Assembly: GCF_003224335.1 (NCBI RefSeq)
Contig: NZ_QKLF01000002.1
Span: forward strand, 620,001 to 684,000
DNA: 64,000 nucleotides
From: Curtobacterium sp. MCJR17_055
GTDB lineage: Bacteria > Actinomycetota > Actinomycetes > Actinomycetales > Microbacteriaceae
Reading direction: 5' to 3'
Part shown: in pieces, positions 1 through 64,000 of the stretch
Position numbering within the stretch: the first letter of the stretch is position 1
Layout of the letters: every line of letters begins with the position of its first letter
Notes under the pieces: model-generated
Databases searched by the model: none
The model's input: the letters and a program-made list of their open reading frames with translations, nothing else
Told to the model about the DNA's origin: nothing
Program-made: the position numbers and the translations under genes

Positions 1-117
1 CGCGACCGCTTCGGCGAGCTGCCGAGTGCGTCCCTGCGTGCCGACCGCGGCGGCAGCGCGGACACCGACGGGGTGGTCGGCACCGGCACCGGCGCCGGCG
101 CCGGCGCCGGCTCCTGA
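1..117 (+). CDS. C-terminal end of an unidentified protein (5' truncated by window edge)
   Basis: Frame 1 is open from the first base to a TGA at 115-117 and encodes 38 residues starting RDRFGELPSASLRADRGG and ending in a Gly-Ala-Thr-rich tail (TGTGAGAGAGS). The codons are GC-rich at third positions like the neighbouring genes. Most of the gene lies outside the window, so no family can be named. The repetitive Gly/Ala end would be unusual for a catalytic core and is probably a disordered tail. It runs toward the minus-strand cutC gene, with an 88-base gap. Confidence 0.4.
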   Translation, partial: RDRFGELPSASLRADRGGSADTDGVVGTGTGAGAGAGS

Positions 118-205
118 ACCGGCACCGGCTCCTGGCTGCACCGGAGGCCGGACGCGGTCCGTGTCGACCGGTCCGGTCAGGGCGCGCCGCCCGTCGCCAG
201 CGCGG

Positions 206-979
206 TCAGGCCCGGTACGCGTCCACCGCCGCCCGCGCTGCTCGGACGACCTCGGCGTCGGTCTCGAAGTGCCCGGCCCCGGTGTCCCCGGCGCCCATCG
301 GGACGCCCCCGTGCGCGGTGTCGGCGAGGCGCTTGGCGGACAGGTGCACGGCCGCCGCCCCCGTGCCGAGCAGGACCGGGACGTCAGCGGGTGTGACCCC
401 GGCGCCCGCCATCACCTGCACGTCCCCCGCGACGGCGACCATCCGCGTGATGGTGTCCGCGCCGACGAGTGCGGTCGCCGCGCCGCCCGAGGTGAGGACA
501 CGGGTGAAGCCGAGGTCACCGAGGCCCGCCGCCGCGGCCACTGGGTCGGCCGCGTGGTCGATCGCCCGGTGCAGGGTGACCTCCGCACCGGGCACTTCCG
601 ACCGGGCGATGTCGATGAACCGGGCGAGCGTGTCCGTGTCGAGCGTGCGGTCCCGGCGGAGCGCGCCGACGACGACCCCGGCGGCACCGGAGCGGAGGAC
701 GGCGACGAGCTCCCGCGCCATGAGGTCGACCTCGTCGGGGTCGTGCACGAACCCGCCCGGGCGGCAGCGCACCAGGACGTGCACCGGCGGTCCGACGGCG
801 ACGGCGGCCTCGACGAGCCCCTGCGAGGGCGTCAAGCCGCCGAGCTCGAGCGCGCTGCACAGCTCGACCCGGTCGGCTCCGGCAGCGCGCGCGATCGTGG
901 CGCCGGTCGGTGAGGTGACGGCGATCTCGAGTGTCGGTGGCCTGGTCGGCGCCGGGGCCCGGCGGTCGTCGGTGCTCAC
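206..979 (-). CDS. cutC: CutC family TIM-barrel protein
   Basis: A 257-residue member of the CutC family, historically called a copper homeostasis protein; its true reaction is unsettled. After a short N-terminal tail the family core begins with LEIAV, followed by GADRVELCSALELGG (about residues 34-48), the hallmark CutC segment. VRCRPGGFVHD, TLHRAID and LTSGGA follow at barrel strand ends. The GTG start overlaps the TGA of the M81 gene by four bases (GTGA), so translation is coupled. The gene is the last of a three-gene unit (ROK repressor, M81 peptidase, CutC). That context makes a role in breaking down whatever the divergent ABC system imports more likely than copper handling; this is inference. 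Confidence 0.85.
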   Translation of the reverse strand: MSTDDRRAPAPTRPPTLEIAVTSPTGATIARAAGADRVELCSALELGGLTPSQGLVEAAVAVGPPVHVLVRCRPGGFVHDPDEVDLMARELVAVLRSGAAGVVVGALRRDRTLDTDTLARFIDIARSEVPGAEVTLHRAIDHAADPVAAAAGLGDLGFTRVLTSGGAATALVGADTITRMVAVAGDVQVMAGAGVTPADVPVLLGTGAAAVHLSAKRLADTAHGGVPMGAGDTGAGHFETDAEVVRAARAAVDAYRA

Positions 980-2514
980 GCGTGCACGAGCGGTCGGTCC
1001 GACGCGGGGATGATCCGGGCGTGCAGGTCCGGCGGCTCCGGGAACGTCCGGTCGAAGGGGAACACCGGCCGTTCGATCCGGTGGTGGCCCAGGCGTTCCA
1101 GGTCCTGGTCGACGCCACCGGGCGTGAGCGCGAGCATCCAGTCCGCGGCCATGTCGTACAGCTCGGGTTCGAGGTAGCCGATCTTCACGACGACCAGGTC
1201 GGCGCTCCGCGGGTCGAGGTCCAGGTCGGTGAAGTCGTGCTCGTGGTGGTACGGCTTCCGCAGCTCGGTGAGGACGGCGAAGACGCTGCCGACCTGCAGC
1301 ACGACCTCGGTCCGGGCGTCCCGGTCGCCGTGCTTGACCGCGTGCACGCGTCCGGTCATCGTGAGCGGCCCGGCGTGCAGGTCGTCGACCTCGGCACCGG
1401 CGGTCACGGTGACGGTCGCCCCGACGCCGGCCTCGACGCAGGCGGCGACCGCGGCGGGGCCGGGGACGCTGGCGTAGAGGACGACCGGGCCGTCGGCGCT
1501 CTGGAACTCCTCCCGGGCGAGCAGCTGCGTCAGCCCCCACGTCATGTCGCCCGAGCCGCCGGCGGTCGGGTTGTCGCCGGAGTCGGACACGAAGTACGGA
1601 CGTGCGGCACCGGGGGCGAGGGCGGCGGCCAGGCACTCGTCGAACGTCCCGGTCGGGGCGACGAACGCGAAGTCATCGCGGGCGTCCCAGAACGCCCGGG
1701 CCAGGCGTTCGGCACCGGCGGTGACGGCGGCCTCGTCCCACCCGGTGACGACGGTGACGGCACGGTTCCGCGGCTGGTCCGCCCAGGCGTACCCGACCCA
1801 GATCGCTGCGTCGAGCACGCCGTCGGTCGCCTCGATGTCGGCCACCTGTGCGTAGACGGACGCCGCGGGCTCGATGCGGGTGGAGGTCTTCTCGCCCGGC
1901 AGCAGGACCGGGACCGGGATCCACGCCTTCACCGGGCGTCGAGCTCCGGCCGGGCGGGTGGTGAGCACGTCGACCAGGTTGCGGACCGCGCGCTCCTTCG
2001 TCTCGAGGGCGTCTTCGTGCGGGGCCATCCGGTAGCAGGTGATGAGGTCGCACTGGTGGGCGAGCTCCCGCGAGACGTTCCCGTGCAGGTCCATCGACGC
2101 GGAGACGACGACGTCCGGCCCGACGACGACGCGGATGCGCTCGAGCAGTGTCGCCTCGGCGTCGTCGAGCCCCTCGACCACCATGGCGCCGTGGATGTCG
2201 AACCACAGGCCGTCGATCATCGTCTCGGCGGCGATCGCGGACAGCCGGTCGGTGATCTCGGTGCTGAGCTCCTCGAAGGACTCGCGGAGGACCACGCCAC
2301 CGGGCAGCGCGTGCCCGATCAGCGCACCACGGAAGTCGGCCCGCTCGGACAGTGGCGCGAGGAAGTCGTAGCGCGCGACCACCTCGTCGCCGCGGTCCGG
2401 GTGGAAGGCGGCCGCCGGGGTGCGGGTCGGGGTGAAGGTCGACGTCTCGATGGCCAGGCCGGCGATGGCGATGACCGGACGACGGGCGCCGGGGGTGGTT
2501 CCGGTGTCAGACAC
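976..2514 (-). CDS. M81 family metallopeptidase (MlrC-like)
   Basis: A 512-residue protein of the M81/DUF1485 family, whose best-known member MlrC cleaves linear microcystin products. Visible family motifs are IETSTF near residue 22, WFDIHGAM (104-111), MDLHGN (141-146), APHEDA (164-169), and DSGDNPTAGGSGDMTWG in the C-terminal half. Asp142, His144 and His166 fit the zinc ligands known for MlrC. Start is GTG at 2514; the upstream ROK gene ends eight bases inside it, so the genes are co-translated. No signal peptide is seen, so the enzyme should act on imported material in the cytoplasm. Most actinobacterial members have no known substrate; here it is probably a small peptide or modified amino acid. 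Confidence 0.88.
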   Translation of the reverse strand: MSDTGTTPGARRPVIAIAGLAIETSTFTPTRTPAAAFHPDRGDEVVARYDFLAPLSERADFRGALIGHALPGGVVLRESFEELSTEITDRLSAIAAETMIDGLWFDIHGAMVVEGLDDAEATLLERIRVVVGPDVVVSASMDLHGNVSRELAHQCDLITCYRMAPHEDALETKERAVRNLVDVLTTRPAGARRPVKAWIPVPVLLPGEKTSTRIEPAASVYAQVADIEATDGVLDAAIWVGYAWADQPRNRAVTVVTGWDEAAVTAGAERLARAFWDARDDFAFVAPTGTFDECLAAALAPGAARPYFVSDSGDNPTAGGSGDMTWGLTQLLAREEFQSADGPVVLYASVPGPAAVAACVEAGVGATVTVTAGAEVDDLHAGPLTMTGRVHAVKHGDRDARTEVVLQVGSVFAVLTELRKPYHHEHDFTDLDLDPRSADLVVVKIGYLEPELYDMAADWMLALTPGGVDQDLERLGHHRIERPVFPFDRTFPEPPDLHARIIPASDRPLVHA

Positions 2515-3691
2515 GGGTGCTCCTGTTCCTGGTGGTGCGCAGCGGGACGGGGGTGGACAGCTCCTCGAGCGACGCCGCCAGGCCGCGCTGCAGGGCGAAC
2601 TGGCCGGCGCCGACGAGCCCGGCGTCGGCCCCGAGCGAGGCGCGCTCGATGACGAGGTGCTGTGTGACGAGCGGGTGGCAGCTCTCGTACAGCTGGCTCC
2701 GCACGGCGGCGACGAAGGGGTCGAGGGTGGAGAGGATGCCGCCGAGGGAGACGGCGTCCGGGTTGAAGAAGTTCACGTTCGCGGCGAGGACCTCGCCGAG
2801 GTACCGGCCCGCGAGCCGGACGGCACGGGTCGTCTCCGGGTGTGCCTCGGACGCCAGGCGGACGACGTCCTGGGTGGTCGCGACGTCGACCCCGGCCTCG
2901 CGGAGGATCCGCACGAGCGCGGCCCCGGATGCGACCGTCTCGAGGCACCCGGTGTTGCCGCACGAGCACGGGGTGTCACCGGCGGCGTCGATCCGCACGT
3001 GGGTGATGTCCCCGGCGGCACCGGTCGAGCCGCGGTACAGGTGCCCGTCGATGATGATCCCGGCGCCGATCGCCGACCCGGCCTTGACCGTGATCGCCTG
3101 GCGACGGGTGGCCGGCTGCACGGTCTGCTCGCCGGCGGCCATGCAGTTCGCGTCGTTGTCGATCGCGGCCGGCACCCCGAAGTGCTCGGTGAGCCACGCG
3201 GTCACGGGGAACCCGTTCCACCCCGGCATCCGGCTCGGCAGGTCGACGACGCCCGCCTCGACGTCGACGGGACCCGGGAGGCTCAACCCGACCCCGCGCA
3301 GGCCGTCGCGTCCGCGTTCGGTCACGAGCGCGTCGAGGAGCTCTGCCAGCGCGGTCAGGCCGGCGGACGGGCCGTCGGCGAGGGCGAACGGGACGGTCGA
3401 GACGGACTCGAGCGCGCCTCCCGGCAGGACGATGCCGATCCGGACGTGCCCGCCACCGACGTCCGCGGCGACCGCGTACTCGTCCGTCCCGCCGATCCGG
3501 AGGACCTTGCGCGGGCGGCCGCCCGTGGAGACGTCGGTGCCCTCCTCGGCGAGGATGCCGTGCCCGAGGAGTTGACCGACCACGTGGGACACGGTCGACG
3601 GGGCGGCGCCGAGCAGTTGCGCGATCTCGGTGCGACTCGACGCCTGCCCGCTGGCGATGAGTTCGAGGACGCGGGAGCTGAGGTCCGGCAC
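2507..3691 (-). CDS. ROK family transcriptional repressor
   Basis: 394 residues. A winged helix-turn-helix occupies about residues 8-50 (SRTEIAQLLGAAPSTVSHVV). The ROK fold follows, with DVGGGHVRIG, GVGLSLPGPVD, AIDNDANC and the zinc motif CSCGNTGCLE at 242-251. The longer reading frame extends upstream to 3796, but a GTG at 3689-3691 with GGAGA seven bases before it is the better start and yields the usual N-terminus. ROK regulators of this layout sense sugars or sugar derivatives. The gene heads the unit with M81 and CutC and is divergent from the ABC importer, so it very likely controls both directions from 3692-3879. Confidence 0.88.
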   Translation of the reverse strand: MPDLSSRVLELIASGQASSRTEIAQLLGAAPSTVSHVVGQLLGHGILAEEGTDVSTGGRPRKVLRIGGTDEYAVAADVGGGHVRIGIVLPGGALESVSTVPFALADGPSAGLTALAELLDALVTERGRDGLRGVGLSLPGPVDVEAGVVDLPSRMPGWNGFPVTAWLTEHFGVPAAIDNDANCMAAGEQTVQPATRRQAITVKAGSAIGAGIIIDGHLYRGSTGAAGDITHVRIDAAGDTPCSCGNTGCLETVASGAALVRILREAGVDVATTQDVVRLASEAHPETTRAVRLAGRYLGEVLAANVNFFNPDAVSLGGILSTLDPFVAAVRSQLYESCHPLVTQHLVIERASLGADAGLVGAGQFALQRGLAASLEELSTPVPLRTTRNRSTRV

Positions 3692-3796
3692 GACTTTCTC
3701 CAATCCGCGGCGACGGACGCGCTGACCGCCCGACCCGCCCGAGCCTACGGGGCGGACGGGTCGATCGACGCTTTCCGTCGATCCGCAGAAACACAC

Positions 3797-3827
3797 TATT
3801 TACACGGGAACGTTTGTTTTTCCAACG
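3797..3827 (-). promoter_or_regulatory. Divergent promoter and candidate ROK operator
   Basis: This AT-rich island lies between the divergent ROK and ABC-transporter genes. On the minus strand TTGGAA (3820-3825) and TAAATA (3797-3802) sit 17 bases apart, a credible promoter for the ROK gene. An imperfect palindrome, CGTTTG-TTTTT-CCAACG (3811-3827, one mismatch between the arms), overlaps the -35 box and would suit a repressor site. The plus-strand promoter is not obvious. Box assignments are by eye. Confidence 0.5.
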
Positions 3828-3879
3828 ACTTCGGCCATTGACTGTGCGGACCACGCCGACCCTCGCTCAAGGAGTCCAC

Positions 3880-5676
3880 ATGACCAAGCCCCGTCGCTGG
3901 GCCCTCTTCACCGGAGCCGCGCTCGCGGTGAGCGCACTGCTCGCCGGGTGTTCCGGAGGCGGTTCCGCCACCACCGGCACGAAGTCCGACGAGATCAACT
4001 ACGCGTTGCCGGCGAACTTCACGCCGAACTGGATCCTGCCGATCGGCACCGCGGCGCACCTCAACACGAACAACGGCTCGATCGCGCAGTCGCTGTACGA
4101 GCGCTTGATCGCCTACGACGGGTCCACGGGCAAGATCGCGTGGAACAAGGCCGGGTCCGTCGCGACCGATGCCGACTTCGCCGACGACGGCAAGAGCGTC
4201 ACGATCACGCTGGGGGACCGGCACTGGTCCGACGGCGAGGCGATCACGAGCCGCGACGTCGAGTTCTGGTTCAACCTCATCAAGGCGAACGCGCAGGACT
4301 GGGGCTCCTACTCCGAGGGCAAGGCCCCGGACAACTGGAGCTCGTTCACGACGGTCGACGACACGCACTTCACCATCGCGTTCGACCAGGCGTACAACCA
4401 GGACTGGATGCTCGCAAACCAGCTGAGCTACATCATCCCGCTGCCGCAGCACGCCTGGGACAAGACGAGCGCCTCGGCCGAGGTGACCGACGCCGACCGC
4501 ACCCCGGCCGGCGCCAAGCAGGTGTGGAAGTACCTCAACACCGCCGCCGGCAAGATCGCGGACTACGACTCCGACCCGCTGTGGAAGACGATCTCCGGCC
4601 CGTACGGTCTGTCGTCGTTCACGACCGCGGGCAAGGTCCAGCTCACCGCGAACGGGAAGTACGACGGTGGCGAGAAGGCGTCGATCAAGACCGTCAACCT
4701 GTTGCCGTTCACCACCGCGGACGCCGAGACGAATGCGCTCCGGTCGGGAGCGGTCGACTACGGCTACATCAACGCGACGGACCTCGATCAGGAGGACTCC
4801 TTCACGGCGAAGGGCTACGAGGTCGACCCGTGGACCGGCTGGGCGATCACGTACATGCCGTACAACTTCAACAACCCGGACATGGGCGCCGTCTTCAAGC
4901 AGCTGTACGCCCGCCAGGCCGTGCAGATGTCGATCGACCAGAAGTCCCTCTCGAAGGTCGTCTTCAACGGCACCGCCACCTCGACCTACGGTCCGATCCC
5001 GCAGGCACAGGAGTCGGACTACGTCTCCGACGTGCAGGAGGACAACCCGTACCCGTTCAGCACGAAGAAGGCCAAGGCCTTGCTCACCAGCCACGGGTGG
5101 ACCGCGAAGGGCGGCACCATGGTGTGCACCGACGCCGGCAGCGGCGCGGACCAGTGCGGCGAGGGCGTGGCCGAGGGCACGGAGTTCACGATGCAGGTGC
5201 TGTCGCAGTCCGGCTCCACCGTCACCGACAACATGATGAGCGCCGTCCAGTCGTCGCTCGCGAAGACCGGCATCGGCTTCACGATCAAGACCGCGCCGGT
5301 GTCGAGCGTCCTCTCGCAGACCCCGACCTGCACGTCGGACGAGGACAGCTGCGACTGGGACCTGTCGTTCTTCGGCACCGCGGGCAGCTGGTACTTCCCG
5401 GCGTACCCGACCGGTGAGTCGCTCTTCTCGACCGGTGGTTCGGCGAACTTCGGCAGCTACTCGAACGAGGAGGTCGACGCGCTCATCGACGCGACCACCA
5501 CCTCGACCGACACGAGCGCCGTGCAGGACTACAGCGCCGCGGTCGCGAAGGACCTGCCGGTGATCTGGCTGCCGAGCCCGGACTACCAGATCTCCGTCAA
5601 GAAGAGCGGCCTGACCGGGTTCGACCAGGACTCGCTCGCGAACTTCCACCCCGCCCAGTGGAAGTGGAGCAAGTGA
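3880..5676 (+). CDS. ABC transporter substrate-binding lipoprotein (peptide/nickel family)
   Basis: 598 residues. It carries a lipoprotein signal peptide with lipobox LLAGC, lipidated Cys24. The mature protein has the family-5 solute-binding pattern: early INYALPANFTPNWILP, then the DDGKSVTITLGDRHWSDGE segment (family consensus DGxTYTFxLRxGvkWhDG), and a late region NVNNPD-like plus IPQAQ. It sits at the outer membrane face and delivers substrate to the two permeases downstream. Start ATG 3880 follows AAGGAG six bases upstream. A strong hairpin after the gene probably keeps this subunit more abundant than the membrane parts. The substrate cannot be read from sequence; oligopeptides or modified sugars are both plausible for this family. 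Confidence 0.92.
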   Translation: MTKPRRWALFTGAALAVSALLAGCSGGGSATTGTKSDEINYALPANFTPNWILPIGTAAHLNTNNGSIAQSLYERLIAYDGSTGKIAWNKAGSVATDADFADDGKSVTITLGDRHWSDGEAITSRDVEFWFNLIKANAQDWGSYSEGKAPDNWSSFTTVDDTHFTIAFDQAYNQDWMLANQLSYIIPLPQHAWDKTSASAEVTDADRTPAGAKQVWKYLNTAAGKIADYDSDPLWKTISGPYGLSSFTTAGKVQLTANGKYDGGEKASIKTVNLLPFTTADAETNALRSGAVDYGYINATDLDQEDSFTAKGYEVDPWTGWAITYMPYNFNNPDMGAVFKQLYARQAVQMSIDQKSLSKVVFNGTATSTYGPIPQAQESDYVSDVQEDNPYPFSTKKAKALLTSHGWTAKGGTMVCTDAGSGADQCGEGVAEGTEFTMQVLSQSGSTVTDNMMSAVQSSLAKTGIGFTIKTAPVSSVLSQTPTCTSDEDSCDWDLSFFGTAGSWYFPAYPTGESLFSTGGSANFGSYSNEEVDALIDATTTSTDTSAVQDYSAAVAKDLPVIWLPSPDYQISVKKSGLTGFDQDSLANFHPAQWKWSK

Positions 5677-5694
5677 GCCGCTGACGCGGCCACT

Positions 5695-5737
5695 CCGGGA
5701 GGCTCGGTGCACGCCCGTCGCGCACCGAGCCTCCCGG
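5695..5737 (+). terminator. 16-bp perfect hairpin between SBP and permease genes
   Basis: CCGGGAGGCTCGGTGC (5695-5710) pairs perfectly with GCACCGAGCCTCCCGG (5722-5737) around an 11-base loop. No T-run follows. The position, after the binding-protein gene inside an operon, suits partial termination or 3'-end protection of the upstream message. Its arms contain GGGAGGC, the core of the motif repeated across the window. Confidence 0.7.
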
Positions 5738-5770
5738 GTCCTCACCATCCACCCCGACGACGGAAGCAGC

Positions 5771-6730
5771 ATGACCACTGCCCTCTACCTCACCCGCCGC
5801 GTCCTCCAGGCGCTCGCGGTGGTGCTCATCGTCACGATCGTCGTGTTCTGCCTGCTGCACGCGCTGCCCGGCGGACCCGCCCGCGGCGTGCTCGGCGTCG
5901 CGGCCACCCCCGCGCAGATCGCCGCGTTCAACCAGGCGCAGGGACTCGACCAGGCGCTCCCCGTGCAGTACCTCCGCTTCCTCGGGCGGCTGCTCACCGG
6001 CGACCTCGGCACCTCGTACACGCTCAACGAACCGGTGTCGCAGCTCATCCAGGAGCGCATCCCGAAGACCCTCGTACTGACCGGCCTGTCGGCGGTGCTC
6101 GGGCTCGTCGTCGCCATCCCGGTCGGCATGTGGCAGGCAGCCCGACGCAACGGTGCGATCGACTACGCCGCCACCGCACTCGCCTTCGTGTTCTACTCGA
6201 CGCCCGCGTTCTTCCTCGGGCTCGTGCTCATCGTCGTGTTCAGCCAGCAGCTGCCGTGGCTGCCGTCCCAGGCGCCGAGCGGCACGACCCTCGCCGAGGT
6301 GTTCCAGCAGCCGGCCGGACTCGTCCTGCCCGTGCTCACCGGCGCCCTCGCGATGATCGCCGTCTTCAGCCGGTACATGCGAGCCGCGACGCTGGAGAAC
6401 CTGCAGGAGGACTACGTCCGCACCGCGCGCGCCGGAGGCTCGTCGACGGCGACGATCCTGCGGCGGCACGTGTTCCGGAACTCGCTGACCCCCGTGGTCG
6501 CGATGCTCGGCTACTACCTGCCGGTGCTGTTCGGCGGCGCGCTCGTCACCGAACAGCTGTTCAACTACCCCGGCATGGGGCTGCTGTTCTGGAACGCCGC
6601 CCAGACCTCGGACTACCCGACCCTGCTCGGCTGCGTCCTCGTGATCTCCGTCGCGACCGTCATCGGCACGCTGCTCGCGGACGTCGCCCAGTCCCTCATC
6701 GACCCCCGTGTGAAGGCAGGCCGCGCATGA
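5771..6730 (+). CDS. ABC transporter permease (DppB/OppB type)
   Basis: 319 residues with the standard layout of the first permease of peptide/nickel importers: an N-terminal membrane helix (RRVLQALAVVLIVTIVVFCLL), a periplasmic-side loop, then five helices. The coupling-helix motif is EDYVRTARAGGSSTATILRRH (about residues 214-234), where the ATPase docks, and FNYPGMG follows near residue 270. ATG start at 5771. The stop overlaps the next permease by four bases (ATGA), so both are made together. Confidence 0.92.
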   Translation: MTTALYLTRRVLQALAVVLIVTIVVFCLLHALPGGPARGVLGVAATPAQIAAFNQAQGLDQALPVQYLRFLGRLLTGDLGTSYTLNEPVSQLIQERIPKTLVLTGLSAVLGLVVAIPVGMWQAARRNGAIDYAATALAFVFYSTPAFFLGLVLIVVFSQQLPWLPSQAPSGTTLAEVFQQPAGLVLPVLTGALAMIAVFSRYMRAATLENLQEDYVRTARAGGSSTATILRRHVFRNSLTPVVAMLGYYLPVLFGGALVTEQLFNYPGMGLLFWNAAQTSDYPTLLGCVLVISVATVIGTLLADVAQSLIDPRVKAGRA

Positions 6731-7623
6731 CCACCGTCCAGCTCGCGCCCGAGACCCCCGGCGCCCCCGTCACGGCCGCCGCCACCGGCTTCCGGCTCGC
6801 CGCGCGCCGGTTCCGCCACAACACCCTCGCCGTGATCGGCCTGGTCGTGCTCGTCCTCATCGTGCTGTTCTGCTTCGTCGGGCCGTTCCTGTACCCGACC
6901 GACCAGACCCACACGATGCTCGAACAGGCGAACCAGCGCCCGGGCGGCGGCCACCTGCTCGGCACCGACGCCGTCGGGCACGACGTGCTCGGCCGGCTGA
7001 TGTACGGGGGCAAGGTGTCGCTGCTCGTCGGCATCGCCGCGGGTCTCCTGGCGACGGTCGTCGGCACGCTCTGGGGCTCGGTCGCCGGGTACGTCGGCGG
7101 CTGGGTCGATGCGACGATGATGCGCGTGGTCGACGCCGGCATCGCGATCCCGGCCCTGTTCATCCTCCTCGTCATCTCGGCGATCACGACCCCCGGCGTG
7201 TGGGGGCTCGTCGTGATCCTCGGGTTCGTGTCCTGGCTCGTGCCCTCCCGGCTCATCCGTGCCGAGACGCTGACGCTGAAGAACCGCGACTTCGTGCTCA
7301 CCCTTCGCGCGATCGGCGGCTCGCACGCCCGCGCGATCGGTCGGCACCTGCTGCCGAACTCGGTCTCGACGATCGTCGTGGCCGCGACCTTCCAGGTGGC
7401 GGACGCGATCCTCCTGGTCGCCTACGTCTCCTACCTGGGGCTCGGCGTGCAGCCGCCGGCCACGGACTGGGGCGGCATGCTCTCGGCGGGCCTCACCGCC
7501 GCCTACTCCGGTCGCTGGTGGCTCATCGTGCCGCCGGGACTCGCCGTGATCCTCGTCGTCTGCGCGCTGAACGCGGTCGGCGACGGACTCCGGGACGCAT
7601 TCGACGTGAAGGGCCGCGGATGA
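6727..7623 (+). CDS. ABC transporter permease (DppC/OppC type)
   Basis: 298 residues. The N-terminus has the usual cytoplasmic tail and first helix, then GTDAVGHDVLGRLMYGGKVSL, the DppC-family hallmark, five further helices and the coupling motif RDFVLTLRAIGGSHARAIGRH. YLGLGVQPPATDWGGML near the end is also typical. It partners the preceding permease to form the membrane channel. Both ends overlap neighbours by four bases, so it lies in the middle of a tightly coupled operon. Confidence 0.92.
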   Translation: MTTVQLAPETPGAPVTAAATGFRLAARRFRHNTLAVIGLVVLVLIVLFCFVGPFLYPTDQTHTMLEQANQRPGGGHLLGTDAVGHDVLGRLMYGGKVSLLVGIAAGLLATVVGTLWGSVAGYVGGWVDATMMRVVDAGIAIPALFILLVISAITTPGVWGLVVILGFVSWLVPSRLIRAETLTLKNRDFVLTLRAIGGSHARAIGRHLLPNSVSTIVVAATFQVADAILLVAYVSYLGLGVQPPATDWGGMLSAGLTAAYSGRWWLIVPPGLAVILVVCALNAVGDGLRDAFDVKGRG

Positions 7624-9365
7624 CCGCCACCGAACCGATCCTGGCCGTCGAGGACCTCGGCGTGCACTTCCGCACCGAGTCCGGTGACGTGCACGCCGTG
7701 CAGGGCGTGTCCCTGACCGTGGCACCCGGCGAGACCCTCGCGCTCGTCGGTGAGTCCGGCTCCGGCAAGTCCACCGTGGCGCTCGCCGCGATGGGGTTGC
7801 TCTCCGGCAACGCCACCGTCACCGGCAGCGCCGTCGTCGACGGGCACCAGGTCGTCGGTGCGTCCGAGACGGCGCTCCGCGGGGTGCGGGGGAAGACCGC
7901 CTCGATGGTGTTCCAGGAGCCCGCGACCGCACTCGACCCGCTCACCCGCGTCGGCACGCAGATCGCCGAGGTCATCCGGAACCACCGGCAGGTCTCCGCG
8001 GGGGACGCCGCCCGCCAGGCCGCCGACCTGCTCCGCCGCGTCGGCATCCCGTCGCCGGAGGAGCGCGCGAAGGCCTTCCCGTTCCAGCTCTCCGGCGGGC
8101 AGCGGCAGCGCGTCGTCATCGCGATGGCGATCGCGAACGAGCCGGCGCTCCTCATCGCGGACGAGCCGACCACCGCGCTCGACGTCACGGTGCAGGCCGA
8201 GATCCTGGAACTCCTCCGGGCGCTCGCCGCCGACACCGGCACCGGCGTGCTCCTCGTCACCCACAACATGGGCGTCGTCGCCGACTTCGCCGACCGGGTC
8301 GCGGTGATGCTGCGCGGGCGGATCGTCGAGACCGGCGGCGTCGAGGACGTGCTCCTCCGCCCGCAGCACGAGTACACCGAGCGGCTGCTCGCCGCGGTGC
8401 CGCGGCTCGAGACGGCGGCGTCGGCGCAGGACGCCGCCGGGTCGTCCGCACGCCGCCGAGAACCGCGGCGTGCCGAGGTCACCGAGGCGTCTCGCGTGCC
8501 CGACGCTGCCCCGCCAACGGACGGGAGGCCCGACCGCACCCCGGTGGTCGACCTGCGCGACGTGTCGGTCACCTTCGGCCGCGGCGCCCGCGCCGTGCAC
8601 GCCCTCCGCGGCATCGACGTCGAGGTCCACGCGGGGGAGACCGTCGGTCTGGTCGGCGAGTCCGGCTCCGGCAAGTCCACCGCGGCCCGCGTCGCTCTCG
8701 GCCTCGTCCGGCCCACCGCCGGCAGCGTCCGGCTGTTCGGGTCCGACCTCCGCCGTACCCGGGGCCGCGACCGCCGCGCGCTCCGGTCCGGCATCGGGGT
8801 CGTCCTGCAGGACCCGGTCGCCTCGCTCGACCCGCGCATGTCCGTCGCCGACTGCGTCGCCGAACCGCTCGCCGTCCACCGCCGCGGGACGTCCTCGGCC
8901 GACCGCCGCCGCCGGGTGGATGAGGCGCTCGACGCCGTCCGGCTGCCGCGCTCCCTCGCGACACGGGCCCCGCGGGAGCTCTCCGGCGGGCAGCGTCAGC
9001 GGGTCAGCCTCGCCCGGGCGCTCGTGCTCGACCCACGGCTGCTCGTCGCCGACGAACCGACCAGTGCGCTCGACGTCAGCGTGCAGGAGGCCGTGCTCGA
9101 GGTCCTCACCGAGCTGCAGGGCGACCTCGGCTTCGCGTGCCTGTTCGTCTCGCACGACCTCGCCGTCGTGCAGCAGTTCGCCGAGCGCGTCGTCGTGATG
9201 CGGGCCGGCGCCGTGGAGGAACAGGGGCCCACCACGTCGACGCTCCTGCACCCGACCACCGACTACACGCGACGGTTGCTCGCCGCGGTGCCCGTCCCCG
9301 ACCCGGTGGTGCAACGGCAGCGCCGGGCCGAGCGCCTGGCCTCCCTCGCTGCGGTGGCCCCGTGA
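7620..9365 (+). CDS. ABC transporter dual ATPase (DppD-DppF fusion)
   Basis: 581 residues made of two complete ABC ATPase domains. Each has a Walker A (GESGSGKS; first copy at 44-51), a signature LSGGQRQR and a Walker B followed by DEPT. Between them lies a variable Ala/Pro/Arg-rich linker of about 50 residues whose DNA carries a copy of the GACGGGAGGC repeat (8520-8529). The two halves correspond to DppD and DppF, which are usually separate proteins; fused versions are common in actinobacteria. It powers the importer. ATG start in a four-base overlap with the permease. Confidence 0.92.
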   Translation: MTATEPILAVEDLGVHFRTESGDVHAVQGVSLTVAPGETLALVGESGSGKSTVALAAMGLLSGNATVTGSAVVDGHQVVGASETALRGVRGKTASMVFQEPATALDPLTRVGTQIAEVIRNHRQVSAGDAARQAADLLRRVGIPSPEERAKAFPFQLSGGQRQRVVIAMAIANEPALLIADEPTTALDVTVQAEILELLRALAADTGTGVLLVTHNMGVVADFADRVAVMLRGRIVETGGVEDVLLRPQHEYTERLLAAVPRLETAASAQDAAGSSARRREPRRAEVTEASRVPDAAPPTDGRPDRTPVVDLRDVSVTFGRGARAVHALRGIDVEVHAGETVGLVGESGSGKSTAARVALGLVRPTAGSVRLFGSDLRRTRGRDRRALRSGIGVVLQDPVASLDPRMSVADCVAEPLAVHRRGTSSADRRRRVDEALDAVRLPRSLATRAPRELSGGQRQRVSLARALVLDPRLLVADEPTSALDVSVQEAVLEVLTELQGDLGFACLFVSHDLAVVQQFAERVVVMRAGAVEEQGPTTSTLLHPTTDYTRRLLAAVPVPDPVVQRQRRAERLASLAAVAP

Positions 9366-10279
9366 CGGGCGCGGTCCTCGCCGGCATCGACGTCGGCGGG
9401 ACGAACACGAAGGTGCTCCTCGCCACCCCCGACCTCGGGGTCCTCGACCGCATCGACCTGCCGACCCCCGCGCACGACGGTGGGGACGCGATCCTCGACG
9501 CGGCCGAGGCGGCGGTGCGGTCCCTGCTCGACCGGCACCGGGCCTCCTTGGCGGGGGTCGGGGTGGGCGCCGCCGGTGTCGTCGACCCGACCACGGGCAC
9601 CGTGCTCGTGACCGCGAACTCGTTCACGGGATGGGCCGGCTACGGCGTCACCGACGCAGTCGCCGCACGGCTCGGGGTCCCGGCGACCCTCGACAACGAC
9701 GTGAACGCGTTCCTGCTCGGCGAGGTCGCCGCGGGGGCGGTCGCCGGGGAGCCCGACGTCCTCGGCATGACGCTCGGCACCGGGGTGGGCGGTGCGCTCG
9801 TCCTGGGCGGGACGCTGTTCGGCGGGCCGCACGGTGCCGCGGGGGAGATCGGCCACGTCCCCGGCTTCGGTGACACCGTCTGCACCTGCGGGGCGCGCGG
9901 GCACCTCGAGACCGTCGCCGGTGCCCGGGGCATCGCCGACCGGTACGCCGAGCGCACCGGTCGCCGGATCGGGACGCACGAGGTCGCCACGGCGGCCCGC
10001 ACGGGCGACCGGGACGCGCAGGACGTGTTCGCGACCGCGGGGTGGGGCATCGCCCGGGCCGTGCTGCTCACCGCCGGCATCCTCGACGTGACGACCGTCG
10101 TCATCGGCGGCGGGGTCGCCCGGTCGTGGGACCTGCTCGAACCGGCCGTCACGGCGGCGCTCGCGGCCGAGCCCCCGGTCAGCGGGGCGGCGATCCGCGT
10201 GGAGCAGTCGGTGCTCGGGGCGGACGCCGTGGCGCTCGGGGCGGCCGCGCAGGTGCGGCGGGTCGTGCTCGGGGCCTGA
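9362..10279 (+). CDS. ROK family kinase
   Basis: 305 residues and no DNA-binding domain. The ATP-binding motif DVGGTNTK is at 10-17, the catalytic Asp113 lies in DNDVN, and a zinc site CTCGARGHLE takes the place of the standard CxCGxxGCxE, with His for the third Cys. The kinase should phosphorylate a sugar or amino sugar. It is the last gene of the importer operon (GTG in a GTGA overlap with the ATPase), so it probably acts on the imported compound or a part released from it. Glucokinase is the default family label, but the substrate cannot be assigned. Confidence 0.85.
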   Translation: MTGAVLAGIDVGGTNTKVLLATPDLGVLDRIDLPTPAHDGGDAILDAAEAAVRSLLDRHRASLAGVGVGAAGVVDPTTGTVLVTANSFTGWAGYGVTDAVAARLGVPATLDNDVNAFLLGEVAAGAVAGEPDVLGMTLGTGVGGALVLGGTLFGGPHGAAGEIGHVPGFGDTVCTCGARGHLETVAGARGIADRYAERTGRRIGTHEVATAARTGDRDAQDVFATAGWGIARAVLLTAGILDVTTVVIGGGVARSWDLLEPAVTAALAAEPPVSGAAIRVEQSVLGADAVALGAAAQVRRVVLGA

Positions 10280-10383
10280 TCCCAGCGCTGTGTCACGCCC
10301 GGACGGTGCGGGCTGAGCGCTCTCTGATCTCCGCCCGCTGGTCTCCCGGCTCGGCCCGGTCGGTCGACTGGGAGCATGGCCGG

Positions 10384-11109
10384 ATGACCGATGCGCCGCT
10401 CGTGACGCCTGCCCGCCGGAAGCCCGCGCAGCGCGGCATCCTCGTCCCGACGCCCCATCCGCTCAGCACCATCGCGATCGCGGTCGGCGCGGTGGTCCTC
10501 ATCACGATCGTCGGCTTCGTGCTCGGGGACGTCGACCTCGGGCTCGCGCGGGCGCTCAACGCGCTGCACGTCGGCGCGCTCGGGGCGTTCACGACCGCGG
10601 TCTACCACGTCATCAGCCCGGTGCCGGCGATCGGCATCACGATCGTGGTCACGGGCGTCGTCTGGCTCGTCCGTCGGGACGTGCGGCCGGCGGCGGCGTT
10701 CGCGGGGACGGTGGCGATCACCTGGGTGCCGTCCGACCTCGTGAAGGAGTTCGTGCAGCGGCCCCGTCCTGACACGTCCGCGCTCCCGCACCCCTTCGCG
10801 ACGCAGCCGGACCCCTCGTACCCGAGCGGGCACACCGTCTTCGTCGTCGCGTTCGTGATCGCCCTGGCGTGGGTGCTCCGGGACACGCGGTGGCACCGAC
10901 TCGCGGTGGTGCTCGGCTCGGTCGTCGTCATCGTGGTCGTGCTCGCGCTCACGATCGACGCGGTGCACTTCCCGACGGACACGGTCGCCTCGGTGCTGTG
11001 GGCGCTCGCCGTGGCACCGGCGGCACGGCTCGTCTGGGCGGACTGGGCGATGCCGCGGATCCCGGTGCTCCGCCGGGCCGAGTACGGGCTCAGCCGACCG
11101 CGCGCCTGA
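10384..11109 (+). CDS. PAP2 family phosphatase (membrane)
   Basis: 241 residues with about five membrane helices. The three-part acid phosphatase signature is visible: KEFVQRPRP, then PSGHT, then a weakly conserved third motif DAVHFPTD that keeps the His and Asp. Family members remove phosphate from lipid or prenyl phosphates at the membrane. ATG at 10384; GAGCAT sits six bases before it and there is no clear ribosome binding site, so the message may be leaderless. The last 20 bases overlap the convergent DUF1801 gene. Confidence 0.82.
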   Translation: MTDAPLVTPARRKPAQRGILVPTPHPLSTIAIAVGAVVLITIVGFVLGDVDLGLARALNALHVGALGAFTTAVYHVISPVPAIGITIVVTGVVWLVRRDVRPAAAFAGTVAITWVPSDLVKEFVQRPRPDTSALPHPFATQPDPSYPSGHTVFVVAFVIALAWVLRDTRWHRLAVVLGSVVVIVVVLALTIDAVHFPTDTVASVLWALAVAPAARLVWADWAMPRIPVLRRAEYGLSRPRA

Positions 11110-11548
11110 TGAGCTCGGCGACGGTCCGCTCGTCGTCGAGCGAGAACTCCGGCGTCACCGCGAACGACGTCGGCCAGAACGACCCGTCGTCGAGCGCCGC
11201 CGCGTCCTGGAACCCGAGGGTGGAGTACCGCGCCTTGAATTTCGCAGCGTCCTGGAAGAAGAAGACCACCGAGCCGTCCTTCGCGTAGGCCGGCATCCCG
11301 TACCAGAGCTTCGGCGCGAGGTCCGGAGCGACCTCGAGCGCGATCCGGTGGATCCGCTCCGCCAGGCCGCGGTCCGGCTCGGGCATCGCGGCGATCTTGT
11401 CGAGCACGGCCTGCGCGTCGAGGGCGGCCTTCTCGGCCTTGGAGGTCCCGCGCTTGCGACTGGCCTTCACCTCGGCCGCGTGCTCGCGCATCGCGGCGCG
11501 CTCCTCCTCGGTGAAGGTGCTGTCCGAGGTCTCGTCGCGTGCTGCCAT
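11090..11548 (-). CDS. DUF1801 domain protein
   Basis: 152 residues. A charged helical N-terminus (EERAAMREHAAEVKASRKRG) precedes a DUF1801/YdhG-like fold recognisable from APKLWYGMPAYAKDG and VVFFFQDAAKFKARYSTLGF. Proteins of this family are small cytoplasmic alpha/beta proteins, sometimes annotated as iron chaperones by similarity to Bacillus YdhG; function is not established here. It converges on the PAP2 gene with a 20-base overlap of the two 3' ends. Confidence 0.72.
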   Translation of the reverse strand: MAARDETSDSTFTEEERAAMREHAAEVKASRKRGTSKAEKAALDAQAVLDKIAAMPEPDRGLAERIHRIALEVAPDLAPKLWYGMPAYAKDGSVVFFFQDAAKFKARYSTLGFQDAAALDDGSFWPTSFAVTPEFSLDDERTVAELIRRAVG

Positions 11549-11602
11549 GGCGGGTCCCTTCGTCGGTGGGCATCACGGTAGCGCCGTGGCAGGCTCGGGT
11601 TC

Positions 11603-12646
11603 ATGACCTACATCGCTGCCGACGACCGCTACGACTCGATGACGTACCGCCGCACCGGCCACTCCGGCCTCGACCTGCCGCTGCTGAGCCTCGGCTACTG
11701 GCACAACTTCGGCGACGACGTGCCCTTCGAGACGCAGCGCGCCGTCAGCCGCCGGGCGTTCGACCTCGGCATCACCCACCACGACCTCGCGAACAACTAC
11801 GGCCCGCCCTACGGTGCCGCGGAGGTCAACTTCGGCCGGCTCATGCGCGAGGACTTCGCCCCCTACCGCGACGAGATGGTGATCTCGACGAAGGCCGGCT
11901 GGGACATGTGGCCCGGTCCGTACGGCCAGGGTGGCGGTTCCCGCAAGTACGTGCTCGCCTCGCTCGACCAGTCGCTGCGCCGGACCGGCCTCGACTACGT
12001 CGACGTCTTCTACTCGCACCGGCTCGACGCGTCCACGCCGCTCGAGGAGACGATGGGCGCCCTGCACACCGCCGTCCAGCAGGGCAAGGCGCTCTACGTC
12101 GGCATCTCCTCGTACGACGCCGACCGCACCCGCCAGGCCGCCGCGATCCTCCGGGACCTCGGCACGCCGCTGCTCATCCACCAGCCCTCGTACTCGATGC
12201 TCAACCGCTGGATCGAGACCGAGGGACTGCTCGACGCCGCCGGGGAACTCGGCTTCGGCGTGATCGGGTTCACCGCCCTCGCGCAGGGGCTCCTCACCGG
12301 CAAGTACCTGAACGGCGTGCCCGACGGCAGCCGGGCCGCAGCGGGGAAGTCGCTCGACCCGTCGACGATCACCCCGGAGGTCGTCGAGCACCTGAACGCG
12401 TTGAACGCCGTCGCGGAGGCGCGTGGGCAGAGCATGGCGCAGCTCGCGCTCGCCTGGGCCCTCCGTGACGAGCGCGTGACCTCGCTCGTCATCGGGGCGT
12501 CGCGCGTCGAGCAGCTCGAGGACAACGTCGCGGCGCTCGCGAACACGACGTTCTCCGACGAGGAGCTCCGCACCATCGACGAGCACACCGTCGGCATCGC
12601 CGACGTCGACCTGTGGGCGGGCGCCCGCGCCGGCGAGGTCTCCTGA
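11603..12646 (+). CDS. Aldo/keto reductase (YghZ / glyceraldehyde-3-phosphate reductase group)
   Basis: 347 residues. Motifs of the AKR14 subgroup are visible: MTYRRTGHSGLDLPLLSLG at the start, DLANNYGPPYGAAEVNFG carrying the catalytic Asp and Tyr, the active-site Lys in STKAGW, the catalytic His in FYSHR, and the C-terminal NADPH site IGASRVEQLEDN. The enzyme reduces small aldehydes such as methylglyoxal or L-glyceraldehyde 3-phosphate with NADPH. ATG at 11603 with CAGGCT seven bases before it and no Shine-Dalgarno. A monocistronic unit between a divergent DUF1801 gene and fic. Confidence 0.85.
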   Translation: MTYIAADDRYDSMTYRRTGHSGLDLPLLSLGYWHNFGDDVPFETQRAVSRRAFDLGITHHDLANNYGPPYGAAEVNFGRLMREDFAPYRDEMVISTKAGWDMWPGPYGQGGGSRKYVLASLDQSLRRTGLDYVDVFYSHRLDASTPLEETMGALHTAVQQGKALYVGISSYDADRTRQAAAILRDLGTPLLIHQPSYSMLNRWIETEGLLDAAGELGFGVIGFTALAQGLLTGKYLNGVPDGSRAAAGKSLDPSTITPEVVEHLNALNAVAEARGQSMAQLALAWALRDERVTSLVIGASRVEQLEDNVAALANTTFSDEELRTIDEHTVGIADVDLWAGARAGEVS

Positions 12647-12675
12647 TCCGACGCGGGCCGTCCCGCCCGGTGCCG

Positions 12676-12723
12676 AAGTGTCACCAGCGCGCCCCGAGTT
12701 CGACACTTGGTAGTCTAAGTGTC
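12676..12723 (+). promoter_or_regulatory. Three AAGTGTC half-sites in the fic promoter
   Basis: AAGTGTC occurs at 12676-12682 and 12717-12723, and its complement GACACTT at 12702-12708. The last two form a palindrome with 7-base arms and an 8-base spacer containing TAGTCT, a possible -10 box. This arrangement is typical of a repressor site over a promoter. The fic product itself ends in a winged-helix-like segment and could bind here. Confidence 0.5.
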
Positions 12724-12756
12724 AACGACAAGGCGTCAGGGTGACAGGAGGTCGGC

Positions 12757-13935
12757 ATGGGATGGCCCGCGATCGGTTCCGAGGAACTCTGGTTCGAGTC
12801 CCGCTACGCGTCGTTCGGCATCGCCGCCAGCCGACGGTCCACCACTGGTCACCCCTACCGAGCAGCCGTCCCGCCGCTGATCGCCGACCTGGATCCGGTG
12901 GTCCCGTCCGCGACCGCAGCGATCGTCGACGACGCGACCGAGGCACTCGTCCGCTTCGATGCGGGCCTCGGTGGCGAGATCGCGGCGTTCGCACCACTGC
13001 TGCTGCGGTCCGAGGCAGCGGCGTCCTCGCAGATCGAACACCTCACGGCGAGCGCGCGAGCGATCTTCACCGCGGAACTGGGGGACTCGTCCCGTCAGAA
13101 CGCCGCGCAGATCGTCGCGAACACGCGAGCGATGCAGGCGGCACTCGAGCTGGCGGCCGACCTCACGCCGGAGACGGTCCTGGCGATGCACGCTGCGCTC
13201 CTCGAGGGCGACCCACACCACGACGCGGGCACCTGGCGGGACGAACCGGTGTGGATCGGTCGTGCGGCGGACAGCCCGCGGGGTGCCGACTTCGTGGCTC
13301 CACGCGCTGACCGCGTGCCCGGCCTCGTCGACGACGTCATGCGGTTCGCCCGCCGGTCCGACCTGCCCCGGCTCGTCCAGGTCGCCGTGACGCACGCACA
13401 GTTCGAGACGATCCACCCGTTCACGGACGGCAACGGCCGCACCGGCCGCGCGTTGATGCAGGCGATGTTCCGGGGGACCGGGCTGACCAGGAACGTCACC
13501 ATCCCGGTCTCCGCCGGCCTGCTGACCGACACGGCCGGCTACCACGCGGCACTCGACGCCTACCGCGCGGGGGACGTCGCCGCGATCGTCACGGCCACCG
13601 CGGAGGCCTGCTTCCGAGCGGTGGACAACGCGACCGTCCTGGTCGCGGATGTGCACGCGGTTCGGGAGCGTTGGCGGGACACCGTCCGGTCCCGGTCGGA
13701 CTCCGCCGTCTGGCGCGTCCTCGAGGTGGTCGCGCGCCAACCTGTCGTCACCGCGGCCACGCTGGGGGTGGAACTCGGACCTTCCGTGAACGTCTACCGT
13801 GCCCTCGACACGCTCACGTCGGCCGGGGTGCTGCAGGCGAAGTCGGAGTACTCACTGCGGTCGCGCGTCTACCGCAGTGACGACGTCCTCCAGGCGCTCG
13901 ACGCCTTCGCGGCACGCGCCGGCCGGCGCGGCTGA
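12757..13935 (+). CDS. Fic domain protein with C-terminal winged-helix region
   Basis: 392 residues. The Fic active-site loop HPFTDGNGRTGR is intact at 220-231, matching HPFxxGNGRxxR, so AMP transfer to a target hydroxyl is expected. A class II inhibitory helix is present: Ser90-x-x-x-Glu94 (SSQIEH), with His replacing the usual Gly/Asn after the Glu. The C-terminal 90 residues (DSAVWRVLEVVARQPVVTAA onwards) resemble a winged helix seen in Fic/DUF4172-type regulators. ATG 12757 follows a strong AGGAGG. No antitoxin gene lies beside it. The same layout is common in chromosomal Fic proteins of unknown target. Confidence 0.88.
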   Translation: MGWPAIGSEELWFESRYASFGIAASRRSTTGHPYRAAVPPLIADLDPVVPSATAAIVDDATEALVRFDAGLGGEIAAFAPLLLRSEAAASSQIEHLTASARAIFTAELGDSSRQNAAQIVANTRAMQAALELAADLTPETVLAMHAALLEGDPHHDAGTWRDEPVWIGRAADSPRGADFVAPRADRVPGLVDDVMRFARRSDLPRLVQVAVTHAQFETIHPFTDGNGRTGRALMQAMFRGTGLTRNVTIPVSAGLLTDTAGYHAALDAYRAGDVAAIVTATAEACFRAVDNATVLVADVHAVRERWRDTVRSRSDSAVWRVLEVVARQPVVTAATLGVELGPSVNVYRALDTLTSAGVLQAKSEYSLRSRVYRSDDVLQALDAFAARAGRRG

Positions 13936-13945
13936 CCGCAGGGAC

Positions 13946-13994
13946 CGCCGGACGGGAGGCTGGGCACCAGCCGGAACGCGCCTCCCGTCCGGCG
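13946..13994. terminator. 15-bp perfect hairpin with the GACGGGAGGC motif
   Basis: CGCCGGACGGGAGGC (13946-13960) pairs perfectly with GCCTCCCGTCCGGCG (13980-13994). It lies eleven bases after the fic stop codon and is the likely terminator. Both arms carry the repeated 10-mer in inverted orientation. Confidence 0.75.
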
Positions 13995-14117
13995 GGTACC
14001 CTGGACACGCAATCCAGCAACAACCGTGTATCTACCGGACGCCGGCACCCCGGCGGACAGCGGCGGCACCCGATGGGTCCGCCCGACAGGGGCGGGCCGA
14101 GAAGGCACACCCCCACC

Positions 14118-15341
14118 ATGCTCCAACCGCGTTCCACCAGCGCGTCCCTGATCACCCTCGCCGGGCGGTCCTACTTCCCCATCGCCTTCATCGCGCGGCT
14201 CCCGTTCGCGATGATGGTCGTCGGCGTCCTGACCCTCGTGGTCGCCGCTCGCGACTCGGTCGCCCTCGGTGGCGTCAACTCCGCGTCCGTCGGCATCGGC
14301 TCGGCGCTGTTCGGTCCGCTCGTCGGCGCCGCTGCGGACAAGTACGGGCAGCGGGCGGTGCTCGTGCCCGTCGGGCTCGCCAACGCGGTGCTGCTCGGGG
14401 CGCTCCCGTTCGTCGTGCAGAGCGCCGCGCCGGACCTCGCCGTCCTCGCGATGTCCTTCCTCATCGGTGCGAGCGCACCGCAGGTCGCGCCGATGTCGCG
14501 TACCCGGCTGGTCGCGATCATCCGCAACCGCATGGACCCGAAGCGGCACGAGCGGGTCCTCAGCGGCACGATGGCCTACGAGTCCGCGGCCGACGAGACC
14601 GTCTTCATCGTCGGGCCGTTCCTGGTCGGTGTCCTCGCGAGCGCGATCGCGCCGTGGGTCGCCGTGGCCGGGGCCTCCGTGCTGACCTTCGTCTTCGTGA
14701 CGGCGTTCGCGCTGCACCCCACCGGTCGGCTCACGATCGCGCACGCGTCCGACCCCCGTCCCGCGCCGGCCCGGGAGCTCCTCCGGCCCCGTCTGGTGGT
14801 CGTGGTCGTCGGCATCCTCGGCATCGGGTTCTTCTTCGGGTCGACCCTGACCTCGCTGACCGCGTTCATGGCCGACCACGGCGGGTCGTCGCGCGCCGGC
14901 CTGCTCTACGGGCTGATGGGCATCGGCTCGGCCGGGCTCGCGCTCGGGTCGGCGGCGTTCCCGCGGGCCTTCCGGCTCGGCTGGCGGTGGCTGGTGTTCG
15001 GCGCGGTGCTCCTGGGCTCGGCGATCGTCTTCGCGACCGCGGACTCCGTGCTCGCGGTCGGGATCGTCCTCGCGGTGATGGGCATCGGCATCGGTCCGAC
15101 CCTCGTCACGCAGTACAGCCTCGGGTCCGACCGCTCGCCGGTGGGCCGCTCGGCGACGACCATGACGATCCTCGGCTCGGCGGTCATCGTCGGGCAGTCG
15201 ATCGCCTCGGCCGTGGTCGGTGAGGTCGCGGAGCGTGCCGGTACGCCCGCTGCGATGGCGTTCCCGGCGATCTCGGCGGCCGTGGTCGTGCTGGCCGCGG
15301 TGGCGAACCTGGTGCTGTCCCGTCGGGTCAGCGTGCGCTGA
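14118..15341 (+). CDS. MFS transporter
   Basis: 407 residues with about twelve hydrophobic segments and a central charged loop (residues 200-230), the usual MFS layout. AADKYGQR after helix 2 matches the MFS loop 2-3 signature (GxxxDRxGRR), and DPKRHERVLSGTMAYESAADE after helix 4 to 5 is typical of actinobacterial efflux-like members. The substrate is unknown. ATG 14118 is chosen over 14073 because the earlier stretch is Pro/Arg-rich with no ribosome site. The last ten codons (LVLSRRVSVR) are nearly repeated at 16070-16099, a remnant of an old duplication. Confidence 0.8.
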   Translation: MLQPRSTSASLITLAGRSYFPIAFIARLPFAMMVVGVLTLVVAARDSVALGGVNSASVGIGSALFGPLVGAAADKYGQRAVLVPVGLANAVLLGALPFVVQSAAPDLAVLAMSFLIGASAPQVAPMSRTRLVAIIRNRMDPKRHERVLSGTMAYESAADETVFIVGPFLVGVLASAIAPWVAVAGASVLTFVFVTAFALHPTGRLTIAHASDPRPAPARELLRPRLVVVVVGILGIGFFFGSTLTSLTAFMADHGGSSRAGLLYGLMGIGSAGLALGSAAFPRAFRLGWRWLVFGAVLLGSAIVFATADSVLAVGIVLAVMGIGIGPTLVTQYSLGSDRSPVGRSATTMTILGSAVIVGQSIASAVVGEVAERAGTPAAMAFPAISAAVVVLAAVANLVLSRRVSVR

Positions 15342-15369
15342 GCACCGGCGACGCCGCGGCCCGGGCGGC

Positions 15370-15986
15370 TCAGGCCGATGCCCCTGGCCGGTCCGGTCGT
15401 TCGGCGACGCGTCGCCAGGCTGGAGTCGCATCCGCGAGGTGCGGGTAGACCGCCAGCATCACCGCAGGCACGACGACCCAGGTGTCCCGGTCGGACTCAC
15501 GGTACGACTGCTCGACGGCTTCCGCGTACCCGGGGGGCCCGGAAGTCGGCGGCCAGCCCTGAGCGGTACACCGGAGCCGAGCCGCGATGCCGGACTGCAC
15601 GAGCTCGTCCCGGTGCGCATCGGTGAGCGGTCGGAGCGCCCCCTCGTGGACCAGCCAGTCCACGACCTCCTGCATCTGCGCGGCCGTCACCCCGTGGCCC
15701 TTCGTGTCGTCGGACATCGCGGACCGGGCTCGCTGCGGTTGGACGATCCAGGGGACGTCGAACGACAGGTCGCCCGGCGCCGCCACTCGGTGCTGCGCGG
15801 CGGCGGACTCGACGATCTCGCGGAGCAGGTACTCCTACCCTTCGCGAAGACGCGCTGTGCCCGGCGCTCGAATCGCGGGTACGGGACTGCAGCACGTCCC
15901 GGTGCCGCCACACTCGGGACCGGGACGGCGTTCACGGCGCGCCACCACGCTCGCAGTCGCTCAGCCGCTGATCGGCGCCCGCCCAT
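15370..15986 (-). pseudogene. Frameshifted gene of unknown function
   Basis: Two overlapping frames join into one protein of about 205 residues. The N-terminal part (ATG at 15986, MGGRRSAAERLRAWWRAVNA) runs to RVFAKG. The second frame begins EYLLREIVESAAAQHRVAAPG and continues to the TGA at 15370. One missing base near 15832-15842 separates them: an inserted base just after the TAG at 15835-15837 restores a smooth GREYLLRE. Codon use is normal on both sides of the break. The family is not recognised; the C-terminal part has EVVDWLVHEGALRPLT and VVPAVMLAVYPHL. It may be a true mutation or a sequencing error. Confidence 0.6.
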
Positions 15987-16027
15987 GACGGCCACCGTAC
16001 CGTCGCGCCCGTCGGGAGGATGCCCCA

Positions 16028-16102
16028 GTGCTGGCTGCCGTCGTCACCGTCCCGCCGGGGACGATGGACTTGGTGCTGTCGCGCCGGGACAGCGTGCGCT
16101 GA
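16028..16102 (+). pseudogene. Remnant duplicate of the MFS transporter 3' end
   Basis: In frame, 16028-16102 reads VLAAVVTVPPGTMD then LVLSRRDSVR and a TGA. The real MFS gene at 15283-15341 ends VLAAVAN, LVLSRRVSVR and TGA. The nucleotide match over the last 33 bases is close (three or four differences). Nothing upstream continues the MFS reading frame, so this is a scar of duplication or recombination that brackets the frameshifted gene at 15370-15986. Confidence 0.6.
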
Positions 16103-16181
16103 CCGCGGCGGGATGGGGCGCCTGCACCGGTTCTCAGCCGGTAGCCTTCCCCTCACGGCGTGGCCGTCGCGATGATGAGCC

Positions 16182-16621
16182 GTGCGTCGCATCACGGTCG
16201 TGGGTCTCGGGTCCGTCCTCGCTGTCCTGGTCGCCGCGATCGTCGTCGTGTCCGTCCCCGGGAGGTCGGGGCCGTCCGCGCCGCTCCCACCGGCCGGCGC
16301 GTCGGCGAGCACGTGGGCCGGGCCTTCCTGGACGCCGCCGTCGGCCGCGACTGCGACGGGATGCGGGCGCTGTCGAGCCCCGACGACACGAGCTGGTGCC
16401 CTGCGAGCCTGTGGGCCCGGTGGACCGGCGAGGGCGACCCGACCATGCACTCCTGGGGAGGACTCCGGGACGTCTCGGCTCCTGCCGACGCCGATCGGTG
16501 CTTCGAGTACTCCCTCCGGGAGTCCGGGCTCGTCGGGATGGAGGCGGGGGAGACCACCTGGGGGTTCTGCGAGCGGCACACCCGGCACGGTTGGCGGATC
16601 GCGTCGGAGGGGGTCGGGTGA
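16182..16621 (+). pseudogene. Frameshifted small secreted or membrane-anchored protein
   Basis: A GTG at 16182 opens an N-terminal hydrophobic anchor, MRRITVVGLGSVLAVLVAAI, followed by a Pro/Ser/Gly linker. The frame then degenerates, while another frame from about 16300 gives a good protein, GEHVGRAFLDAAVGRDCDGM, through SWCPASLWARW and WGFCERHTRHGWRIA to the TGA at 16619-16621. Joined, they form a 145-residue secreted protein with four Cys, with the shift lying near 16290-16310. Both halves have normal high-GC third positions. No family was recognised. It sits beside another frameshifted gene, so the region looks decayed, though assembly error is possible. Confidence 0.55.
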
Positions 16622-16672
16622 CTCGACTCGTGATCGAGGCCTGACGGCAGGCGCCGTCGGTGGTCCGGGAGA

Positions 16673-17899
16673 ATGATGATCGTGGTCCGCTCTTCCCGTC
16701 GTCGCCTGGTTCCCTCGGCCGCACTCATGTCCCTGACCGTCTTCGGCGCAGCGTTGCTCGCTGGATGCACCGCGGAGACACCCACGCCCACCGCTTCGAC
16801 GACCTGTCGCGTGGACGCCGATGCAGACGTCGCTCCCGACGTCGGGGTCTTGTTCGGAGTGAACCCGGATTGGGGCGATCAGACCCTCGCCGAGTACGCG
16901 GGCCTGCTGGGCCACCACCCCGCGGTCGCTGTGTCGTTCGCGGACGTGCCGTTCCGCGAGGAGGACCGTCAGAACGTGCTGGCCGCTGGTGAGCAGGTGC
17001 GGGCCCAGGGCGGAACGCTCCTGTTGACGCTCGAGCCGCAGCAGGGCCTCCCTGCCGTCACGGTCGACGTGGCCGATGACGTCGCCGCGCTCGTCGAGCG
17101 GATCCAGAGCACCGGCGTGCCCGTGATCGTCCGCTTCGCCCACGAGATGAACGGCTCCTGGTACGCCTGGGGCCAGCAACCGGAGGAGTACGTCGCGACG
17201 TTCCGCCGGGTCGCTCACGCGCTGGGCAGCGGGGCGCCGGGCAGCCGGATGATGTGGGCACCGAACGAGGGTGGCGGATACCCGTTCTCCGGCGGCCCCT
17301 CCCAAGCCGTGGCCGGAACGGCGGACTTCGGTCTCCTGGACACCGACGGGGACGGCGTCCTGACGATGCACGACGACCCCTACGCGCCGTACTACCCGGG
17401 CGACGACGTGGTCGACTGGGTCGGCGTCTCCCTCTACCACTGGGGCTCAGTACCGCCCTGGGGTGAGAACGAGATGCCGGAGGAGGGGAAGTTCGCTGCC
17501 AAGCTCAGTGGCGAGTACGACGGTCTCGACGGGGACCAGAGCGCCGTGCCCGACTTCTACGGCATCTACGGCACCGAGCACGGGAAGCCCGTGGCCGTCC
17601 CTGAGACCGCGGCGCTCGTGGTTCCCCGCGGTGATGCGGCAGGCGAGGGAGCGATCAAGCAAGCGTGGTGGTCGCAGGTGTTCTCCGCCGACACCGCGGC
17701 CCGCTTCCCTGATCTCCGGATGATCAACTGGTTCGAGTGGGACAAGGACGAAGTCGAAGTCGGGCAACGAGTCGACTGGACCGTGCTGCATGACTCCGAC
17801 ACCCGAGACGCCTTCACCGCAGCCCTGCCCGACTGGCTCCGGTTCGGAACGGGCACGGAGGGGTGCCCAGCACCCGCGACGCCAGACGCGCACGACTGA
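16673..17899 (+). CDS. GH26-like glycoside hydrolase lipoprotein
   Basis: 408 residues with lipobox LLAGC (Cys32). The catalytic domain fits family GH26 (beta-mannanases and relatives): VRFAHEMNGSWYAWG holds the acid/base Glu158, and PVAVPETAA holds the likely nucleophile Glu311. MMWAPNEGG and INWFEWDKDE are further GH26-like strands. Residues 223-235, DTDGDGVLTMHDD, resemble an EF-hand/dockerin calcium loop inserted in the barrel. The enzyme would be anchored on the cell surface and cleave a beta-mannan or related glucan. The start is one of two adjacent ATG codons (16673 or 16676) after GGGAGA. Confidence 0.78.
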   Translation: MMIVVRSSRRRLVPSAALMSLTVFGAALLAGCTAETPTPTASTTCRVDADADVAPDVGVLFGVNPDWGDQTLAEYAGLLGHHPAVAVSFADVPFREEDRQNVLAAGEQVRAQGGTLLLTLEPQQGLPAVTVDVADDVAALVERIQSTGVPVIVRFAHEMNGSWYAWGQQPEEYVATFRRVAHALGSGAPGSRMMWAPNEGGGYPFSGGPSQAVAGTADFGLLDTDGDGVLTMHDDPYAPYYPGDDVVDWVGVSLYHWGSVPPWGENEMPEEGKFAAKLSGEYDGLDGDQSAVPDFYGIYGTEHGKPVAVPETAALVVPRGDAAGEGAIKQAWWSQVFSADTAARFPDLRMINWFEWDKDEVEVGQRVDWTVLHDSDTRDAFTAALPDWLRFGTGTEGCPAPATPDAHD

Positions 17900-18025
17900 G
17901 CCACCTCAGGCGAACTCCTCCTGGAACAAGCGCGGCGGATGGAGGACCGAGCAGTCACCGGACTTCCGGGCAGGGCACACGGATCCAGGAGCCTCACCTG
18001 GTCCGAACACCCCGTTCGCCGGCGA

Positions 18026-18391
18026 TCAGCCCTCGGTGTCGTCGACCAGCAGCTCCTCGTGCCGGTAGTCGCCCGAACGCAGCCCGGCCCGGGCGATCAT
18101 GTGCGTCGACACCGGCACGAGTGCGAGCTGGAACACCATCGCCGGCAGGACCACCCAGAGTGCCGTCCACGTCCACACGGCGACGACGACCGCCGCCAGA
18201 CAGCAGGCGAGGCCGAGCACCTGCGGCTTCGACATCGCGTGCAGCCGGACCAGCGGGTCCGGGAAGCGCACGATGCCGATCGCCGCGGCCAGGGACAGCG
18301 ATGCCCCGACGAGCAGCAGCGCGAGGGCGATCCAGGCGCGGATCCCGGCGTCGTCGAGGAACGCCTGGAGCATGTCCGTCATCTCGGTCAT
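18026..18391 (-). CDS. mnhG: Na+/H+ antiporter subunit G
   Basis: 121 residues with three membrane helices. The MnhG/MrpG motif is visible: GIVRFPDPLVRLHAMSKPQ at 39-57 (family GxxRfpDxytRlHAatk). It is the last subunit of the six-gene Mrp operon and overlaps mnhF by four bases. A soluble C-terminal tail of about 30 residues is slightly longer than usual. It is required for assembly of the multi-subunit Na+/H+ antiporter in the cytoplasmic membrane. Confidence 0.9.
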   Translation of the reverse strand: MTEMTDMLQAFLDDAGIRAWIALALLLVGASLSLAAAIGIVRFPDPLVRLHAMSKPQVLGLACCLAAVVVAVWTWTALWVVLPAMVFQLALVPVSTHMIARAGLRSGDYRHEELLVDDTEG

Positions 18392-18801
18392 CGCTGGCCT
18401 CCTGCGGTGTGGCCGTGGTCGCCCTCGGCCGCGGCGTCGTCGGCCTGGCCGGCGACCGCCGCTTCGTCCGCTGCCTGGACGGCATGCTCAGGTGTGGTGG
18501 CGTCCATGCCCTCGTCCTCGGGGTCGGTGGAGGGCGTGACGGCCCGCGCGACGGCGACGGTCGCGAAGACACTGGTCGCGGCGATGACGACGAGCACGGG
18601 GACCGCGCTGGGGTCCTGCCGGACGACGATCGCCGCGGCGATGACGAGCAGCACGGTGGTGAGCACCATGTCCGACCCGATCATCCGGTCGAGGATCGTC
18701 GGTCCGCGCACGATCCGGCCGACCGCGAGCGCGAGGGTCGCGCCGAGCAGCAGGAGCACGAGGGCGACCCCGACGGCCATGACGACGACGGCGGCGCTCA
18801 C
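18388..18801 (-). CDS. mnhF: Na+/H+ antiporter subunit F
   Basis: 137 residues. The first 85 are the MnhF core with three helices and the signature GRIVRGPTILDRMIGSDM. A 45-residue acidic, Ala-rich tail (PSTDPEDEGMDATTPEHAVQ onwards) is an extension, since typical MnhF is about 90 residues. GTG at 18801 overlaps the mnhE stop by four bases. Confidence 0.88.
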   Translation of the reverse strand: MSAAVVVMAVGVALVLLLLGATLALAVGRIVRGPTILDRMIGSDMVLTTVLLVIAAAIVVRQDPSAVPVLVVIAATSVFATVAVARAVTPSTDPEDEGMDATTPEHAVQAADEAAVAGQADDAAAEGDHGHTAGGQR

Positions 18802-19379
18802 CGGGTCACCTCCGGCAGCGGCTCGGACAGCTCGGACACGTCCTGCTGCGACCCGATCGCCCTGATGACGAGCGCCTCGATGGTCATCGCTTCTCGACGG
18901 GCGTGGTCCACCTGTCCGATGCGCTCGGTGTCGAGCACGTGCAGCAGCAGGCGTCGGCGCCGCAGGTCCTCGTCGATGACGTAGGAACCGGGGACGAGCG
19001 AGATCGCGATCGTCGACAGCGTGAACGTCATCTCCGAGGTGGTGTGCAGCTGCACGAGGACGATCGAGCTCTTCCGCACCCCTCGCGGCCGGACGGCGAC
19101 CCAGGCGACCCGGAACGACGCCGCGACGACGTACCCGGCCCACACGACGAGGAACCGGAGCACGTGCAGGACGGAGAACCGTGCGGACAGCGGGACCGGT
19201 GGCAGCGGCAGCAGCTGCGTGACGAGCAGCGCGACGACGATCCCGCAGAGCAGGGTCAGCGGCGTCCAGTTGCCCCAGAGCAGCGCCCACAGCACGGTCA
19301 GGCCGGCGACCAGGGGCACGTCGTACCGCCAGGCCAGGGCCATCCGGCGCGCGTTCGTGTAGCGGCGGGCGTCGCTCAT
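18798..19379 (-). CDS. mnhE: Na+/H+ antiporter subunit E
   Basis: 193 residues with two or three N-terminal helices and a cytoplasmic half. Family features are WALLWGNWTPLTLLCG near the start, VRPRGVRKSSIV, and the segment TFTLSTIAISLVPGSYVID that defines MnhE. It overlaps mnhD and mnhF by four bases each. Confidence 0.9.
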   Translation of the reverse strand: MSDARRYTNARRMALAWRYDVPLVAGLTVLWALLWGNWTPLTLLCGIVVALLVTQLLPLPPVPLSARFSVLHVLRFLVVWAGYVVAASFRVAWVAVRPRGVRKSSIVLVQLHTTSEMTFTLSTIAISLVPGSYVIDEDLRRRRLLLHVLDTERIGQVDHARREAMTIEALVIRAIGSQQDVSELSEPLPEVTR

Positions 19380-21109
19380 TGCTCGTCACCTCCGAGCACG
19401 GCCTGCACGTAGCGGTCGGGCGACTCGAGGGACTCGGCGGCGCGGGTCGCGTACCCGTAGAGCGGACCGGCGACGACCGTCAGGGCGACCGAGCCGAGGA
19501 CGGCGACCGTCGTCACCGCGACCATCATCCGCGGGAGCGAGGACCGGGCGTGCTCGGAGGACGGGGCGTCGCCCGTGCTGTGGGCGTCGGACCGCGTCGG
19601 GTCGTCGAGGGTGCCGATCGAACCGTCCCCGGCCGGGGCGCGGACGACCGCGCCGGGCACGCCGGCGGGGGCCGTGCCTCCCGTCCGGTCGTCCGTCGCG
19701 TCCTCGGGCACGGTGACCGGGGCGGGCTCGGGTGCCCGGAGGTGCTCGTGCGGCTCGGCGACGCTGGCGTGCGGTGCGGCCGCCTCGGCGGCGGGCTTCG
19801 GCCGCCAGAAGGCGGCGTCCCAGACGCGCATCAGCGCGTACAGGGTCAGGAGGCTCGTCACGACCCCGGCGCCGATGGTCACGTAGGCGAGTGGCGAGCC
19901 GTCCTCGGCTGCCGCGCGGAACAGGCCGAGCTTGCCGATGAAGCCGGAGAACGGCGGGATCCCGCCCAGGTTGAACGCGGGGACGAGGTAGAGCGCCGCG
20001 AGCAGCGGGGCCGCCGTGAGGAGACCGCCGAGTGACCGCGTCGACGTCGTGCCGCCGACCCGCTCCATGAGCCCGGAGACGAGGAACAGTGTCGTCTGCA
20101 CGACGATGTGGTGCACCGTGTAGAAGACCGCCGCCGCCGTACCGACCACCGACCCGAGCCCGATGCCCATCACCATGAAGCCGATGTGGCTGATCAGGGT
20201 GAACGACAGCAACCGTTTCACGTCCGTCTGCGACACCGCGCCGAGCACGCCGACGATCATCGTCAGCGTGGCGACCACGAGCAGGACCGTGTTCAGCTGG
20301 GGCCGGGGGAAGATGATCGTCTCCAGCCGGATGATCGCGTAGATGCCGACCTTCGTCAGCAGGCCCGCGAACACCGCCGTCACCGGGGCCGGGGCGGTCG
20401 GGTACGAGTCCGGCAGCCAGAACGCGAGCGGGAAGACCGCTGCCTTGATGCCGAACCCGATGAGCAGCATGGTGTGCAGCAGGAGCTGGACGTGGTCGGG
20501 CAGGTCGGCCACGCGCTCGCTGATCTGGGCGATGTTCACCGTGCCGGTCGCGCCGTAGACCAGGCCGATGGCGGCGAGGAAGATCGACGACGAGATGAGG
20601 CTCGTGATGATGTAGGTCGTGCCGGCGCGGACCCGCTGCACGCTGCCGCCGACGGTGATGAGCACGTAGCTCGCGACCAGGAGCATCTCGAACGCCACGT
20701 ACAGGTTGAACAGGTCACCGGCGATGAACGAGTCGAGGACGCCCGCCGCGAGCACGAGGTACGTCGGGTAGAAGATCGTGACCGGTGCGTCCTCGTCGTC
20801 GTCCGCCAGACCCTGGCCGATCGAGAAGAGCAGGACGACGAGCAGCACCGACGCCGACACGGTCAGGAGCAGGGCGCTCAGGCGGTCGACCACGAGCGAG
20901 ATCCCGTACGGCGCCTGCCACCCGCCGACCTGCACGACGATCGTGCCGTGGCGGTCGACGAGCACCATGAGCGTGACGGCGACCGCGACGGCGATGACGA
21001 GCACCGCGACCGTGATGGCGCGCTGCAACTGCTGGTGCCGGAGCAGCCCGAGGGCGACGGCGGCCCCGAGGAGCGGGACGAGGACGAGGAGCGGGACGAG
21101 GGCGGTCAC
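19376..21109 (-). CDS. mnhD: Na+/H+ antiporter subunit D
   Basis: 577 residues, a proton-translocating subunit homologous to NuoM/N. Typical motifs are FNLYVAFEMLLVASYVL, KAAVFPLAFWLPDSYPTAPA, LTKVGIYAIIR and the loop DVKRLLSFTLISHIGFMVMG. Between residues about 440 and 535 it carries a long Ala/Pro/Asp-rich insertion, beginning RPKPAAEAAAPHASVAEPHE, before a final helix; this is not usual in MnhD. The DNA of the insertion includes one GCCTCCCGTC repeat (19676-19685). GTG start in a GTGA overlap with mnhC. Confidence 0.9.
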   Translation of the reverse strand: MTALVPLLVLVPLLGAAVALGLLRHQQLQRAITVAVLVIAVAVAVTLMVLVDRHGTIVVQVGGWQAPYGISLVVDRLSALLLTVSASVLLVVLLFSIGQGLADDDEDAPVTIFYPTYLVLAAGVLDSFIAGDLFNLYVAFEMLLVASYVLITVGGSVQRVRAGTTYIITSLISSSIFLAAIGLVYGATGTVNIAQISERVADLPDHVQLLLHTMLLIGFGIKAAVFPLAFWLPDSYPTAPAPVTAVFAGLLTKVGIYAIIRLETIIFPRPQLNTVLLVVATLTMIVGVLGAVSQTDVKRLLSFTLISHIGFMVMGIGLGSVVGTAAAVFYTVHHIVVQTTLFLVSGLMERVGGTTSTRSLGGLLTAAPLLAALYLVPAFNLGGIPPFSGFIGKLGLFRAAAEDGSPLAYVTIGAGVVTSLLTLYALMRVWDAAFWRPKPAAEAAAPHASVAEPHEHLRAPEPAPVTVPEDATDDRTGGTAPAGVPGAVVRAPAGDGSIGTLDDPTRSDAHSTGDAPSSEHARSSLPRMMVAVTTVAVLGSVALTVVAGPLYGYATRAAESLESPDRYVQAVLGGDEQ

Positions 21110-21591
21110 GGGTGGGCCTGCTCTCGGTCGGTGTCGTGGGGAGCGCTGACGTGCGGGTCGTCCTCGTCCTCGGGGGCCTTCGGGTCGCGCGGTGCGGCGT
21201 CGTCCTCCTCGGCGAGCTCCGGGTCGTCGTCGGCGGGGTCCTGGCGGTCCTGCCGGATCGCGACGTCGGCCTCGTCCACCTCGACCTCGTCGGCGCGGGA
21301 CAGCCGCCACGAGCGGTGGATGAGCGCGAGCAGGAACGCGCTCACCGCGAAGGTGATGACGATCGCGGTCAGGGCGAAGGCCTGGGGGAGCGGGTCCGCG
21401 ATGCCGTCCGCCGACTCCCCGATCGGCGGGTCGCCCGCGGCACCCGACATCGTCAGGAGCAGCAGGTTCAGCGCGTTGCCGAGCAGCAGGAACCCGAGCA
21501 GCATCCGGGTCAGGGAGCGTTCGAGGAGCAGGTAGACGCCGCACGAGAACAGCACGGCCATCGCGATGACGAGGACGAGGGTGACGGTCAT
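21106..21591 (-). CDS. mnhC: Na+/H+ antiporter subunit C
   Basis: 161 residues with three helices, homologous to NuoK. LLGNALNLLLLTMSG and LPQAFALTAIVITFAVSAF are the core motifs. The C-terminal 50 residues are acidic (RQDRQDPADDDPELAEEDDA) and extend beyond the usual length of about 115. ATG start in an ATGA overlap with mnhA. Confidence 0.9.
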   Translation of the reverse strand: MTVTLVLVIAMAVLFSCGVYLLLERSLTRMLLGFLLLGNALNLLLLTMSGAAGDPPIGESADGIADPLPQAFALTAIVITFAVSAFLLALIHRSWRLSRADEVEVDEADVAIRQDRQDPADDDPELAEEDDAAPRDPKAPEDEDDPHVSAPHDTDREQAHP

Positions 21592-24461
21592 GCGTTGGTT
21601 CCCTCCATGGTGTCGGCGGCGGGTGTGCGGCGGTCCTCGATGCGCTGGCGGTCGACCTCGGCGCCGAGCGAGCGGAGGACGTCGAGCACGAGCCCGACGA
21701 CGACGAGGTACACGCCGATGTCGAAGAACGTGGCGGTGACGAACTCGACGTGCCCGAGCACGGGGACGGTCGCCTCGAAGAACTCGGAGTACAGCGCCTC
21801 CTTGCCGGCGACCATCGGGACGATCGCCGTGACCGCCGCCGTGGCGACGCCGAGCCCGAGGAGTCGTCCGGCCCGGATCGGGGCCGCCGCGCCGAGTTCG
21901 GCCGGTCCGCCGGCGAGGTACCGGGCGGCCAGGGCGATGCCGGCCACCAGTCCGCCCGCGAACCCGCCACCGGCCGAGTTGTGCCCGGCGAAGAGCAGGT
22001 AGAGCGACAGCACGACGAGCCCGTGGAACAGCAGCCGGACGACGATGTCGAGCAGGGCGGAGCGGCCGGTGGGGATCGCTGCGCTCGTCGGCAGCCAGGC
22101 GCGCGGTTCCCCGTCGGCACGGTCGTCCCCGTTCGCCACCCCGGCCGGCATGTCCCGCAGGCGGGGAAGGGTGTCCTCGCGGGACTTCACGAAGATGAGG
22201 CTCGCGACGCCGGTCGCGGCCGCCACGACGACGGTGAGCTCGCCGAGCGTGTCCCATCCGCGGAGGTCGACCAGTGCGACGTTGACGACGTTGAGCCCGT
22301 GGCCGAACGAACTGGTCAGCGCGGGCAGGTCCGGCCACAGCGGTCGGGCGGTACGGGCCGAGGCGGCGACGATGACCACGGTCGCCAGGGTGACGCCGGC
22401 GAGGGCGGCGAACAGCGCCCGGAGGACCCGGAAGCGCGACGGGTTGGCGGTGCCGATCTTCGGGGGCAGGCGTCGGAGCACGAGCACGAAGGCGATGAGG
22501 GTGACGGTCTCCACCACGAGCTGCGTCAACGCGAGGTCGACGGCGCCGTGCAGCAGGAACAGGATCGACGTCCCGTACCCGGTGACCCCGACCAACACGG
22601 CGGCGGCGAACCGGGTCTTCGCGGCGAGCACGGACACCGCGGCGGCCGACATCACGACGGCCACCGGGAGCTGCCCCCACGTGTCGGCGAAGCGGACGTG
22701 GAACTCCCACGGGCCGCCGACGACGAGGTTCAGCAGCGCGCCGGCGACGAAGACCGACAGGATCACCGTCAGGTAGTACGGCAGCGAGCCGCGCTGCAGG
22801 CTCGCGGTGAGCCAGGTCGCGAACCGGTCGAGTGCCCGCATCAGGCGGCGGTAGGTGCCCGACGCCGAGGGGGAGCCGGCCAAGCGGTGCTGCACGGCCT
22901 CGACCCGGGCGCGGACGAGGAACAGCGCGATCCCGGCGACGAGCGTCAGCGCGGAGAGGCCGAGCGCGGGCTCGAGCCCGTGCCAGAGGGCCAGGTGCGG
23001 GACCTCGCCGGAGCCGTGCCGCGCGGTCTCGGCGGCGGACTCGAAGCCGTGCGCGACGAACGGGGTCGCGAGGCCGAGCACGAGTCCGGTGACGCCGAGC
23101 AGCGACGGGACGACCCCCATCCCGTGCAGGGCGTGCGGCTCGGTCTGCGGGACCCCGGCCTTGCGGGCGAAGGTGCCCCAGAAGAACCGGCAGGAGTACG
23201 CCACGGTCAGGGCCGAGCCGACGGTGATGCCCACGAGCGCGGTCCAGGCCCACACCGCGTCCGTGCCGTGCAGCTCCTCGACGAAGCCGGTGAGCACGGC
23301 CTCCTTCGCGACGAAGCCGACGAGCGGCGGGATCCCGGACATCGACGCGAGCGCGAGCACGGCGACCGCGGCCAGCCAGGGGAGGCGTCGGCCCAGACCG
23401 CTGAGCTTCCCGAGGTCGCGGGTGCCGGCGACGTGGTCGACCGTCCCGACGACCAGGAACAGCGTCGACTTGAAGGTGGCGTGCGCCACGAGCAGCACGA
23501 TGCCGCCCAGGGCGATCTCCGGCGCTCCCCACCCGGCGGCGAGCAGCAGGAAGCCGAGCTGGGCCACGGTGCCGTAGGCGAGCAGGAGCTTGAGGTCGGT
23601 CTGCCGGAGCGCCCGGTACCCGCCGACGAGCATCCCGAGCACACCGAGGACGGTGACCGTCTCACGCCAGCCGTCGAGCAGCGCGAACGCCGGGGCGAGG
23701 CGCGCGACGAGGTAGATCCCCGCCTTCACCATCGCCGCCGCGTGCAGGTACGCGCTCACCGGGGTCGGCGCGGCCATCGCGGCCGGCAGCCAGAAGTGGA
23801 ACGGCACGATCGCGGACTTCGTCAGCGCGCCGACGAGCACGAGCACGACGGACACCGACACCGCGGTGCCGGTCGGGGGAGCGGCGATGATGCCGGACAG
23901 CGAGGTCGTCCCGGCGGCGACCGAGATCACCACGAGGCCCGCCAGCATCGCGAGCCCGCCCGCGGTGGTCACGACGAGCGCCTGCATGGCCGCTGCGCGA
24001 CTGGCCCGCTTCACGGCGTCGTGGCCGATGAGCAGGTACGAGAAGACCGTCGTGGCCTCCCACAGGACGAACAGCACGATGACGTCGTCGGCGATCACCA
24101 GGCCGTACATCGACCCGGCGAACGCGGTCAGCACGCCCGCGAACCGACCGAGCCCGGGCTCGTCGGCGTCGAAGTACGAGGCGCAGTAGACGAGCACGAG
24201 TGCGCCGACCGCGGTGACGACCAGTGCGAGCACCCACGACAGGGCGTCCACCCGGAACGCGAGGTCCAGTGCGAGTTGCGGGATCCACCGCACCCGCTCC
24301 GTGACACCGCCGCCGAGTGCGGCAGGGGTCTGCGTCACCGTCAGGACGGCGGCGGCCGCGGGTGCGAGGGCGGCGACGAAGAAGACGCGGCGCCCGAGCA
24401 GGGGGGTGAGTGCGGGGACGACGAGTGCGATGACGCCGAACGCGATGAGGACGGTGGACAA
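21588..24461 (-). CDS. mnhA: Na+/H+ antiporter subunit A fused with subunit B
   Basis: 957 residues. The N-terminal 500 residues are NuoL-like (VLWEATTVFSYLLIGHD, KSAIVPFHFWLPAAMAAPTP, HAAAMVKAGIYLVAR). The C-terminal part contains the MnhB domain, recognisable from LYLLFAGHNSAGGGFAGGLV and FFDIGVYLVVVGLVLDVLRS. Thus no separate mnhB gene is needed. Start is a TTG at 24461, supported by GAGGAGG seven bases upstream. The operon order A(B)-C-D-E-F-G with four-base overlaps throughout indicates one polycistronic message. It exports Na+ (or K+) in exchange for H+ and supports pH and salt tolerance. Confidence 0.93.
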   Translation of the reverse strand: MSTVLIAFGVIALVVPALTPLLGRRVFFVAALAPAAAAVLTVTQTPAALGGGVTERVRWIPQLALDLAFRVDALSWVLALVVTAVGALVLVYCASYFDADEPGLGRFAGVLTAFAGSMYGLVIADDVIVLFVLWEATTVFSYLLIGHDAVKRASRAAAMQALVVTTAGGLAMLAGLVVISVAAGTTSLSGIIAAPPTGTAVSVSVVLVLVGALTKSAIVPFHFWLPAAMAAPTPVSAYLHAAAMVKAGIYLVARLAPAFALLDGWRETVTVLGVLGMLVGGYRALRQTDLKLLLAYGTVAQLGFLLLAAGWGAPEIALGGIVLLVAHATFKSTLFLVVGTVDHVAGTRDLGKLSGLGRRLPWLAAVAVLALASMSGIPPLVGFVAKEAVLTGFVEELHGTDAVWAWTALVGITVGSALTVAYSCRFFWGTFARKAGVPQTEPHALHGMGVVPSLLGVTGLVLGLATPFVAHGFESAAETARHGSGEVPHLALWHGLEPALGLSALTLVAGIALFLVRARVEAVQHRLAGSPSASGTYRRLMRALDRFATWLTASLQRGSLPYYLTVILSVFVAGALLNLVVGGPWEFHVRFADTWGQLPVAVVMSAAAVSVLAAKTRFAAAVLVGVTGYGTSILFLLHGAVDLALTQLVVETVTLIAFVLVLRRLPPKIGTANPSRFRVLRALFAALAGVTLATVVIVAASARTARPLWPDLPALTSSFGHGLNVVNVALVDLRGWDTLGELTVVVAAATGVASLIFVKSREDTLPRLRDMPAGVANGDDRADGEPRAWLPTSAAIPTGRSALLDIVVRLLFHGLVVLSLYLLFAGHNSAGGGFAGGLVAGIALAARYLAGGPAELGAAAPIRAGRLLGLGVATAAVTAIVPMVAGKEALYSEFFEATVPVLGHVEFVTATFFDIGVYLVVVGLVLDVLRSLGAEVDRQRIEDRRTPAADTMEGTNA

Positions 24462-24677
24462 GCGGACACCTCCTCGGGGGTCGGGCTGCAGTCCGGCTCT
24501 CTTGGTTCCTCACAGCCTACGGAGAGGTGGATGAGCAGAGCCTGTACGGGCGGACAGGGTGGGCCGAGCCGGAGCAGACTGATCCCTTCCGCGCATCCGT
24601 CCGGGTGCAGCCCGGCCTGCCTATCTGGGATGATCGGACGGACGGTGCCGATCTCGCGCGCCGCGGAGGGTGACCCG

Positions 24678-25298
24678 GTGGACGCAGCAGAACAGGTGGT
24701 GCTCCAACTCGTCGGCACCCCGTGGGCGTTCCTCGCCGTCGGTCTCGTGCTCGCCGTCGGCAGCGTCGCGGTGTTCCTGCCGAGCCAGGCGATGGTGGTG
24801 GCGATCGGCACGCTCCTGGTCGGTGGCGACGGCGGGCTCCTGCCGGTGCTCCTCCTCGTCGTCGCGGCGACGACCGGCATGGTGCTCGGTGACCTCGGGC
24901 TCTACCACCTGGCGCGCTCGGCGGACCTCGGCTCGAAGTCCTGGTTCACGCGGCCGAAGGTCAGGAAGGCGCGGGAGGCCATCGACGAGCGCTACCGGTC
25001 GGCACCCGGGCGCATCGCGGTCCTCGGCCGGTTCATCCCGATGGGCCGGCTCACCACGAACCTCGTGGGTGCCGACAGCGGACTCGACGCCCGGCGGTTC
25101 CTGCTCGCCTGCCTGCTCGCCGACGTCGTGTGGGCCGCGTACTGCGTCGCGATCGCGGCGGCGACCGGGAGCTGGAGCCGCGACCAGCCGTTCCTCGTGA
25201 CGGTGGTGGCGGTCGTGGCGTCGATCCTCCTCGGACTCGGCATCTCCGCGGTCGAGAAGGCCCTGCGCCGGCGGAGCGAAGCGGTCGCCGCGCGCTGA
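24678..25298 (+). CDS. DedA family membrane protein
   Basis: 206 residues of the DedA/SNARE-associated superfamily, linked to undecaprenyl-phosphate or lipid flipping. The reentrant-loop segment FLPSQAMVVAIGTLLVGG and the signature GRFIPMGRLTTNLVGADSG, including the conserved Arg, are present, with about four or five helices. A GTG at 24678 with GGAGGG seven bases upstream is preferred to the ATG at 24630, which would add 16 polar residues. TATCTG at 24622-24627 could be the -10 box. It is divergent from the mnh operon. Confidence 0.85.
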   Translation: MDAAEQVVLQLVGTPWAFLAVGLVLAVGSVAVFLPSQAMVVAIGTLLVGGDGGLLPVLLLVVAATTGMVLGDLGLYHLARSADLGSKSWFTRPKVRKAREAIDERYRSAPGRIAVLGRFIPMGRLTTNLVGADSGLDARRFLLACLLADVVWAAYCVAIAAATGSWSRDQPFLVTVVAVVASILLGLGISAVEKALRRRSEAVAAR

Positions 25299-25392
25299 GC
25301 GCGAGCGGCGGTCGACCGGCTGCGACGGTCTGGGTGCCGCACGGACGCGCGCCCGTACCGTGGTGTGACCGTCCGCGTTCGGAGGAGGACCC

Positions 25393-26298
25393 GTGCCCGA
25401 GTCGACCATCGCCGAGCTCGTCCCCGACCCCACCGCGCTCGAGACCCTCGACACCGGCAGCACCTGGGCCGAGGGTCCGTGCTGGATCCCCGCGACCCGG
25501 ACGCTCCGCTGGTCGGACATCCCCGGCGACCGGATCATGCAGTGGTCCGCGGCGGAGGGCACGGTGTCGGTGTACGCCGACGACGTGGAGTACACGAACG
25601 GCCGGACCCTCGACCGGGACGGATCGGTGGTGCAGTGCTCGCACGGGCTGCGCCGGGTCGAGCGTGACCGGGACGGCACCGTGACCCCGATCACGTCGTC
25701 CTGGGGAGGGGTCCGCTACAACTCCCCGAACGACGTCGTCGTCACCCGGGACGGCAGCGTGTGGTTCACCGACCCCGCGTATGGCATCACGCAGCCGCGG
25801 GAAGGACACCCCGGCGTGCGGGAGTACGGCGACCACTGGGTGTTCCGCTGCGGACCCGCCGGCGAGGACCTCCGCCCGGTCGTCCTCGACGTCGACGAGC
25901 CGAACGGCCTGGCGTTCTCGCCCGACGAGCGCGTGCTGTACGTCGCGAGCTCGGACCGTGACCGCCCGGTGATCCGCGCGTACGACGTCGTGGTGGACCC
26001 GGACGCGGCCGGAGCCCCGGCCGTGCGGGTGAAGAACGGCCGCGACCTCGTGCGCTTCGCTCCGGACGAGGGCGTGCCGGACGGCCTCCGCGTCGACGAG
26101 GCCGGACGGATCTGGTCGTCCTCCGCCCTCGGGGTGGTCGTCTGCTCCGCCGACGGGGTCCGGATCGGCACGGTCCCGGTCCCCGAGGTCGTGTCGAACC
26201 TCTGCTTCGGCGGCGACGACGGCCGCACCCTCTTCATCACGGCGACCACCTCGGTGCACCGCATCCGGACCACGACCCGGGACGCCGCCCGCCGCTGA
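25393..26298 (+). CDS. SMP-30/gluconolactonase-like protein
   Basis: 301 residues forming a six-bladed beta-propeller of the SMP-30/LRE family. Metal-binding motifs are WAEGP with Glu27, YNSPNDVVV with the conserved Asn, EPNGLAFS, and VPDGLRVDE with the catalytic Asp. Such enzymes open sugar lactones. GTG 25393 follows GGAGGAGG. The gene stands just upstream of rlmC with an 18-base gap, but a separate -10-like box before rlmC suggests that gene can be transcribed independently. Confidence 0.84.
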   Translation: MPESTIAELVPDPTALETLDTGSTWAEGPCWIPATRTLRWSDIPGDRIMQWSAAEGTVSVYADDVEYTNGRTLDRDGSVVQCSHGLRRVERDRDGTVTPITSSWGGVRYNSPNDVVVTRDGSVWFTDPAYGITQPREGHPGVREYGDHWVFRCGPAGEDLRPVVLDVDEPNGLAFSPDERVLYVASSDRDRPVIRAYDVVVDPDAAGAPAVRVKNGRDLVRFAPDEGVPDGLRVDEAGRIWSSSALGVVVCSADGVRIGTVPVPEVVSNLCFGGDDGRTLFITATTSVHRIRTTTRDAARR

Positions 26299-26315
26299 CG
26301 TATCCTGACCCGGCC

Positions 26316-27467
26316 ATGCAGTGCGACTACTTCGACCGCGGGGTGTGCCGGTCGTGCACCCTCATGGGTCAGCCATACGGCGACCAGGTGCTCGACAAGG
26401 AACTCCGGACGCGGGAGCTCCTCCACGACGCGGTCGAGGCCGCCGGCGGCCCGGGAGCGGTCGAGTGGCTCCCCGCGGTCACGAGTCCGGAGTCGGGGTA
26501 CCGCAACAAGGCGAAGATGGTGGTCGGCGGCTCCGTGCAGCACCCCACCGTCGGGATCCTCGACGACCGCCAGCGTGGCGTCGACCTGCGGCACTGCGGG
26601 ATCTGCACGCCGGGCATCCAGCGGGCGCTCCCGGTGCTCGCCGACTTCGTCTCGACCGCGGGGCTCATCCCGTACGACGTCCGCCAGCGCCGTGGTGAGC
26701 TGAAGTACGTGCTCGTCACCGAGTCGCCCGACGCCGAGCTCATGGTGCGCTTCGTCCTCCGCTCGGAGGGACAGCTCCCGCGCCTCCGCGACCACCTCGA
26801 CGTGCTCCGACGGGTGCTGCCGCAGGCGGTCGTCGTGACCGCGAACCTCCTGCCGGAGCACAAGGCCGTCACGGAGGGGGACCGGGAGGTCGTGCTCACC
26901 GAGCAGCAGACCCTCCCGATGCGCCTCGGTCCCGTGACGATGCACCTGCGCCCGCAGAGCTTCTTCCAGACGAACACGGCCGTCGCGACGCAGCTGTACG
27001 CGCAGGCGTCCGCGTGGATCGACGAGGTCGACCCGGCGTCGATGTGGGACCTGTACTGCGGGGTCGGCGGATTCGCCCTGCACGCGGCCCGGCCGGGTCG
27101 CGCGGTGACCGGCATCGAGACGAGCCGGGAGGCGATCGTGTCCGCCAAGCAGTCCGCCCGTGAAGCGGGTCTGGCCGACGTCCGGTTCGCCGCGGACGAC
27201 GCCACGGCGCACGCCCTCCGCGCTCGTCCCGGCGCCACCCCGGAACTCGTGGTCGTGAACCCGCCCCGGCGCGGCATCGGTGCCGAGCTCGCGGGGTGGT
27301 TCGAGGCGTCGGACGTCCGGCACGTCGTGTACTCGAGCTGCAATCCGGTCACACTCGCGCGTGACCTCGCGGCGATGCCGTCGTACCGGTTGCGGCGGGC
27401 GCGCGTGCTCGACATGTTCCCGCAGACGGGGCACCTCGAGGCCGTGACGCTGCTCTCGCGGGCCTGA
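26316..27467 (+). CDS. rlmC: 23S rRNA (uracil-C5)-methyltransferase RlmC
   Basis: 383 residues. The N-terminus MQCDYFDRGVCRSCTLMG is the RlmC hallmark; Cys3, Cys11 and Cys14 with Cys in LRHCGIC would hold the 4Fe-4S cluster. The methyltransferase part shows QSFFQTN, WDLYCGVGGF, NPPRRG and the catalytic Cys in YSSCNPVTLARD. It methylates a uracil of 23S rRNA (U747 in E. coli) and lacks a TRAM domain, as RlmC does. TATCCT lies at 26301-26306, nine bases before the ATG, with no ribosome site, so a leaderless or near-leaderless message is likely. Confidence 0.92.
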   Translation: MQCDYFDRGVCRSCTLMGQPYGDQVLDKELRTRELLHDAVEAAGGPGAVEWLPAVTSPESGYRNKAKMVVGGSVQHPTVGILDDRQRGVDLRHCGICTPGIQRALPVLADFVSTAGLIPYDVRQRRGELKYVLVTESPDAELMVRFVLRSEGQLPRLRDHLDVLRRVLPQAVVVTANLLPEHKAVTEGDREVVLTEQQTLPMRLGPVTMHLRPQSFFQTNTAVATQLYAQASAWIDEVDPASMWDLYCGVGGFALHAARPGRAVTGIETSREAIVSAKQSAREAGLADVRFAADDATAHALRARPGATPELVVVNPPRRGIGAELAGWFEASDVRHVVYSSCNPVTLARDLAAMPSYRLRRARVLDMFPQTGHLEAVTLLSRA

Positions 27468-27468
27468 C

Positions 27469-27600
27469 GGCCGGGAGGCGCGGTGCGGGTCCGTCCCGGG
27501 CCTCCGGTCCGCCTCGCACAACGCCGGGCCGGGATTGCCAGGGAACTCGGAAGGTCGTGTACCCGGGTACGTCCCGATCGCCGCAGGCGCGGCGATCGGG
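27469..27600 (+). terminator. Two hairpins after rlmC
   Basis: The 338 bases between rlmC and the Rpf gene hold, first, an imperfect inverted repeat (GGCCGGGAGGC near 27469 with GCCTCCGGTCC near 27510), then a perfect 12-bp hairpin, CCCGATCGCCGC (27573-27584) and GCGGCGATCGGG (27589-27600), with a 4-base loop. Either could end rlmC transcription. Neither has a T-tract. Confidence 0.6.
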
Positions 27601-27658
27601 TGATTCAGGTTCTACCGAGGGGTACATACCACTGATGGGCAGAACCATTTGTCTCGGT

Positions 27659-28501
<843 letters not shown>

Positions 28502-28525
28502 CGTCCAGCGTCACGCAGCCGATCG

Positions 28526-28559
28526 GAAGCGCCCCACGACCTCGGTCGTGGGGCGCTTC
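28526..28559. terminator. Bidirectional terminator
   Basis: GAAGCGCCCCACGAC (28526-28540) and GTCGTGGGGCGCTTC (28545-28559) form a perfect 15-bp stem with a 4-base loop between the converging Rpf and LCP genes. Confidence 0.8.
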
Positions 28560-28598
28560 GTCGTCCCCGGCCCGGAGTCCCCGGACGGCCGTGTCGCC

Positions 28599-29627
28599 TC
28601 AGCCGGTGGCCGCGGTCCGCCCTGCCGCGTGCCCCGCGAGCCACCCCTCGACGTCGTCGGACCGCAGGGCGATGGTGAGGCTGGTCAGTTCGGCACGGTC
28701 GACCTCGACGTAGCTCTGGCCGTCCGGGCTGGTGCCACCCCCGGCGGTCGGGAGCGTGAACGTCTCGAGGTCGTGCGGCCGGATCCGGCGGAGGGACCAG
28801 CCGAGGTCGACCAGGGTGGGGAAGGTGAGACCGGGGTCGACGGAGAGGTACGCGCTCGTCGAGCTCACGAACCGCTGCACGGCCCCGGGATCGGTCAGGG
28901 TGTCCGCCGACAGGACCCGCTCGAGGAGCGCGCGCATGAACGCCTGCTGGTTGCGGACCCGGGTGTGGTCGGCGTCCGGGAAGGCGTAGCGCTCCCGCAC
29001 GAACGTGAGCGCCGCGGCGCCGTCGAGCTCGTTCGGTCCCCGGACGAAGTGGTGTCCGCGGGCGTCGAAGGTCGCGGGGGACTGCACCGTCACGCCGCCG
29101 AGGGCGTCGGTCATCCCGACGAACCCGGCGAAGTCGATCTCGGCGACGTGGTCGATCCGGACCCCGAGGAGTTGTTCGACGGTCTGCACGGTCAGTGGGA
29201 CACCGCCCCACGAGTAGGCGGCGTTGATCTTCGCCCTGCCGTGTCCGGGCACCTCGACCCAGGAGTCGCGGAGGATCGACATCAGGGAGACGTGTCTGCG
29301 GTCGGCCGAGACGTGCGCGAGCATCAGGGTGTCGGAACGGCCACCGCCCACGCCGTCGTGCTGCGGGTCGAGCCGCTCCCGTGCGTCCGACCCGATGAGC
29401 AGGACGTCCAGTGCGTCCCCGTCGTCGTGCGGCCGTCCTCCGCTCGGGAAGGGGTCGTCGAGCACGGTGCGTCCCGCGTCGTACCGCTCGGCCAGGCCGC
29501 CGATGAACACGCTGGCGACGACGGCGAGCACCGTGGCGATCGCCGTGAGGGACCCGACGGTCGCCAGCAGTGCGACGAGCAGCGGGCGGTGCCGGATGGA
29601 GCGCGCTGCGGCGCGGCGTCCGGTCAC
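28599..29627 (-). CDS. LytR-CpsA-Psr (LCP) family protein
   Basis: 342 residues: a short cytoplasmic N-terminus, one membrane helix (residues 15-42) and an extracellular LCP domain. Motifs are LDVLLIGSDARERLD, GRSDTLMLAHVSADRRH, SILRDSWVEVPGHGRAKINAAY and FVRERYAFPDADHTRVRNQQ, carrying the conserved Arg and Asp residues that bind polyprenyl pyrophosphate. LCP enzymes attach glycopolymers to peptidoglycan. GTG start at 29627. Monocistronic. It lacks the C-terminal LytR_C domain found in the second LCP protein at 31851. Confidence 0.9.
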   Translation of the reverse strand: MTGRRAAARSIRHRPLLVALLATVGSLTAIATVLAVVASVFIGGLAERYDAGRTVLDDPFPSGGRPHDDGDALDVLLIGSDARERLDPQHDGVGGGRSDTLMLAHVSADRRHVSLMSILRDSWVEVPGHGRAKINAAYSWGGVPLTVQTVEQLLGVRIDHVAEIDFAGFVGMTDALGGVTVQSPATFDARGHHFVRGPNELDGAAALTFVRERYAFPDADHTRVRNQQAFMRALLERVLSADTLTDPGAVQRFVSSTSAYLSVDPGLTFPTLVDLGWSLRRIRPHDLETFTLPTAGGGTSPDGQSYVEVDRAELTSLTIALRSDDVEGWLAGHAAGRTAATG

Positions 29628-29708
29628 GAGACCCCCTGGGGACAGGTCGGCCCTGGTGCCGACCCATCCAGGGTGTCACATTTCAGACGTAGAACACAAG
29701 TACCAGCA

Positions 29709-30122
29709 TCACGGTGGGCTCGGGCGCTTCCCCAAGAGGATCGCGCCGAGACGACGGCGCAGCTCCGGGTCGTCCGGCAGGACCTCGCGCTCGATGTGCC
29801 GTGCGGTCTCCCACATCTCCCGCCCGCGCTCGGTGACCGTCACCACCCGGCGACGTCCGTCCTCGGGGTGGGGTCCGCGGACGACGAGGCCGTCCCGTTC
29901 GAGCCGTTCGAGGGTGCGGGACATGGTCTGCGGCTGTACGCGCGCCGTCCTCGCGATGACGTCCGCGCCGGTCGGGCCGTTCCGGAGGGCGATGTCGAGC
30001 GCGATGAGCGCCGCGTGGGGCAGGCCGATCGCCCGGAGTCGTTCGTCCCACTCCCGTTCGACGGCCCGTGCGGCGGCCGCCAGCAGTCGCCCGATCGGCC
30101 ACCGGGAGGGCTCGTCGTCCAT
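29709..30122 (-). CDS. MarR family transcriptional regulator
   Basis: 137 residues. The winged helix is clear: GPTGADVIARTARVQPQTMSRTLERLERDGLV with the wing GPHPEDGRRRVVTVTERG. No neighbouring gene obviously depends on it; it is divergent from a GntR regulator 92 bases away. Its ligand is unknown. Confidence 0.85.
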   Translation of the reverse strand: MDDEPSRWPIGRLLAAAARAVEREWDERLRAIGLPHAALIALDIALRNGPTGADVIARTARVQPQTMSRTLERLERDGLVVRGPHPEDGRRRVVTVTERGREMWETARHIEREVLPDDPELRRRLGAILLGKRPSPP

Positions 30123-30214
30123 GCCGCGAGTCTACGGTCGGGCGGTCCACTTCCTCCGGCGCGCTGCCGTCGCGCCTCTCGCGCCGACCGCGTGACATGT
30201 GACACGCTGAACGC

Positions 30215-30865
30215 ATGCCAGTGCCCTCGACCCAGCCCGCTGCCGAGCGCAAGCTCCTCCGGGACACCGTGCAGGACAAGATCCGGGACGCCATCATGGA
30301 CGGCACGCTCGAGCCGGGCGAGCGGCTGAACGACGACGACCTCATCGCCTGGCTCGGCGTCTCCCGCACTCCCATCCGAGAGGCTCTGGCCGAACTCGCC
30401 CGCGCCGGTCTCGTCGAGATGGCCCCCAACCGCTACACCAAGGTCGCCGCCCCCAGCGCGGCCGAGCTGCTCGACGCCTACCAGACGCTCGGCGTGATCT
30501 ACGGCGGCGTCGTCCGGCTCGCGGTCCCGCGCTTCACCGACGCCGAGCGCCGCCGGGTGGTCCGGACGCTCGACGACGTGCTCGAGCGCCTCGGCGAGGG
30601 CCAGCAGGCCGAGGTCGCCCACGACGGCGCGGACCTCTACGCGATGTGGGCGGAGGCCTGCGGGAACGCGTCCCTCGCCCAGCTGTGCCGTGCCACCACC
30701 GACGGACTCGCCTTCCGGTTGCGGGTCCCCGAGCTCGCCGAGGTCGTGCCGCCCGAGGCGGTCACGCCCCGCGTGCGGGAACTCCGCGACGCCGTCGCGG
30801 CGAACGACCCGATCGCCGCGGAGCTCGCCATGGAGGCCGCCCACCTGCTGCCCACCAGGAACTGA
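30215..30865 (+). CDS. GntR family regulator (FadR/FCD subgroup)
   Basis: 216 residues. The N-terminal winged helix is typical of GntR: LRDTVQDKIRDAIMDGTLEP, LAWLGVSRTPIREAL, LARAGLVEMAPNR. The C-terminal helical ligand domain starts at about residue 80. CACGCT lies six bases before the ATG and no ribosome site is seen. Upstream is GTGACATGTGACA (30192-30204), two direct half-sites that could serve autoregulation. No target operon is adjacent. Confidence 0.85.
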   Translation: MPVPSTQPAAERKLLRDTVQDKIRDAIMDGTLEPGERLNDDDLIAWLGVSRTPIREALAELARAGLVEMAPNRYTKVAAPSAAELLDAYQTLGVIYGGVVRLAVPRFTDAERRRVVRTLDDVLERLGEGQQAEVAHDGADLYAMWAEACGNASLAQLCRATTDGLAFRLRVPELAEVVPPEAVTPRVRELRDAVAANDPIAAELAMEAAHLLPTRN

Positions 30866-30877
30866 AGCGGCCGGCAC

Positions 30878-31738
30878 TCAGCGGGGCAGGACCCCCGTGG
30901 CGAGCCCGAGCGACCAGAGTGCGACGATCGCCACGACCGCCGCGAGGTGCCACCAGCGGTGCATGACGAGCACGGCGGCGAACTCCCGCAGGAACGCGCT
31001 CGGGACCGCCTGCCGTGCCGTCGGGGCGCCGAGCACGCGGGCGTCGAGACCGGTGCGCCGGGCCGTGATCGCGGTGCGCATCACGTGGTAGTCGTTCCTG
31101 ACGACGAGCGTCCGCCCGTCCACCCCGGCGTCCCGGAGGACCCCGGAGGAGAACCGGAGGTTCTCGCGGGTGTTCCGGGAGCGCGGCTCGCGGAGGACGA
31201 GGTCCGCGGGGACACCGTGCCCGACCAGGTACTCGGCCATGGCGTCGGCCTCGGTCCGGTCCTCGTCCGCGCCCTGCCCGCCGGACGCCACCACGACCGG
31301 GGTGCGGCCGGCGGCGTCCGACCGCCGGAACACCTCGACCGCGCGGTCGAGCCGGGACCGGAGCATCGGCGACACCTGCCCGTGCACGAGCCCGCACCCG
31401 AGCACGACGAGCGCCTCGGCCTGCTCGGACACCCGCACGTGCCCGTACGCGAGCGCGGCGCCGAGGAACACGAGGAAGGCGACGGCGACGTACCCGGCGA
31501 CCGCCAGGACGAGCACGAGGACCGCCGAGCTGGTCGGGGTGTCGACCCGCGCGAGCACGACGACGAGGGCGTCGAGCGCGAGCAGAACGGTCCCGGCGAC
31601 GAGTGCGAGGAGCCTGGTCAGGCTGCGGGCACCGCGGCGGAGTGCGCGGACGCCGTTTCCGACCAGGAGCACGGCGACCAGGGCGCAGCACACGGCGAGG
31701 ACGGACAGGAACACCCTGCGACCGTACTGGGCGACCAT
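30878..31738 (-). CDS. YdcF family (DUF218) membrane protein
   Basis: 286 residues. Four N-terminal helices precede a DUF218 domain: AEALVVLGCGLVHGQVSPML, RTPVVVASGGQGADEDRTEA, SRNTRENLRFS and RNDYHVMRTAITARRTGL. The E. coli relatives ElyC and SanA act in envelope integrity. The frame is open to 31972, but ATG 31738 directly before the first helix is chosen. It is divergent from the second LCP gene, and its 3' end faces the GntR gene with a 12-base gap. Confidence 0.82.
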   Translation of the reverse strand: MVAQYGRRVFLSVLAVCCALVAVLLVGNGVRALRRGARSLTRLLALVAGTVLLALDALVVVLARVDTPTSSAVLVLVLAVAGYVAVAFLVFLGAALAYGHVRVSEQAEALVVLGCGLVHGQVSPMLRSRLDRAVEVFRRSDAAGRTPVVVASGGQGADEDRTEADAMAEYLVGHGVPADLVLREPRSRNTRENLRFSSGVLRDAGVDGRTLVVRNDYHVMRTAITARRTGLDARVLGAPTARQAVPSAFLREFAAVLVMHRWWHLAAVVAIVALWSLGLATGVLPR

Positions 31739-31850
31739 GTGCGGACCGCGCCCGCCGCAGGGCCGTGAGCGGGGCCTCCCGGAGGGGTCCGTACAGCTCG
31801 TCCAGCCGGAACCCATGTCATCCGCGAGCCCCACCGTTATGGTTCTCCCC

Positions 31851-33356
31851 GTGACGAACGCACCCGAGGAGACCAGGCCCCGCCGTGCCGACCGCGCCGT
31901 GCCGCCCCGCCACGGGCGCCGGAAGCGCCACTGGGGAGCCGTCCTCCCTGCGGTGGCAGGCGTCCTCACCATGGCCGTGCTGCTGAGCGGTGGGTACGCG
32001 GCCTACGCGTACAACCGGCTCGCGAGCAGCGTCACGAAGGTCGACGCGATCGGCAGTGCGCCACCGGCGGAGGACGACGTCGACGGCAGGGCGATGAACA
32101 TCCTGCTCGTCGGTGACGACCACCGACCGGACAACGCCACCCCCGAGCAGCTCGCCGAACTGAGCACCGAGACGGACGGCGGCGCGACCAACACCGACAC
32201 GATGATCGTCCTGCACATCGCCGCGGACGGCCGCAGCGCGACGATGATCTCGTTCCCGCGTGACTCCTACGTCGACATCCCGGACGTCGGCAAGGGCAAG
32301 CTCAACAGCGCCTTCGAGTACGGCACCCGAGACGGCGGTGGTGCCGTCGGTGGTGCGAAGAAACTCATCGCGACGATCCAGGGGCTCAGCGGGCTGACGA
32401 TCGACCACTACGTGCGGGTGTCGCTGCTCGGCTTCTACGAGATCGTCAAGCAGCTCGGCCCGGTCAACGTCTGTCTCAAGCAGGCCACGAAGGACCCGTA
32501 CTCGGGCGTCGACCTGCCCGCCGGTGTCTCACAGCTCGATGCGAAGCAAGCGCTGTCCTTCGTCCGCCAGCGGCACGGGCTGCCGAACGGCGACCTCGAC
32601 CGCCAGGTCCGGCAGCAGTACTTCCTGTCGCAGGAAGCGCGGAAGATCCTGTCGGCCGGCACGCTCCTCAACCCGGTGAAGATGACCAAGATCATCGACG
32701 CCATGGGTGACTCCGTCGACACCGACCAGGACCTCGACCTGCTCTCGCTCGCGCGACAGATGAGCAACCTCCGTCCGGCGAACATCAAGTCCGCGACCAT
32801 CCCGATCCTCGGCACCCCGACGGTCTACCCCAACGGGTACGCGCTCTCCGTGGTCGAGGTCGACACCGCAGGCATGCCCGCCTTCGTCCAGGGCCTCGTC
32901 GGGGAGCCGCCCGCGTACACCGACGCGAAGGCCGCTGACCCGGCGTCCGTGTCCGTCACCGTCACCAACGGCAGCGGCGTCACCGGCGCCGCGGCCACCG
33001 CGAGCGGCGTGCTCACCGGACGCGGGTTCCAGGTCGGGACGCCCGGCTCCTCGGCGACGACGGCCACGACGATGGTCCAGTACCCGGCCGGCCAGGAGGC
33101 CCAGGCCAAGGCCGTCGCGTCCGTGGTCCCCGGCGCGGTGCCGGTCCAGAGCACCGCGGTGCAGGGGGTCACCCTGGTCCTCGGCACGGACGGCGGGATG
33201 CCCTCCGCTCCCGCTGCGGCGCAGCCGTCGGAGGAGGCCCAGCCGTCCCAGCCGTCGGAGGAGGCCGAGGCGTCGAAGCCGGCCGAGCCCGCGGAACCCA
33301 GCCCCTCGTCGACGGCGGTGCACGAGTACGGGCAGGAAGGCGTCTGCATCAACTGA
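31851..33356 (+). CDS. LCP family protein with LytR_C domain
   Basis: 501 residues. A basic cytoplasmic N-terminus and one helix (AVLPAVAGVLTMAVLLSGG) precede the LCP domain (NILLVGDDHRPDN, NTDTMIVLHIAADGRSATM, SFPRDSYVDIPDVGKGKLNS, FVRQRHGLPNGDLDRQVRQQ). A LytR_C domain follows (about 365-450: VSVTVTNGSGVTGAAATASG), then a Ser/Glu/Pro tail with repeated QPSEEAQPSQPSEEAEASKP. It transfers wall glycopolymers to peptidoglycan. GTG 31851 is chosen because TATGGT (31838-31843) sits seven bases before it, suggesting a leaderless message. Confidence 0.9.
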   Translation: MTNAPEETRPRRADRAVPPRHGRRKRHWGAVLPAVAGVLTMAVLLSGGYAAYAYNRLASSVTKVDAIGSAPPAEDDVDGRAMNILLVGDDHRPDNATPEQLAELSTETDGGATNTDTMIVLHIAADGRSATMISFPRDSYVDIPDVGKGKLNSAFEYGTRDGGGAVGGAKKLIATIQGLSGLTIDHYVRVSLLGFYEIVKQLGPVNVCLKQATKDPYSGVDLPAGVSQLDAKQALSFVRQRHGLPNGDLDRQVRQQYFLSQEARKILSAGTLLNPVKMTKIIDAMGDSVDTDQDLDLLSLARQMSNLRPANIKSATIPILGTPTVYPNGYALSVVEVDTAGMPAFVQGLVGEPPAYTDAKAADPASVSVTVTNGSGVTGAAATASGVLTGRGFQVGTPGSSATTATTMVQYPAGQEAQAKAVASVVPGAVPVQSTAVQGVTLVLGTDGGMPSAPAAAQPSEEAQPSQPSEEAEASKPAEPAEPSPSSTAVHEYGQEGVCIN

Positions 33357-33417
33357 GGGTGGCCCACCGACGCACGACGGGCGGCGGCGCCCCGGTGCCT
33401 CCGGGTAGGTTCGACGG

Positions 33418-34200
33418 GTGACCAGCACCGCGCGCCCGATCACCCTCATGACCTACAACATCAAGAACCCGGACCCGGCGCACGACTGGCCCGCTCGCCG
33501 CCCGGTCGTCCTCGACCTCATCCGTCGGCACGACCCGGACCTGGTGTGCGTGCAGGAGGCGTTCGACCACCAGATGGACGACCTCCGCGCCGGGCTGCCC
33601 GACCACGCCGACATCGGTCAGGGTCGCGAGGGCGGCGCCGCGGGCGAGCACGCCGCCGTGTTCTACCGACGCGACCGCTTCCGTCCCGCCGGGTCGGGGT
33701 CGTTCTGGCTGTCCGACACCCCGGACGAGCCGGTCTCGAACACGTGGGGCAGCAAGTACCCGCGCATCGCGAACCACGTGGAGTTCCTCGATGCGGAGGG
33801 CCCGGCCTTCACGCTGCTGACCACGCACCTGGACCACGAACCGGGCCCGCACGGGGACGAGGTCCGCGGGCGCAGCGCCGCGCTGATCGTCCAGCGGCTG
33901 TCGGTCGTCGACGGGCCGGTCGTGTTCGCCGGCGACTGCAACGAGCCGTCCGGGTCCGGTCCGGCGTCGCGGGTCTTCGCCGAGGCCGGGTACACCGACG
34001 CGTGGACCGTCGCCGGTGACCCCGAGGACCGGACGGCGTCCTACAACGAGTGGCAGCCGCCGGTGCCGAGCGGAGAGCGCATCGACTGGGTGCTCACCCG
34101 CGGGGTGGCCGGTGTCGACCGCGTCGTGATCGACCACGACGGCCCCGAGAGCTGGTTCGCGAGCGACCACTTCCCGGTCGTGGCGACGATCCGCATCTGA
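33418..34200 (+). CDS. Endonuclease/exonuclease/phosphatase family hydrolase
   Basis: 260 residues with the EEP fold: MTYNIKNPD at the start, DLVCVQEAFDHQ (metal-binding Glu), LTTHLDHEP, FAGDCNEPSGSGP and the terminal DWVLTRG and SDHFPVVATI with the catalytic Asp-His pair. No signal peptide. Such proteins range from DNases to sphingomyelinases and sugar phosphatases; the substrate is not evident. TAGGTT at 33406-33411 lies six bases before the GTG start. Confidence 0.85.
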   Translation: MTSTARPITLMTYNIKNPDPAHDWPARRPVVLDLIRRHDPDLVCVQEAFDHQMDDLRAGLPDHADIGQGREGGAAGEHAAVFYRRDRFRPAGSGSFWLSDTPDEPVSNTWGSKYPRIANHVEFLDAEGPAFTLLTTHLDHEPGPHGDEVRGRSAALIVQRLSVVDGPVVFAGDCNEPSGSGPASRVFAEAGYTDAWTVAGDPEDRTASYNEWQPPVPSGERIDWVLTRGVAGVDRVVIDHDGPESWFASDHFPVVATIRI

Positions 34201-34222
34201 GCGGGGCGGCGACGTCGGGCGG

Positions 34223-34951
34223 TCAGCAGCCCCGCGTCGCGCGGACCGGCATCGGCGACCCGATGACGGTCACGGTGGACTCCTGCGTCAGCACGGACAC
34301 GCCGTTCTCGCCGGCGCCCTTGCGCTCCGACGACCACCCCGGAGCGAGCAGCAGCTGCCAGGCCTCGGCGTCCTCGGAGCCCAGCGACTCGCGCTCGTCC
34401 GCCGCGGCGTCCTCGATGCGGGAACGGACGTCGTCGCCGACCTGCACGCCGTGCGGACCGGAGAGTTCGACGGAGGTGCCGAGCCGGGAGCGGACGTGGT
34501 CGCGCAGGACCCGGATCTCGACGCGGTTGCCGGCCGCTGCGGGCTCGCGCAGCGCGGCGACCCGGAGGGCTCCGCCCCAGGTCGAGGTCGTGCTCGCCGG
34601 GACGCACCGACCGGCGTCGCCGACCGCGGTCTGCGTGCGCGCCGGCGTGCCGAGCAGCCGGTTCAGGACGCCGACCGTGTGCTTCGCGTCACGCATCGAG
34701 ACGACCGAGACCGTGCGGTCGTCGGCACGCAGGACGATCGACTCGGCGGCGAGTTCGACCGAGTCGACGGTGCGGAGCGCGGCGCCGGACACGGGACGCC
34801 AGCTGGGGGCCGGAGTGGACGTCGCGGTCGGGGTGGCCTCCGCCGCCGCCGCTCGGCCCGCGTCGTGACCGGGCAGACGGTCCACGGAGGCGCCACCCGC
34901 CACGAGGGCGAGCACCACGGCGCCGATCGCCGTCACGGTCCTGGGAGTCAC
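34223..34951 (-). CDS. Secreted protein of unknown function
   Basis: 242 residues. The N-terminus MTPRTVTAIGAVVLALVAGG is signal-like, followed by an Ala/Thr/Pro stretch and a mixed domain with two Cys (one near the middle, RCVPAST, one as the final residue). Repeated Val/Glu-rich strands (VDSVELAAESIVLRADDR) suggest a beta-rich fold. No family recognised. Codon use is typical of the window. It converges on the EEP hydrolase gene. Confidence 0.6.
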   Translation of the reverse strand: MTPRTVTAIGAVVLALVAGGASVDRLPGHDAGRAAAAEATPTATSTPAPSWRPVSGAALRTVDSVELAAESIVLRADDRTVSVVSMRDAKHTVGVLNRLLGTPARTQTAVGDAGRCVPASTTSTWGGALRVAALREPAAAGNRVEIRVLRDHVRSRLGTSVELSGPHGVQVGDDVRSRIEDAAADERESLGSEDAEAWQLLLAPGWSSERKGAGENGVSVLTQESTVTVIGSPMPVRATRGC

Positions 34952-35095
34952 CCGCTCGACGGTAGCCGCCAGCGCCCTGGTGGACGACGGGTGTTACCGA
35001 AACGGAGCCGCACCGTCACCGGACCGTGACATTCCGGGCCTGCGGTCCCGCCGGGTCCCGGACGCGGCCGGGGACCGTCGCGTAGCGTCGTCGAC

Positions 35096-35302
35096 ATGGC
35101 GGAGTACGTGGTGGACAGCACGGGTGACAACGCGGCGCACGGCGTCGACCTCGTCGACGGCGACGCGCCGCCCGTGCGGATGATCGTGCACGGTGACCTG
35201 CCCGACGCGCTCGACCACGACGGCCGGACCTGGGCGCGCACGGGCGACGCGGAGGACCAGGGCGACGACGCTCCGCCGATCACGGTCTACCGCCCGCTCT
35301 GA
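35096..35302 (+). CDS. Small acidic protein of unknown function
   Basis: 68 residues, Asp-rich (MAEYVVDSTGDNAAHGVDLV). TAGCGT at 35083-35088 is seven bases before the ATG, matching the leaderless pattern of neighbours, and codon use is GC3-rich. It is unlike any family recognised here. The gene stands alone 95 bases before the SDR gene. Confidence 0.55.
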   Translation: MAEYVVDSTGDNAAHGVDLVDGDAPPVRMIVHGDLPDALDHDGRTWARTGDAEDQGDDAPPITVYRPL

Positions 35303-35397
35303 ACCACAGCCGGCCCGGCCCGGACGTGATCCGGACTGCGCGGCGGGGGACAGCCTCCTGAGCGGGGGCGGGTGCGCGGGTGCGTACCGTCTGGCGC

Positions 35398-36309
35398 ATG
35401 ACGGACCAGCGGATCGACCAGTACACCATGCAGGACCCGACGAAGCTCTACGCCGACAAGAAGCCGGACGAGCAGTACCTCGAGGGTGCCGGCACCGACG
35501 CCGAGATGGCGGAGAACGTGCCCGCCGACCACGGCGAGGACACCTACCGCGGCTCGGGTCGACTCGAGGGCCGCAAGGCGCTCATCACCGGCGGCGACTC
35601 GGGCATCGGTGCCGCCGTCGCCATCGCCTACGCCCGTGAGGGTGCCGACGTCGCCATCGGCTACCTCCCCGAGGAGCAGGAGGACGCCGACCGCATCGTC
35701 GCCCTCATCGAGGCAGCCGGACGCAAGGCCGTCGCGCTCCCGGGCGACATCACGGACCTGGCGTTCTGCGAGCAGCTCGTCGCGTCCGCCGTCGAGCAGC
35801 TCGGCGGTCTCGACATCCTCGTGAACAACGCCGGCAAGCAGCAGAACGTCGACGACATCACGAAGATCTCCGACGAGGAGTTCGACGAGACGTTCAAGAC
35901 GAACGCGTACGCCACCTTCCGCATCACGAAGGCCGCCGTGCCGCACCTCAAGCCGGGCTCGACGATCATCAACACGACGTCGATCCAGGCCTACGCGCCG
36001 TCGCCGCACCTGGTGCACTACGCCGCCACCAAGGCGACCGTCAACAACCTCGCGAAGGGCCTCGCCGCGCAGCTCGCGCCGAAGGGCATCCGCGTGAACG
36101 CCGTCGCACCGGGCCCGATCTGGACCCCGCTGCAGCCGGCCGGTGGCCAGCCGTCCGACGCGCTGCCGTCCGCGGGTGAGCAGACCTACCTCGGCCGCTG
36201 GGGTCAGCCCGCCGAGCTCGCGCCGGCGTTCGTGTTCCTCGCCAGCGGCGAGTCGTCCTACGTGGTGGGCGAGACGCTGCACGTCGACGGCGGCATGCCG
36301 ACGCCGTAG
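35398..36309 (+). CDS. SDR family oxidoreductase (YghA / stress dehydrogenase group)
   Basis: 303 residues with a 50-residue N-terminal extension typical of the YghA/GsiB-linked SDR group. The Rossmann motif is TGGDSGIG, NNAG marks strand 4, and the catalytic set is the Ser of NTTSIQAY, Tyr in HYAATKATV and its Lys. WTPLQPAGG and YVVGETLHVDGG close the fold. Members oxidise or reduce small alcohols or sugars with NADP and are often stress-induced. TACCGT lies seven bases before the ATG at 35398; the frame's earlier start at 35380 is not supported. Confidence 0.87.
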   Translation: MTDQRIDQYTMQDPTKLYADKKPDEQYLEGAGTDAEMAENVPADHGEDTYRGSGRLEGRKALITGGDSGIGAAVAIAYAREGADVAIGYLPEEQEDADRIVALIEAAGRKAVALPGDITDLAFCEQLVASAVEQLGGLDILVNNAGKQQNVDDITKISDEEFDETFKTNAYATFRITKAAVPHLKPGSTIINTTSIQAYAPSPHLVHYAATKATVNNLAKGLAAQLAPKGIRVNAVAPGPIWTPLQPAGGQPSDALPSAGEQTYLGRWGQPAELAPAFVFLASGESSYVVGETLHVDGGMPTP

Positions 36310-36333
36310 TCACCGCGCGGCGGCGCCGCCGAC

Positions 36334-36377
36334 ACGACGGGAGGCCCTCGGCTCTGCAGCCGCGGGCCTCCCGTCGT
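36334..36377. terminator. 14-bp hairpin with paired GACGGGAGGC motifs
   Basis: ACGACGGGAGGCCC (36334-36347) and GGGCCTCCCGTCGT (36364-36377) pair perfectly. The structure lies between the SDR gene and the convergent minus-strand gene at 36393. Confidence 0.75.
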
Positions 36378-36392
36378 CCGGGCACCCGACGA

Positions 36393-36713
36393 TCAGTGTG
36401 TCCCGCAGGTCCGCGCCATCGTCTCGAGGAGTTCCCGGGCGGCGAGGGCCGCCGCGAGCTCGACCTCGACGGGGTTGATGCCGACGGCCTCCTCGAACTC
36501 GCGGCGCCGGGCCTGCAGCGCGACGGGCACCTCGGGGCGTTGCGGCAGGACGGCGATCGCGGCGGCCGCGGCCTCGAAGGCACCGTCGGGACGGCCGAGG
36601 TGCTCCCACATCGTGCGGACGTCGTGCGCCACCTGCTCGGGCGTGCTGCCGAACTCGAAGCCCGCGGAGGCCATCGTCGCGAGTCCGTGGGCGGTGGAGT
36701 CGTTCGGGGACAT
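36393..36713 (-). CDS. Small hypothetical protein
   Basis: 106 residues, largely alpha-helical by composition (EFGSTPEQVAHDVRTMWEHL; AFEAAAAAIAVLPQRP). Two Cys-free helices are followed by RREFEEAVGINPVEVELAAA. No family recognised. The start could also be the ATG at 36731, six codons earlier. It is divergent from the TetR gene. Confidence 0.5.
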   Translation of the reverse strand: MSPNDSTAHGLATMASAGFEFGSTPEQVAHDVRTMWEHLGRPDGAFEAAAAAIAVLPQRPEVPVALQARRREFEEAVGINPVEVELAAALAARELLETMARTCGTH

Positions 36714-36921
36714 GGCGGCATCGTCACACATCCGGGCGGGACACGCCCGTGCCGGACACCGCCGCTCCCCGTACTCCGTTGTCCCCCATCTTGCCGACCC
36801 CCGTACCGGGGATGCTCGTCGCCCGCGATCTACGGGAGGATCGAGGTGCGGACAGGACGTCCGCACCCCCGGACGCCTCGGCCACGACCTGACCGTGCTC
36901 GTCCCGGACACGGAGGGCACG

Positions 36922-37614
36922 ATGCTCGAAGACACCAGCGCCGACACGATGGCCGCAGCTGCGGCCGCGGCGACCCTGCACCTGCGGATCAGGATCGTCG
37001 GTGCGACCGTCGACCTGCTCCGTGACGTCCCCTTCCACGAGGCGCGACCCGAGCACGTCGCCGAGCGGCTCGACATCAGCACGTCCGAGCTGCACCAGCA
37101 CTTCCCGTCGTGGGACGGCCTCGTCCTGGCCGCCCTCGACCGGTGGAACGGCGCGCGGATGGACGAGGTGACGCGCGAGGTCGGTGACGGCAGCACCGTC
37201 GAACTCCTGCGCGCCATCGTCGCCTCGAACGCCGAGGACCCCGCGCTCATGCGGTTGCTCGTCGCCCTGCTCAGCGTGGCGGGCAACCCGGAGCACCCGA
37301 TGTCGAGCTACCTCCGCTCGCGTTACCAGCTGTTCTTCGCGCAGGTGAAGCGCGGCCTGGAGCACGACATCGCCCTCGGCCGTGCGCCGCACACGATGGA
37401 CCCCCGCCGCGGTGCTGAGCAGCTCATCGCCCTGTACGAGGGGCTGCAGCTGCAGGCGCTCCTGCGCAGCGAGCTCGACCTCGTCGCGGCCTTCGACCGC
37501 GCGGTGGCGCGGCTCGAGCGCGGCTGGATGGAGCGGTACGAGGCGCAGGCACAGCGTCGGCTGTCGACCTGGTCCGACGTGTCCTGGTCGGACGACGAGA
37601 ACTGGTCGGCCTGA
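36922..37614 (+). CDS. TetR/AcrR family regulator
   Basis: 230 residues. The N-terminal TetR fold is seen in RIRIVGATVDLLRDVPFHEA and LDISTSELHQHFPSWDGLVL, the latter being the recognition helix. The C-terminal ligand domain contains [20 protein letters not shown], which is nearly matched in the second TetR protein of the window (61463), so the two are paralogues. ATG 36922 has GGAGGG five bases upstream. Confidence 0.84.
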   Translation: MLEDTSADTMAAAAAAATLHLRIRIVGATVDLLRDVPFHEARPEHVAERLDISTSELHQHFPSWDGLVLAALDRWNGARMDEVTREVGDGSTVELLRAIVASNAEDPALMRLLVALLSVAGNPEHPMSSYLRSRYQLFFAQVKRGLEHDIALGRAPHTMDPRRGAEQLIALYEGLQLQALLRSELDLVAAFDRAVARLERGWMERYEAQAQRRLSTWSDVSWSDDENWSA

Positions 37615-37730
37615 CGCTCGTCGCCGACGTCCGGCGCTGACACGGCGCCGGCTGGCCGCTGCCCGCATCCGCTGGGTCGGTGCCGAGGGAGTTCCGGGTA
37701 CGCCGGGAGGTCCAACGGAAGGAACCGATC

Positions 37731-37925
37731 GTGGCAGCACCGAACCCCATCCAGATCCAGAAGTACCTGAGCGGCATCGACTACCCCGCCTCGAAGGACG
37801 ACGTCGTGTCGACCGCCGAGAAGGAGAGCGCCCCCGACGACGTGCTCGAGGCGCTCCGTGCGATTCCGGACGGTCAGTACGACGGCCCCACGGACGTGTC
37901 CAAGGCCGTCTCGGACGCGAACTAG
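37731..37925 (+). CDS. DUF2795 domain protein
   Basis: 64 residues matching DUF2795: IQIQKYLSGIDYPASKDDVV, then LEALRAIPDGQYDGPTDVSK. The family is small, common in actinobacteria and proteobacteria, and of unknown function. The GTG at 37731 follows a GGAAGGA site; an upstream ATG in frame lacks support. Confidence 0.82.
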   Translation: MAAPNPIQIQKYLSGIDYPASKDDVVSTAEKESAPDDVLEALRAIPDGQYDGPTDVSKAVSDAN

Positions 37926-37961
37926 CGCGCCACCGCCGGGCCCGCAGGGGCAGCGTCCGCG

Positions 37962-38007
37962 CTGAGCGACAGCGCACGTGGGGTCGACCCCGTGCGGTGT
38001 CGCTCAG
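37962..38007. terminator. Long near-perfect palindrome before the thrE gene end
   Basis: CTGAGCGACA (37962-37971) and TGTCGCTCAG (37998-38007) are perfect arms; the bases between them pair further with one bulge. This gives a stem of about 20 bp centred on GTCGAC. It lies between the converging DUF2795 and thrE genes. Confidence 0.6.
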
Positions 38008-38056
38008 TGCGAACGGCGGGCAGTGTGTGCGGCCGCGGGCGCGGGCGTCGGACGCG

Positions 38057-39559
38057 TCACCATCGCGGGACGGACCCGTTCCCGGGGTCGTAGCCGGAGT
38101 CGCGGATGACCGGCAGCGCGGTGGTGTCGCTGTGCACCGAGTGCACATGGATGCGGCGGCCGCGACGCAGGGCGCGACGTGCCCCCGGCGTCGCGAAGAG
38201 CCCGCCGAGCACGAGCCCCGCGCCGATGGCGAGCGCCACGGTCACCGCCGACCCGAAGTCGAGCACCGAGCTCGACGACCCGCTCATCACGTTGAGCAGG
38301 GCGTTCGACACCGCGACACCGGGCAGGAGCGCGCCGCAGAAGGCCGGCACCGCGATCGCCGCGACGGCCGTCCGCATCCGCACCGCGGCGTACGTCGAGA
38401 GCACGCCGAGCAGCACCGACGCCAGGAAGGTCGCCCCGAGCAGCGGGAGCCCGAACGCCTTGAGCTGCCAGAGCGCCGCCCCCGCCGCCACGGAGAGCAC
38501 CACCGCGACCGGGATCACGCGGGCGCTCGCCTGCTGCACGAAGCAGTTCGCCCCGGCCGAGACCACGGTCAGGGACAGGGACGCTCACAGCGGCAGGGCC
38601 TGCGTGACGATGCCGGACGGGTCGACCTCGAGCCGCAGCCAGTGCGTCATCGCGATGCCGGCCGGCACCCCGACGACGATCGCCGCGATGAGCATCCCGA
38701 TCGTGAAGGCCCGGGCAACCGCCATCGCCCGGAACCCGGAGATCGCGTCCTGCGCCCACGTGACGAGTTGCACGTGCGGGAGCAGGAGCACCACGAGGGC
38801 GGCCACCATCGTCGCCGCGCCGGTCGGGGTGAGCACGTCCGCCCAGATCGCGAGCGTGCCGATCACCGAGGCGACGCCACCCTGGGCACCGGAGACGAAG
38901 AACTGCGGGTAGCCCCGTCCGGTCAGCCACCGGCCGGACACGATGATCCCGAGCATGAGGACGAAGGCCCCGACACCCGCCCGCCAGCCACCACCGGCCT
39001 GCATCGCGATCGAGGTGCCGAGCACGGAGAGCCCGACGTCGGCGAGCCACGTCGGCCACCGCGGCGGCATCCGGAGCACCGCGACGAGGGCACTCACGGC
39101 GCTGGTCATGTCGCGGTCGTCGTGGATGACGTCGTCGACGATCTGGTTCGCCCACGCCAGCCGCGCCAGGTCCGCGCCGTCGGACCGGGTGCTGCGCACC
39201 TTGACGAGTGGCGGACCCTCCACGGGGGAGTACTGGATCGTCACCGCGCTGCCGGAGAAGTCGAGGTCGAGCGGCGCGAGGTTCCACTTCGTCGCGACCG
39301 CGATCACCGCCGTCTCGACGCTCCGGGTGTCGGCACCGGACGCGAGCATCACCTCGGCCAGGTCGAGACAGAAGTCGACGATCTGGCGGGCGGAGTACTG
39401 CTCCCGCAGCGACCTGGTGTCCGGCGTGACGTGCTCGTAGATGGTGCCGCGGAGCCGTGCGCGGATGTCCCGCATGTCGTGCTGGGCGACGCTCCGCGCC
39501 TTCGATCGCGGTCGGGGTGGACGGCCCGGCCGCGGGCCGGGCAGGAGCGGTTCGGCCAT
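38057..39559 (-). pseudogene. thrE: Threonine/serine exporter ThrE split by an in-frame TGA
   Basis: Both ThrE domains lie in one frame on the minus strand. The ATG at 39559 opens the first domain (ThrE_1/DUF1212; QIVDFCLDLAEVMLASGADT, SVETAVIAVATKWNLAPLDL), which ends ALPL at a TGA (38585-38587). The frame continues directly as ASLSLTVVSAGANCF into the second domain (ThrE_2; FGLPLLGATFLASVLLGVLS, GALLPGVAVSNALL). Intact relatives usually have a Trp near this junction, so TGG to TGA is the likely change. The second part could restart at a GTG (38566), giving a two-protein exporter like E. coli YjjP/YjjB, so activity is not excluded. About ten membrane helices in all. Confidence 0.65.
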
Positions 39560-39570
39560 CGGACCATTGT

Positions 39571-39634
39571 GCCTCCCGTCGGTGGGGAGACGGACGGGAG
39601 GCCCACCCACCGAGCGGTGGGCGGGCCTCCCGTC
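39571..39634 (-). repeat. Three copies of GACGGGAGGC in alternating orientation
   Basis: GCCTCCCGTC at 39571-39580, GACGGGAGGC at 39593-39602 and GCCTCCCGTC at 39625-39634. The middle copy can pair with either neighbour. With the right one the stem extends through CCCACCG/CGGTGGG to nearly 20 bp, giving the likely terminator of the osmC gene. It lies 12 bases upstream of the thrE start. Confidence 0.7.
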
Positions 39635-39651
39635 AGGCGCGTGCTCGGCGC

Positions 39652-40092
39652 TTACTGCTCGAACGTCGCGTGCAGCTCGATGTCGACGCCGGTGAGGGCC
39701 TTGCTGACCGGGCAGGTCGCCTTCGCCTCGTCGGCCGCCTTCAGGAAGGCCGCCTCGTCGATGCCGGAGACCTCGCCGGAGACGGTGAGGACGATCCCGG
39801 TGAGCTTGAAGCCGCCGGCCGAGTCCGGGCCGAGCGAGACGTCGGCCTTGACGTCGAGGGACTCGACGGTGCCGCCGGCCTCGCCGAGGATCGCCGAGAA
39901 CTGCATCGCGTAGCAGGACGAGTGCGCTGCGGCGATGAGCTCCTCGGGGCTGGTGGTGCCGCCGGCCTCGTCAGCGGCGCGCTTCGGGAAGGACACGTCG
40001 TAGGTGCCGACCTTCGAGCTGGAGAGTTCGACCTGGCCGGAGCCGTCGTTCAGGCCGCCGTTCCAAGCAGTGCGTGCGGTGCGCGTGGGCAT
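39652..40092 (-). CDS. osmC: OsmC family peroxiredoxin
   Basis: 146 residues. The OsmC motifs are present: MPTRTARTAWNGGLNDGSGQ at the start, the first catalytic Cys in HSSCYAMQF and the second in KATCPVSKAL. The pair reduces organic hydroperoxides. Length fits OsmC (about 140). A strong AAAGGAG lies eight bases before the ATG. It is divergent from an alcohol dehydrogenase gene with 172 bases between. Confidence 0.9.
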   Translation of the reverse strand: MPTRTARTAWNGGLNDGSGQVELSSSKVGTYDVSFPKRAADEAGGTTSPEELIAAAHSSCYAMQFSAILGEAGGTVESLDVKADVSLGPDSAGGFKLTGIVLTVSGEVSGIDEAAFLKAADEAKATCPVSKALTGVDIELHATFEQ

Positions 40093-40264
40093 GGCCGCTC
40101 CTTTCGTCGGGGTGCGGGCCGGATGCGACCCTCGTGGCCGAGTCAACCGGAGAACGACCGTTCTCGCAACCGATGCACAGGCGGGACGCAGGATGCCACC
40201 GCTGCTCGTCCCACGGCCCCCGCACCCGCTCCGCCGAGATGGACGACAGGTGTAGCTTTGCGGC

Positions 40265-41308
40265 ATGCGTGCAGTCGTGTTCGAGCAGTACCAGACGTTC
40301 CCCTCCCTCACCGAGGTCGAGAAGCCCACGCCCGGGCCGGGGGAGGTGCTCCTCAAGGTCGCCGGTGCCGGTGCGTGCCACTCCGACGTCGCCGTCTACC
40401 GCGAGTTCCAGGAGGGGCAGCCCGGCGCACAGCGGCCCGGGTTCGTCCTCGGACACGAGAACTCCGGCTGGGTCGAGTCCGTCGGGGAGGGCGTCACCGG
40501 CTTCGCGGAGGGCGCCGCGTACCTGGTCTACGGGCCGGTCGGCTGCGGGCACTGCCGGTACTGCTCGAAGGGGCAGGACACCTACTGCGAGAACGCCGCC
40601 ACGAACCCGTACATGGCCATCGGCCTGGGGCGCGACGGCGGCATGGCGGAGTACGTGACCGTCCCCGCCCGCAACCTCGTACCGCTCGGGGACGCCGACC
40701 CCGTCGCGGCCGCACCCCTGAGCGACGCGGCCCTCACGCCGTACCACGCCGTCAAGAACTCCCTGCCGAACCTGGCCGGCGGCGGGAAGTACGCGCTCGT
40801 CGTGGGTCTGGGCGGCCTCGGGCAGATCGCCGTGCAGATCCTCACCGCGCTGACCGGCGCGACCGTCATCGCGACGGACATGAAGGAGGACGCCATGGCG
40901 CGCGCTGCCGAGCGCGGCGCGATCACCGTCCCCGGCGGTCACGACCAGGTCGCGCGGATCCGTGAGATCACCGGCGGCAAGGGCGTCGACGCGGCGTTCG
41001 ACTTCGTCGGTGCGCCCCCGACCATCAAGACCGCGCAGGCGTCGATGGCCGTCGGCGGGCGCTGCACCGTGGTCGGCATCGCCGGCGGCACCACCGAGTG
41101 GAACTTCTTCTCGACGCCGTACGAGTCGACGATCACGAACACCTACTGGGGCACCATCGAGGACCTGCACGACGTCGTCGCGATGTACCGCGCGGGGCAG
41201 ATCGAGCCGGACGTCGAGCGGTACGCCCTCGCCGACGCGCTCGAGGCGTACCGCAAGCTCGAGGCCGGCGAGCTGTCCGGCCGCGCGGTGGTCGTCCCGA
41301 CGCTCTGA
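40265..41308 (+). CDS. Zinc-dependent alcohol dehydrogenase
   Basis: 347 residues, medium-chain dehydrogenase family. GACHSDVAVY and GHENSGWV carry the catalytic zinc ligands; CGHCRYCSKGQDTYC holds the four Cys of the structural zinc. The nucleotide site is VVGLGGLGQIAVQIL, and IATDMKEDAM gives the Asp that favours NAD. It oxidises a small alcohol or reduces an aldehyde. TAGCTT-like bases before the ATG hint at a short leader. An inverted repeat begins inside the stop codon. Confidence 0.88.
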   Translation: MRAVVFEQYQTFPSLTEVEKPTPGPGEVLLKVAGAGACHSDVAVYREFQEGQPGAQRPGFVLGHENSGWVESVGEGVTGFAEGAAYLVYGPVGCGHCRYCSKGQDTYCENAATNPYMAIGLGRDGGMAEYVTVPARNLVPLGDADPVAAAPLSDAALTPYHAVKNSLPNLAGGGKYALVVGLGGLGQIAVQILTALTGATVIATDMKEDAMARAAERGAITVPGGHDQVARIREITGGKGVDAAFDFVGAPPTIKTAQASMAVGGRCTVVGIAGGTTEWNFFSTPYESTITNTYWGTIEDLHDVVAMYRAGQIEPDVERYALADALEAYRKLEAGELSGRAVVVPTL

Positions 41309-41325
41309 CCGCAGCCGCTGCGGTC
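41307..41325. terminator. Short hairpin after the alcohol dehydrogenase gene
   Basis: GACCGCAG (41307-41314) and CTGCGGTC (41318-41325) form an 8-bp stem with a 3-base loop starting inside the stop codon, between two converging genes. Confidence 0.55.
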
Positions 41326-41387
41326 GAGGCCTCCCCGACCGCAGCCGCCGGCGTCGGCCCGGCGGCGGGGCTGGCCCACCACCGAAC

Positions 41388-43280
41388 TCAGCGCCCCGCC
41401 GCGTACCCCTGCGCCCCGCGGGGGTTCGCCGCAGCACCGAGGACCCCGGTCGACGGGTCCCGGGTGACGCAGCACAGCCGACCCAGGCTCCAGTCGCCGG
41501 CGCGCGTGACGACGTGCCCGCGCGCCTCCAGACCGGCGACCACGTCGTCGCCGAGCCGGTCCTCGACCACCAGGCCGGCAGGGTCCCACGTCCGCGGCCA
41601 GAACGAGCCGGGGAACGACGTCGTGTGCAGGGCGGGCGCGTCGATCGCCTGCTGCGGGGTGTACCCACCGACGATCCAGCGCAACAGGAACAGCAGCTGC
41701 CACTGGTCCTGCTGGTCGCCACCGGGCGAGCCGAGGGCGGCGACGGGGACACCGTCGCGGAGGACGAGCGTCGGCGTGAGCGTCGTGCGGGGCCGCTCGC
41801 CGGGGCGCAGGGTCGACGCGGTGCCCTCCTCGAGCCACGTCATCTGCAGCCGCGTACCGAGGCAGAACCCGAGCTCCGGGATGGTCGGCGACGACTGCAG
41901 CCAGCCGCCGGAGGGCGTCGCGCTGACGATGTTGCCCCAGCGGTCGACGACGTCGATGTGGCACGTGTCCCCGCGGGTGTCACCGTCGGGCGCGACGAAC
42001 GGTTCGCCGCGGTCCTCCACCGGTACCTCGGCACGCTCGTCCACCGGGCCACGCCGGGCGCCGGGCACGGTGGGCTCGCCGACCCCGGCCGCACCGGTCA
42101 CGACGTACGAGGTCCGGAGCGGCGGCAGGGCCGGCTCGACGCCCGGCACGGAGCCGGGACGGAACGCGTCCGATGCGGTGTCCCCGATGAGCGCCCGACG
42201 CTCGGCCACGGCGGCGTCGGCGAGCAGGGCGTCGAGCGGGACCGTGCCGTCCCCGTAGTACGCGTCGCGGTCGGCCATCGCGAGCTTCAGTGCCTCGACG
42301 ATCGTGTGGGCACCGAGCTCGGTGGACGGGTCCAGGCGCTCGTCGTCGAGGGGCTCGAGCATCCGCAGGGTCTGCAGGAGCGCCGGACCCTGCCCCCACG
42401 GCCCGGTCTTCGCGATGGTGTGGCCGCGGAACGTCGCCGTCGTCGCCGGCTCGGTGGTCGCCCGGAACGCGGCGAGGTCACCGGCTCGGATGACGCCGGC
42501 GTGGTCGGTGCCGGACGAGTGCCGGTGCGGCTGCCGGACGAACGCGTCGATCGTGGTCGCGACGAACCCCTCGGCCCACTCCCGACGGGCGGCGTCGATC
42601 CGGGAGGCCCGTCCACCGACCGCCTCGTCGCCCGCGCCGGCCCCCGCGTCGACGAGGCGGTCGAACACCGCGGCGAGCGGCTCGTTGCACACGACGTCCC
42701 CGGTGACGGGGGGCGCGCCTCCCGGCAGCCACCGCTCGGCGGAGGTCGGCCAGTGGTCGCGGAACAGGTCGGCGACCGCGCCGATCGTCCGGACCACGCC
42801 CGCGCTGATCGGGTGGCCGTCGCGGGCGTACCCGATCGCCGGGGCCAGCACGTCGGCGAGTTCCCACGTGCCGTGGTCCCGCAGCAGCAGGAGCCAGGCG
42901 TCCACCGCGCCGGGGACGGCCGCGGCGAGCGCGCCGGCGCCCGGCACGAGGTCGAGTCCCTCGGCGCGGAAGTGCTCGGGGGTGGCCGCTGCCGGGGCGG
43001 GTCCCTGGCCGACGAGGACCACGGGCGCGGGATCGGCCGCCGTGGCGAACACGGCGGTCAGGTCACCGCCCGGGCCGTTCAGGTGCGGTTCGACCACGTG
43101 CAGGACGAAGGCCCCGGCGACGGCGGCGTCGAACGCGTTCCCGCCGCGCTCCAGGACGGACTGGGCGGTGGCCGTGGCGATCCAGTGCGTCGACGCGGTC
43201 ATGCCGAACGTGCCCTGCAGGTCGGGTCGCGTCCGGTCGGCCGACGGTCGGACGAAGGCGGGGTTCGGCTGGGGGAGCAT
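41388..43280 (-). CDS. Gamma-glutamyltransferase family protein
   Basis: 630 residues of the Ntn-hydrolase GGT family. The large-subunit part has ALLQTLRMLEPLD and HTIVEALKLAMADRDAYYGD; the junction GDTRGDTCHIDVVD holds the Thr before Cys that would be the autocleavage nucleophile. SATPSGGWLQSSPTIPELGF and ALGSPGGDQQDQWQLL are small-subunit motifs. No signal peptide is seen at the chosen ATG (43280; the alternative is 43289), so it may act inside the cell. The second half of the substrate range is typical of actinobacterial GGT-like proteins rather than of glutathione-specific enzymes. Confidence 0.82.
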   Translation of the reverse strand: MLPQPNPAFVRPSADRTRPDLQGTFGMTASTHWIATATAQSVLERGGNAFDAAVAGAFVLHVVEPHLNGPGGDLTAVFATAADPAPVVLVGQGPAPAAATPEHFRAEGLDLVPGAGALAAAVPGAVDAWLLLLRDHGTWELADVLAPAIGYARDGHPISAGVVRTIGAVADLFRDHWPTSAERWLPGGAPPVTGDVVCNEPLAAVFDRLVDAGAGAGDEAVGGRASRIDAARREWAEGFVATTIDAFVRQPHRHSSGTDHAGVIRAGDLAAFRATTEPATTATFRGHTIAKTGPWGQGPALLQTLRMLEPLDDERLDPSTELGAHTIVEALKLAMADRDAYYGDGTVPLDALLADAAVAERRALIGDTASDAFRPGSVPGVEPALPPLRTSYVVTGAAGVGEPTVPGARRGPVDERAEVPVEDRGEPFVAPDGDTRGDTCHIDVVDRWGNIVSATPSGGWLQSSPTIPELGFCLGTRLQMTWLEEGTASTLRPGERPRTTLTPTLVLRDGVPVAALGSPGGDQQDQWQLLFLLRWIVGGYTPQQAIDAPALHTTSFPGSFWPRTWDPAGLVVEDRLGDDVVAGLEARGHVVTRAGDWSLGRLCCVTRDPSTGVLGAAANPRGAQGYAAGR

Positions 43281-43474
43281 GCGTCCCATCCTGTCCCGGG
43301 GCGGGCGAGCACACCGACAGCTGTCGCGCACGCCCCCGGTCCTGGGGATACCCGCAACCGGTTCCGGCTGCGAACCTTGACCGTCGGCGCGTACAGGGAC
43401 GTGCCACATCAGGACACGCACCGCGCCGGCGCTCGGCGCCCGCGGTGGTCGCACCACGAGCAGGGACACCACGC

Positions 43475-44632
43475 ATGATCAGGGCACGAGCACGCTTCGC
43501 CGCGGCCGTCACCGCCGTCGCGATCGCGGCCGCGGGACTCGTCGCGGTGGCGGCGCCGGCGCAGGCCGCCACCTACACGAGCGCCGTCAAGGCCGGGACC
43601 ACACTGCAGCCCGGCGACTCCGTCAACTCCACGAACGGGCAGTTCCGGCTCGTCCTGCAGGGTGACGGCAACCTCGTCGAGTACGGCATCGGCAACGCGG
43701 TGCTCTGGGCCTCCAACACGGCCAACCAGCCGGGGGCCACCGTCGTCGTCCAGAAGGACGGGTACCTGACGATGGTCCGGAACGGTCGGGTCGTGGCGCA
43801 GTGGGGATCGGGTGGCGGTGCCGCCAAGGACTTCGGCGTCCGGGCGGACGGTGAACTGCGCATGCGGAAGGTCGGCAACGGGATGTTCTGGCGCATCGCG
43901 ACCTTCCAGAACCGCATCACCTCGGGCGGGACCCTCGCGGCCGGCACGACCCTCCGTGCGAGCGCCGCCTCGCCCCGCACGCTCACGATGCAGGCCGACG
44001 GCAACCTCGTGCAGTACGTCAGCGGCACGGCGGTCTGGTCCTCGCAGACCTTCGGCAACCCGGGCGCCTACACGGCGCTGCAGCCCGACGGCAACCTCGT
44101 CGTCTACTCGGCGGACGGCCGTCGTGCACTCTGGTCGACGCGGACCTCCGGGAAGGGCCCGGCGCAGTTGCTCGTGCAGGTCGACTCGAACGTCGTCCTC
44201 TACGGCTCCGCGGACACCCGCATCTGGTCGTCGCGTCCGGTGACGGGTCTGCGCTGGCCGGTGAAGACGACGCGCATCTCCGGCCGCTACGGCGACGACC
44301 GCGGTGCCGGCCACGTCCCGCGCTACCACCAGGGCACCGACGCGGTCGTGCCGGTCGGCACGCCGGTGTACTCGTCCGGGCGGGGCACGGTCACCTCGGT
44401 GGTCCGCAACCACGCCAGCTACGGCAACTACATCGTCGTCACCTACGGGCTGACGACCGTGCTGACGGCGCACCTCAGCGAGATCGAGGTCACGCAGGGG
44501 CAGGTGGTCTCGGTCGGCAAGGAGATCGCGAAGTCGGGCAACACCGGGCAGTCGACGGGCCCGCACGTGCACGTCGAGACCCGGGTGAACGGCACGCTCA
44601 AGGACCCGCTGACGGTGCTGCACTTCCGCTGA
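43475..44632 (+). CDS. Secreted B-lectin/M23 endopeptidase
   Basis: 385 residues. A signal peptide (cleavage after APAQA, about residue 32) is followed by bulb-type mannose-binding lectin repeats: QGDGNLVEYG, QADGNLVQYV, QPDGNLVVYS and a weaker QVDSNVVLYG. The first three match the QxDxNxVxY sugar-binding motif. The C-terminal 110 residues are an M23 peptidase (SGRYGDDRG, HQGTD and HVHVE for zinc). It would bind a mannose-rich polymer and cut peptidoglycan cross-bridges outside the cell. Combined B-lectin plus M23 domains are uncommon; a bacteriocin-like role is possible. Confidence 0.85.
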   Translation: MIRARARFAAAVTAVAIAAAGLVAVAAPAQAATYTSAVKAGTTLQPGDSVNSTNGQFRLVLQGDGNLVEYGIGNAVLWASNTANQPGATVVVQKDGYLTMVRNGRVVAQWGSGGGAAKDFGVRADGELRMRKVGNGMFWRIATFQNRITSGGTLAAGTTLRASAASPRTLTMQADGNLVQYVSGTAVWSSQTFGNPGAYTALQPDGNLVVYSADGRRALWSTRTSGKGPAQLLVQVDSNVVLYGSADTRIWSSRPVTGLRWPVKTTRISGRYGDDRGAGHVPRYHQGTDAVVPVGTPVYSSGRGTVTSVVRNHASYGNYIVVTYGLTTVLTAHLSEIEVTQGQVVSVGKEIAKSGNTGQSTGPHVHVETRVNGTLKDPLTVLHFR

Positions 44633-44697
44633 CCCGGTCCCGTCGGGCCGATCCTGCCGAGTCGGTCCCGCCGGGTCCCGGTCGTAGGGTGGAGGGG

Positions 44698-45321
44698 ATG
44701 CCACATCCCACCGCCGAGGACGTCCTCGCCGCGTTCGCGCGCACCCCGGGTGACGTCGCCGCCGCGCGCCGGATCGCACGGCGCTTCGCGGACCTGGACC
44801 CGGGGGAGCGGTCGGCACTGCTGTGGAGCGACGACCCGGGTGGGCGGACCGTCGCGGTCGTCATGCTCGTCCAGGCCGCACGGCAGCACGCCGACGCGGA
44901 CCTGACCGACGAGTTCCTGTCGGCGCTCCGGGCGGAACGCATCGACGACCCGGCGCTCGTCGACCTGGCCGCCGAGGAGCTCGTCGGCGTCCCGTTGCTC
45001 GGCGGGTCCACCGGGCCGCTGTACGCGCTCGCGAAGTCGGACGTGGCGCTCGTCCGGCGGGCAGCGGTCGTGGCCACCCTGGCGTTCGTGAAGCAGGGCG
45101 ACGCGGAGGTCCCGCTCGGGCTGGCCGGGCGACTCGTCCGGGAGCGTGGCGAGGTGGTGCAGTCCGCCCTGGGGTGGGTGCTCCGCGAGACCGGCAAACG
45201 GGCGTCCGAGGAGGCCCTGGTGGCGTTCCTCGACCGGCACGGGCGCGCCCTGAGCCGCGCGGCGCTCGAGACCGCGACCGAGCACCTCGCCGCTGCCGAC
45301 CGGGACCGACTCCGCGCCTGA
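44698..45321 (+). CDS. HEAT-repeat protein related to AlkD DNA glycosylases
   Basis: 207 residues of stacked helices. VRRAAVVATLAFVKQGD and SALGWVLRETGKRASEEALV followed by HGRALSRAALETATEHL match the AlkD/AlkC HEAT-like fold, which removes alkylated bases. The N-terminal part is shorter and more divergent than in E. coli-type AlkD homologues (about 230 residues), so catalytic ability is uncertain. TAGGGT (44685-44690) lies seven bases before the ATG. Confidence 0.65.
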   Translation: MPHPTAEDVLAAFARTPGDVAAARRIARRFADLDPGERSALLWSDDPGGRTVAVVMLVQAARQHADADLTDEFLSALRAERIDDPALVDLAAEELVGVPLLGGSTGPLYALAKSDVALVRRAAVVATLAFVKQGDAEVPLGLAGRLVRERGEVVQSALGWVLRETGKRASEEALVAFLDRHGRALSRAALETATEHLAAADRDRLRA

Positions 45322-45412
45322 ACCGGCCCGGTACCCGTCGCAGGAGCGCACCGCGCCGAACACGGTGCACCGGTCTCCGACAGGATGGACCGACGACGAC
45401 AGGAGCCCTCTG

Positions 45413-46255
45413 GTGCACTCTCACGGCGGCATGCTCGGGACCTTCACCCTCATCGCCCTCACCCTGGCCGGCGCCGTGTACGTCGTCGGCGCGGCCGGAC
45501 AGCGGCGTCGCGGCCAGCCGGCGTGGCCGATCCCCCGGACGGTCGCCTGGATCGCCGGGCTCGTGGCCGTGGCCGCGGTGCTCGTCGGACCACTCGGGCA
45601 CGCCGGGAACCACGACCTCACCACGCACGTCCTCGGCCACGTCGTCATCGGCATGGTCGCGCCCGTGCTGCTCGTGCTCGGGTCCCCCGTGACGCTCGCC
45701 CGCCGGACGCTCGAACCGGTGCCGCTGCAGCGACTCGGACGACTCGCGGGCAACCCGCTGACCAAGGCGCTCGCGTTCCCGGTCGTCGCCGCGGTCCTCG
45801 CCGTCGGTGCGTCGTGGCTGCTGTACACCGGGCCCACCGCAGCCGAGTCCACCCGCGACCCGGGGCTGCACTCCGTCGTGATGATCGGGTTCCTGCTCGT
45901 CGGGCTGCTCCTCACCGCCGCGGTGGTCGGGGTGTCCGCGGGCATCCGCCGGAGCCCGCGCTGGCTCCGCGTCGCCGTGCTCGCCCTGTCGACCGCCGTC
46001 CTCGGAGCCGAGGCGGTCCTGATGGCCGTCGACGGGGTCCCCGGCATCGCTGCCGACCAGGTGCCCTCGGCCGCTGCCGCGCTCGCCGGAGGCGCGGTGC
46101 TGTACGCCCTCGTGCTCGGCGCGGTCCTGGCCACCGAGCGTCGCCGCGACGAGCGTGCCGCCCGTGAGGAGCAGGACGTCCTGACGGCGCGCAGGACACG
46201 GCCGGCAGGGCCCGTGCCGTCGACGGACCAGGTCCGCTCCGGTCAGCAGGTCTGA
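45413..46255 (+). CDS. CtaG-like cytochrome c oxidase assembly protein
   Basis: 280 residues with about seven membrane helices of the caa3_CtaG family, common in actinobacteria. GPLGHAGNHDLTTHVLGHVV and GMVAPVLLVLGSPVTL contain the conserved His residues thought to bind copper or heme. GTG 45413 with AGGAG seven bases upstream is preferred to the frame's earlier start at 45365. No other cytochrome genes are adjacent. Confidence 0.82.
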   Translation: MHSHGGMLGTFTLIALTLAGAVYVVGAAGQRRRGQPAWPIPRTVAWIAGLVAVAAVLVGPLGHAGNHDLTTHVLGHVVIGMVAPVLLVLGSPVTLARRTLEPVPLQRLGRLAGNPLTKALAFPVVAAVLAVGASWLLYTGPTAAESTRDPGLHSVVMIGFLLVGLLLTAAVVGVSAGIRRSPRWLRVAVLALSTAVLGAEAVLMAVDGVPGIAADQVPSAAAALAGGAVLYALVLGAVLATERRRDERAAREEQDVLTARRTRPAGPVPSTDQVRSGQQV

Positions 46256-46375
46256 CCCGCCCGTCCGGTGCGCTGACCGACCCACGCTGGGAGGCGCCAC
46301 GCGGCGGAGGCGTACCGATGGACGGAGCGTGCCGGGCCTCCCGTCCGGCCCCGCCGCGACGAGAGGAGCGCTCAC

Positions 46376-47581
46376 ATGCGCGCACTGACCTGGCAGGGCA
46401 CCGAGAAGGTGTCCGTCGAGACCGTTCCCGACCCGACCATCCAGGAGCCGACCGACGCGATCGTGCGGATCACCTCCACGGCGATCTGCGGCTCCGACCT
46501 GCACCTGTACCGCGTCCTCGGCCCGTACATCGACAAGGGCGACGTCCTGGGCCACGAGCCGATGGGCATCGTCGAGGAGGTCGGCTCCGCCGTCACGAAC
46601 CTGAAGGTCGGCGACCGCGTCGTCGTCCCCTTCAACATCTCCTGCGGCCACTGCTACATGTGTGAGCGCGGGCTCCAGTCGCAGTGCGAGACCACCCAGG
46701 TGACCGAGTACGGCAGCGGTGCGTCCCTGTTCGGCTACACGAAGATGTACGGCCAGGTCCCCGGCGGCCAGGCCGAGTACCTCCGCGTGCCGCACGCCGA
46801 CTACGGCCCCATCAAGGTGCCGCACACCGGCGCGGACGAGCAGTGGCTGTTCATGAGCGACATCATCCCGACCGCCTGGCAGGCCGTGCAGTACGCGGAC
46901 GTCCCCGAGGGCGGCACGCTCGCGGTGCTCGGTCTCGGTCCGGTCGGTCAGTTCGCCGCCCGCATCGGCAAGCACCTGGGCTACCGCGTGCTCGCCGTCG
47001 AGCCGGAGCAGGTGCGCCGTGACCTCGCCGCGAAGTACGGCATCGAGACGTTCGACCTGTCCAAGGACCTCGTCGCCGAGCTCGTGGACCTGACCGACGG
47101 CCGCGGCCCGGACGCCGTCGTCGACGGCGTCGGCATGGAGGCACACGGCAACCCCGCCGCCGGGTTCGCCCAGCGCGCCGCCGGCCTGCTGCCCGACAAG
47201 CTCGCACAGAAGGCCATCGAGACCGCGGGTGTCGACCGCCTCGACGCCGTGCACACCGCGATCGACCTGGTCCGCCGCGGCGGCACCGTCTCGCTCTCGG
47301 GTGTCTACGGCGGCATGGCCGACCCGATGCCGATGATGACGCTGTTCGACAAGCAGATCACCATCCGCGAAGGCCAGTGCAACGTCCGCCGCTGGGTCGA
47401 CGACCTCATGCCGCTCGTCGAGGACTCCTCCGACCCGCTCGGCACGCTCGACCTGACGACGCACAAGGTCTCACTCGAGGACGCCCCGCACATGTACGAG
47501 GTCTTCCAGAAGAAGGAGGACGGCTGCATCAAGGTCGTCCTCGACCCGGCGCTGCCCGCGGGTTCCTCGGCCGCGGCATGA
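46376..47581 (+). CDS. Zinc-dependent dehydrogenase (FdhA/glutathione-independent formaldehyde dehydrogenase-like)
   Basis: 401 residues. ICGSDLHLYR and GHEPMGIVEEVG are the catalytic zinc region; NISCGHCYMCERGLQSQCE carries the structural zinc cysteines. The nucleotide motif is VLGLGPVGQFAARIGKHLG. The long C-terminal half with RIGKHL and QAV resembles glutathione-independent formaldehyde dehydrogenases, but closely related alcohol dehydrogenases share it. ATG overlaps nothing upstream; GAGAGGAG precedes it. Its stop overlaps the next gene by four bases. Confidence 0.82.
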   Translation: MRALTWQGTEKVSVETVPDPTIQEPTDAIVRITSTAICGSDLHLYRVLGPYIDKGDVLGHEPMGIVEEVGSAVTNLKVGDRVVVPFNISCGHCYMCERGLQSQCETTQVTEYGSGASLFGYTKMYGQVPGGQAEYLRVPHADYGPIKVPHTGADEQWLFMSDIIPTAWQAVQYADVPEGGTLAVLGLGPVGQFAARIGKHLGYRVLAVEPEQVRRDLAAKYGIETFDLSKDLVAELVDLTDGRGPDAVVDGVGMEAHGNPAAGFAQRAAGLLPDKLAQKAIETAGVDRLDAVHTAIDLVRRGGTVSLSGVYGGMADPMPMMTLFDKQITIREGQCNVRRWVDDLMPLVEDSSDPLGTLDLTTHKVSLEDAPHMYEVFQKKEDGCIKVVLDPALPAGSSAAA

Positions 47582-48603
47582 CCAGGGTCGTCATCGTCGG
47601 CGCGACCGGGAACGTCGGGAGCGCACTGCTCCGACGGTTCCGGGACGCCGGCGCCGACCTGGTCGGGGTCGCCCGGCGACTGCCCGACCTGCGGGCCGAG
47701 CCCTACGACGCCGCGCTCTGGCACACGGTCGACGTCGGCGCGGTCGACGCCGTGGACCGGCTGGTCGCCGTCTTCCGCGGCGCGGACGCCGTGGTGCACC
47801 TCGCCTGGGCGCTGCAGCCGACGCACGACATCCCGGCGCAGCACCGCACCGACGTCACCGGGACCGCGAACGTGCTCGCCGCCGTCGCCGCGGCCGGCGT
47901 GCCGCAGGTCGTCGTCGCCTCGTCCGTCGGCGCGTACCGCGGTGTGGACGTGGCCGGCAAGCGCACCCCGGTGGACGAGAGCTGGCCCGCCGACGGCATC
48001 CCGACCGCCACGTACTCCGTCCACAAGGCCGAGAACGAGCGCGCGATGGACGTGTTCGAGCGCGAGCACCCGGACGTGGTCGTCACGCGGATGCGCCCGG
48101 GGCTCGTCTTCCAGCGGGACGCCGCGGCCGAGATCCGCGGGCTGTTCCTCGGCCACCTCGTGCCGATGCGCGCCGTCCGGTTGCTGCGGTTCGCCGTGCT
48201 GCCCCTGCCGTACCCCTTCGTGTTCCAGGCCGTGCACGCCGACGACCTCGCTGACGCCTTCTGGCGCGCGATCGACCGGACGGCCGGCGGCGCGTTCAAC
48301 GTCGCCGCCGCGCCCGTGCTCACTCCGCCGCGGATGGCCCGGGTGCTCGGGATGCTCGGCGCGGTCCGCGTGCCCCTGCGGCTCGTGCGCGCGTTCGTGA
48401 CGCTGAGCTGGCGGCTGCGCCTGCAGCCGACCGACGCGGGCTGGGTGGACATCGCGGCCGGCGTGCCGATCATGCGGACAGACCGTGCGCGTGAGGTGCT
48501 CGGCTGGGAGGCCCGGCACAGTGCCGAGGACGCCATGCGTGACCTGGTGGCCGGGTTCGCCGACGGGCACGGGGTGCCGGAGACGCCGCCGCTGCGCGGC
48601 TGA
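47578..48603 (+). CDS. NAD-dependent epimerase/dehydratase family protein
   Basis: 341 residues with the Rossmann motif VVIVGATGNVGSAL and an extended SDR active site: SSVGAYRG, then TYSVHKAENE with the Tyr-x-x-x-Lys pair. It continues with HADDLADAFWRAIDRTAGGA, which supports an extended SDR. Coupled by an ATGA overlap to the dehydrogenase. The pair may process an aldehyde or sugar, but no pathway is evident. Confidence 0.8.
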   Translation: MTRVVIVGATGNVGSALLRRFRDAGADLVGVARRLPDLRAEPYDAALWHTVDVGAVDAVDRLVAVFRGADAVVHLAWALQPTHDIPAQHRTDVTGTANVLAAVAAAGVPQVVVASSVGAYRGVDVAGKRTPVDESWPADGIPTATYSVHKAENERAMDVFEREHPDVVVTRMRPGLVFQRDAAAEIRGLFLGHLVPMRAVRLLRFAVLPLPYPFVFQAVHADDLADAFWRAIDRTAGGAFNVAAAPVLTPPRMARVLGMLGAVRVPLRLVRAFVTLSWRLRLQPTDAGWVDIAAGVPIMRTDRAREVLGWEARHSAEDAMRDLVAGFADGHGVPETPPLRG

Positions 48604-48705
48604 GGTCCGCTGAAGAGCGGACTGGTATGCCCCTCCGACGGGGGTGAGGATACGAGGCAGTTGCGGTGTGCAACTGCCTCGTTCCCCATCGACGAAGGAG
48701 TCGAC

Positions 48706-49434
48706 ATGCACAAGTCCGTCACCGCCGCGGTAGCGGCCACCGTGATCGCCGCGGGACTGTTCACCGCAGCCCCGGCGTCGGCGCTCCCCGCGTCGACGAA
48801 GGTCGTCGGGGGCGAGCGGGCGCCGGCGACCTCGTCGGTCGTGCAGCTCGAGGCGTCGGGCGGCGACATCCCCGCCGGGTACGTCAGCACGTGCACGGGC
48901 GAACAGATCACGGCGTCGTGGGTCCTGACCGCCCGACACTGCATCGACGGCATCGGCGCGATGAACGTGTACCACTCGAACTCGACGGTGAACCGCGGGA
49001 CCCCCGTGGCCGTGGACCGGGTGACCGCCGCGCCCGCCGGCGACATCGCGCTGGTGCACCTCCGGACCGCGTACGCGCTGTCCTCGTACACGCCGCTCGA
49101 CCTCACCGCGACCGCGAAGTCGAGCGGGACCGGCACGATCCAGGGCTACGGCCTGCGTGCGGACGCCGTGCAGTCCGACGGGCTGTACCAGGCGACCGTG
49201 TCCCTGACCGGGGCGAGCACCGACGCCTTCCGCGGTCGCGCGCAGCACGTCACAGGCGTCACGGGAGCGTCCAACCACGGAGACTCCGGTGGACCGCTCA
49301 TCGTCAACGGCAAGGTGGTCGGCGTGTGCTCGACGGGTGACAGCGCCGACCCGGGGGCGAACACGCGCGCCGGGTCGAACTACGCCCTGCTCGCGCAGGC
49401 GTCCTCGTGGATCCGGAGCACGGCCGGCGTCTGA
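48706..49434 (+). CDS. Secreted trypsin-like serine protease
   Basis: 242 residues. Signal peptide (cleavage about residue 27, ASA), then VVGG, the usual activation-site sequence of chymotrypsin-fold proteases. The triad is complete: His in TARHC, Asp in DIALVHL and Ser in GDSGGP. Two Cys pairs are likely. The substrate specificity pocket is not readable by eye. A terminator follows. Confidence 0.88.
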   Translation: MHKSVTAAVAATVIAAGLFTAAPASALPASTKVVGGERAPATSSVVQLEASGGDIPAGYVSTCTGEQITASWVLTARHCIDGIGAMNVYHSNSTVNRGTPVAVDRVTAAPAGDIALVHLRTAYALSSYTPLDLTATAKSSGTGTIQGYGLRADAVQSDGLYQATVSLTGASTDAFRGRAQHVTGVTGASNHGDSGGPLIVNGKVVGVCSTGDSADPGANTRAGSNYALLAQASSWIRSTAGV

Positions 49435-49463
49435 ACCGCACGGATTCCGACCCGCACGGACAC

Positions 49464-49499
49464 ACGGGCGTCACGGTCCCCACCGACCGTGGCGCCCGT
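49464..49499 (+). terminator. Terminator after the protease gene
   Basis: ACGGGCGTCACGGTC (49464-49478) and GACCGTGGCGCCCGT (49485-49499) form a 15-bp stem with a single mismatch and a 6-base loop. Confidence 0.7.
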
Positions 49500-49537
49500 C
49501 GTCGTGCGGGGAGCGTGCGGTCAGGACGGACCGGCGG

Positions 49538-50011
49538 TCAGCGGGATGCGTCGTCCGTCCCCGGTGTGGGTGCCGCGGTCGCCGCCTGCTCGTACAGGCC
49601 GGTCGCCAGGTCGTTGAGGACCGCGTGCAGGTCACCGCGGTGCCGGGTGTCGACGGCGCGGAGCATCGCGACGTAGCGACGGCGGTAGTCGCCGACGACC
49701 TCCTCGCCCGCAGGACGGAGGCGCAGCAGCGACCCACGACGGTCGTTCGGGTTCGGGGTCCGTTCGAGCAGACCGGCGGACGTCAGACGGTCGATCAGGT
49801 TCGTCACGGCGCCGGAGGTCAGGCCCAGGAACCCGGCGACCTCGGTCGGGGTGGAGTACCCGGTGTCACTGACGAGGACCAGCGCGCGCAGGCCGCTCTC
49901 GTGCACGCCGGCACGGGCGCTCAACTGCCCGACGAGGCTCGCGTTCGCGCGGACGACCGCGTCGAACGCGGCCATCAGGTCGGTCGCGCCGTCCTCGTCC
50001 TGTCCCGTCAC
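49538..50011 (-). CDS. MarR family regulator beside the TasA-like operon
   Basis: 157 residues. The winged helix reads TEVAGFLGLTSGAVTNLIDRLTSAGLLERT and the wing PNPNDRRGSLLRLRPAG. A GTG at 50011 is chosen; a longer N-terminus to 50140 is Ser/Gly-rich and unlikely. The gene is divergent from the TasA-like gene (50224). With a palindrome at 50152-50164 between them, control of that operon is the best guess. A second MarR protein at 54530 occupies the mirror position. Confidence 0.82.
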   Translation of the reverse strand: MTGQDEDGATDLMAAFDAVVRANASLVGQLSARAGVHESGLRALVLVSDTGYSTPTEVAGFLGLTSGAVTNLIDRLTSAGLLERTPNPNDRRGSLLRLRPAGEEVVGDYRRRYVAMLRAVDTRHRGDLHAVLNDLATGLYEQAATAAPTPGTDDASR

Positions 50012-50151
50012 CACCTGGTCCCGCCCCTCGCTCGTTGCGGAAGAGTACCGGGCCGACACGACCGTGCCGGACGCCGTCGCGCCTCCCGTCCTGCCCTGGC
50101 CCCCGCTCTGGGGGCGAACTCGGGCTTCCATCTGGCTCAACCGGTCATTAT

Positions 50152-50164
50152 CTTAATCATCAAG
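50152..50164. promoter_or_regulatory. Candidate MarR operator
   Basis: CTTAATCATCAAG is a 13-bp imperfect palindrome (one mismatch) in the only AT-rich stretch between the divergent MarR and TasA-like genes. MarR proteins typically bind such sites. Confidence 0.45.
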
Positions 50165-50223
50165 CAATCACTCCTCCGAAAGATTGCACCCCCACACCGA
50201 CTCACCGAACATCGAGGTACCCC

Positions 50224-50871
50224 GTGTCCAACCCGCTCCGCACCTCCCCGCTGAAGCGCCTCCGCTTCGCCCCCGTTGCGCTCCTCGCGGGCATCTTCGC
50301 CGCCGTGCTCCTGTCCCTCTCGCTCACCGGCACCCTCTCCGGGTTCGCCGCGAGCATCACGAACAGCAGCAACACCGCCGCCAGCGGCACGCTGATCATG
50401 CAGGAGCAGAACGCCAACGCGTCGGTCACCTGTCTCAGCACCGACGGCGGCTCGGTCTCCACCAACTCGGCGACCTGTTCGACCATCAACAAGTTCGGTG
50501 GCAGCACGACGATGACCCCGGGCAACACGGTCAACACCCCGATCACCATCAAGAACACGGGCACCGCCGCCGCGAACACCTTCACGCTGACCCCGGGCGC
50601 GACCTGCACGCAGACGGCGAACGGCACGTCGAACGGCACCGCGACCGACCTCTGCGCGAAGATGAACCTCGTCATCACCTCGGGCTCCACCACGGTCTTC
50701 TCCGGCACCCTCGCAAGCTTCAAGGGCGCCACCGCGATCTCGCTGCCCACCGCTCCCGCCGCCGGTGCGAGCGTCCCCTTCAACTTCGCCGTCACGCTCG
50801 ACTCCTCGGCCGGCAACACCTACCAGGGCCTCGCCGCCTCGGTCCCGATGACCTGGACCTTCACGGCCTGA
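50224..50871 (+). CDS. TasA/CalY-like secreted protein with SipW-type signal
   Basis: 215 residues. A long N-terminal helix (PVALLAGIFAAVLLSLSLTG) leads into LSGFAASITNSSNTAASGTL, the pattern at the mature start of TasA, CalY and other SipW-processed proteins. The body is Thr/Ser/Asn-rich (NTVNTPITIKNTGTAAANTF) with four Cys, and ends VPMTWTFTA like TasA-fold beta-sandwiches. It is likely exported and processed by the signal peptidase encoded next. TasA forms biofilm fibres in Bacillus; a fibre role here is inference. GTG start with GAGG eight bases upstream. Confidence 0.72.
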   Translation: MSNPLRTSPLKRLRFAPVALLAGIFAAVLLSLSLTGTLSGFAASITNSSNTAASGTLIMQEQNANASVTCLSTDGGSVSTNSATCSTINKFGGSTTMTPGNTVNTPITIKNTGTAAANTFTLTPGATCTQTANGTSNGTATDLCAKMNLVITSGSTTVFSGTLASFKGATAISLPTAPAAGASVPFNFAVTLDSSAGNTYQGLAASVPMTWTFTA

Positions 50872-50888
50872 TCCGCCCCGCCCAGACC

Positions 50889-50927
50889 GGCGACGCTCGA
50901 CCGACCCCCCTACGGTCGAGCGTCGCC
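50889..50927 (+). terminator. 15-bp perfect hairpin between TasA-like gene and sipW
   Basis: GGCGACGCTCGACCG (50889-50903) pairs perfectly with CGGTCGAGCGTCGCC (50913-50927). Its place within the operon suggests that the structural gene is expressed more than the peptidase downstream. Confidence 0.7.
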
Positions 50928-50965
50928 ATCACCCGTGACCGACACCGACCAGGACGGAGCAGCAC

Positions 50966-51850
50966 ATGAGCCAGACCTCGGCCATCCCGCTCAGCGGGAC
51001 ACTGCCGCGGCCGCTCCTGCGCGGGCGGACGTTCAGCCGCTCCGAGTCCGTCCTGGCCTGGTCCGTCGCCGTCGTCGCCGCGGTCCTCCTGACCGCCGCG
51101 ATGCTGTTCCTCACCAACGGCGGCCGCTGGTTCGTCGTCGAGACGCCGTCGATGGGTGAGACCGCCCCGGTCGGCACGCTCGTGCTCGACATGCCCGTGC
51201 AGGCCTCGTCGCTCCGCGTCGGCGACATCGTCTCGTACAGCGTCGCCGCGAACCCCGACGTCGTGTACACCCACCGGATCATCGAGATCGACCCCGACGG
51301 CGGCATCCGCGCCCGGGGCGACGTGAACGGCGCCGCCGACCCGTGGACCCTGACCCAGGACGACCTGGTCGGCGCCCCGGTCCTGCTCGTCCCGCACCTG
51401 GGCTGGCTCTTCAAGGCCGCCCCGGTCCTCCTGGTCGGGACGCTCCTCATCTGGGGCCTGACCAGCGCCTTCACCGACCGGGTCACCCGGAGCAGCCTGC
51501 GCATCGCCGGCGGCTCGCTCACGGTCTCGTACGCGGCCTTCCTGCTCAAGCCCTTCGTCAACGTCACGACGATCTCGAACAGCACGTCCCCCGGCTCGGT
51601 CGAGGCGACCGTCGTCTCCTCCGGGATCTTCCCCGTCCGCGTCGACGCGGTCGGCGGCAACGCCGTGCACCTCGTCGACGGCGAGGTGGGGCGGGTCACC
51701 ATCACCGAGCTCAACCGGCACGGTCACTACCAGCTCGTGTCGAGCATCGACCTCGACCCGGCGGGCTGGGCACTGCTCGTCGCGGCCTGCCTGGTCCCGC
51801 TCGTCCTCTGCCTGGTGGTCGGACGCGTGCAGACGGTGCGGCCCTCGTGA
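50966..51850 (+). CDS. SipW-type signal peptidase I
   Basis: 294 residues. One N-terminal helix (about 30-50) and the S26B core: catalytic Ser62 in ETPSMGETAPVG, then LRVGDIVSYS and YTHRIIEIDP with His103. The Ser-His pair, rather than Ser-Lys, marks the SipW/ER-type subfamily. Conserved GDVNGAADPWTL follows, then two further membrane segments and a long extracellular-side C-terminus with its own TTISNSTSPGS. It should cleave the TasA-like and LamG-like proteins encoded on either side. GTG of the next gene overlaps its stop. Confidence 0.85.
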   Translation: MSQTSAIPLSGTLPRPLLRGRTFSRSESVLAWSVAVVAAVLLTAAMLFLTNGGRWFVVETPSMGETAPVGTLVLDMPVQASSLRVGDIVSYSVAANPDVVYTHRIIEIDPDGGIRARGDVNGAADPWTLTQDDLVGAPVLLVPHLGWLFKAAPVLLVGTLLIWGLTSAFTDRVTRSSLRIAGGSLTVSYAAFLLKPFVNVTTISNSTSPGSVEATVVSSGIFPVRVDAVGGNAVHLVDGEVGRVTITELNRHGHYQLVSSIDLDPAGWALLVAACLVPLVLCLVVGRVQTVRPS

Positions 51851-52707
51851 ACCCCGGTCGTCTCCGCGACGGCAAGGTCGTCGCGCTCCTGCTGGTCGTC
51901 GCACTCGCCGTCGTCCTCCTCGTCAACCAGTTCGCCCCGACCCGTTCGGGCTTCAGCGCGAAGGTGACGAACGGGTCGAACTCCGCCGGCACCGCGGCGT
52001 CGAACACCTGCACCGGTGCGGTCGGCTTCGACGCCACCGCCAGCAATGCCCTCTTCGCGTACAAGCTGACCGAGCCGTCCGGCTCGACGACCGCGGCCGA
52101 CTTCTCCGGCAAGGGCGCGAACGGCACCTACCAGGGCGGGATGACCGCGAGCACCCCGAGCCCGATCGCCTGCCCCCGCGACCCCGGGACCGCGTGGCTC
52201 CTCGACGGAGCGTCCGACTTCCTCTCCACCCCCGCGGCGCAGCGGAACCCCGTGACCTTCAGCGAGGAGGTCTGGTTCCGCACCTCGGTGGCCGGCGGCC
52301 TGCTCATCGGCTTCGGTGGCAGCCAGGTCACCGTCTCCGGCCAGCACGACCGGCAGGTCTACCTCAACACGAACGGGCAGCTCGTCTTCGGCGCCTACAA
52401 CGGGGCCACGCAGGTGGTGACCTCGCCGAAGTCCTACAACGACGGCGCGTGGCACCACGTCGTCTCGACGATGTCCGCCACGACCGGCATGCGGTTGTAC
52501 GTCGACGGCGCGCTCGTCGCCTCGAACGCGAACTACACGGCGCCGGAGAACTACACCGGGTACTGGCGGATCGGGTACGACACGATCTCCGGCTGGCCCG
52601 GAGCGCCGGCGAACCCGTACTTCACGGGTTCCATGCGGTTCGCTGCGGTCTACAACTCCGTGCTCACCGCGGCACAGGTGAGCAGCCACTACGCCGCCGG
52701 GCGCTGA
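51847..52707 (+). CDS. SipW-processed LamG/concanavalin-like secreted protein
   Basis: 286 residues. The helix VVALLLVVALAVVLL is followed by RSGFSAKVTNGSNSAGTA, closely resembling the processing region of the TasA-like protein upstream (SGFAASITNSSNTAASGT). The mature part is a LamG/ConA-like sandwich: AWLLDGASDFLSTPAAQRNP, FSEEVWFRTSVAGGLL, HHVVSTMSATTGMRLYVDGA and YWRIGYD. Such domains bind carbohydrate or protein. It may be the adhesive component of the surface structure. GTG start in a GTGA overlap with the peptidase. Confidence 0.8.
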   Translation: MNPGRLRDGKVVALLLVVALAVVLLVNQFAPTRSGFSAKVTNGSNSAGTAASNTCTGAVGFDATASNALFAYKLTEPSGSTTAADFSGKGANGTYQGGMTASTPSPIACPRDPGTAWLLDGASDFLSTPAAQRNPVTFSEEVWFRTSVAGGLLIGFGGSQVTVSGQHDRQVYLNTNGQLVFGAYNGATQVVTSPKSYNDGAWHHVVSTMSATTGMRLYVDGALVASNANYTAPENYTGYWRIGYDTISGWPGAPANPYFTGSMRFAAVYNSVLTAAQVSSHYAAGR

Positions 52708-52726
52708 CGCTGACGCTGACGCTGAC
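52703..52726 (+). repeat. GCTGAC x4 tandem repeat at the stop codon
   Basis: Four copies of the hexamer GCTGAC start at the last codon of the LamG gene, putting TGA in frame at 52705, 52711, 52717 and 52723. The copies can pair with CGTCAGC at 52763-52769, giving a terminator-like hairpin between converging genes. Slippage would not change the protein. Confidence 0.6.
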
Positions 52727-52764
52727 GCCGGGGTCGGCCGTGGACCGGCGTTCGACCGGGCTCG

Positions 52765-53769
52765 TCAGCGGGCGCAGGAGGTGCGGCCGAGTCCGAACAG
52801 CCGGATCGTGGTGATCCGCACGGTGGACGGCGACGTGGCCGTCCACGTGTCGGTGAGGTCGGTGCGCACGCTGATGGTCGACGTCTTCCAGACGAAGAAG
52901 TCCGACGCGCCGAGCGTGACGTCCCGCTCGCCCGCAGCGGTGTTGATCCCGCTCGCGGCCCCGTCGACCAGGACGGTGAAGTGTTCGGGTGCGACCCCGG
53001 AGTAGGTCCATCCCACGTCGACCGCGGCGTTGCCGACGTTCGTGCAGGTGAGCCCGGTCACCGGGGTGGCGACCGCGGTGGTGATCGAACTGGCCTCGGT
53101 GGTCGTGGTCGCTGCGAAGGCAGCGGCCGCTGCGGGTGCGGGCAGTGCGACCCCGACGACGGCACACACCGTCGCCGCGACCACGACGGCCCGGGCGCGG
53201 GCGCGGGGGCGGCGCGGACGTGCGGCACGGTGACGGCCGTGGCGCGGGAGCCGGTCGGTCGGGGCGTCGGTGCGGGTGCGCACGGCGGGCACCACGGCGA
53301 AGCCGGCGAGCACGACGATCCCGGCGGCCAGTGCGACGAGGGGCACGGTCCGGTGCTCCGCGGCCCAGACGACCGGGAGCCCGACGAACGGGACACGCAG
53401 GTAGCCGACCCCGACGACCGAGGACCGCGCGACGGCGGTCGAGTCCGCCTCCGGGTTCGCGTCGCCCTTCGTGACGAGCTCGCCGTGGGCGTCCACGTCG
53501 TGGAGGCGGTGCAGGCGCAGCACGCCGGCGTGGTCGGGGTCCGGGAAGAGCAGCACCTGACCCGCGCGGAGGTCGTGGGCCGGGACCGGCTTGCTCACGA
53601 CGACGTCACCGGGCAGCAGGGTGGGCTGCATGGAGCCCGTCATCACGGTGGTGGTGTGCCACCCGAGTGCGAGCGGAGCGATGCCCCAGAACGCGACGCC
53701 CACGAGTGCCGCGATGACGCCACGAGCGGCGAGCACGACCGTGAACCGGAGCCACGACGACGAGCGCAT
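52765..53769 (-). CDS. Signal peptidase I fused to a secreted substrate-like domain
   Basis: 334 residues. Residues 1-165 are an S26 peptidase: N-terminal helix, Ser46 in MTGSMQPTLLPGD, His87 in LRLHRLHD, KGDANPEAD at 101-109, and a membrane helix about 141-165. Then comes an Arg-rich stretch (RPRRPRARA), a second hydrophobic segment (AVVVAATVCAVVGVALPAP) ending in AAAAAFA like a signal peptide, and a C-terminal domain of about 115 residues with TCTNVGNAAVDVGWTYSG and two Cys. The tail looks like a TasA-type or Fn3-like sandwich. Enzyme and substrate thus appear joined in one chain. ATG follows AGGAGG. Confidence 0.8.
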   Translation of the reverse strand: MRSSSWLRFTVVLAARGVIAALVGVAFWGIAPLALGWHTTTVMTGSMQPTLLPGDVVVSKPVPAHDLRAGQVLLFPDPDHAGVLRLHRLHDVDAHGELVTKGDANPEADSTAVARSSVVGVGYLRVPFVGLPVVWAAEHRTVPLVALAAGIVVLAGFAVVPAVRTRTDAPTDRLPRHGRHRAARPRRPRARARAVVVAATVCAVVGVALPAPAAAAAFAATTTTEASSITTAVATPVTGLTCTNVGNAAVDVGWTYSGVAPEHFTVLVDGAASGINTAAGERDVTLGASDFFVWKTSTISVRTDLTDTWTATSPSTVRITTIRLFGLGRTSCAR

Positions 53770-53811
53770 GCCGATCCTCCTGTCCGGTGGGCGTGCGGTG
53801 GTGGGCAGGGA

Positions 53812-54414
53812 CTAGAGGTTCTGGGCTTCCCAGGTGAAGCCGAGGCTGGCGGTGGCGCCCATGAGGGTCGCGGGTGCGTCGGGGGAGACGGTGTACGTGA
53901 TCTGGAAGGTCCGCGTCTCGGGCTTCGTGCCCGCGGTCTTCCACGTCCCGAGGCCGGACGCGTAGTCCTTCCGGGTCGACACGAAGGACGCGAGCGAGCC
54001 GTCGTAGAGAGTGCCGTCGGTCCCGGTCGCCGCCGTGAACCCGTCGCAGGTGCCGTAGCCGCCGCCGGTGCCCTGCTTGACCTGCAGGGTCACGGACGAG
54101 GCCAGGGCCTTGGTCTGGGTGACGTCCTTCGCGTACATGCGGACGGCGCTCGGCAGGCTGCCGCTCGAGGTCACCGCGATGCAGTTCGTGCCGGTGGACC
54201 CGGGCTTCAGGTTCGACGCGGAGAACAGCGCGCCGTTCGAGGCGTCGTTCGTCAACGCGACCGTGCCCATCGACCAGTTGTCGGCACCGTCGGACGAGGT
54301 CGCCGAGAAGGCCGAGTAGCTCGCCGTGGAGACGGCGACGCCGGCGGCGAGCAGCGCGGCGGGGATCACGGCGAAGGTGCCGAAGCGAGCGAGGGTGCGG
54401 GTAGGGCGACGCAT
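53812..54414 (-). CDS. TasA/CalY-like secreted protein
   Basis: 200 residues. A helix (FAVIPAALLAAGVAVSTA) is followed by SYSAFSATSSDGADNWSMGT, the classical TasA processing region (A-S-Y-S-A-F-S). The body includes FSASNLKPGSTGTNCIAVTS and RMYAKDVTQ, matching the TasA pattern of a core beta-sandwich, plus two Cys. It precedes the peptidase fusion by 42 bases in the same operon and should be its export partner. The ATG at 54414 is chosen; the frame extends nine codons further. Confidence 0.82.
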   Translation of the reverse strand: MRRPTRTLARFGTFAVIPAALLAAGVAVSTASYSAFSATSSDGADNWSMGTVALTNDASNGALFSASNLKPGSTGTNCIAVTSSGSLPSAVRMYAKDVTQTKALASSVTLQVKQGTGGGYGTCDGFTAATGTDGTLYDGSLASFVSTRKDYASGLGTWKTAGTKPETRTFQITYTVSPDAPATLMGATASLGFTWEAQNL

Positions 54415-54441
54415 TTCCGGGTTCCATCCTGATCGTGTCAC

Positions 54442-54493
54442 CTCGATTTTCGAGGCATCTACGACTGTACGCCTCGATTTTCGAGTTTGTCAA
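54442..54493 (-). promoter_or_regulatory. Strong promoter with two identical 13-bp palindromes
   Basis: On the minus strand TTGACA (54488-54493), an 18-base spacer and TACAGT (54464-54469) form a near-consensus promoter for the TasA-like gene. CTCGATTTTCGAG, a perfect palindrome with a 3-base centre, occurs twice: at 54473-54485, within the spacer, and at 54442-54454, just past the predicted start. The centres are 31 bp apart, about three helical turns. This is a textbook repressor layout; the MarR protein encoded divergently at 54530 is the likely binder. Confidence 0.7.
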
Positions 54494-54529
54494 TCTCCGT
54501 GATGAACGGATGTCGACTAGGGTCGCCTT

Positions 54530-55012
54530 GTGACCGCACCTCCTCGGCGCCCCTCGACCGCCGACTTCGACCGTCTCCTCGACGAGGCCGTGGCGACCCT
54601 CTACGGCGCACAGGTCGAGCACGCGCACCTCATGCAGCACCTCGCCGTCCGGCACGGCCTGAACCCGGTCGACCTCCGCGCGCTGCAGTTCCTCGGTGCG
54701 GTCGACGACGACCGCACGCCGAAGGAGCTCGGCGGGTACCTCGAGATGGGGACCGGGGCCGTGACCGCGCTCCTCGACCGGCTCACCCGGCAGGGACTCC
54801 TCGACCGCGTCCGGAACCCCGATGACCGGCGCAGCGTCCGCATCGAGCTCACGCTCGACGCGGTCGCGGTCCTCGGGTCCGTGCGGGCCGCGTACCGCCA
54901 GGTGCTCGAGAGTGCCGTTGCCCCCGAGTCCTTCGAGCTGTTCATCGACTTCACCGGACGGATGGCCGACGCTCTGCGAGCAGCCGCCCGTTCGGACGAC
55001 ACCGACCTCTGA
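54530..55012 (+). CDS. MarR family regulator of the TasA-like/peptidase operon
   Basis: 160 residues with a MarR winged helix: TPKELGGYLEMGTGAVTALL and wing RNPDDRRSVRIELTLDA. It is divergent from the TasA-like gene and separated by the double palindrome at 54442-54485. TAGGGT at 54518-54523 lies six bases before the GTG, so its message may be leaderless. By position it is the mirror image of the MarR gene at 49538. Confidence 0.84.
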   Translation: MTAPPRRPSTADFDRLLDEAVATLYGAQVEHAHLMQHLAVRHGLNPVDLRALQFLGAVDDDRTPKELGGYLEMGTGAVTALLDRLTRQGLLDRVRNPDDRRSVRIELTLDAVAVLGSVRAAYRQVLESAVAPESFELFIDFTGRMADALRAAARSDDTDL

Positions 55013-55106
55013 GGAAACGACGTCCGAGGACACGACGTCTGAGGATCCCGACGTCTCGATCCCGGTGCCCGACCCCGCGGTCGTCCGTCCGCGGCAGACT
55101 GGGGGC

Positions 55107-55772
55107 ATGGCACGGAAGACCGGCGTCGCGGCGCCCCGCATCACCCTGACCGAACCGGCGGACCTCGAGCCGTGGTCGCCCGGAGCCGGGGACGTGCTGA
55201 CCGGTGACCGGATCGACGGCAAGCGCATCGACCTGCTCGACGTGGCGGGGGAGCGGCTGCCCGACCTGGAGCTCGAGGAGTGCGTCGTCGGGACCCTCCG
55301 GGCCGACGGCGCCGACCTGCGCGGGCTCCGCATCCGGGACACCGTGGTCGAGGTGCTGGACGCCCCCGTGCTCCGCGCTCAGAGCGGCGCGTGGCGCGAG
55401 GTCCGGATCGCCGGCGGGCGGATCGGGTCGGCCGAGCTGTACGACAGTTCTTTCAGCGCGGTGGAGTTCATCGGCATGAAGCTCGGGTTCGTGAACCTCC
55501 GCGCGTCGGTCCTCACCGACGTGGTGTTCCGCGACTGCGTCATCGACGAGGTCGACATCGCGGACGCCCGGCTGCAGCGCGTGGCCTTCCCGGGCAGCAC
55601 GATCCGGGAGGTCGCCGGGGCGGACACCCGCATCGAGGACGTGGACCTCCGCGGCGCCGACCTCGACCGGGTGGAGCGGCTCGACGGGCTGCGGGGTGCG
55701 ACGATCGGCGGCGAGCAGCTGTACACGCTCGCGCCGCTGCTCGCCGCACAGGCCGGGTACCGGGTCGAGTGA
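55107..55772 (+). CDS. Pentapeptide-repeat-like protein
   Basis: 221 residues. A series of short strands of the form A(D/N)LxG/xx is seen: RADGADLRGLRIRDT, YDSSFSAVEFIGMKLGFVNL, RASVLTDVVFRDCVIDEVDI, DLRGADLDRV. This predicts a quadrilateral beta-helix. Function cannot be inferred; relatives include gyrase-protecting proteins, but many pentapeptide proteins have no known role. CAGACT sits six bases before the ATG. It is coupled (GTGA) to a DUF6314 gene. Confidence 0.78.
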   Translation: MARKTGVAAPRITLTEPADLEPWSPGAGDVLTGDRIDGKRIDLLDVAGERLPDLELEECVVGTLRADGADLRGLRIRDTVVEVLDAPVLRAQSGAWREVRIAGGRIGSAELYDSSFSAVEFIGMKLGFVNLRASVLTDVVFRDCVIDEVDIADARLQRVAFPGSTIREVAGADTRIEDVDLRGADLDRVERLDGLRGATIGGEQLYTLAPLLAAQAGYRVE

Positions 55773-56206
55773 CGGCCACCGAGGCGTCCGCCCCGGCACT
55801 GCTGCTGCCCACCGACCTGCTCGGGTGGTGGGACCTGCACCGGACGGTGCACGACCGCCTCGCCGGGGTGACGGGCACGGTGACCGGCTCCACCGAATTG
55901 ACGGCCGAGGACGACGGGTCCGTGCGCTGGCACGAGGCGGGGACGATGGTCTTCGGCGCCACCGAGACGCCGGTGTGGCGCACCCTGTCCGTCCGACGCG
56001 GCACCGGTGACCGGTGGTACGTGCACTTCGCCGACGGCCGGCCGTTCCACGACTGGGCGTGGGGTGACCGCGTCGAGCACGCCTGTGCGCCGGACGACTA
56101 CACGGGCCTCCTCACCGGGACGCCCGAGCGGTGGCGGGTCCGGTGGGAGGCCCGTGGTCCGGCCAAGGACCTGGTGCTCGACAGCGTGCTGACGCCGACG
56201 CGGTGA
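55769..56206 (+). CDS. DUF6314 family protein
   Basis: 145 residues of the DUF6314 family, seen in actinobacteria and proteobacteria and recognised from LGWWDLHRTVHDRLAGVTGT, VRWHEAGTMVF and WYVHFADGRPFHDW. The family resembles a small beta-barrel of unknown function. Start is a GTG overlapping the stop of the pentapeptide gene by four bases, which suggests a joint role. Confidence 0.7.
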   Translation: MTATEASAPALLLPTDLLGWWDLHRTVHDRLAGVTGTVTGSTELTAEDDGSVRWHEAGTMVFGATETPVWRTLSVRRGTGDRWYVHFADGRPFHDWAWGDRVEHACAPDDYTGLLTGTPERWRVRWEARGPAKDLVLDSVLTPTR

Positions 56207-56248
56207 CGCCGGTGCACCGCCGCAGCCGCAGCCACGCGGCCGGACCGA

Positions 56249-57208
56249 TCAGCGCCGCAGTGCCGCCGCCACGTCTGCCTGCAGCAGGTCCCCGTGCACC
56301 GCGGCCCCGGTCTGCGTGCCCGCTGCCGCCGAGCCGATGACCGTCAGCATCGCGTTCGCCACGTTGCCGGCCGCGTAGACGCCTGGGACGTCGGTCTTCC
56401 CGAGCGCGTCGACGGCCAGGACCCGGCCGAACCGGGTCCCGTTGGCCTCCTGGTCCACGGGCGCCAGTCCGAGCCCCGCGGCCCAGTCGACCCGGGCCTC
56501 GACACGACTCGCGGCCGCCAGGGCGTCGAGTCCGACGACGGACCCGTCCGGCAGCTCCACGCCGCTGAGCCGGTCGCCGTCGGACAGCACTCGCGCGACG
56601 GGGGAGTGGACGACCGTGATCCCCCGTGCGGCGAAACCGGCGAGGACGGTGTCGTCGACGGTGCCGGGATCGGCCACGAAGGCCGTCACGTCCTCGCTGA
56701 GGGCCCGGAACATCTGCACCTGGTGCGCTCCGGCCGGTGTCGTCACCAGGACGCCGATCCGTCGGTCGCGGACCTCCCACCCGTGGCAGAACGGGCAGTG
56801 CACGACCCCGCGGCCCCACTGCTCGGCCAGTCCGGGGACGTCCGGCAGCAGGTCGACGCCACCGCCGGCGATGACCACGCGGCGTGCTGCGACGACCTCG
56901 CCGCTGTCCAGGGTGAGCCGGAACCCGACCGGGTCGTCCTCGGTGACGGGCGCGGCGGACGCGGCCACGATCCTCCCGTCCGTGACGGTGACGCCGTAGC
57001 GGGCCACCTCCTCTCGGCCGACGCGGACGAGGTCGAGGGGTGCGGTGCCCTCCTGGCCCAGGTAGTTGTGGACGCCCTCGGCGGGGGCGTTGCGCGGCTC
57101 GCCCGCGTCGACGACGAGCACGGAGCGGCGCGAGCGCCCCAGGATGAGCGCTGCGGACAGGCCGGCGGCACCGCCGCCGACGACGATGACGTCATGGAGT
57201 TCGGACAT
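56249..57208 (-). CDS. FAD-dependent oxidoreductase, thioredoxin reductase-like
   Basis: 319 residues with two nucleotide domains. The FAD site is VIVVGGGAAGLSAALILGRS; the redox motif is CPFCHGWE, where the usual CPxCxGx pattern with two Cys in thioredoxin reductases is retained (CPFC). GVYAAGNVANAM near the end matches the FAD loop. The truncated form without a close second CxxC elsewhere is common in actinobacterial homologues, and the electron acceptor is unknown. It is divergent from an XRE-cupin regulator, separated by a palindrome. Confidence 0.82.
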   Translation of the reverse strand: MSELHDVIVVGGGAAGLSAALILGRSRRSVLVVDAGEPRNAPAEGVHNYLGQEGTAPLDLVRVGREEVARYGVTVTDGRIVAASAAPVTEDDPVGFRLTLDSGEVVAARRVVIAGGGVDLLPDVPGLAEQWGRGVVHCPFCHGWEVRDRRIGVLVTTPAGAHQVQMFRALSEDVTAFVADPGTVDDTVLAGFAARGITVVHSPVARVLSDGDRLSGVELPDGSVVGLDALAAASRVEARVDWAAGLGLAPVDQEANGTRFGRVLAVDALGKTDVPGVYAAGNVANAMLTVIGSAAAGTQTGAAVHGDLLQADVAAALRR

Positions 57209-57240
57209 GGGGGGGATCCTCTGCCGAGCGGATCGTCGGT

Positions 57241-57267
57241 GGCAAGCTCCGTTGCCGGCATGGCAAC
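57241..57267. promoter_or_regulatory. GTTGCC/GGCAAC operator between reductase and XRE gene
   Basis: GTTGCC (57251-57256) and GGCAAC (57262-57267) form a palindrome with a 5-base centre, and GGCAA (57241-57245) is a third half-site. The palindrome overlaps CAACAT (57264-57269), the -10-like box six bases before the start of the XRE gene. Autoregulation, and control of the divergent reductase, is likely. Confidence 0.6.
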
Positions 57268-57275
57268 ATGGGGGC

Positions 57276-57887
57276 ATGGCACACGCACGGGAGGCCCGCC
57301 CCACGGAGCCGACGACGGCCGACGTCGTGGACGCGGTCGGCCCACGGCTCCGGGCGCTCCGTACGCGACGGGGCACCACCCTCGCCGCGCTCGCGGAGCG
57401 CACCGGCATCTCGGTGAGCACCCTGTCCCGGCTGGAGTCCGGCCAGCGGAAGCCGACGCTCGAACTGCTGCTGCCGCTCGCCCGCGCGTACCAGGTGCCG
57501 CTCGACGACCTCGTCGGGGCACCGGCGACCGGGGACCCCCGGGTGCACCTCAAGCCCGAGCGGCACGGTCGCCGTGTCGTGATCCCCCTGACGAAGCGGA
57601 CCGGGGGCGTGCGCTCGTTCAAGCAGCTCATCGAGCCGCACGACCACGGCTCGGACACGACGCTGAAGACCCACGAGGGCTACGAGTGGCTCTACGTGCT
57701 GTCCGGTCGGCTCCGACTGGCGCTCGGCGACGAGGTGTTCGACCTCGGCCCGGGCGAGGTCGTCGAGTTCGACACCCACACCCCGCACTGGGTCGGCAAC
57801 GTGACCGACCAGGTCACCGAGGTGCTCTGCCTGTACGGGCCGCAGGGGGAGCGGGCGCACGTCCGGTCCAGCCCGCGGGCTGGCTGA
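57276..57887 (+). CDS. XRE family regulator with cupin domain
   Basis: 203 residues. A helix-turn-helix (ALRTRRGTTLAALAERTGIS, STLSRLESGQRKPTLELLL) precedes a C-terminal cupin: KTHEGYEWLYVLSGRLRLAL and PGEVVEFDTHTPHWVG with the metal-binding His/Glu set. The family senses small molecules such as amines or sulfur compounds. ATG 57276 lies just past the palindromic operator. Confidence 0.85.
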   Translation: MAHAREARPTEPTTADVVDAVGPRLRALRTRRGTTLAALAERTGISVSTLSRLESGQRKPTLELLLPLARAYQVPLDDLVGAPATGDPRVHLKPERHGRRVVIPLTKRTGGVRSFKQLIEPHDHGSDTTLKTHEGYEWLYVLSGRLRLALGDEVFDLGPGEVVEFDTHTPHWVGNVTDQVTEVLCLYGPQGERAHVRSSPRAG

Positions 57888-57908
57888 GGGCACGGAAGCC
57901 GGACACGA

Positions 57909-57953
57909 CGGCGGCGGCGAGCCGCAACGTCATCGCGTTGCGCCCCGCCGCCG
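57909..57953. terminator. Terminator between XRE and xylB genes
   Basis: CGCAACG (57923-57929) pairs with CGTTGCG (57936-57942); the flanking CGGCGG and CCGCCG runs extend the stem. It separates converging genes. Confidence 0.6.
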
Positions 57954-57968
57954 ACGTGCGCTCCGCGG

Positions 57969-59471
57969 TCAGCCGACGGCGGCCCGGTAGCGCTCGAGCA
58001 CCTCGGGGTGCGGGTCCGCGGGGATCGCCGTGGTCGGGATCGACCAGCCGGGCAGTGACCCGGTGACGACCCACGCGGCCTGACGGGCAGCGCCGGCGGC
58101 GACGTACTCGCCCGGTTCCGGCACGAGGACCTCGCGGCCGAACACCTGCGCGGCGACGACCCGGACGGCCTCGTTCTGTGCGGCACCGCCGATGAGCAGG
58201 AGTCGCTCGACCGTCACACCCGTGCGCTCGACCGCGGCGAGGCCGTCGGCGAGGGCGCAGAGCATGCCCTCGACCGCCGCCCGGGCCAGGTGTGCCCGGT
58301 CCGTCGTCGCCGGCGTCATGCCGAGCAGCGACGCGGTGGCGTCCGGTCGGTTCGGCGTGCGCTCACCGACGAAGTACGGCACGAGGACGAGCCCGTCGGC
58401 ACCGGCCGGCGCCTGCAGTGCCAACCGCCCGAGCTCGGCGTGGTCGACGCCGAGCAGGCCGCCGACCACCTCGAGCACGCGGGCCGCGTTGAGCGTCGTG
58501 ACGATCGGCAGGCGGGCACCCGTGGCGTCCGCGAACCCGGCGACCGTGCCCGTCGGGTCCTCGATCGCGGTGTCGGTCACGCCGAACACCGTGCCGCTCG
58601 TCCCGAGGGACACCGCGACGTCGCCCGCCGCCAGGCCGAGGCCCAGCGCGGCGCCGGCGTTGTCCCCCGCGCCCGCCGTGACGACGAGCCCGCGGGAGGC
58701 CTGCGCACCGCCCGGCAGGTCGACGTCCTGCTCGAGCGTGCCCATCGCCTCGGACGGCGCGACCACGCGCGGCACGATCACCGCGTCGCCGTCGTCACCG
58801 GTCTCGGCCCCGCGCAGCGGACGGCCCAGGGTGAGCTCGAACAGTTCCGGGTCGTACTCGCGGCGGGCCGGGTCCCAGTAAGCCGTGCCGCTGGCGTCCG
58901 AACCGTCGGTCGCCAGGGCGTCCAGGTCGGGACCGAGCGGGCTCTCGTCCGCCGGGCCGTAGCCCCGGAGGCGCCAGGACAGCCAGTCGTGCGGGAGCGC
59001 GACGGCCGCGACGCGGGCCGCGTGCTCCGGCTCGGCGTCGCGGAGCCAGCGCAGCTTCGTGGCGGTGAACGAGGCCACCGGGACGAGACCCGTGCGGGCG
59101 ACCCACGCCTCCCGGCCGAGTTCCTCGACCATCGCGGCGGCGGCGGCCGCGCTGCGGACGTCGTTCCAGAGCAGGGCCGGGCGGATCACGCGGCCGTCGG
59201 CGTCGAGCACGACCATGCCGTGCTGCTGCCCGCCGATGCCGATCGCGGCGACGTCGTCGAGGCCACCGGCGTCCGCGACGGCGGTGCCGAAGGCGTCCCA
59301 CCAGGCGGTGGGGTCGACCTCGGTGCCGTCCGGGTGGGACGCGCGGCCGGAGCGGACGACCTCGCCGGTGGCGGCCCGCCGGACGACGACCTTGCAGGAC
59401 TGCGTGGACGAGTCGACCCCGGCGACGAGGACGTCACCGGGGTCGGTCGCGCTGGAGGCGAGATCAGCCAC
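57969..59471 (-). CDS. xylB: Xylulokinase
   Basis: 500 residues of the FGGY kinase family. [15 protein letters not shown] is the N-terminal ATP-binding loop, [13 protein letters not shown] is the xylulokinase hallmark, and [16 protein letters not shown] contains the catalytic Asp. [20 protein letters not shown] closes the second domain. It phosphorylates D-xylulose to feed the pentose phosphate pathway. GTG start; the first eight bases overlap the end of xylA, so the two genes are co-translated. Confidence 0.93.
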
Positions 59472-60657
59472 GAGCGCCCATGAGGTGCTCGACGGCGAGC
59501 TGCTGCAGCTTGACGAAGCCGAAGCCCTTGCCGCCGAAGTACGCGTCGGCGTCGAAGTCCTCGTAGGCGGAGGTGTCGGCGAGGAAGTCGTCGTACGACT
59601 CTCCCGCGTTCAGCGTCGGCTGCGCGAGCTCGGTGACCTTCGACGCCTCGAGGGCTGCCTGCACCTCGGGGTCGGCGCGGAACGCCTGGGCACGCTCCTT
59701 GAGGAGCAGGTACATGCGCATGTTGGCCGCGGCCGAGTCCCAGACGCCGGTGAAGTCTTCGGTGCGGGACGGCTTGTAGTCGAAGTGACGCGGGCCGTCG
59801 TACGCGCGGCCGCCCTGCGGTGCACCGTGCTCGAGGAGGTCGACGAGCGAGAACGCGTTCTGCAGGTCGCCGTGACCGAAGACGAGGTCCTGGTCGTACT
59901 TGATGCCGCGCTGCCCGTTCAGGTCGATGTGGAAGAGCTTGCCCGAGTACAGCGCCTGCGCGATGCCGGCGGTGAAGTTCAGGCCCGCCATCTGCTCGTG
60001 GCCGACCTCGGGGTTCACGCCGAACAGCTCGGGGCGCTCGAGGGTGTCGATGAACGCGATCGCGTGGCCGAGCGTCGGGAGCAGGATGTCGCCGCGGGGC
60101 TCGTTCGGCTTCGGCTCGATGGCGAACTTGATGCCGTAGCCCTTGTCGGTGACGTACTGGGCGAGGAGGTTGACGGCCTCGCGGTAGCGCTCGAGCGCGG
60201 CCTGGACGTCCTTGGCGGCGTCGTACTCGGCGCCCTCGCGGCCACCCCACATGACGAACGTCTCGGCACCGAGCTCGGCGGCGAGGTCGACGTTGCGGAG
60301 CACCTTGCGGAGCGCGAACCGGCGGACGTCGCGGTCGTTCGAGGTGAAGCCGCCGTCCTTGAAGACCGGCGCGGAGAAGAGGTTCGTGGTCACCATCGGG
60401 ACGACGAGGCCGGTCGACTCGAGCGCGCCCTTGAGGCGGTCGATCTGGGTCTGACGCTCGGCGTCGGTCGAGCCGAACGCGAAGAGGTCGTCGTCGTGGA
60501 AGGTGAGGCCGTAGGCGCCGAGCTCGTCGAGCTTCTCGACCGCCTCGACCACGTCGAGCTGGGGGCGCGTCGGGCCGCCGAAGGGGTCCGAGCCGTTGTA
60601 GCCGACGGTCCAGAGACCGAAGGAGAACTTGTCGTCGCGGGTGGGCTGCACTGCCAT
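59464..60657 (-). CDS. xylA: Xylose isomerase
   Basis: 397 residues. The actinobacterial type II signature is visible: [33 protein letters not shown] with the catalytic His, [11 protein letters not shown], and [14 protein letters not shown] with metal-binding Glu and Lys. [10 protein letters not shown] and HIDLNGQRG carry more metal ligands. It converts D-xylose to D-xylulose for xylB. The frame is open far upstream; the ATG at 60657 gives the known N-terminus. The AT-rich promoter 60687-60729 precedes it. Confidence 0.95.
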
Positions 60658-60686
60658 GGGGTCTGCCGATCGTCGTCGAGCGGATT

Positions 60687-60729
60687 TGTTGTCAGCGAGA
60701 ACATATGCGCTGTACCGACTCGAGCGCAA
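60687..60729 (-). promoter_or_regulatory. xylA promoter and candidate operator
   Basis: On the minus strand TTGCGC (60724-60729) and TATGTT (60700-60705) are 18 bases apart. TGTT (60687-60690) and AACA (60700-60703) form short arms of an inverted repeat downstream of and over the -10 box, which could bind a xylose regulator. The nearest regulators are the TetR (60786) and LacI (61595) genes. Confidence 0.45.
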
Positions 60730-60785
60730 CCCCTCGACGGTCCGCAGGCGCGCCGACGCCCCGCCCTGCGCCTCCCGGCCGGGCG

Positions 60786-61463
60786 TCAGAGGTCGTAGAC
60801 GCCGTCGAGTCCACCGCCGGCGACCGGCCCGCGCAGGGCCCAGCCACGGCGCAGCTCCGTCGTCGCCGTCCGGAACGCCGCCAGGACGTCGAGGCCCTGC
60901 CGGAGCATGCCCTGCAGCTGCAGTCCCTCGTACAGGGCGAGCAGCTGCACGGCGGCGCTCCCGGTGTCGACCGACGCCGCTTCCCGTCCGGTGGCGACGT
61001 CGCTGTCCAACAGCTGCCGGACCGTGCGGTGGAAGGCCTCGTACTGGTTCCGGTAGAACGGCGCCGCCGGGTTCAGCGGGTCCGCGCCCGCGGTCAAGCT
61101 GCTGACCAGCAGGCGCATCATGCGGGGGTCGGCGAGGTTCGCCGCGATCAGGCGTTCCAGGAACGCGACGGCTCCGTCCCCCGTGGCGTGCTCCAGCAGC
61201 GGCCGCAGGCGGACCTCGTGCCACCGCATCACGGCGACGGCGAGCAGGCTCTCCCACGTCGGGAACTCGCGCTGCACCAGTTCCGGGGCGATCCGGGCCT
61301 GGGCCGCGACGGCGTCACCGGTCAGGTGCAGGCTGTCGCCGGTGCGGATGAGTTCGATGGCGGCCTCGGCGATGCGGATGCGGAGGCGTGCCTGCTCGAG
61401 GCGCTCGTCCTCCGCGGTCCCCGTGCCGGTGGCGCTGTCGGCGGAGCGGGCATCGGTGGTCAT
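60786..61463 (-). CDS. TetR/AcrR family regulator
   Basis: 225 residues. The N-terminal TetR domain contains [20 protein letters not shown] and [20 protein letters not shown]. The C-terminal domain has [20 protein letters not shown], paralogous to the TetR protein at 36922. It lies between xylA and the LacI regulator on the same strand as xylA, 128 bases upstream, and may be part of xylose control or independent. Confidence 0.82.
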
Positions 61464-61594
61464 CGCAGCCTCGGTTCGTCGTTCGGCCCCCAGGGATGGA
61501 CGGGGCTGTGCACCATCAGTCTGGCGAAGGTCCCCGCGGTGGTGCCTGCCCCAGTAGGCGGGGCAGCGACTGCGCGTGCTGCGATACTCCCTGC

Positions 61595-62716
61595 ATGGGC
61601 GTCGACGCTGCGGGCGGGTCCGGCTCGCGGCCGACCCTCGGGACGATCGCCCGCCGGGCCTCGGTCTCGCTCGCCACCGTGTCGAAGGTCCTGAACGGCC
61701 GCCCCGGTGTCTCCGGTCCGACCCGGGAGCGCGTCGAACACCTGCTCGCCGCCTCCGGCTACGCCCAGCGGGACCGTCCGCCCGAGCCCGGGTCCCTCGT
61801 CGAGCTCGTCGTCGAGGACCTGGCCAGCGAGTGGTCGATCGAGATCGTCCGCGGTGTCGCGCAGGTCGCCCGGGAGCACGGCTACGCGCTGTCCCTCTCC
61901 GCGCTCGGCCCCGACCACGCCGTCGGCGAGGATTGGATCACCGGCGTGCTGCACCGCCGCCCGGTGGCGGTCGTCCTGCAGTTCTCCGCCCTCACCGCGG
62001 GCCGACGCGACCAGCTCCGCGCGCGGGGCATCCCGTTCACGGTCGTCGACCCCGTCGGCGACCCGCCCGCCGACGTCCCCGTGGTCGGCGCGACGAACAC
62101 CGCCGGGGGAGCGGCCGCGACGCAGCACCTGCTCGACCTCGGGCACCGCAGGATCGCCGCGATCGCCGGGCCCCTCGACATGCGCTGCGCCGCGGACCGG
62201 TTGGCCGGTCACCGCGCGGCGCTCGCCGCGGCCGGACGGGAGGCCCGGACCACCTCCGCCGGGACGGCTGCGGTCGACGACGGGGCGGCCGGGCACGTCG
62301 TCGTCGCCGACTTCAGCCGCGCGGACGGCGAGCGCGCAGCCCGTGTGCTCCTCGCGACGGCGCCCCGACCGACCGCGATCGTGACGGGCAACGACCTGCA
62401 GGCCCTCGGCGTGCTCGACGCCGCTCGGGCGTCCGGCCTGCGGGTGCCCGAGGACCTGTCGGTCGTCGGGTTCGACGACGTGGCACCGGCACGGTGGGCA
62501 CGTCCGGCGTTGACGACGATCCGGCAGCCACTGCAGGAGATGGCCCAGCGGGCGACACGGATGGCGCTCCGCCAGCACGCGGGGGGCGCGACCGAGCCGG
62601 TGGGGGACCTCGACGACGGGCCGGTCCGGGTCGAACTCGCGACGGCGCTCGTGGTGCGCGACTCCACGGCCGCACCCGGTCCCGGGACCCGGGACGCGCC
62701 TCCCGTCCGACGCTGA
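61595..62716 (+). CDS. LacI family transcriptional regulator
   Basis: 373 residues. The N-terminal HTH is LGTIARRASVSLATVSKVLN followed by the hinge TRERVEHLLAASGY. The periplasmic-binding-like sugar domain shows LVELVVEDLASEWSIEIVRG, GHRRIAAIAGPLDMRCAADR and DLSVVGFDDVAPARWARPAL. It probably senses xylose or a related pentose and controls xylAB, as inferred from position. GATACT (61583-61588) is six bases before the ATG, so the message is likely leaderless. Two copies of the 10-mer repeat lie inside the gene. Confidence 0.88.
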   Translation: MGVDAAGGSGSRPTLGTIARRASVSLATVSKVLNGRPGVSGPTRERVEHLLAASGYAQRDRPPEPGSLVELVVEDLASEWSIEIVRGVAQVAREHGYALSLSALGPDHAVGEDWITGVLHRRPVAVVLQFSALTAGRRDQLRARGIPFTVVDPVGDPPADVPVVGATNTAGGAAATQHLLDLGHRRIAAIAGPLDMRCAADRLAGHRAALAAAGREARTTSAGTAAVDDGAAGHVVVADFSRADGERAARVLLATAPRPTAIVTGNDLQALGVLDAARASGLRVPEDLSVVGFDDVAPARWARPALTTIRQPLQEMAQRATRMALRQHAGGATEPVGDLDDGPVRVELATALVVRDSTAAPGPGTRDAPPVRR

Positions 62717-62783
62717 CGGCCGGCGCGGGCCGCGCAGGTGGGGTGACCGGTCGACGCGGCACCGCGGGAGCCGCGTCCGGTGC

Positions 62784-62945
62784 TCACAGGTCCGGCAGCC
62801 GGCGGCCCTGAGCGGTGTCGTTCCAGGTCGTCCGACCGCGTGCGTCCGTCCACGCGTGCAGTCCGCCGTGGCCCTGCGGGAGCCCACAGCGCCACCGGTC
62901 GAACACGCTCGGGCAGCGGTCCTCGGTCGGGATCGGGTCGGCCAT
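62784..62945 (-). CDS. 53-residue Cys/His-rich small protein
   Basis: MADPIPTEDRCPSVFDRWRC opens a 53-residue frame from an ATG at 62945 to a TGA at 62784-62786. GGAGG stands six bases before the ATG. Cys11, Cys20, His26 and His30 are spaced like a small zinc-binding module (C-x8-C-x5-H-x3-H). The GLPQGHGGLH segment is a motif often found in small actinobacterial and phage proteins. Codon use is normal. The function is unknown. Confidence 0.6.
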   Translation of the reverse strand: MADPIPTEDRCPSVFDRWRCGLPQGHGGLHAWTDARGRTTWNDTAQGRRLPDL

Positions 62946-63083
62946 CGATGTCCTCCAGTCGTCCGGGTCCGTCGCCCGGCTCTCTCCTCATGACGTGTTC
63001 GGAGGGCGTTCCGTCACGGATGGCGTCCGACCCGGTCCGGAGGTCCGTCGAGAGCGACCGCCCTGCTCGGTAGGGTCGGGCGC

Positions 63084-63932
63084 ATGAGCATGGACCACGT
63101 CGACGTCGACTGGGAGCACGCCCGCGACACGAACCGCGCGAACTGGGACGACCGGGTGCCGATCCACGAGGGCGCCTACGCGCGCGACGCCTTCGCCGAC
63201 CCGGCCCACCGGTCGGTCGTCGTCCGCGAGGACCTGCCGGCGCTCACGCCCTGGCTCCCCGGCCGGTCCCTCGACGGCCTGGACGTCTGCCACCTGCAGT
63301 GCCACATCGGCACCGACACCGTCTCGCTCGCGCGGGAGGGAGCGCGCGTGACCGGCGTCGACTTCTCGCACCCGGCGCTCGTGTCGGCGGCGGTGCTGGC
63401 CGAGCGGTCCGGGGTCGACGTCACGTGGGTCGAGTCCGACGTCCTCGACGCCCGCGCCGCGGTGACCGGTGACTTCGACGTCGTCTACACGAGCATCGGC
63501 ACGATCTGCTGGCTGGCCGACCTGGACCGGTGGGCCGCCCAGGTGGCTGCACTCCTGCGACCCGGCGGGGTGTTCTTCATCCGCGACGGCCACCCGGCGC
63601 TGTACGCCCTGGACGAGGACGCCGACGAGCTCGTCACCCGCCACCGGTACTTCCCGGACGGGACCGCCCAGCAGTGGGAGGACGCGACCACCTACGCCGG
63701 CGACGGGACCGTGTCGCAGCCCCGCACGTACGAGTGGCCGCACCCGCTGTCCGAGATCGTGAACGCCCTGCTCGGCGCAGGACTCCGGCTCCGTCGACTC
63801 GACGAGGGCCGGACCCTGCCGTGGCGTTTCAGCTCCCGCATGGAGGAGACCGGCGACGGATCGTGGACGTGGCCGGAGCAGGACCGCGACCGCATCCCGA
63901 CCACCTACACGATCGTCGCCACCCGCGACTGA
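63084..63932 (+). CDS. Class I SAM-dependent methyltransferase
   Basis: 282 residues. The Rossmann-like SAM site is VCHLQCHIGTDTVSLAREGA (motif I variant), VTGVDFSHPALVSAAVLA follows for motif II, and DFDVVYTSIGTICWL and LRPGGVFFIRDGHP for motifs III-IV. The substrate is unknown; no neighbouring biosynthetic gene is seen. TAGGGT at 63071-63076 is seven bases before the ATG. Confidence 0.86.
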   Translation: MSMDHVDVDWEHARDTNRANWDDRVPIHEGAYARDAFADPAHRSVVVREDLPALTPWLPGRSLDGLDVCHLQCHIGTDTVSLAREGARVTGVDFSHPALVSAAVLAERSGVDVTWVESDVLDARAAVTGDFDVVYTSIGTICWLADLDRWAAQVAALLRPGGVFFIRDGHPALYALDEDADELVTRHRYFPDGTAQQWEDATTYAGDGTVSQPRTYEWPHPLSEIVNALLGAGLRLRRLDEGRTLPWRFSSRMEETGDGSWTWPEQDRDRIPTTYTIVATRD

Positions 63933-63966
63933 CCCGGCGACGGGGAGCGGTGCAGGCCGCGGTGCC

Positions 63967-64000
63967 TCACCCGCGGAGCGCCGTGACCGGCGTGCCCCGC
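63967..64000 (-). CDS. Possible C-terminal end of a minus-strand gene
   Basis: A minus-strand frame entering at the window edge reads RGTPVTALRG and ends at a TGA (63967-63969). The codons are plausible but too few residues are visible for any identification. Confidence 0.25.
   Translation of the reverse strand, partial: RGTPVTALRG

Follow-up and report, generated by a model that had tools for sequence, protein, structure and literature searches.

In a 64,000-nucleotide stretch of a Curtobacterium genome, hereafter the window, two operons converge, each placed opposite its own divergent MarR gene (Table 1). Our favoured reading, to which we give a probability of about 0.6, is that they are two independent, MarR-controlled modules for TasA-type fibres lying side by side, each of which would have its own SipW-type peptidase and an exported head to cap its fibre with a donated TasA-like strand. 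Next to its MarR gene, module A has the order SubA, SipW (SipA) and LamG, and module B the order SubB and SipW (SipB), the latter fused to a beta domain. This reading is favoured by the rank of the TasA fibre in structure comparisons, the match between the SubA and SubB profiles, the recurrence of the modules as units, the separate SipW clades, the tracking of MarR type by the palindromes, the heads, and residue F29 of TasA. It is weakened by the PF12389 cut-off, which neither substrate reaches, by modest TM-scores, by the lack of either operator motif in MarR-linked SubA loci of other genera, and by heads that begin with PW or PF.

The first-pass annotation of this DNA had described seven genes in two convergent, mirror-image operons of an actinobacterium. 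Gene calls across the window and domain matches confirm all seven genes and their convergence, and the host, Curtobacterium, is indeed an actinobacterium. The mirror image holds for the layout but not for the content, since the left module carries its LamG protein as a separate gene and the right one a fused, non-LamG domain. The start of the LamG gene overlaps the stop of SipA, whose closest named match belongs to Curtobacterium sp. MCBD17_032 (97%). The real start of MarR_L may be near 50014, because the match in several relatives starts only at residue 34-44. No terminators were found in 49400-55100.

Table 1. Features of the two converging operons (positions in the window).
Feature	Position	Strand	Description
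MarR_L	49538-50140	-	MarR-family regulator, divergent from module A; TTG start assumed
Operator-like palindrome CTTAATCATCAAG	50152-50164	+	Upstream of SubA
SubA	50224-50871	+	GTG start; 215 aa; export substrate of predicted TasA fold, probable fibre subunit of module A
SipA	50966-51850	+	294 aa; SipW/archaeal-type signal peptidase; extra C-terminal domain between two hydrophobic segments
LamG (ConA-like) protein	51847-52707	+	GTG start; 286 aa; SipW-type N-terminal segment; proposed head of module A
SipB fusion	52765-53769	-	334 aa; signal peptidase and C-terminal beta domain
SubB	53812-54414	-	200 aa; export substrate of predicted TasA fold, probable fibre subunit of module B
Operator-like palindrome CTCGAAAATCGAG, copy 1	54442-54454	-	Downstream of the -10 hexamer
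Sigma-70-like promoter TTGACA-18-TACAGT	54464-54493	-	Upstream of SubB-SipB
Operator-like palindrome CTCGAAAATCGAG, copy 2	54473-54485	-	Between -35 and -10
MarR_R	54530-55012	+	MarR-family regulator, divergent from module B

Both substrates are predicted to have the TasA-type beta-sandwich fold that had been claimed for them: the TasA fibre was the top solved structure for the SubA and SubB models (built on 25 and 16 sequences) in both programs used, with modest Foldseek TM-scores of 0.49 and 0.46 and a Foldseek E of 1.5e-3 for the SubA model. Next on the SubB list come archaeal bundling pili, and many further rows are type 1 pilus subunits, while both lists contain, further down, other beta sandwiches (BcsB, glycosidase domains, viral capsid proteins). 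The N-terminal parts of the models, signal segment included, are of low confidence (residues 4-49 and 1-52). The SubA and SubB profiles also match each other, with a probability of 97.3% (E 2e-11). Neither substrate passes the curated sequence model PF12389 (TasA/camelysin), for which SubB scores 13.7 bits against a cut-off of 22.5, its sole family match, and SubA has no match; no family was matched by SubA, its sole row being CARDB (E 0.53). Searches of PDB sequences with the SubA and SubB profiles A1 and A2 retrieved no TasA chain: for A1 nothing matched up to an E of 10, and A2 gave five weak rows, among them an LPXTG protein, a surface-layer protein and CloQ, none of them TasA. With E allowed up to 1, neither TIGR04088 nor TIGR04089, which cover known SipW substrates, matched SubA, SubB, the LamG protein or SipB. 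On the basis of the predicted models, SubA and SubB are probable fibre subunits of their respective modules.

SipW-type peptidases use a Ser/His catalytic pair, in which His replaces Lys. The pair is present in both enzymes of the window, Ser62 and His103 of SipA being invariant in an alignment of 13 sequences and Ser46 and His87 of SipB in an alignment of 25 (A3). SipB exceeds the TIGR02228 cut-off of 51.85 (62.0 bits), SipA lies below it (44.4 bits, E 1.5e-11), and neither attains the 190 bits of NF046067, the Bacillus SipW equivalog (SipA 21.5, SipB 48.5 bits). By hydropathy, SipA has four hydrophobic segments, and its extra domain between hydrophobic segments is conserved across the 13 sequences. 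SipB is composed of a peptidase part (residues 1 to about 160), an Arg-rich loop, a hydrophobic segment (194-212) and the C-terminal beta domain; in its family (A3), the order is catalytic domain, membrane segment, loop, further hydrophobic segment and passenger. Ahead of this further segment, the SipB of the window has 8 Lys/Arg within 15 residues, and 17 others examined have 1-11, with only 2 and 1 in L015 and L125. Judged from sequence, such charges are typical of a signal-like segment that is exported. The earlier reading of dedicated SipW-type peptidases is supported.

The divergent MarR genes and palindromic sites that had been annotated are likewise upheld, by MarR domain matches above the cut-offs (MarR_L, PF01047, 1e-10, 41.8 bits; MarR_R, PF12802, 6.7e-14, 52.2 bits) and by 13-bp palindromes upstream of both SubA and SubB. 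CTTRATNATYAAG matches the window once, at CTTAATCATCAAG, and 0 of 100 shuffles had a match; CTCGAAAATCGAG has two window matches at one mismatch or fewer, both exact, and 0 of 100 shuffles had two. The TTGACA-18-TACAGT promoter agrees with the consensus at 10 of 12 positions and is the only such promoter in 49400-55100, the count of sigma-70-like promoters in 50 shuffles having a mean of 0.0 (sd 0.1). Operators were counted in 44 SubA and 43 SubB loci, of which 5 and 9, respectively, were dropped, no divergent MarR being found there. A MarR_L-like regulator (56-100% identical) is divergent from SubA in 31 of the 44 loci with distinct SubA proteins, and CTTRATNRTY lies upstream of SubA in 24 of these 31, as well as in locus L012, whose MarR is 36% alike. 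Of 13 SubB loci with a MarR_R orthologue (65-99%), 9 carry CTCGA[AT]3TCGAG, the strict form of the module B palindrome; it occurs in none of 21 SubB loci with a divergent MarR that is 31-48% alike, and in none of the 44 SubA loci. CTTRATNRTY, for its part, is found in 0 of the 13 and 17 of the 21 SubB loci. Outside Curtobacterium, the seven SubA loci in which a divergent MarR (35-43%) is present have neither motif. Within Curtobacterium, palindrome type tracks MarR type, so that operator and regulator change together, as expected if each MarR governs the operon beside it; the correlations of motifs and operators could also stem from shared descent.

The candidate head of module A is the LamG protein (PF13385, 5.5e-23), and the SipA-LamG gene pair is present in 10 of 10 named loci. 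A "TafC fimbrial" match of the same protein (20.4 bits against a cut-off of 410) falls within the LamG domain and was given no weight; in the open-access literature searched, no paper mentions TafC together with fimbrial. For module B, 43 non-redundant fused SipW were drawn from 74, the loci having been picked by best match and being rich in Curtobacterium. At E up to 0.01, their Pfam heads are Laminin_G_3 (12), Ice_binding (3; L026, L027, L028), Big_7 (1; L160) and fn3 (1), and at least 26 of the 43 tails are without a Pfam head; a custom LamG model marks 15 of the 43. The window-type head, of ~120 residues, has no confident family match and looks Fn3-like by eye. On the SipW tree, head type switches at least four times among 29 labelled rows, with unassigned small heads taken as one type, and six times across 33 rows when "no head" is counted. 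In many actinobacteria the module B SipW is fused to exchangeable domains (LamG, ice-binding-like, Ig or the small one of the window) that follow a further hydrophobic segment and an N-terminal motif resembling that of SubB, and this makes module B the unusual part.

The start of the exported proteins links substrates and heads. The processing motif SGF(A/S)Ax(I/V)TNxSN, said by the first-pass annotation to be shared by the two left substrates, is present in nearly the same form in SubA (SGFAASITNSSN) and the LamG protein (SGFSAKVTNGSN). After the signal-like segment, SubA begins with GF and SubB with AF. Scored by alignment columns and with no pattern, the fused heads of module B are nearer to SubB than to SubA in 24 of 25 N-termini, with several small margins and L074 as the exception, and LamG-bearing fused heads are nearer to SubB in 7 of 7; seven of the 25 start with PW or PF rather than AF. 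In module A, all 30 LamG N-termini scored are nearer to SubA, but this result was set aside as evidence because the anchor used for LamG is an A-like pattern in its own right and 23 of 70 LamG rows were left out, which biases the score. A permutation test of the N-termini (0 of 500) ignores relatedness and has the same anchor bias.

Under the fibre-module reading, the divergent MarR would bind the palindromes over the promoter and repress the operon until a signal relieves it. The operon would then supply SubA or SubB as a subunit with the TasA fold, together with a SipW-type peptidase of its own; this enzyme may cut behind the hydrophobic segment and leave a mature protein that starts at or near the A/G-F motif. 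Fold and motif suggest that the N-terminal strand of one subunit would insert into the next and build a polymer as in TasA, whose donor strand is N-terminal and uses F29 (PMC9674648). Each module would also export one head with a similar starting strand and a different domain, namely the LamG protein in module A and the C-terminal domain of SipB in module B. Cut free or left tethered, the head may donate its strand to a subunit and cap one fibre end as an adhesive tip or initiator, as suggested by the shared N-termini, the N-terminal donor strand of TasA, and TapA as a proposed initiator (PMC9674648 and PMC10151520). The analysis turned up no wall anchor and no assembly factor. In a bolder version, which we advance tentatively and at clearly less than even odds, the fibre tip would be born as the C-terminal part of a signal peptidase, and the enzyme would free its own adhesin, which would donate its strand to the first subunit, so that export, initiation and tip identity are coupled in one protein. 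Evolution could then retarget the fibre by swapping one fused domain for another (LamG, ice-binding-like, Ig, small beta), with several separately switched kinds per cell.

SubA was detected in 59 of 66 Curtobacterium genomes (two of these matches span 40 residues), and SubB, with distant copies counted, in 64 of 66. Class-wide, with up to 10 candidates per genome scored, SubA is present in at least 15 and SubB in at least 28 of 296 genomes. SubB falls into groups: full-length SubB at least 78% identical to that of the window is found in 14 Curtobacterium genomes, the window's included, and one more genome, G158, has it in fragments, whereas in most others the best SubB reaches about 50-60% identity. 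Among nine module B loci of other genera, seen at 10-12 kb, SubB is followed by SipB in all nine and a recognisable divergent MarR is present in six. A tree of 69 SipW catalytic domains, thinned at 80% identity from 123 distinct ones, contains a SipA-type clade of 12 rows (support 100/99) and a SipB-type clade of 35 (99/95), both of which extend into other families of the class. The own substrate type lies in the same locus for 12 of 12 members of clade A and 35 of 35 of clade B, many of these loci having been fetched by those substrates. As predicted gene sets, the modules recur as units.

It had been proposed earlier that the modules are a duplicated pair that makes one two-part adhesive fibre, which now appears very improbable. 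They are adjacent and convergent in the window genome and three relatives, as such a pair would be; however, SubA and SubB are about 3 kb apart in just 4 of 66 Curtobacterium genomes (G000, G183, G187 and G192; draft-assembly breaks could hide some), the palindromes are distinct, the N-termini are module-specific and the SipW enzymes fall into separate clades. Forcing the SipA and SipB of the window together was rejected (AU p 4e-24), and tree and test rule out a recent duplication. In G169, module B is collinear with window positions 52764-57877 and keeps its right-hand neighbours, with SubA on another contig. Whether the substrates polymerise at all can also be doubted, as fold alone is no proof of it and other beta sandwiches appear in the structure lists, and SubA and SubB might be secreted TasA-fold proteins with a soluble or wall-bound matrix role and no fibres. 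We consider this improbable: the TasA fibre heads both match lists, archaeal bundling pili join it at the top for SubB, type 1 pilus subunits fill many of the SubB rows that follow, and the low-confidence N-termini of the models leave room for a free donor strand.

Less improbable, if still unlikely in our view, is that the LamG protein and the tail of SipB act like TapA, as cell-surface chaperones or initiators that, as folded partners, start SubA or SubB filaments and remain close to the membrane, and are not tips. According to PMC10151520, TapA has a complete Ig fold, helps to start TasA filaments and is proposed as their initiator, its N-terminal residues resemble those of TasA, and the tapA stop overlaps the sipW start; the LamG start overlapping the SipA stop and the SipB tail fused to its peptidase fit the same pattern. 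The exchange with LamG and ice-binding-like domains, however, better suits ligand binding than a pure chaperone, and TapA is, by the same source, not conserved even within Bacillus.

The two independent modules with capping heads, which we prefer, are known in kind, as TasA/SipW fibres, and unusual in build, as MarR-linked actinobacterial modules with a peptidase fused to exchangeable heads. With tapA-sipW-tasA of B. subtilis, they have in common a dedicated SipW peptidase, a TasA-fold subunit (predicted here), a negative regulator (SinR there, presumably MarR here), and a second exported partner joined to sipW by gene overlap. Unlike in B. subtilis, the subunits of Curtobacterium are unrecognised by TasA/camelysin sequence models, the partner is a LamG protein or a peptidase-fused domain, the regulator is MarR and not SinR, and there are two modules. 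The SipW/TasA/CalY/CapP system of B. cereus is similar in its SipW-processed filament subunits and assembly partner and is sortase-independent, but one SipW serves three substrates, and CapP is chaperone-like, with an oligomerising N-domain, and neither fused nor LamG (PMC13082335). The archaeal bundling pili of Pyrobaculum calidifontis (7ueg) match with a Foldseek E of 8.2e-4 for SubB and 0.11 for SubA and differ in their archaeal host. Chaperone-usher pili (FimA/FimH) combine strand exchange with an adhesive tip and depend on a Gram-negative periplasmic chaperone and usher; they serve as a works-like comparison only, although the SubB model also resembles Fim subunits.

The first-pass annotation called the system apparently undescribed, and this stands in part. 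Among the matches listed from the open-access literature, with most subscription papers and all bioRxiv preprints out of reach, there was nothing on these modules and no SipW fused to LamG or ice-binding domains, but TasA/SipW fibres as such are well known. According to PMC10903470, TasA fibres are known mainly from work on Bacillus; one leaf-litter community had Curtobacterium as its most abundant genus, as reported in PMC5118839. A MarR-switched modular form across Curtobacterium would extend TasA fibres to actinobacteria, and a peptidase fused to exchangeable heads would make the start and capping of TasA-type fibres directly testable, with the LamG and ice-binding-like heads hinting at possible attachment targets of such fibres.

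Elsewhere in the same genome (G000:C7, L122), another SipW-type peptidase is accompanied by exported substrates, of which one exceeds the TIGR04089 cut-off and another that of PF12389. It differs from the modules of the window in that this third SipW of the genome lies outside clades A and B, and no window-like MarR or LamG was found in L122. The SubB profile has a possible match to one camelysin-like substrate of this genome, with a probability of 55% (E 1e-4).

The additional domain of SipA, the SipW-type signal peptidase encoded between SubA and the LamG protein, could possibly act as a fixed anchor for the fibre. In three genomes from the same family as the window, the SipW protein is joined to an ice-binding-like domain (PF11999; loci L026, L027 and L028).

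Elsewhere in the genome of the window, the substrates of the third SipW locus match TIGR04089 and PF12389, and the locus additionally encodes another, unassigned exported protein. A further TIGR04089 substrate is located on contig C6, where no match to the peptidase model TIGR02228 is found nearby, the closest on that contig being about 425 kb away.

The secreted protease encoded next to MarR_L, the divergent regulator, has no match in L003, which is the locus most similar to the window, and a counterpart is matched in L004. The SubB copy in genome G158 is apparently broken.

Locations of the features discussed
Feature	Location	Strand	Remarks
Trypsin-like serine protease, secreted	window 48706-49434	+	PF00089, 4.1e-22; adjoins MarR_L
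Conserved SipA domain	residues ~200-266 of SipA (window 50966-51850)		between hydrophobic segments 3 and 4
Exact CGCTGA repeat	window 52702-52728		4.5 copies; spans the stop codon of the LamG gene and lies between the two convergent operons
Third SipW locus (L122)	G000:C7:57000-68000		genome of the window; SipW and exported substrates
TIGR04089 substrate (L123)	G000:C6:460000-470000		genome of the window
SubB copy	G158:C1:3494448-3495042		matched as three separate pieces
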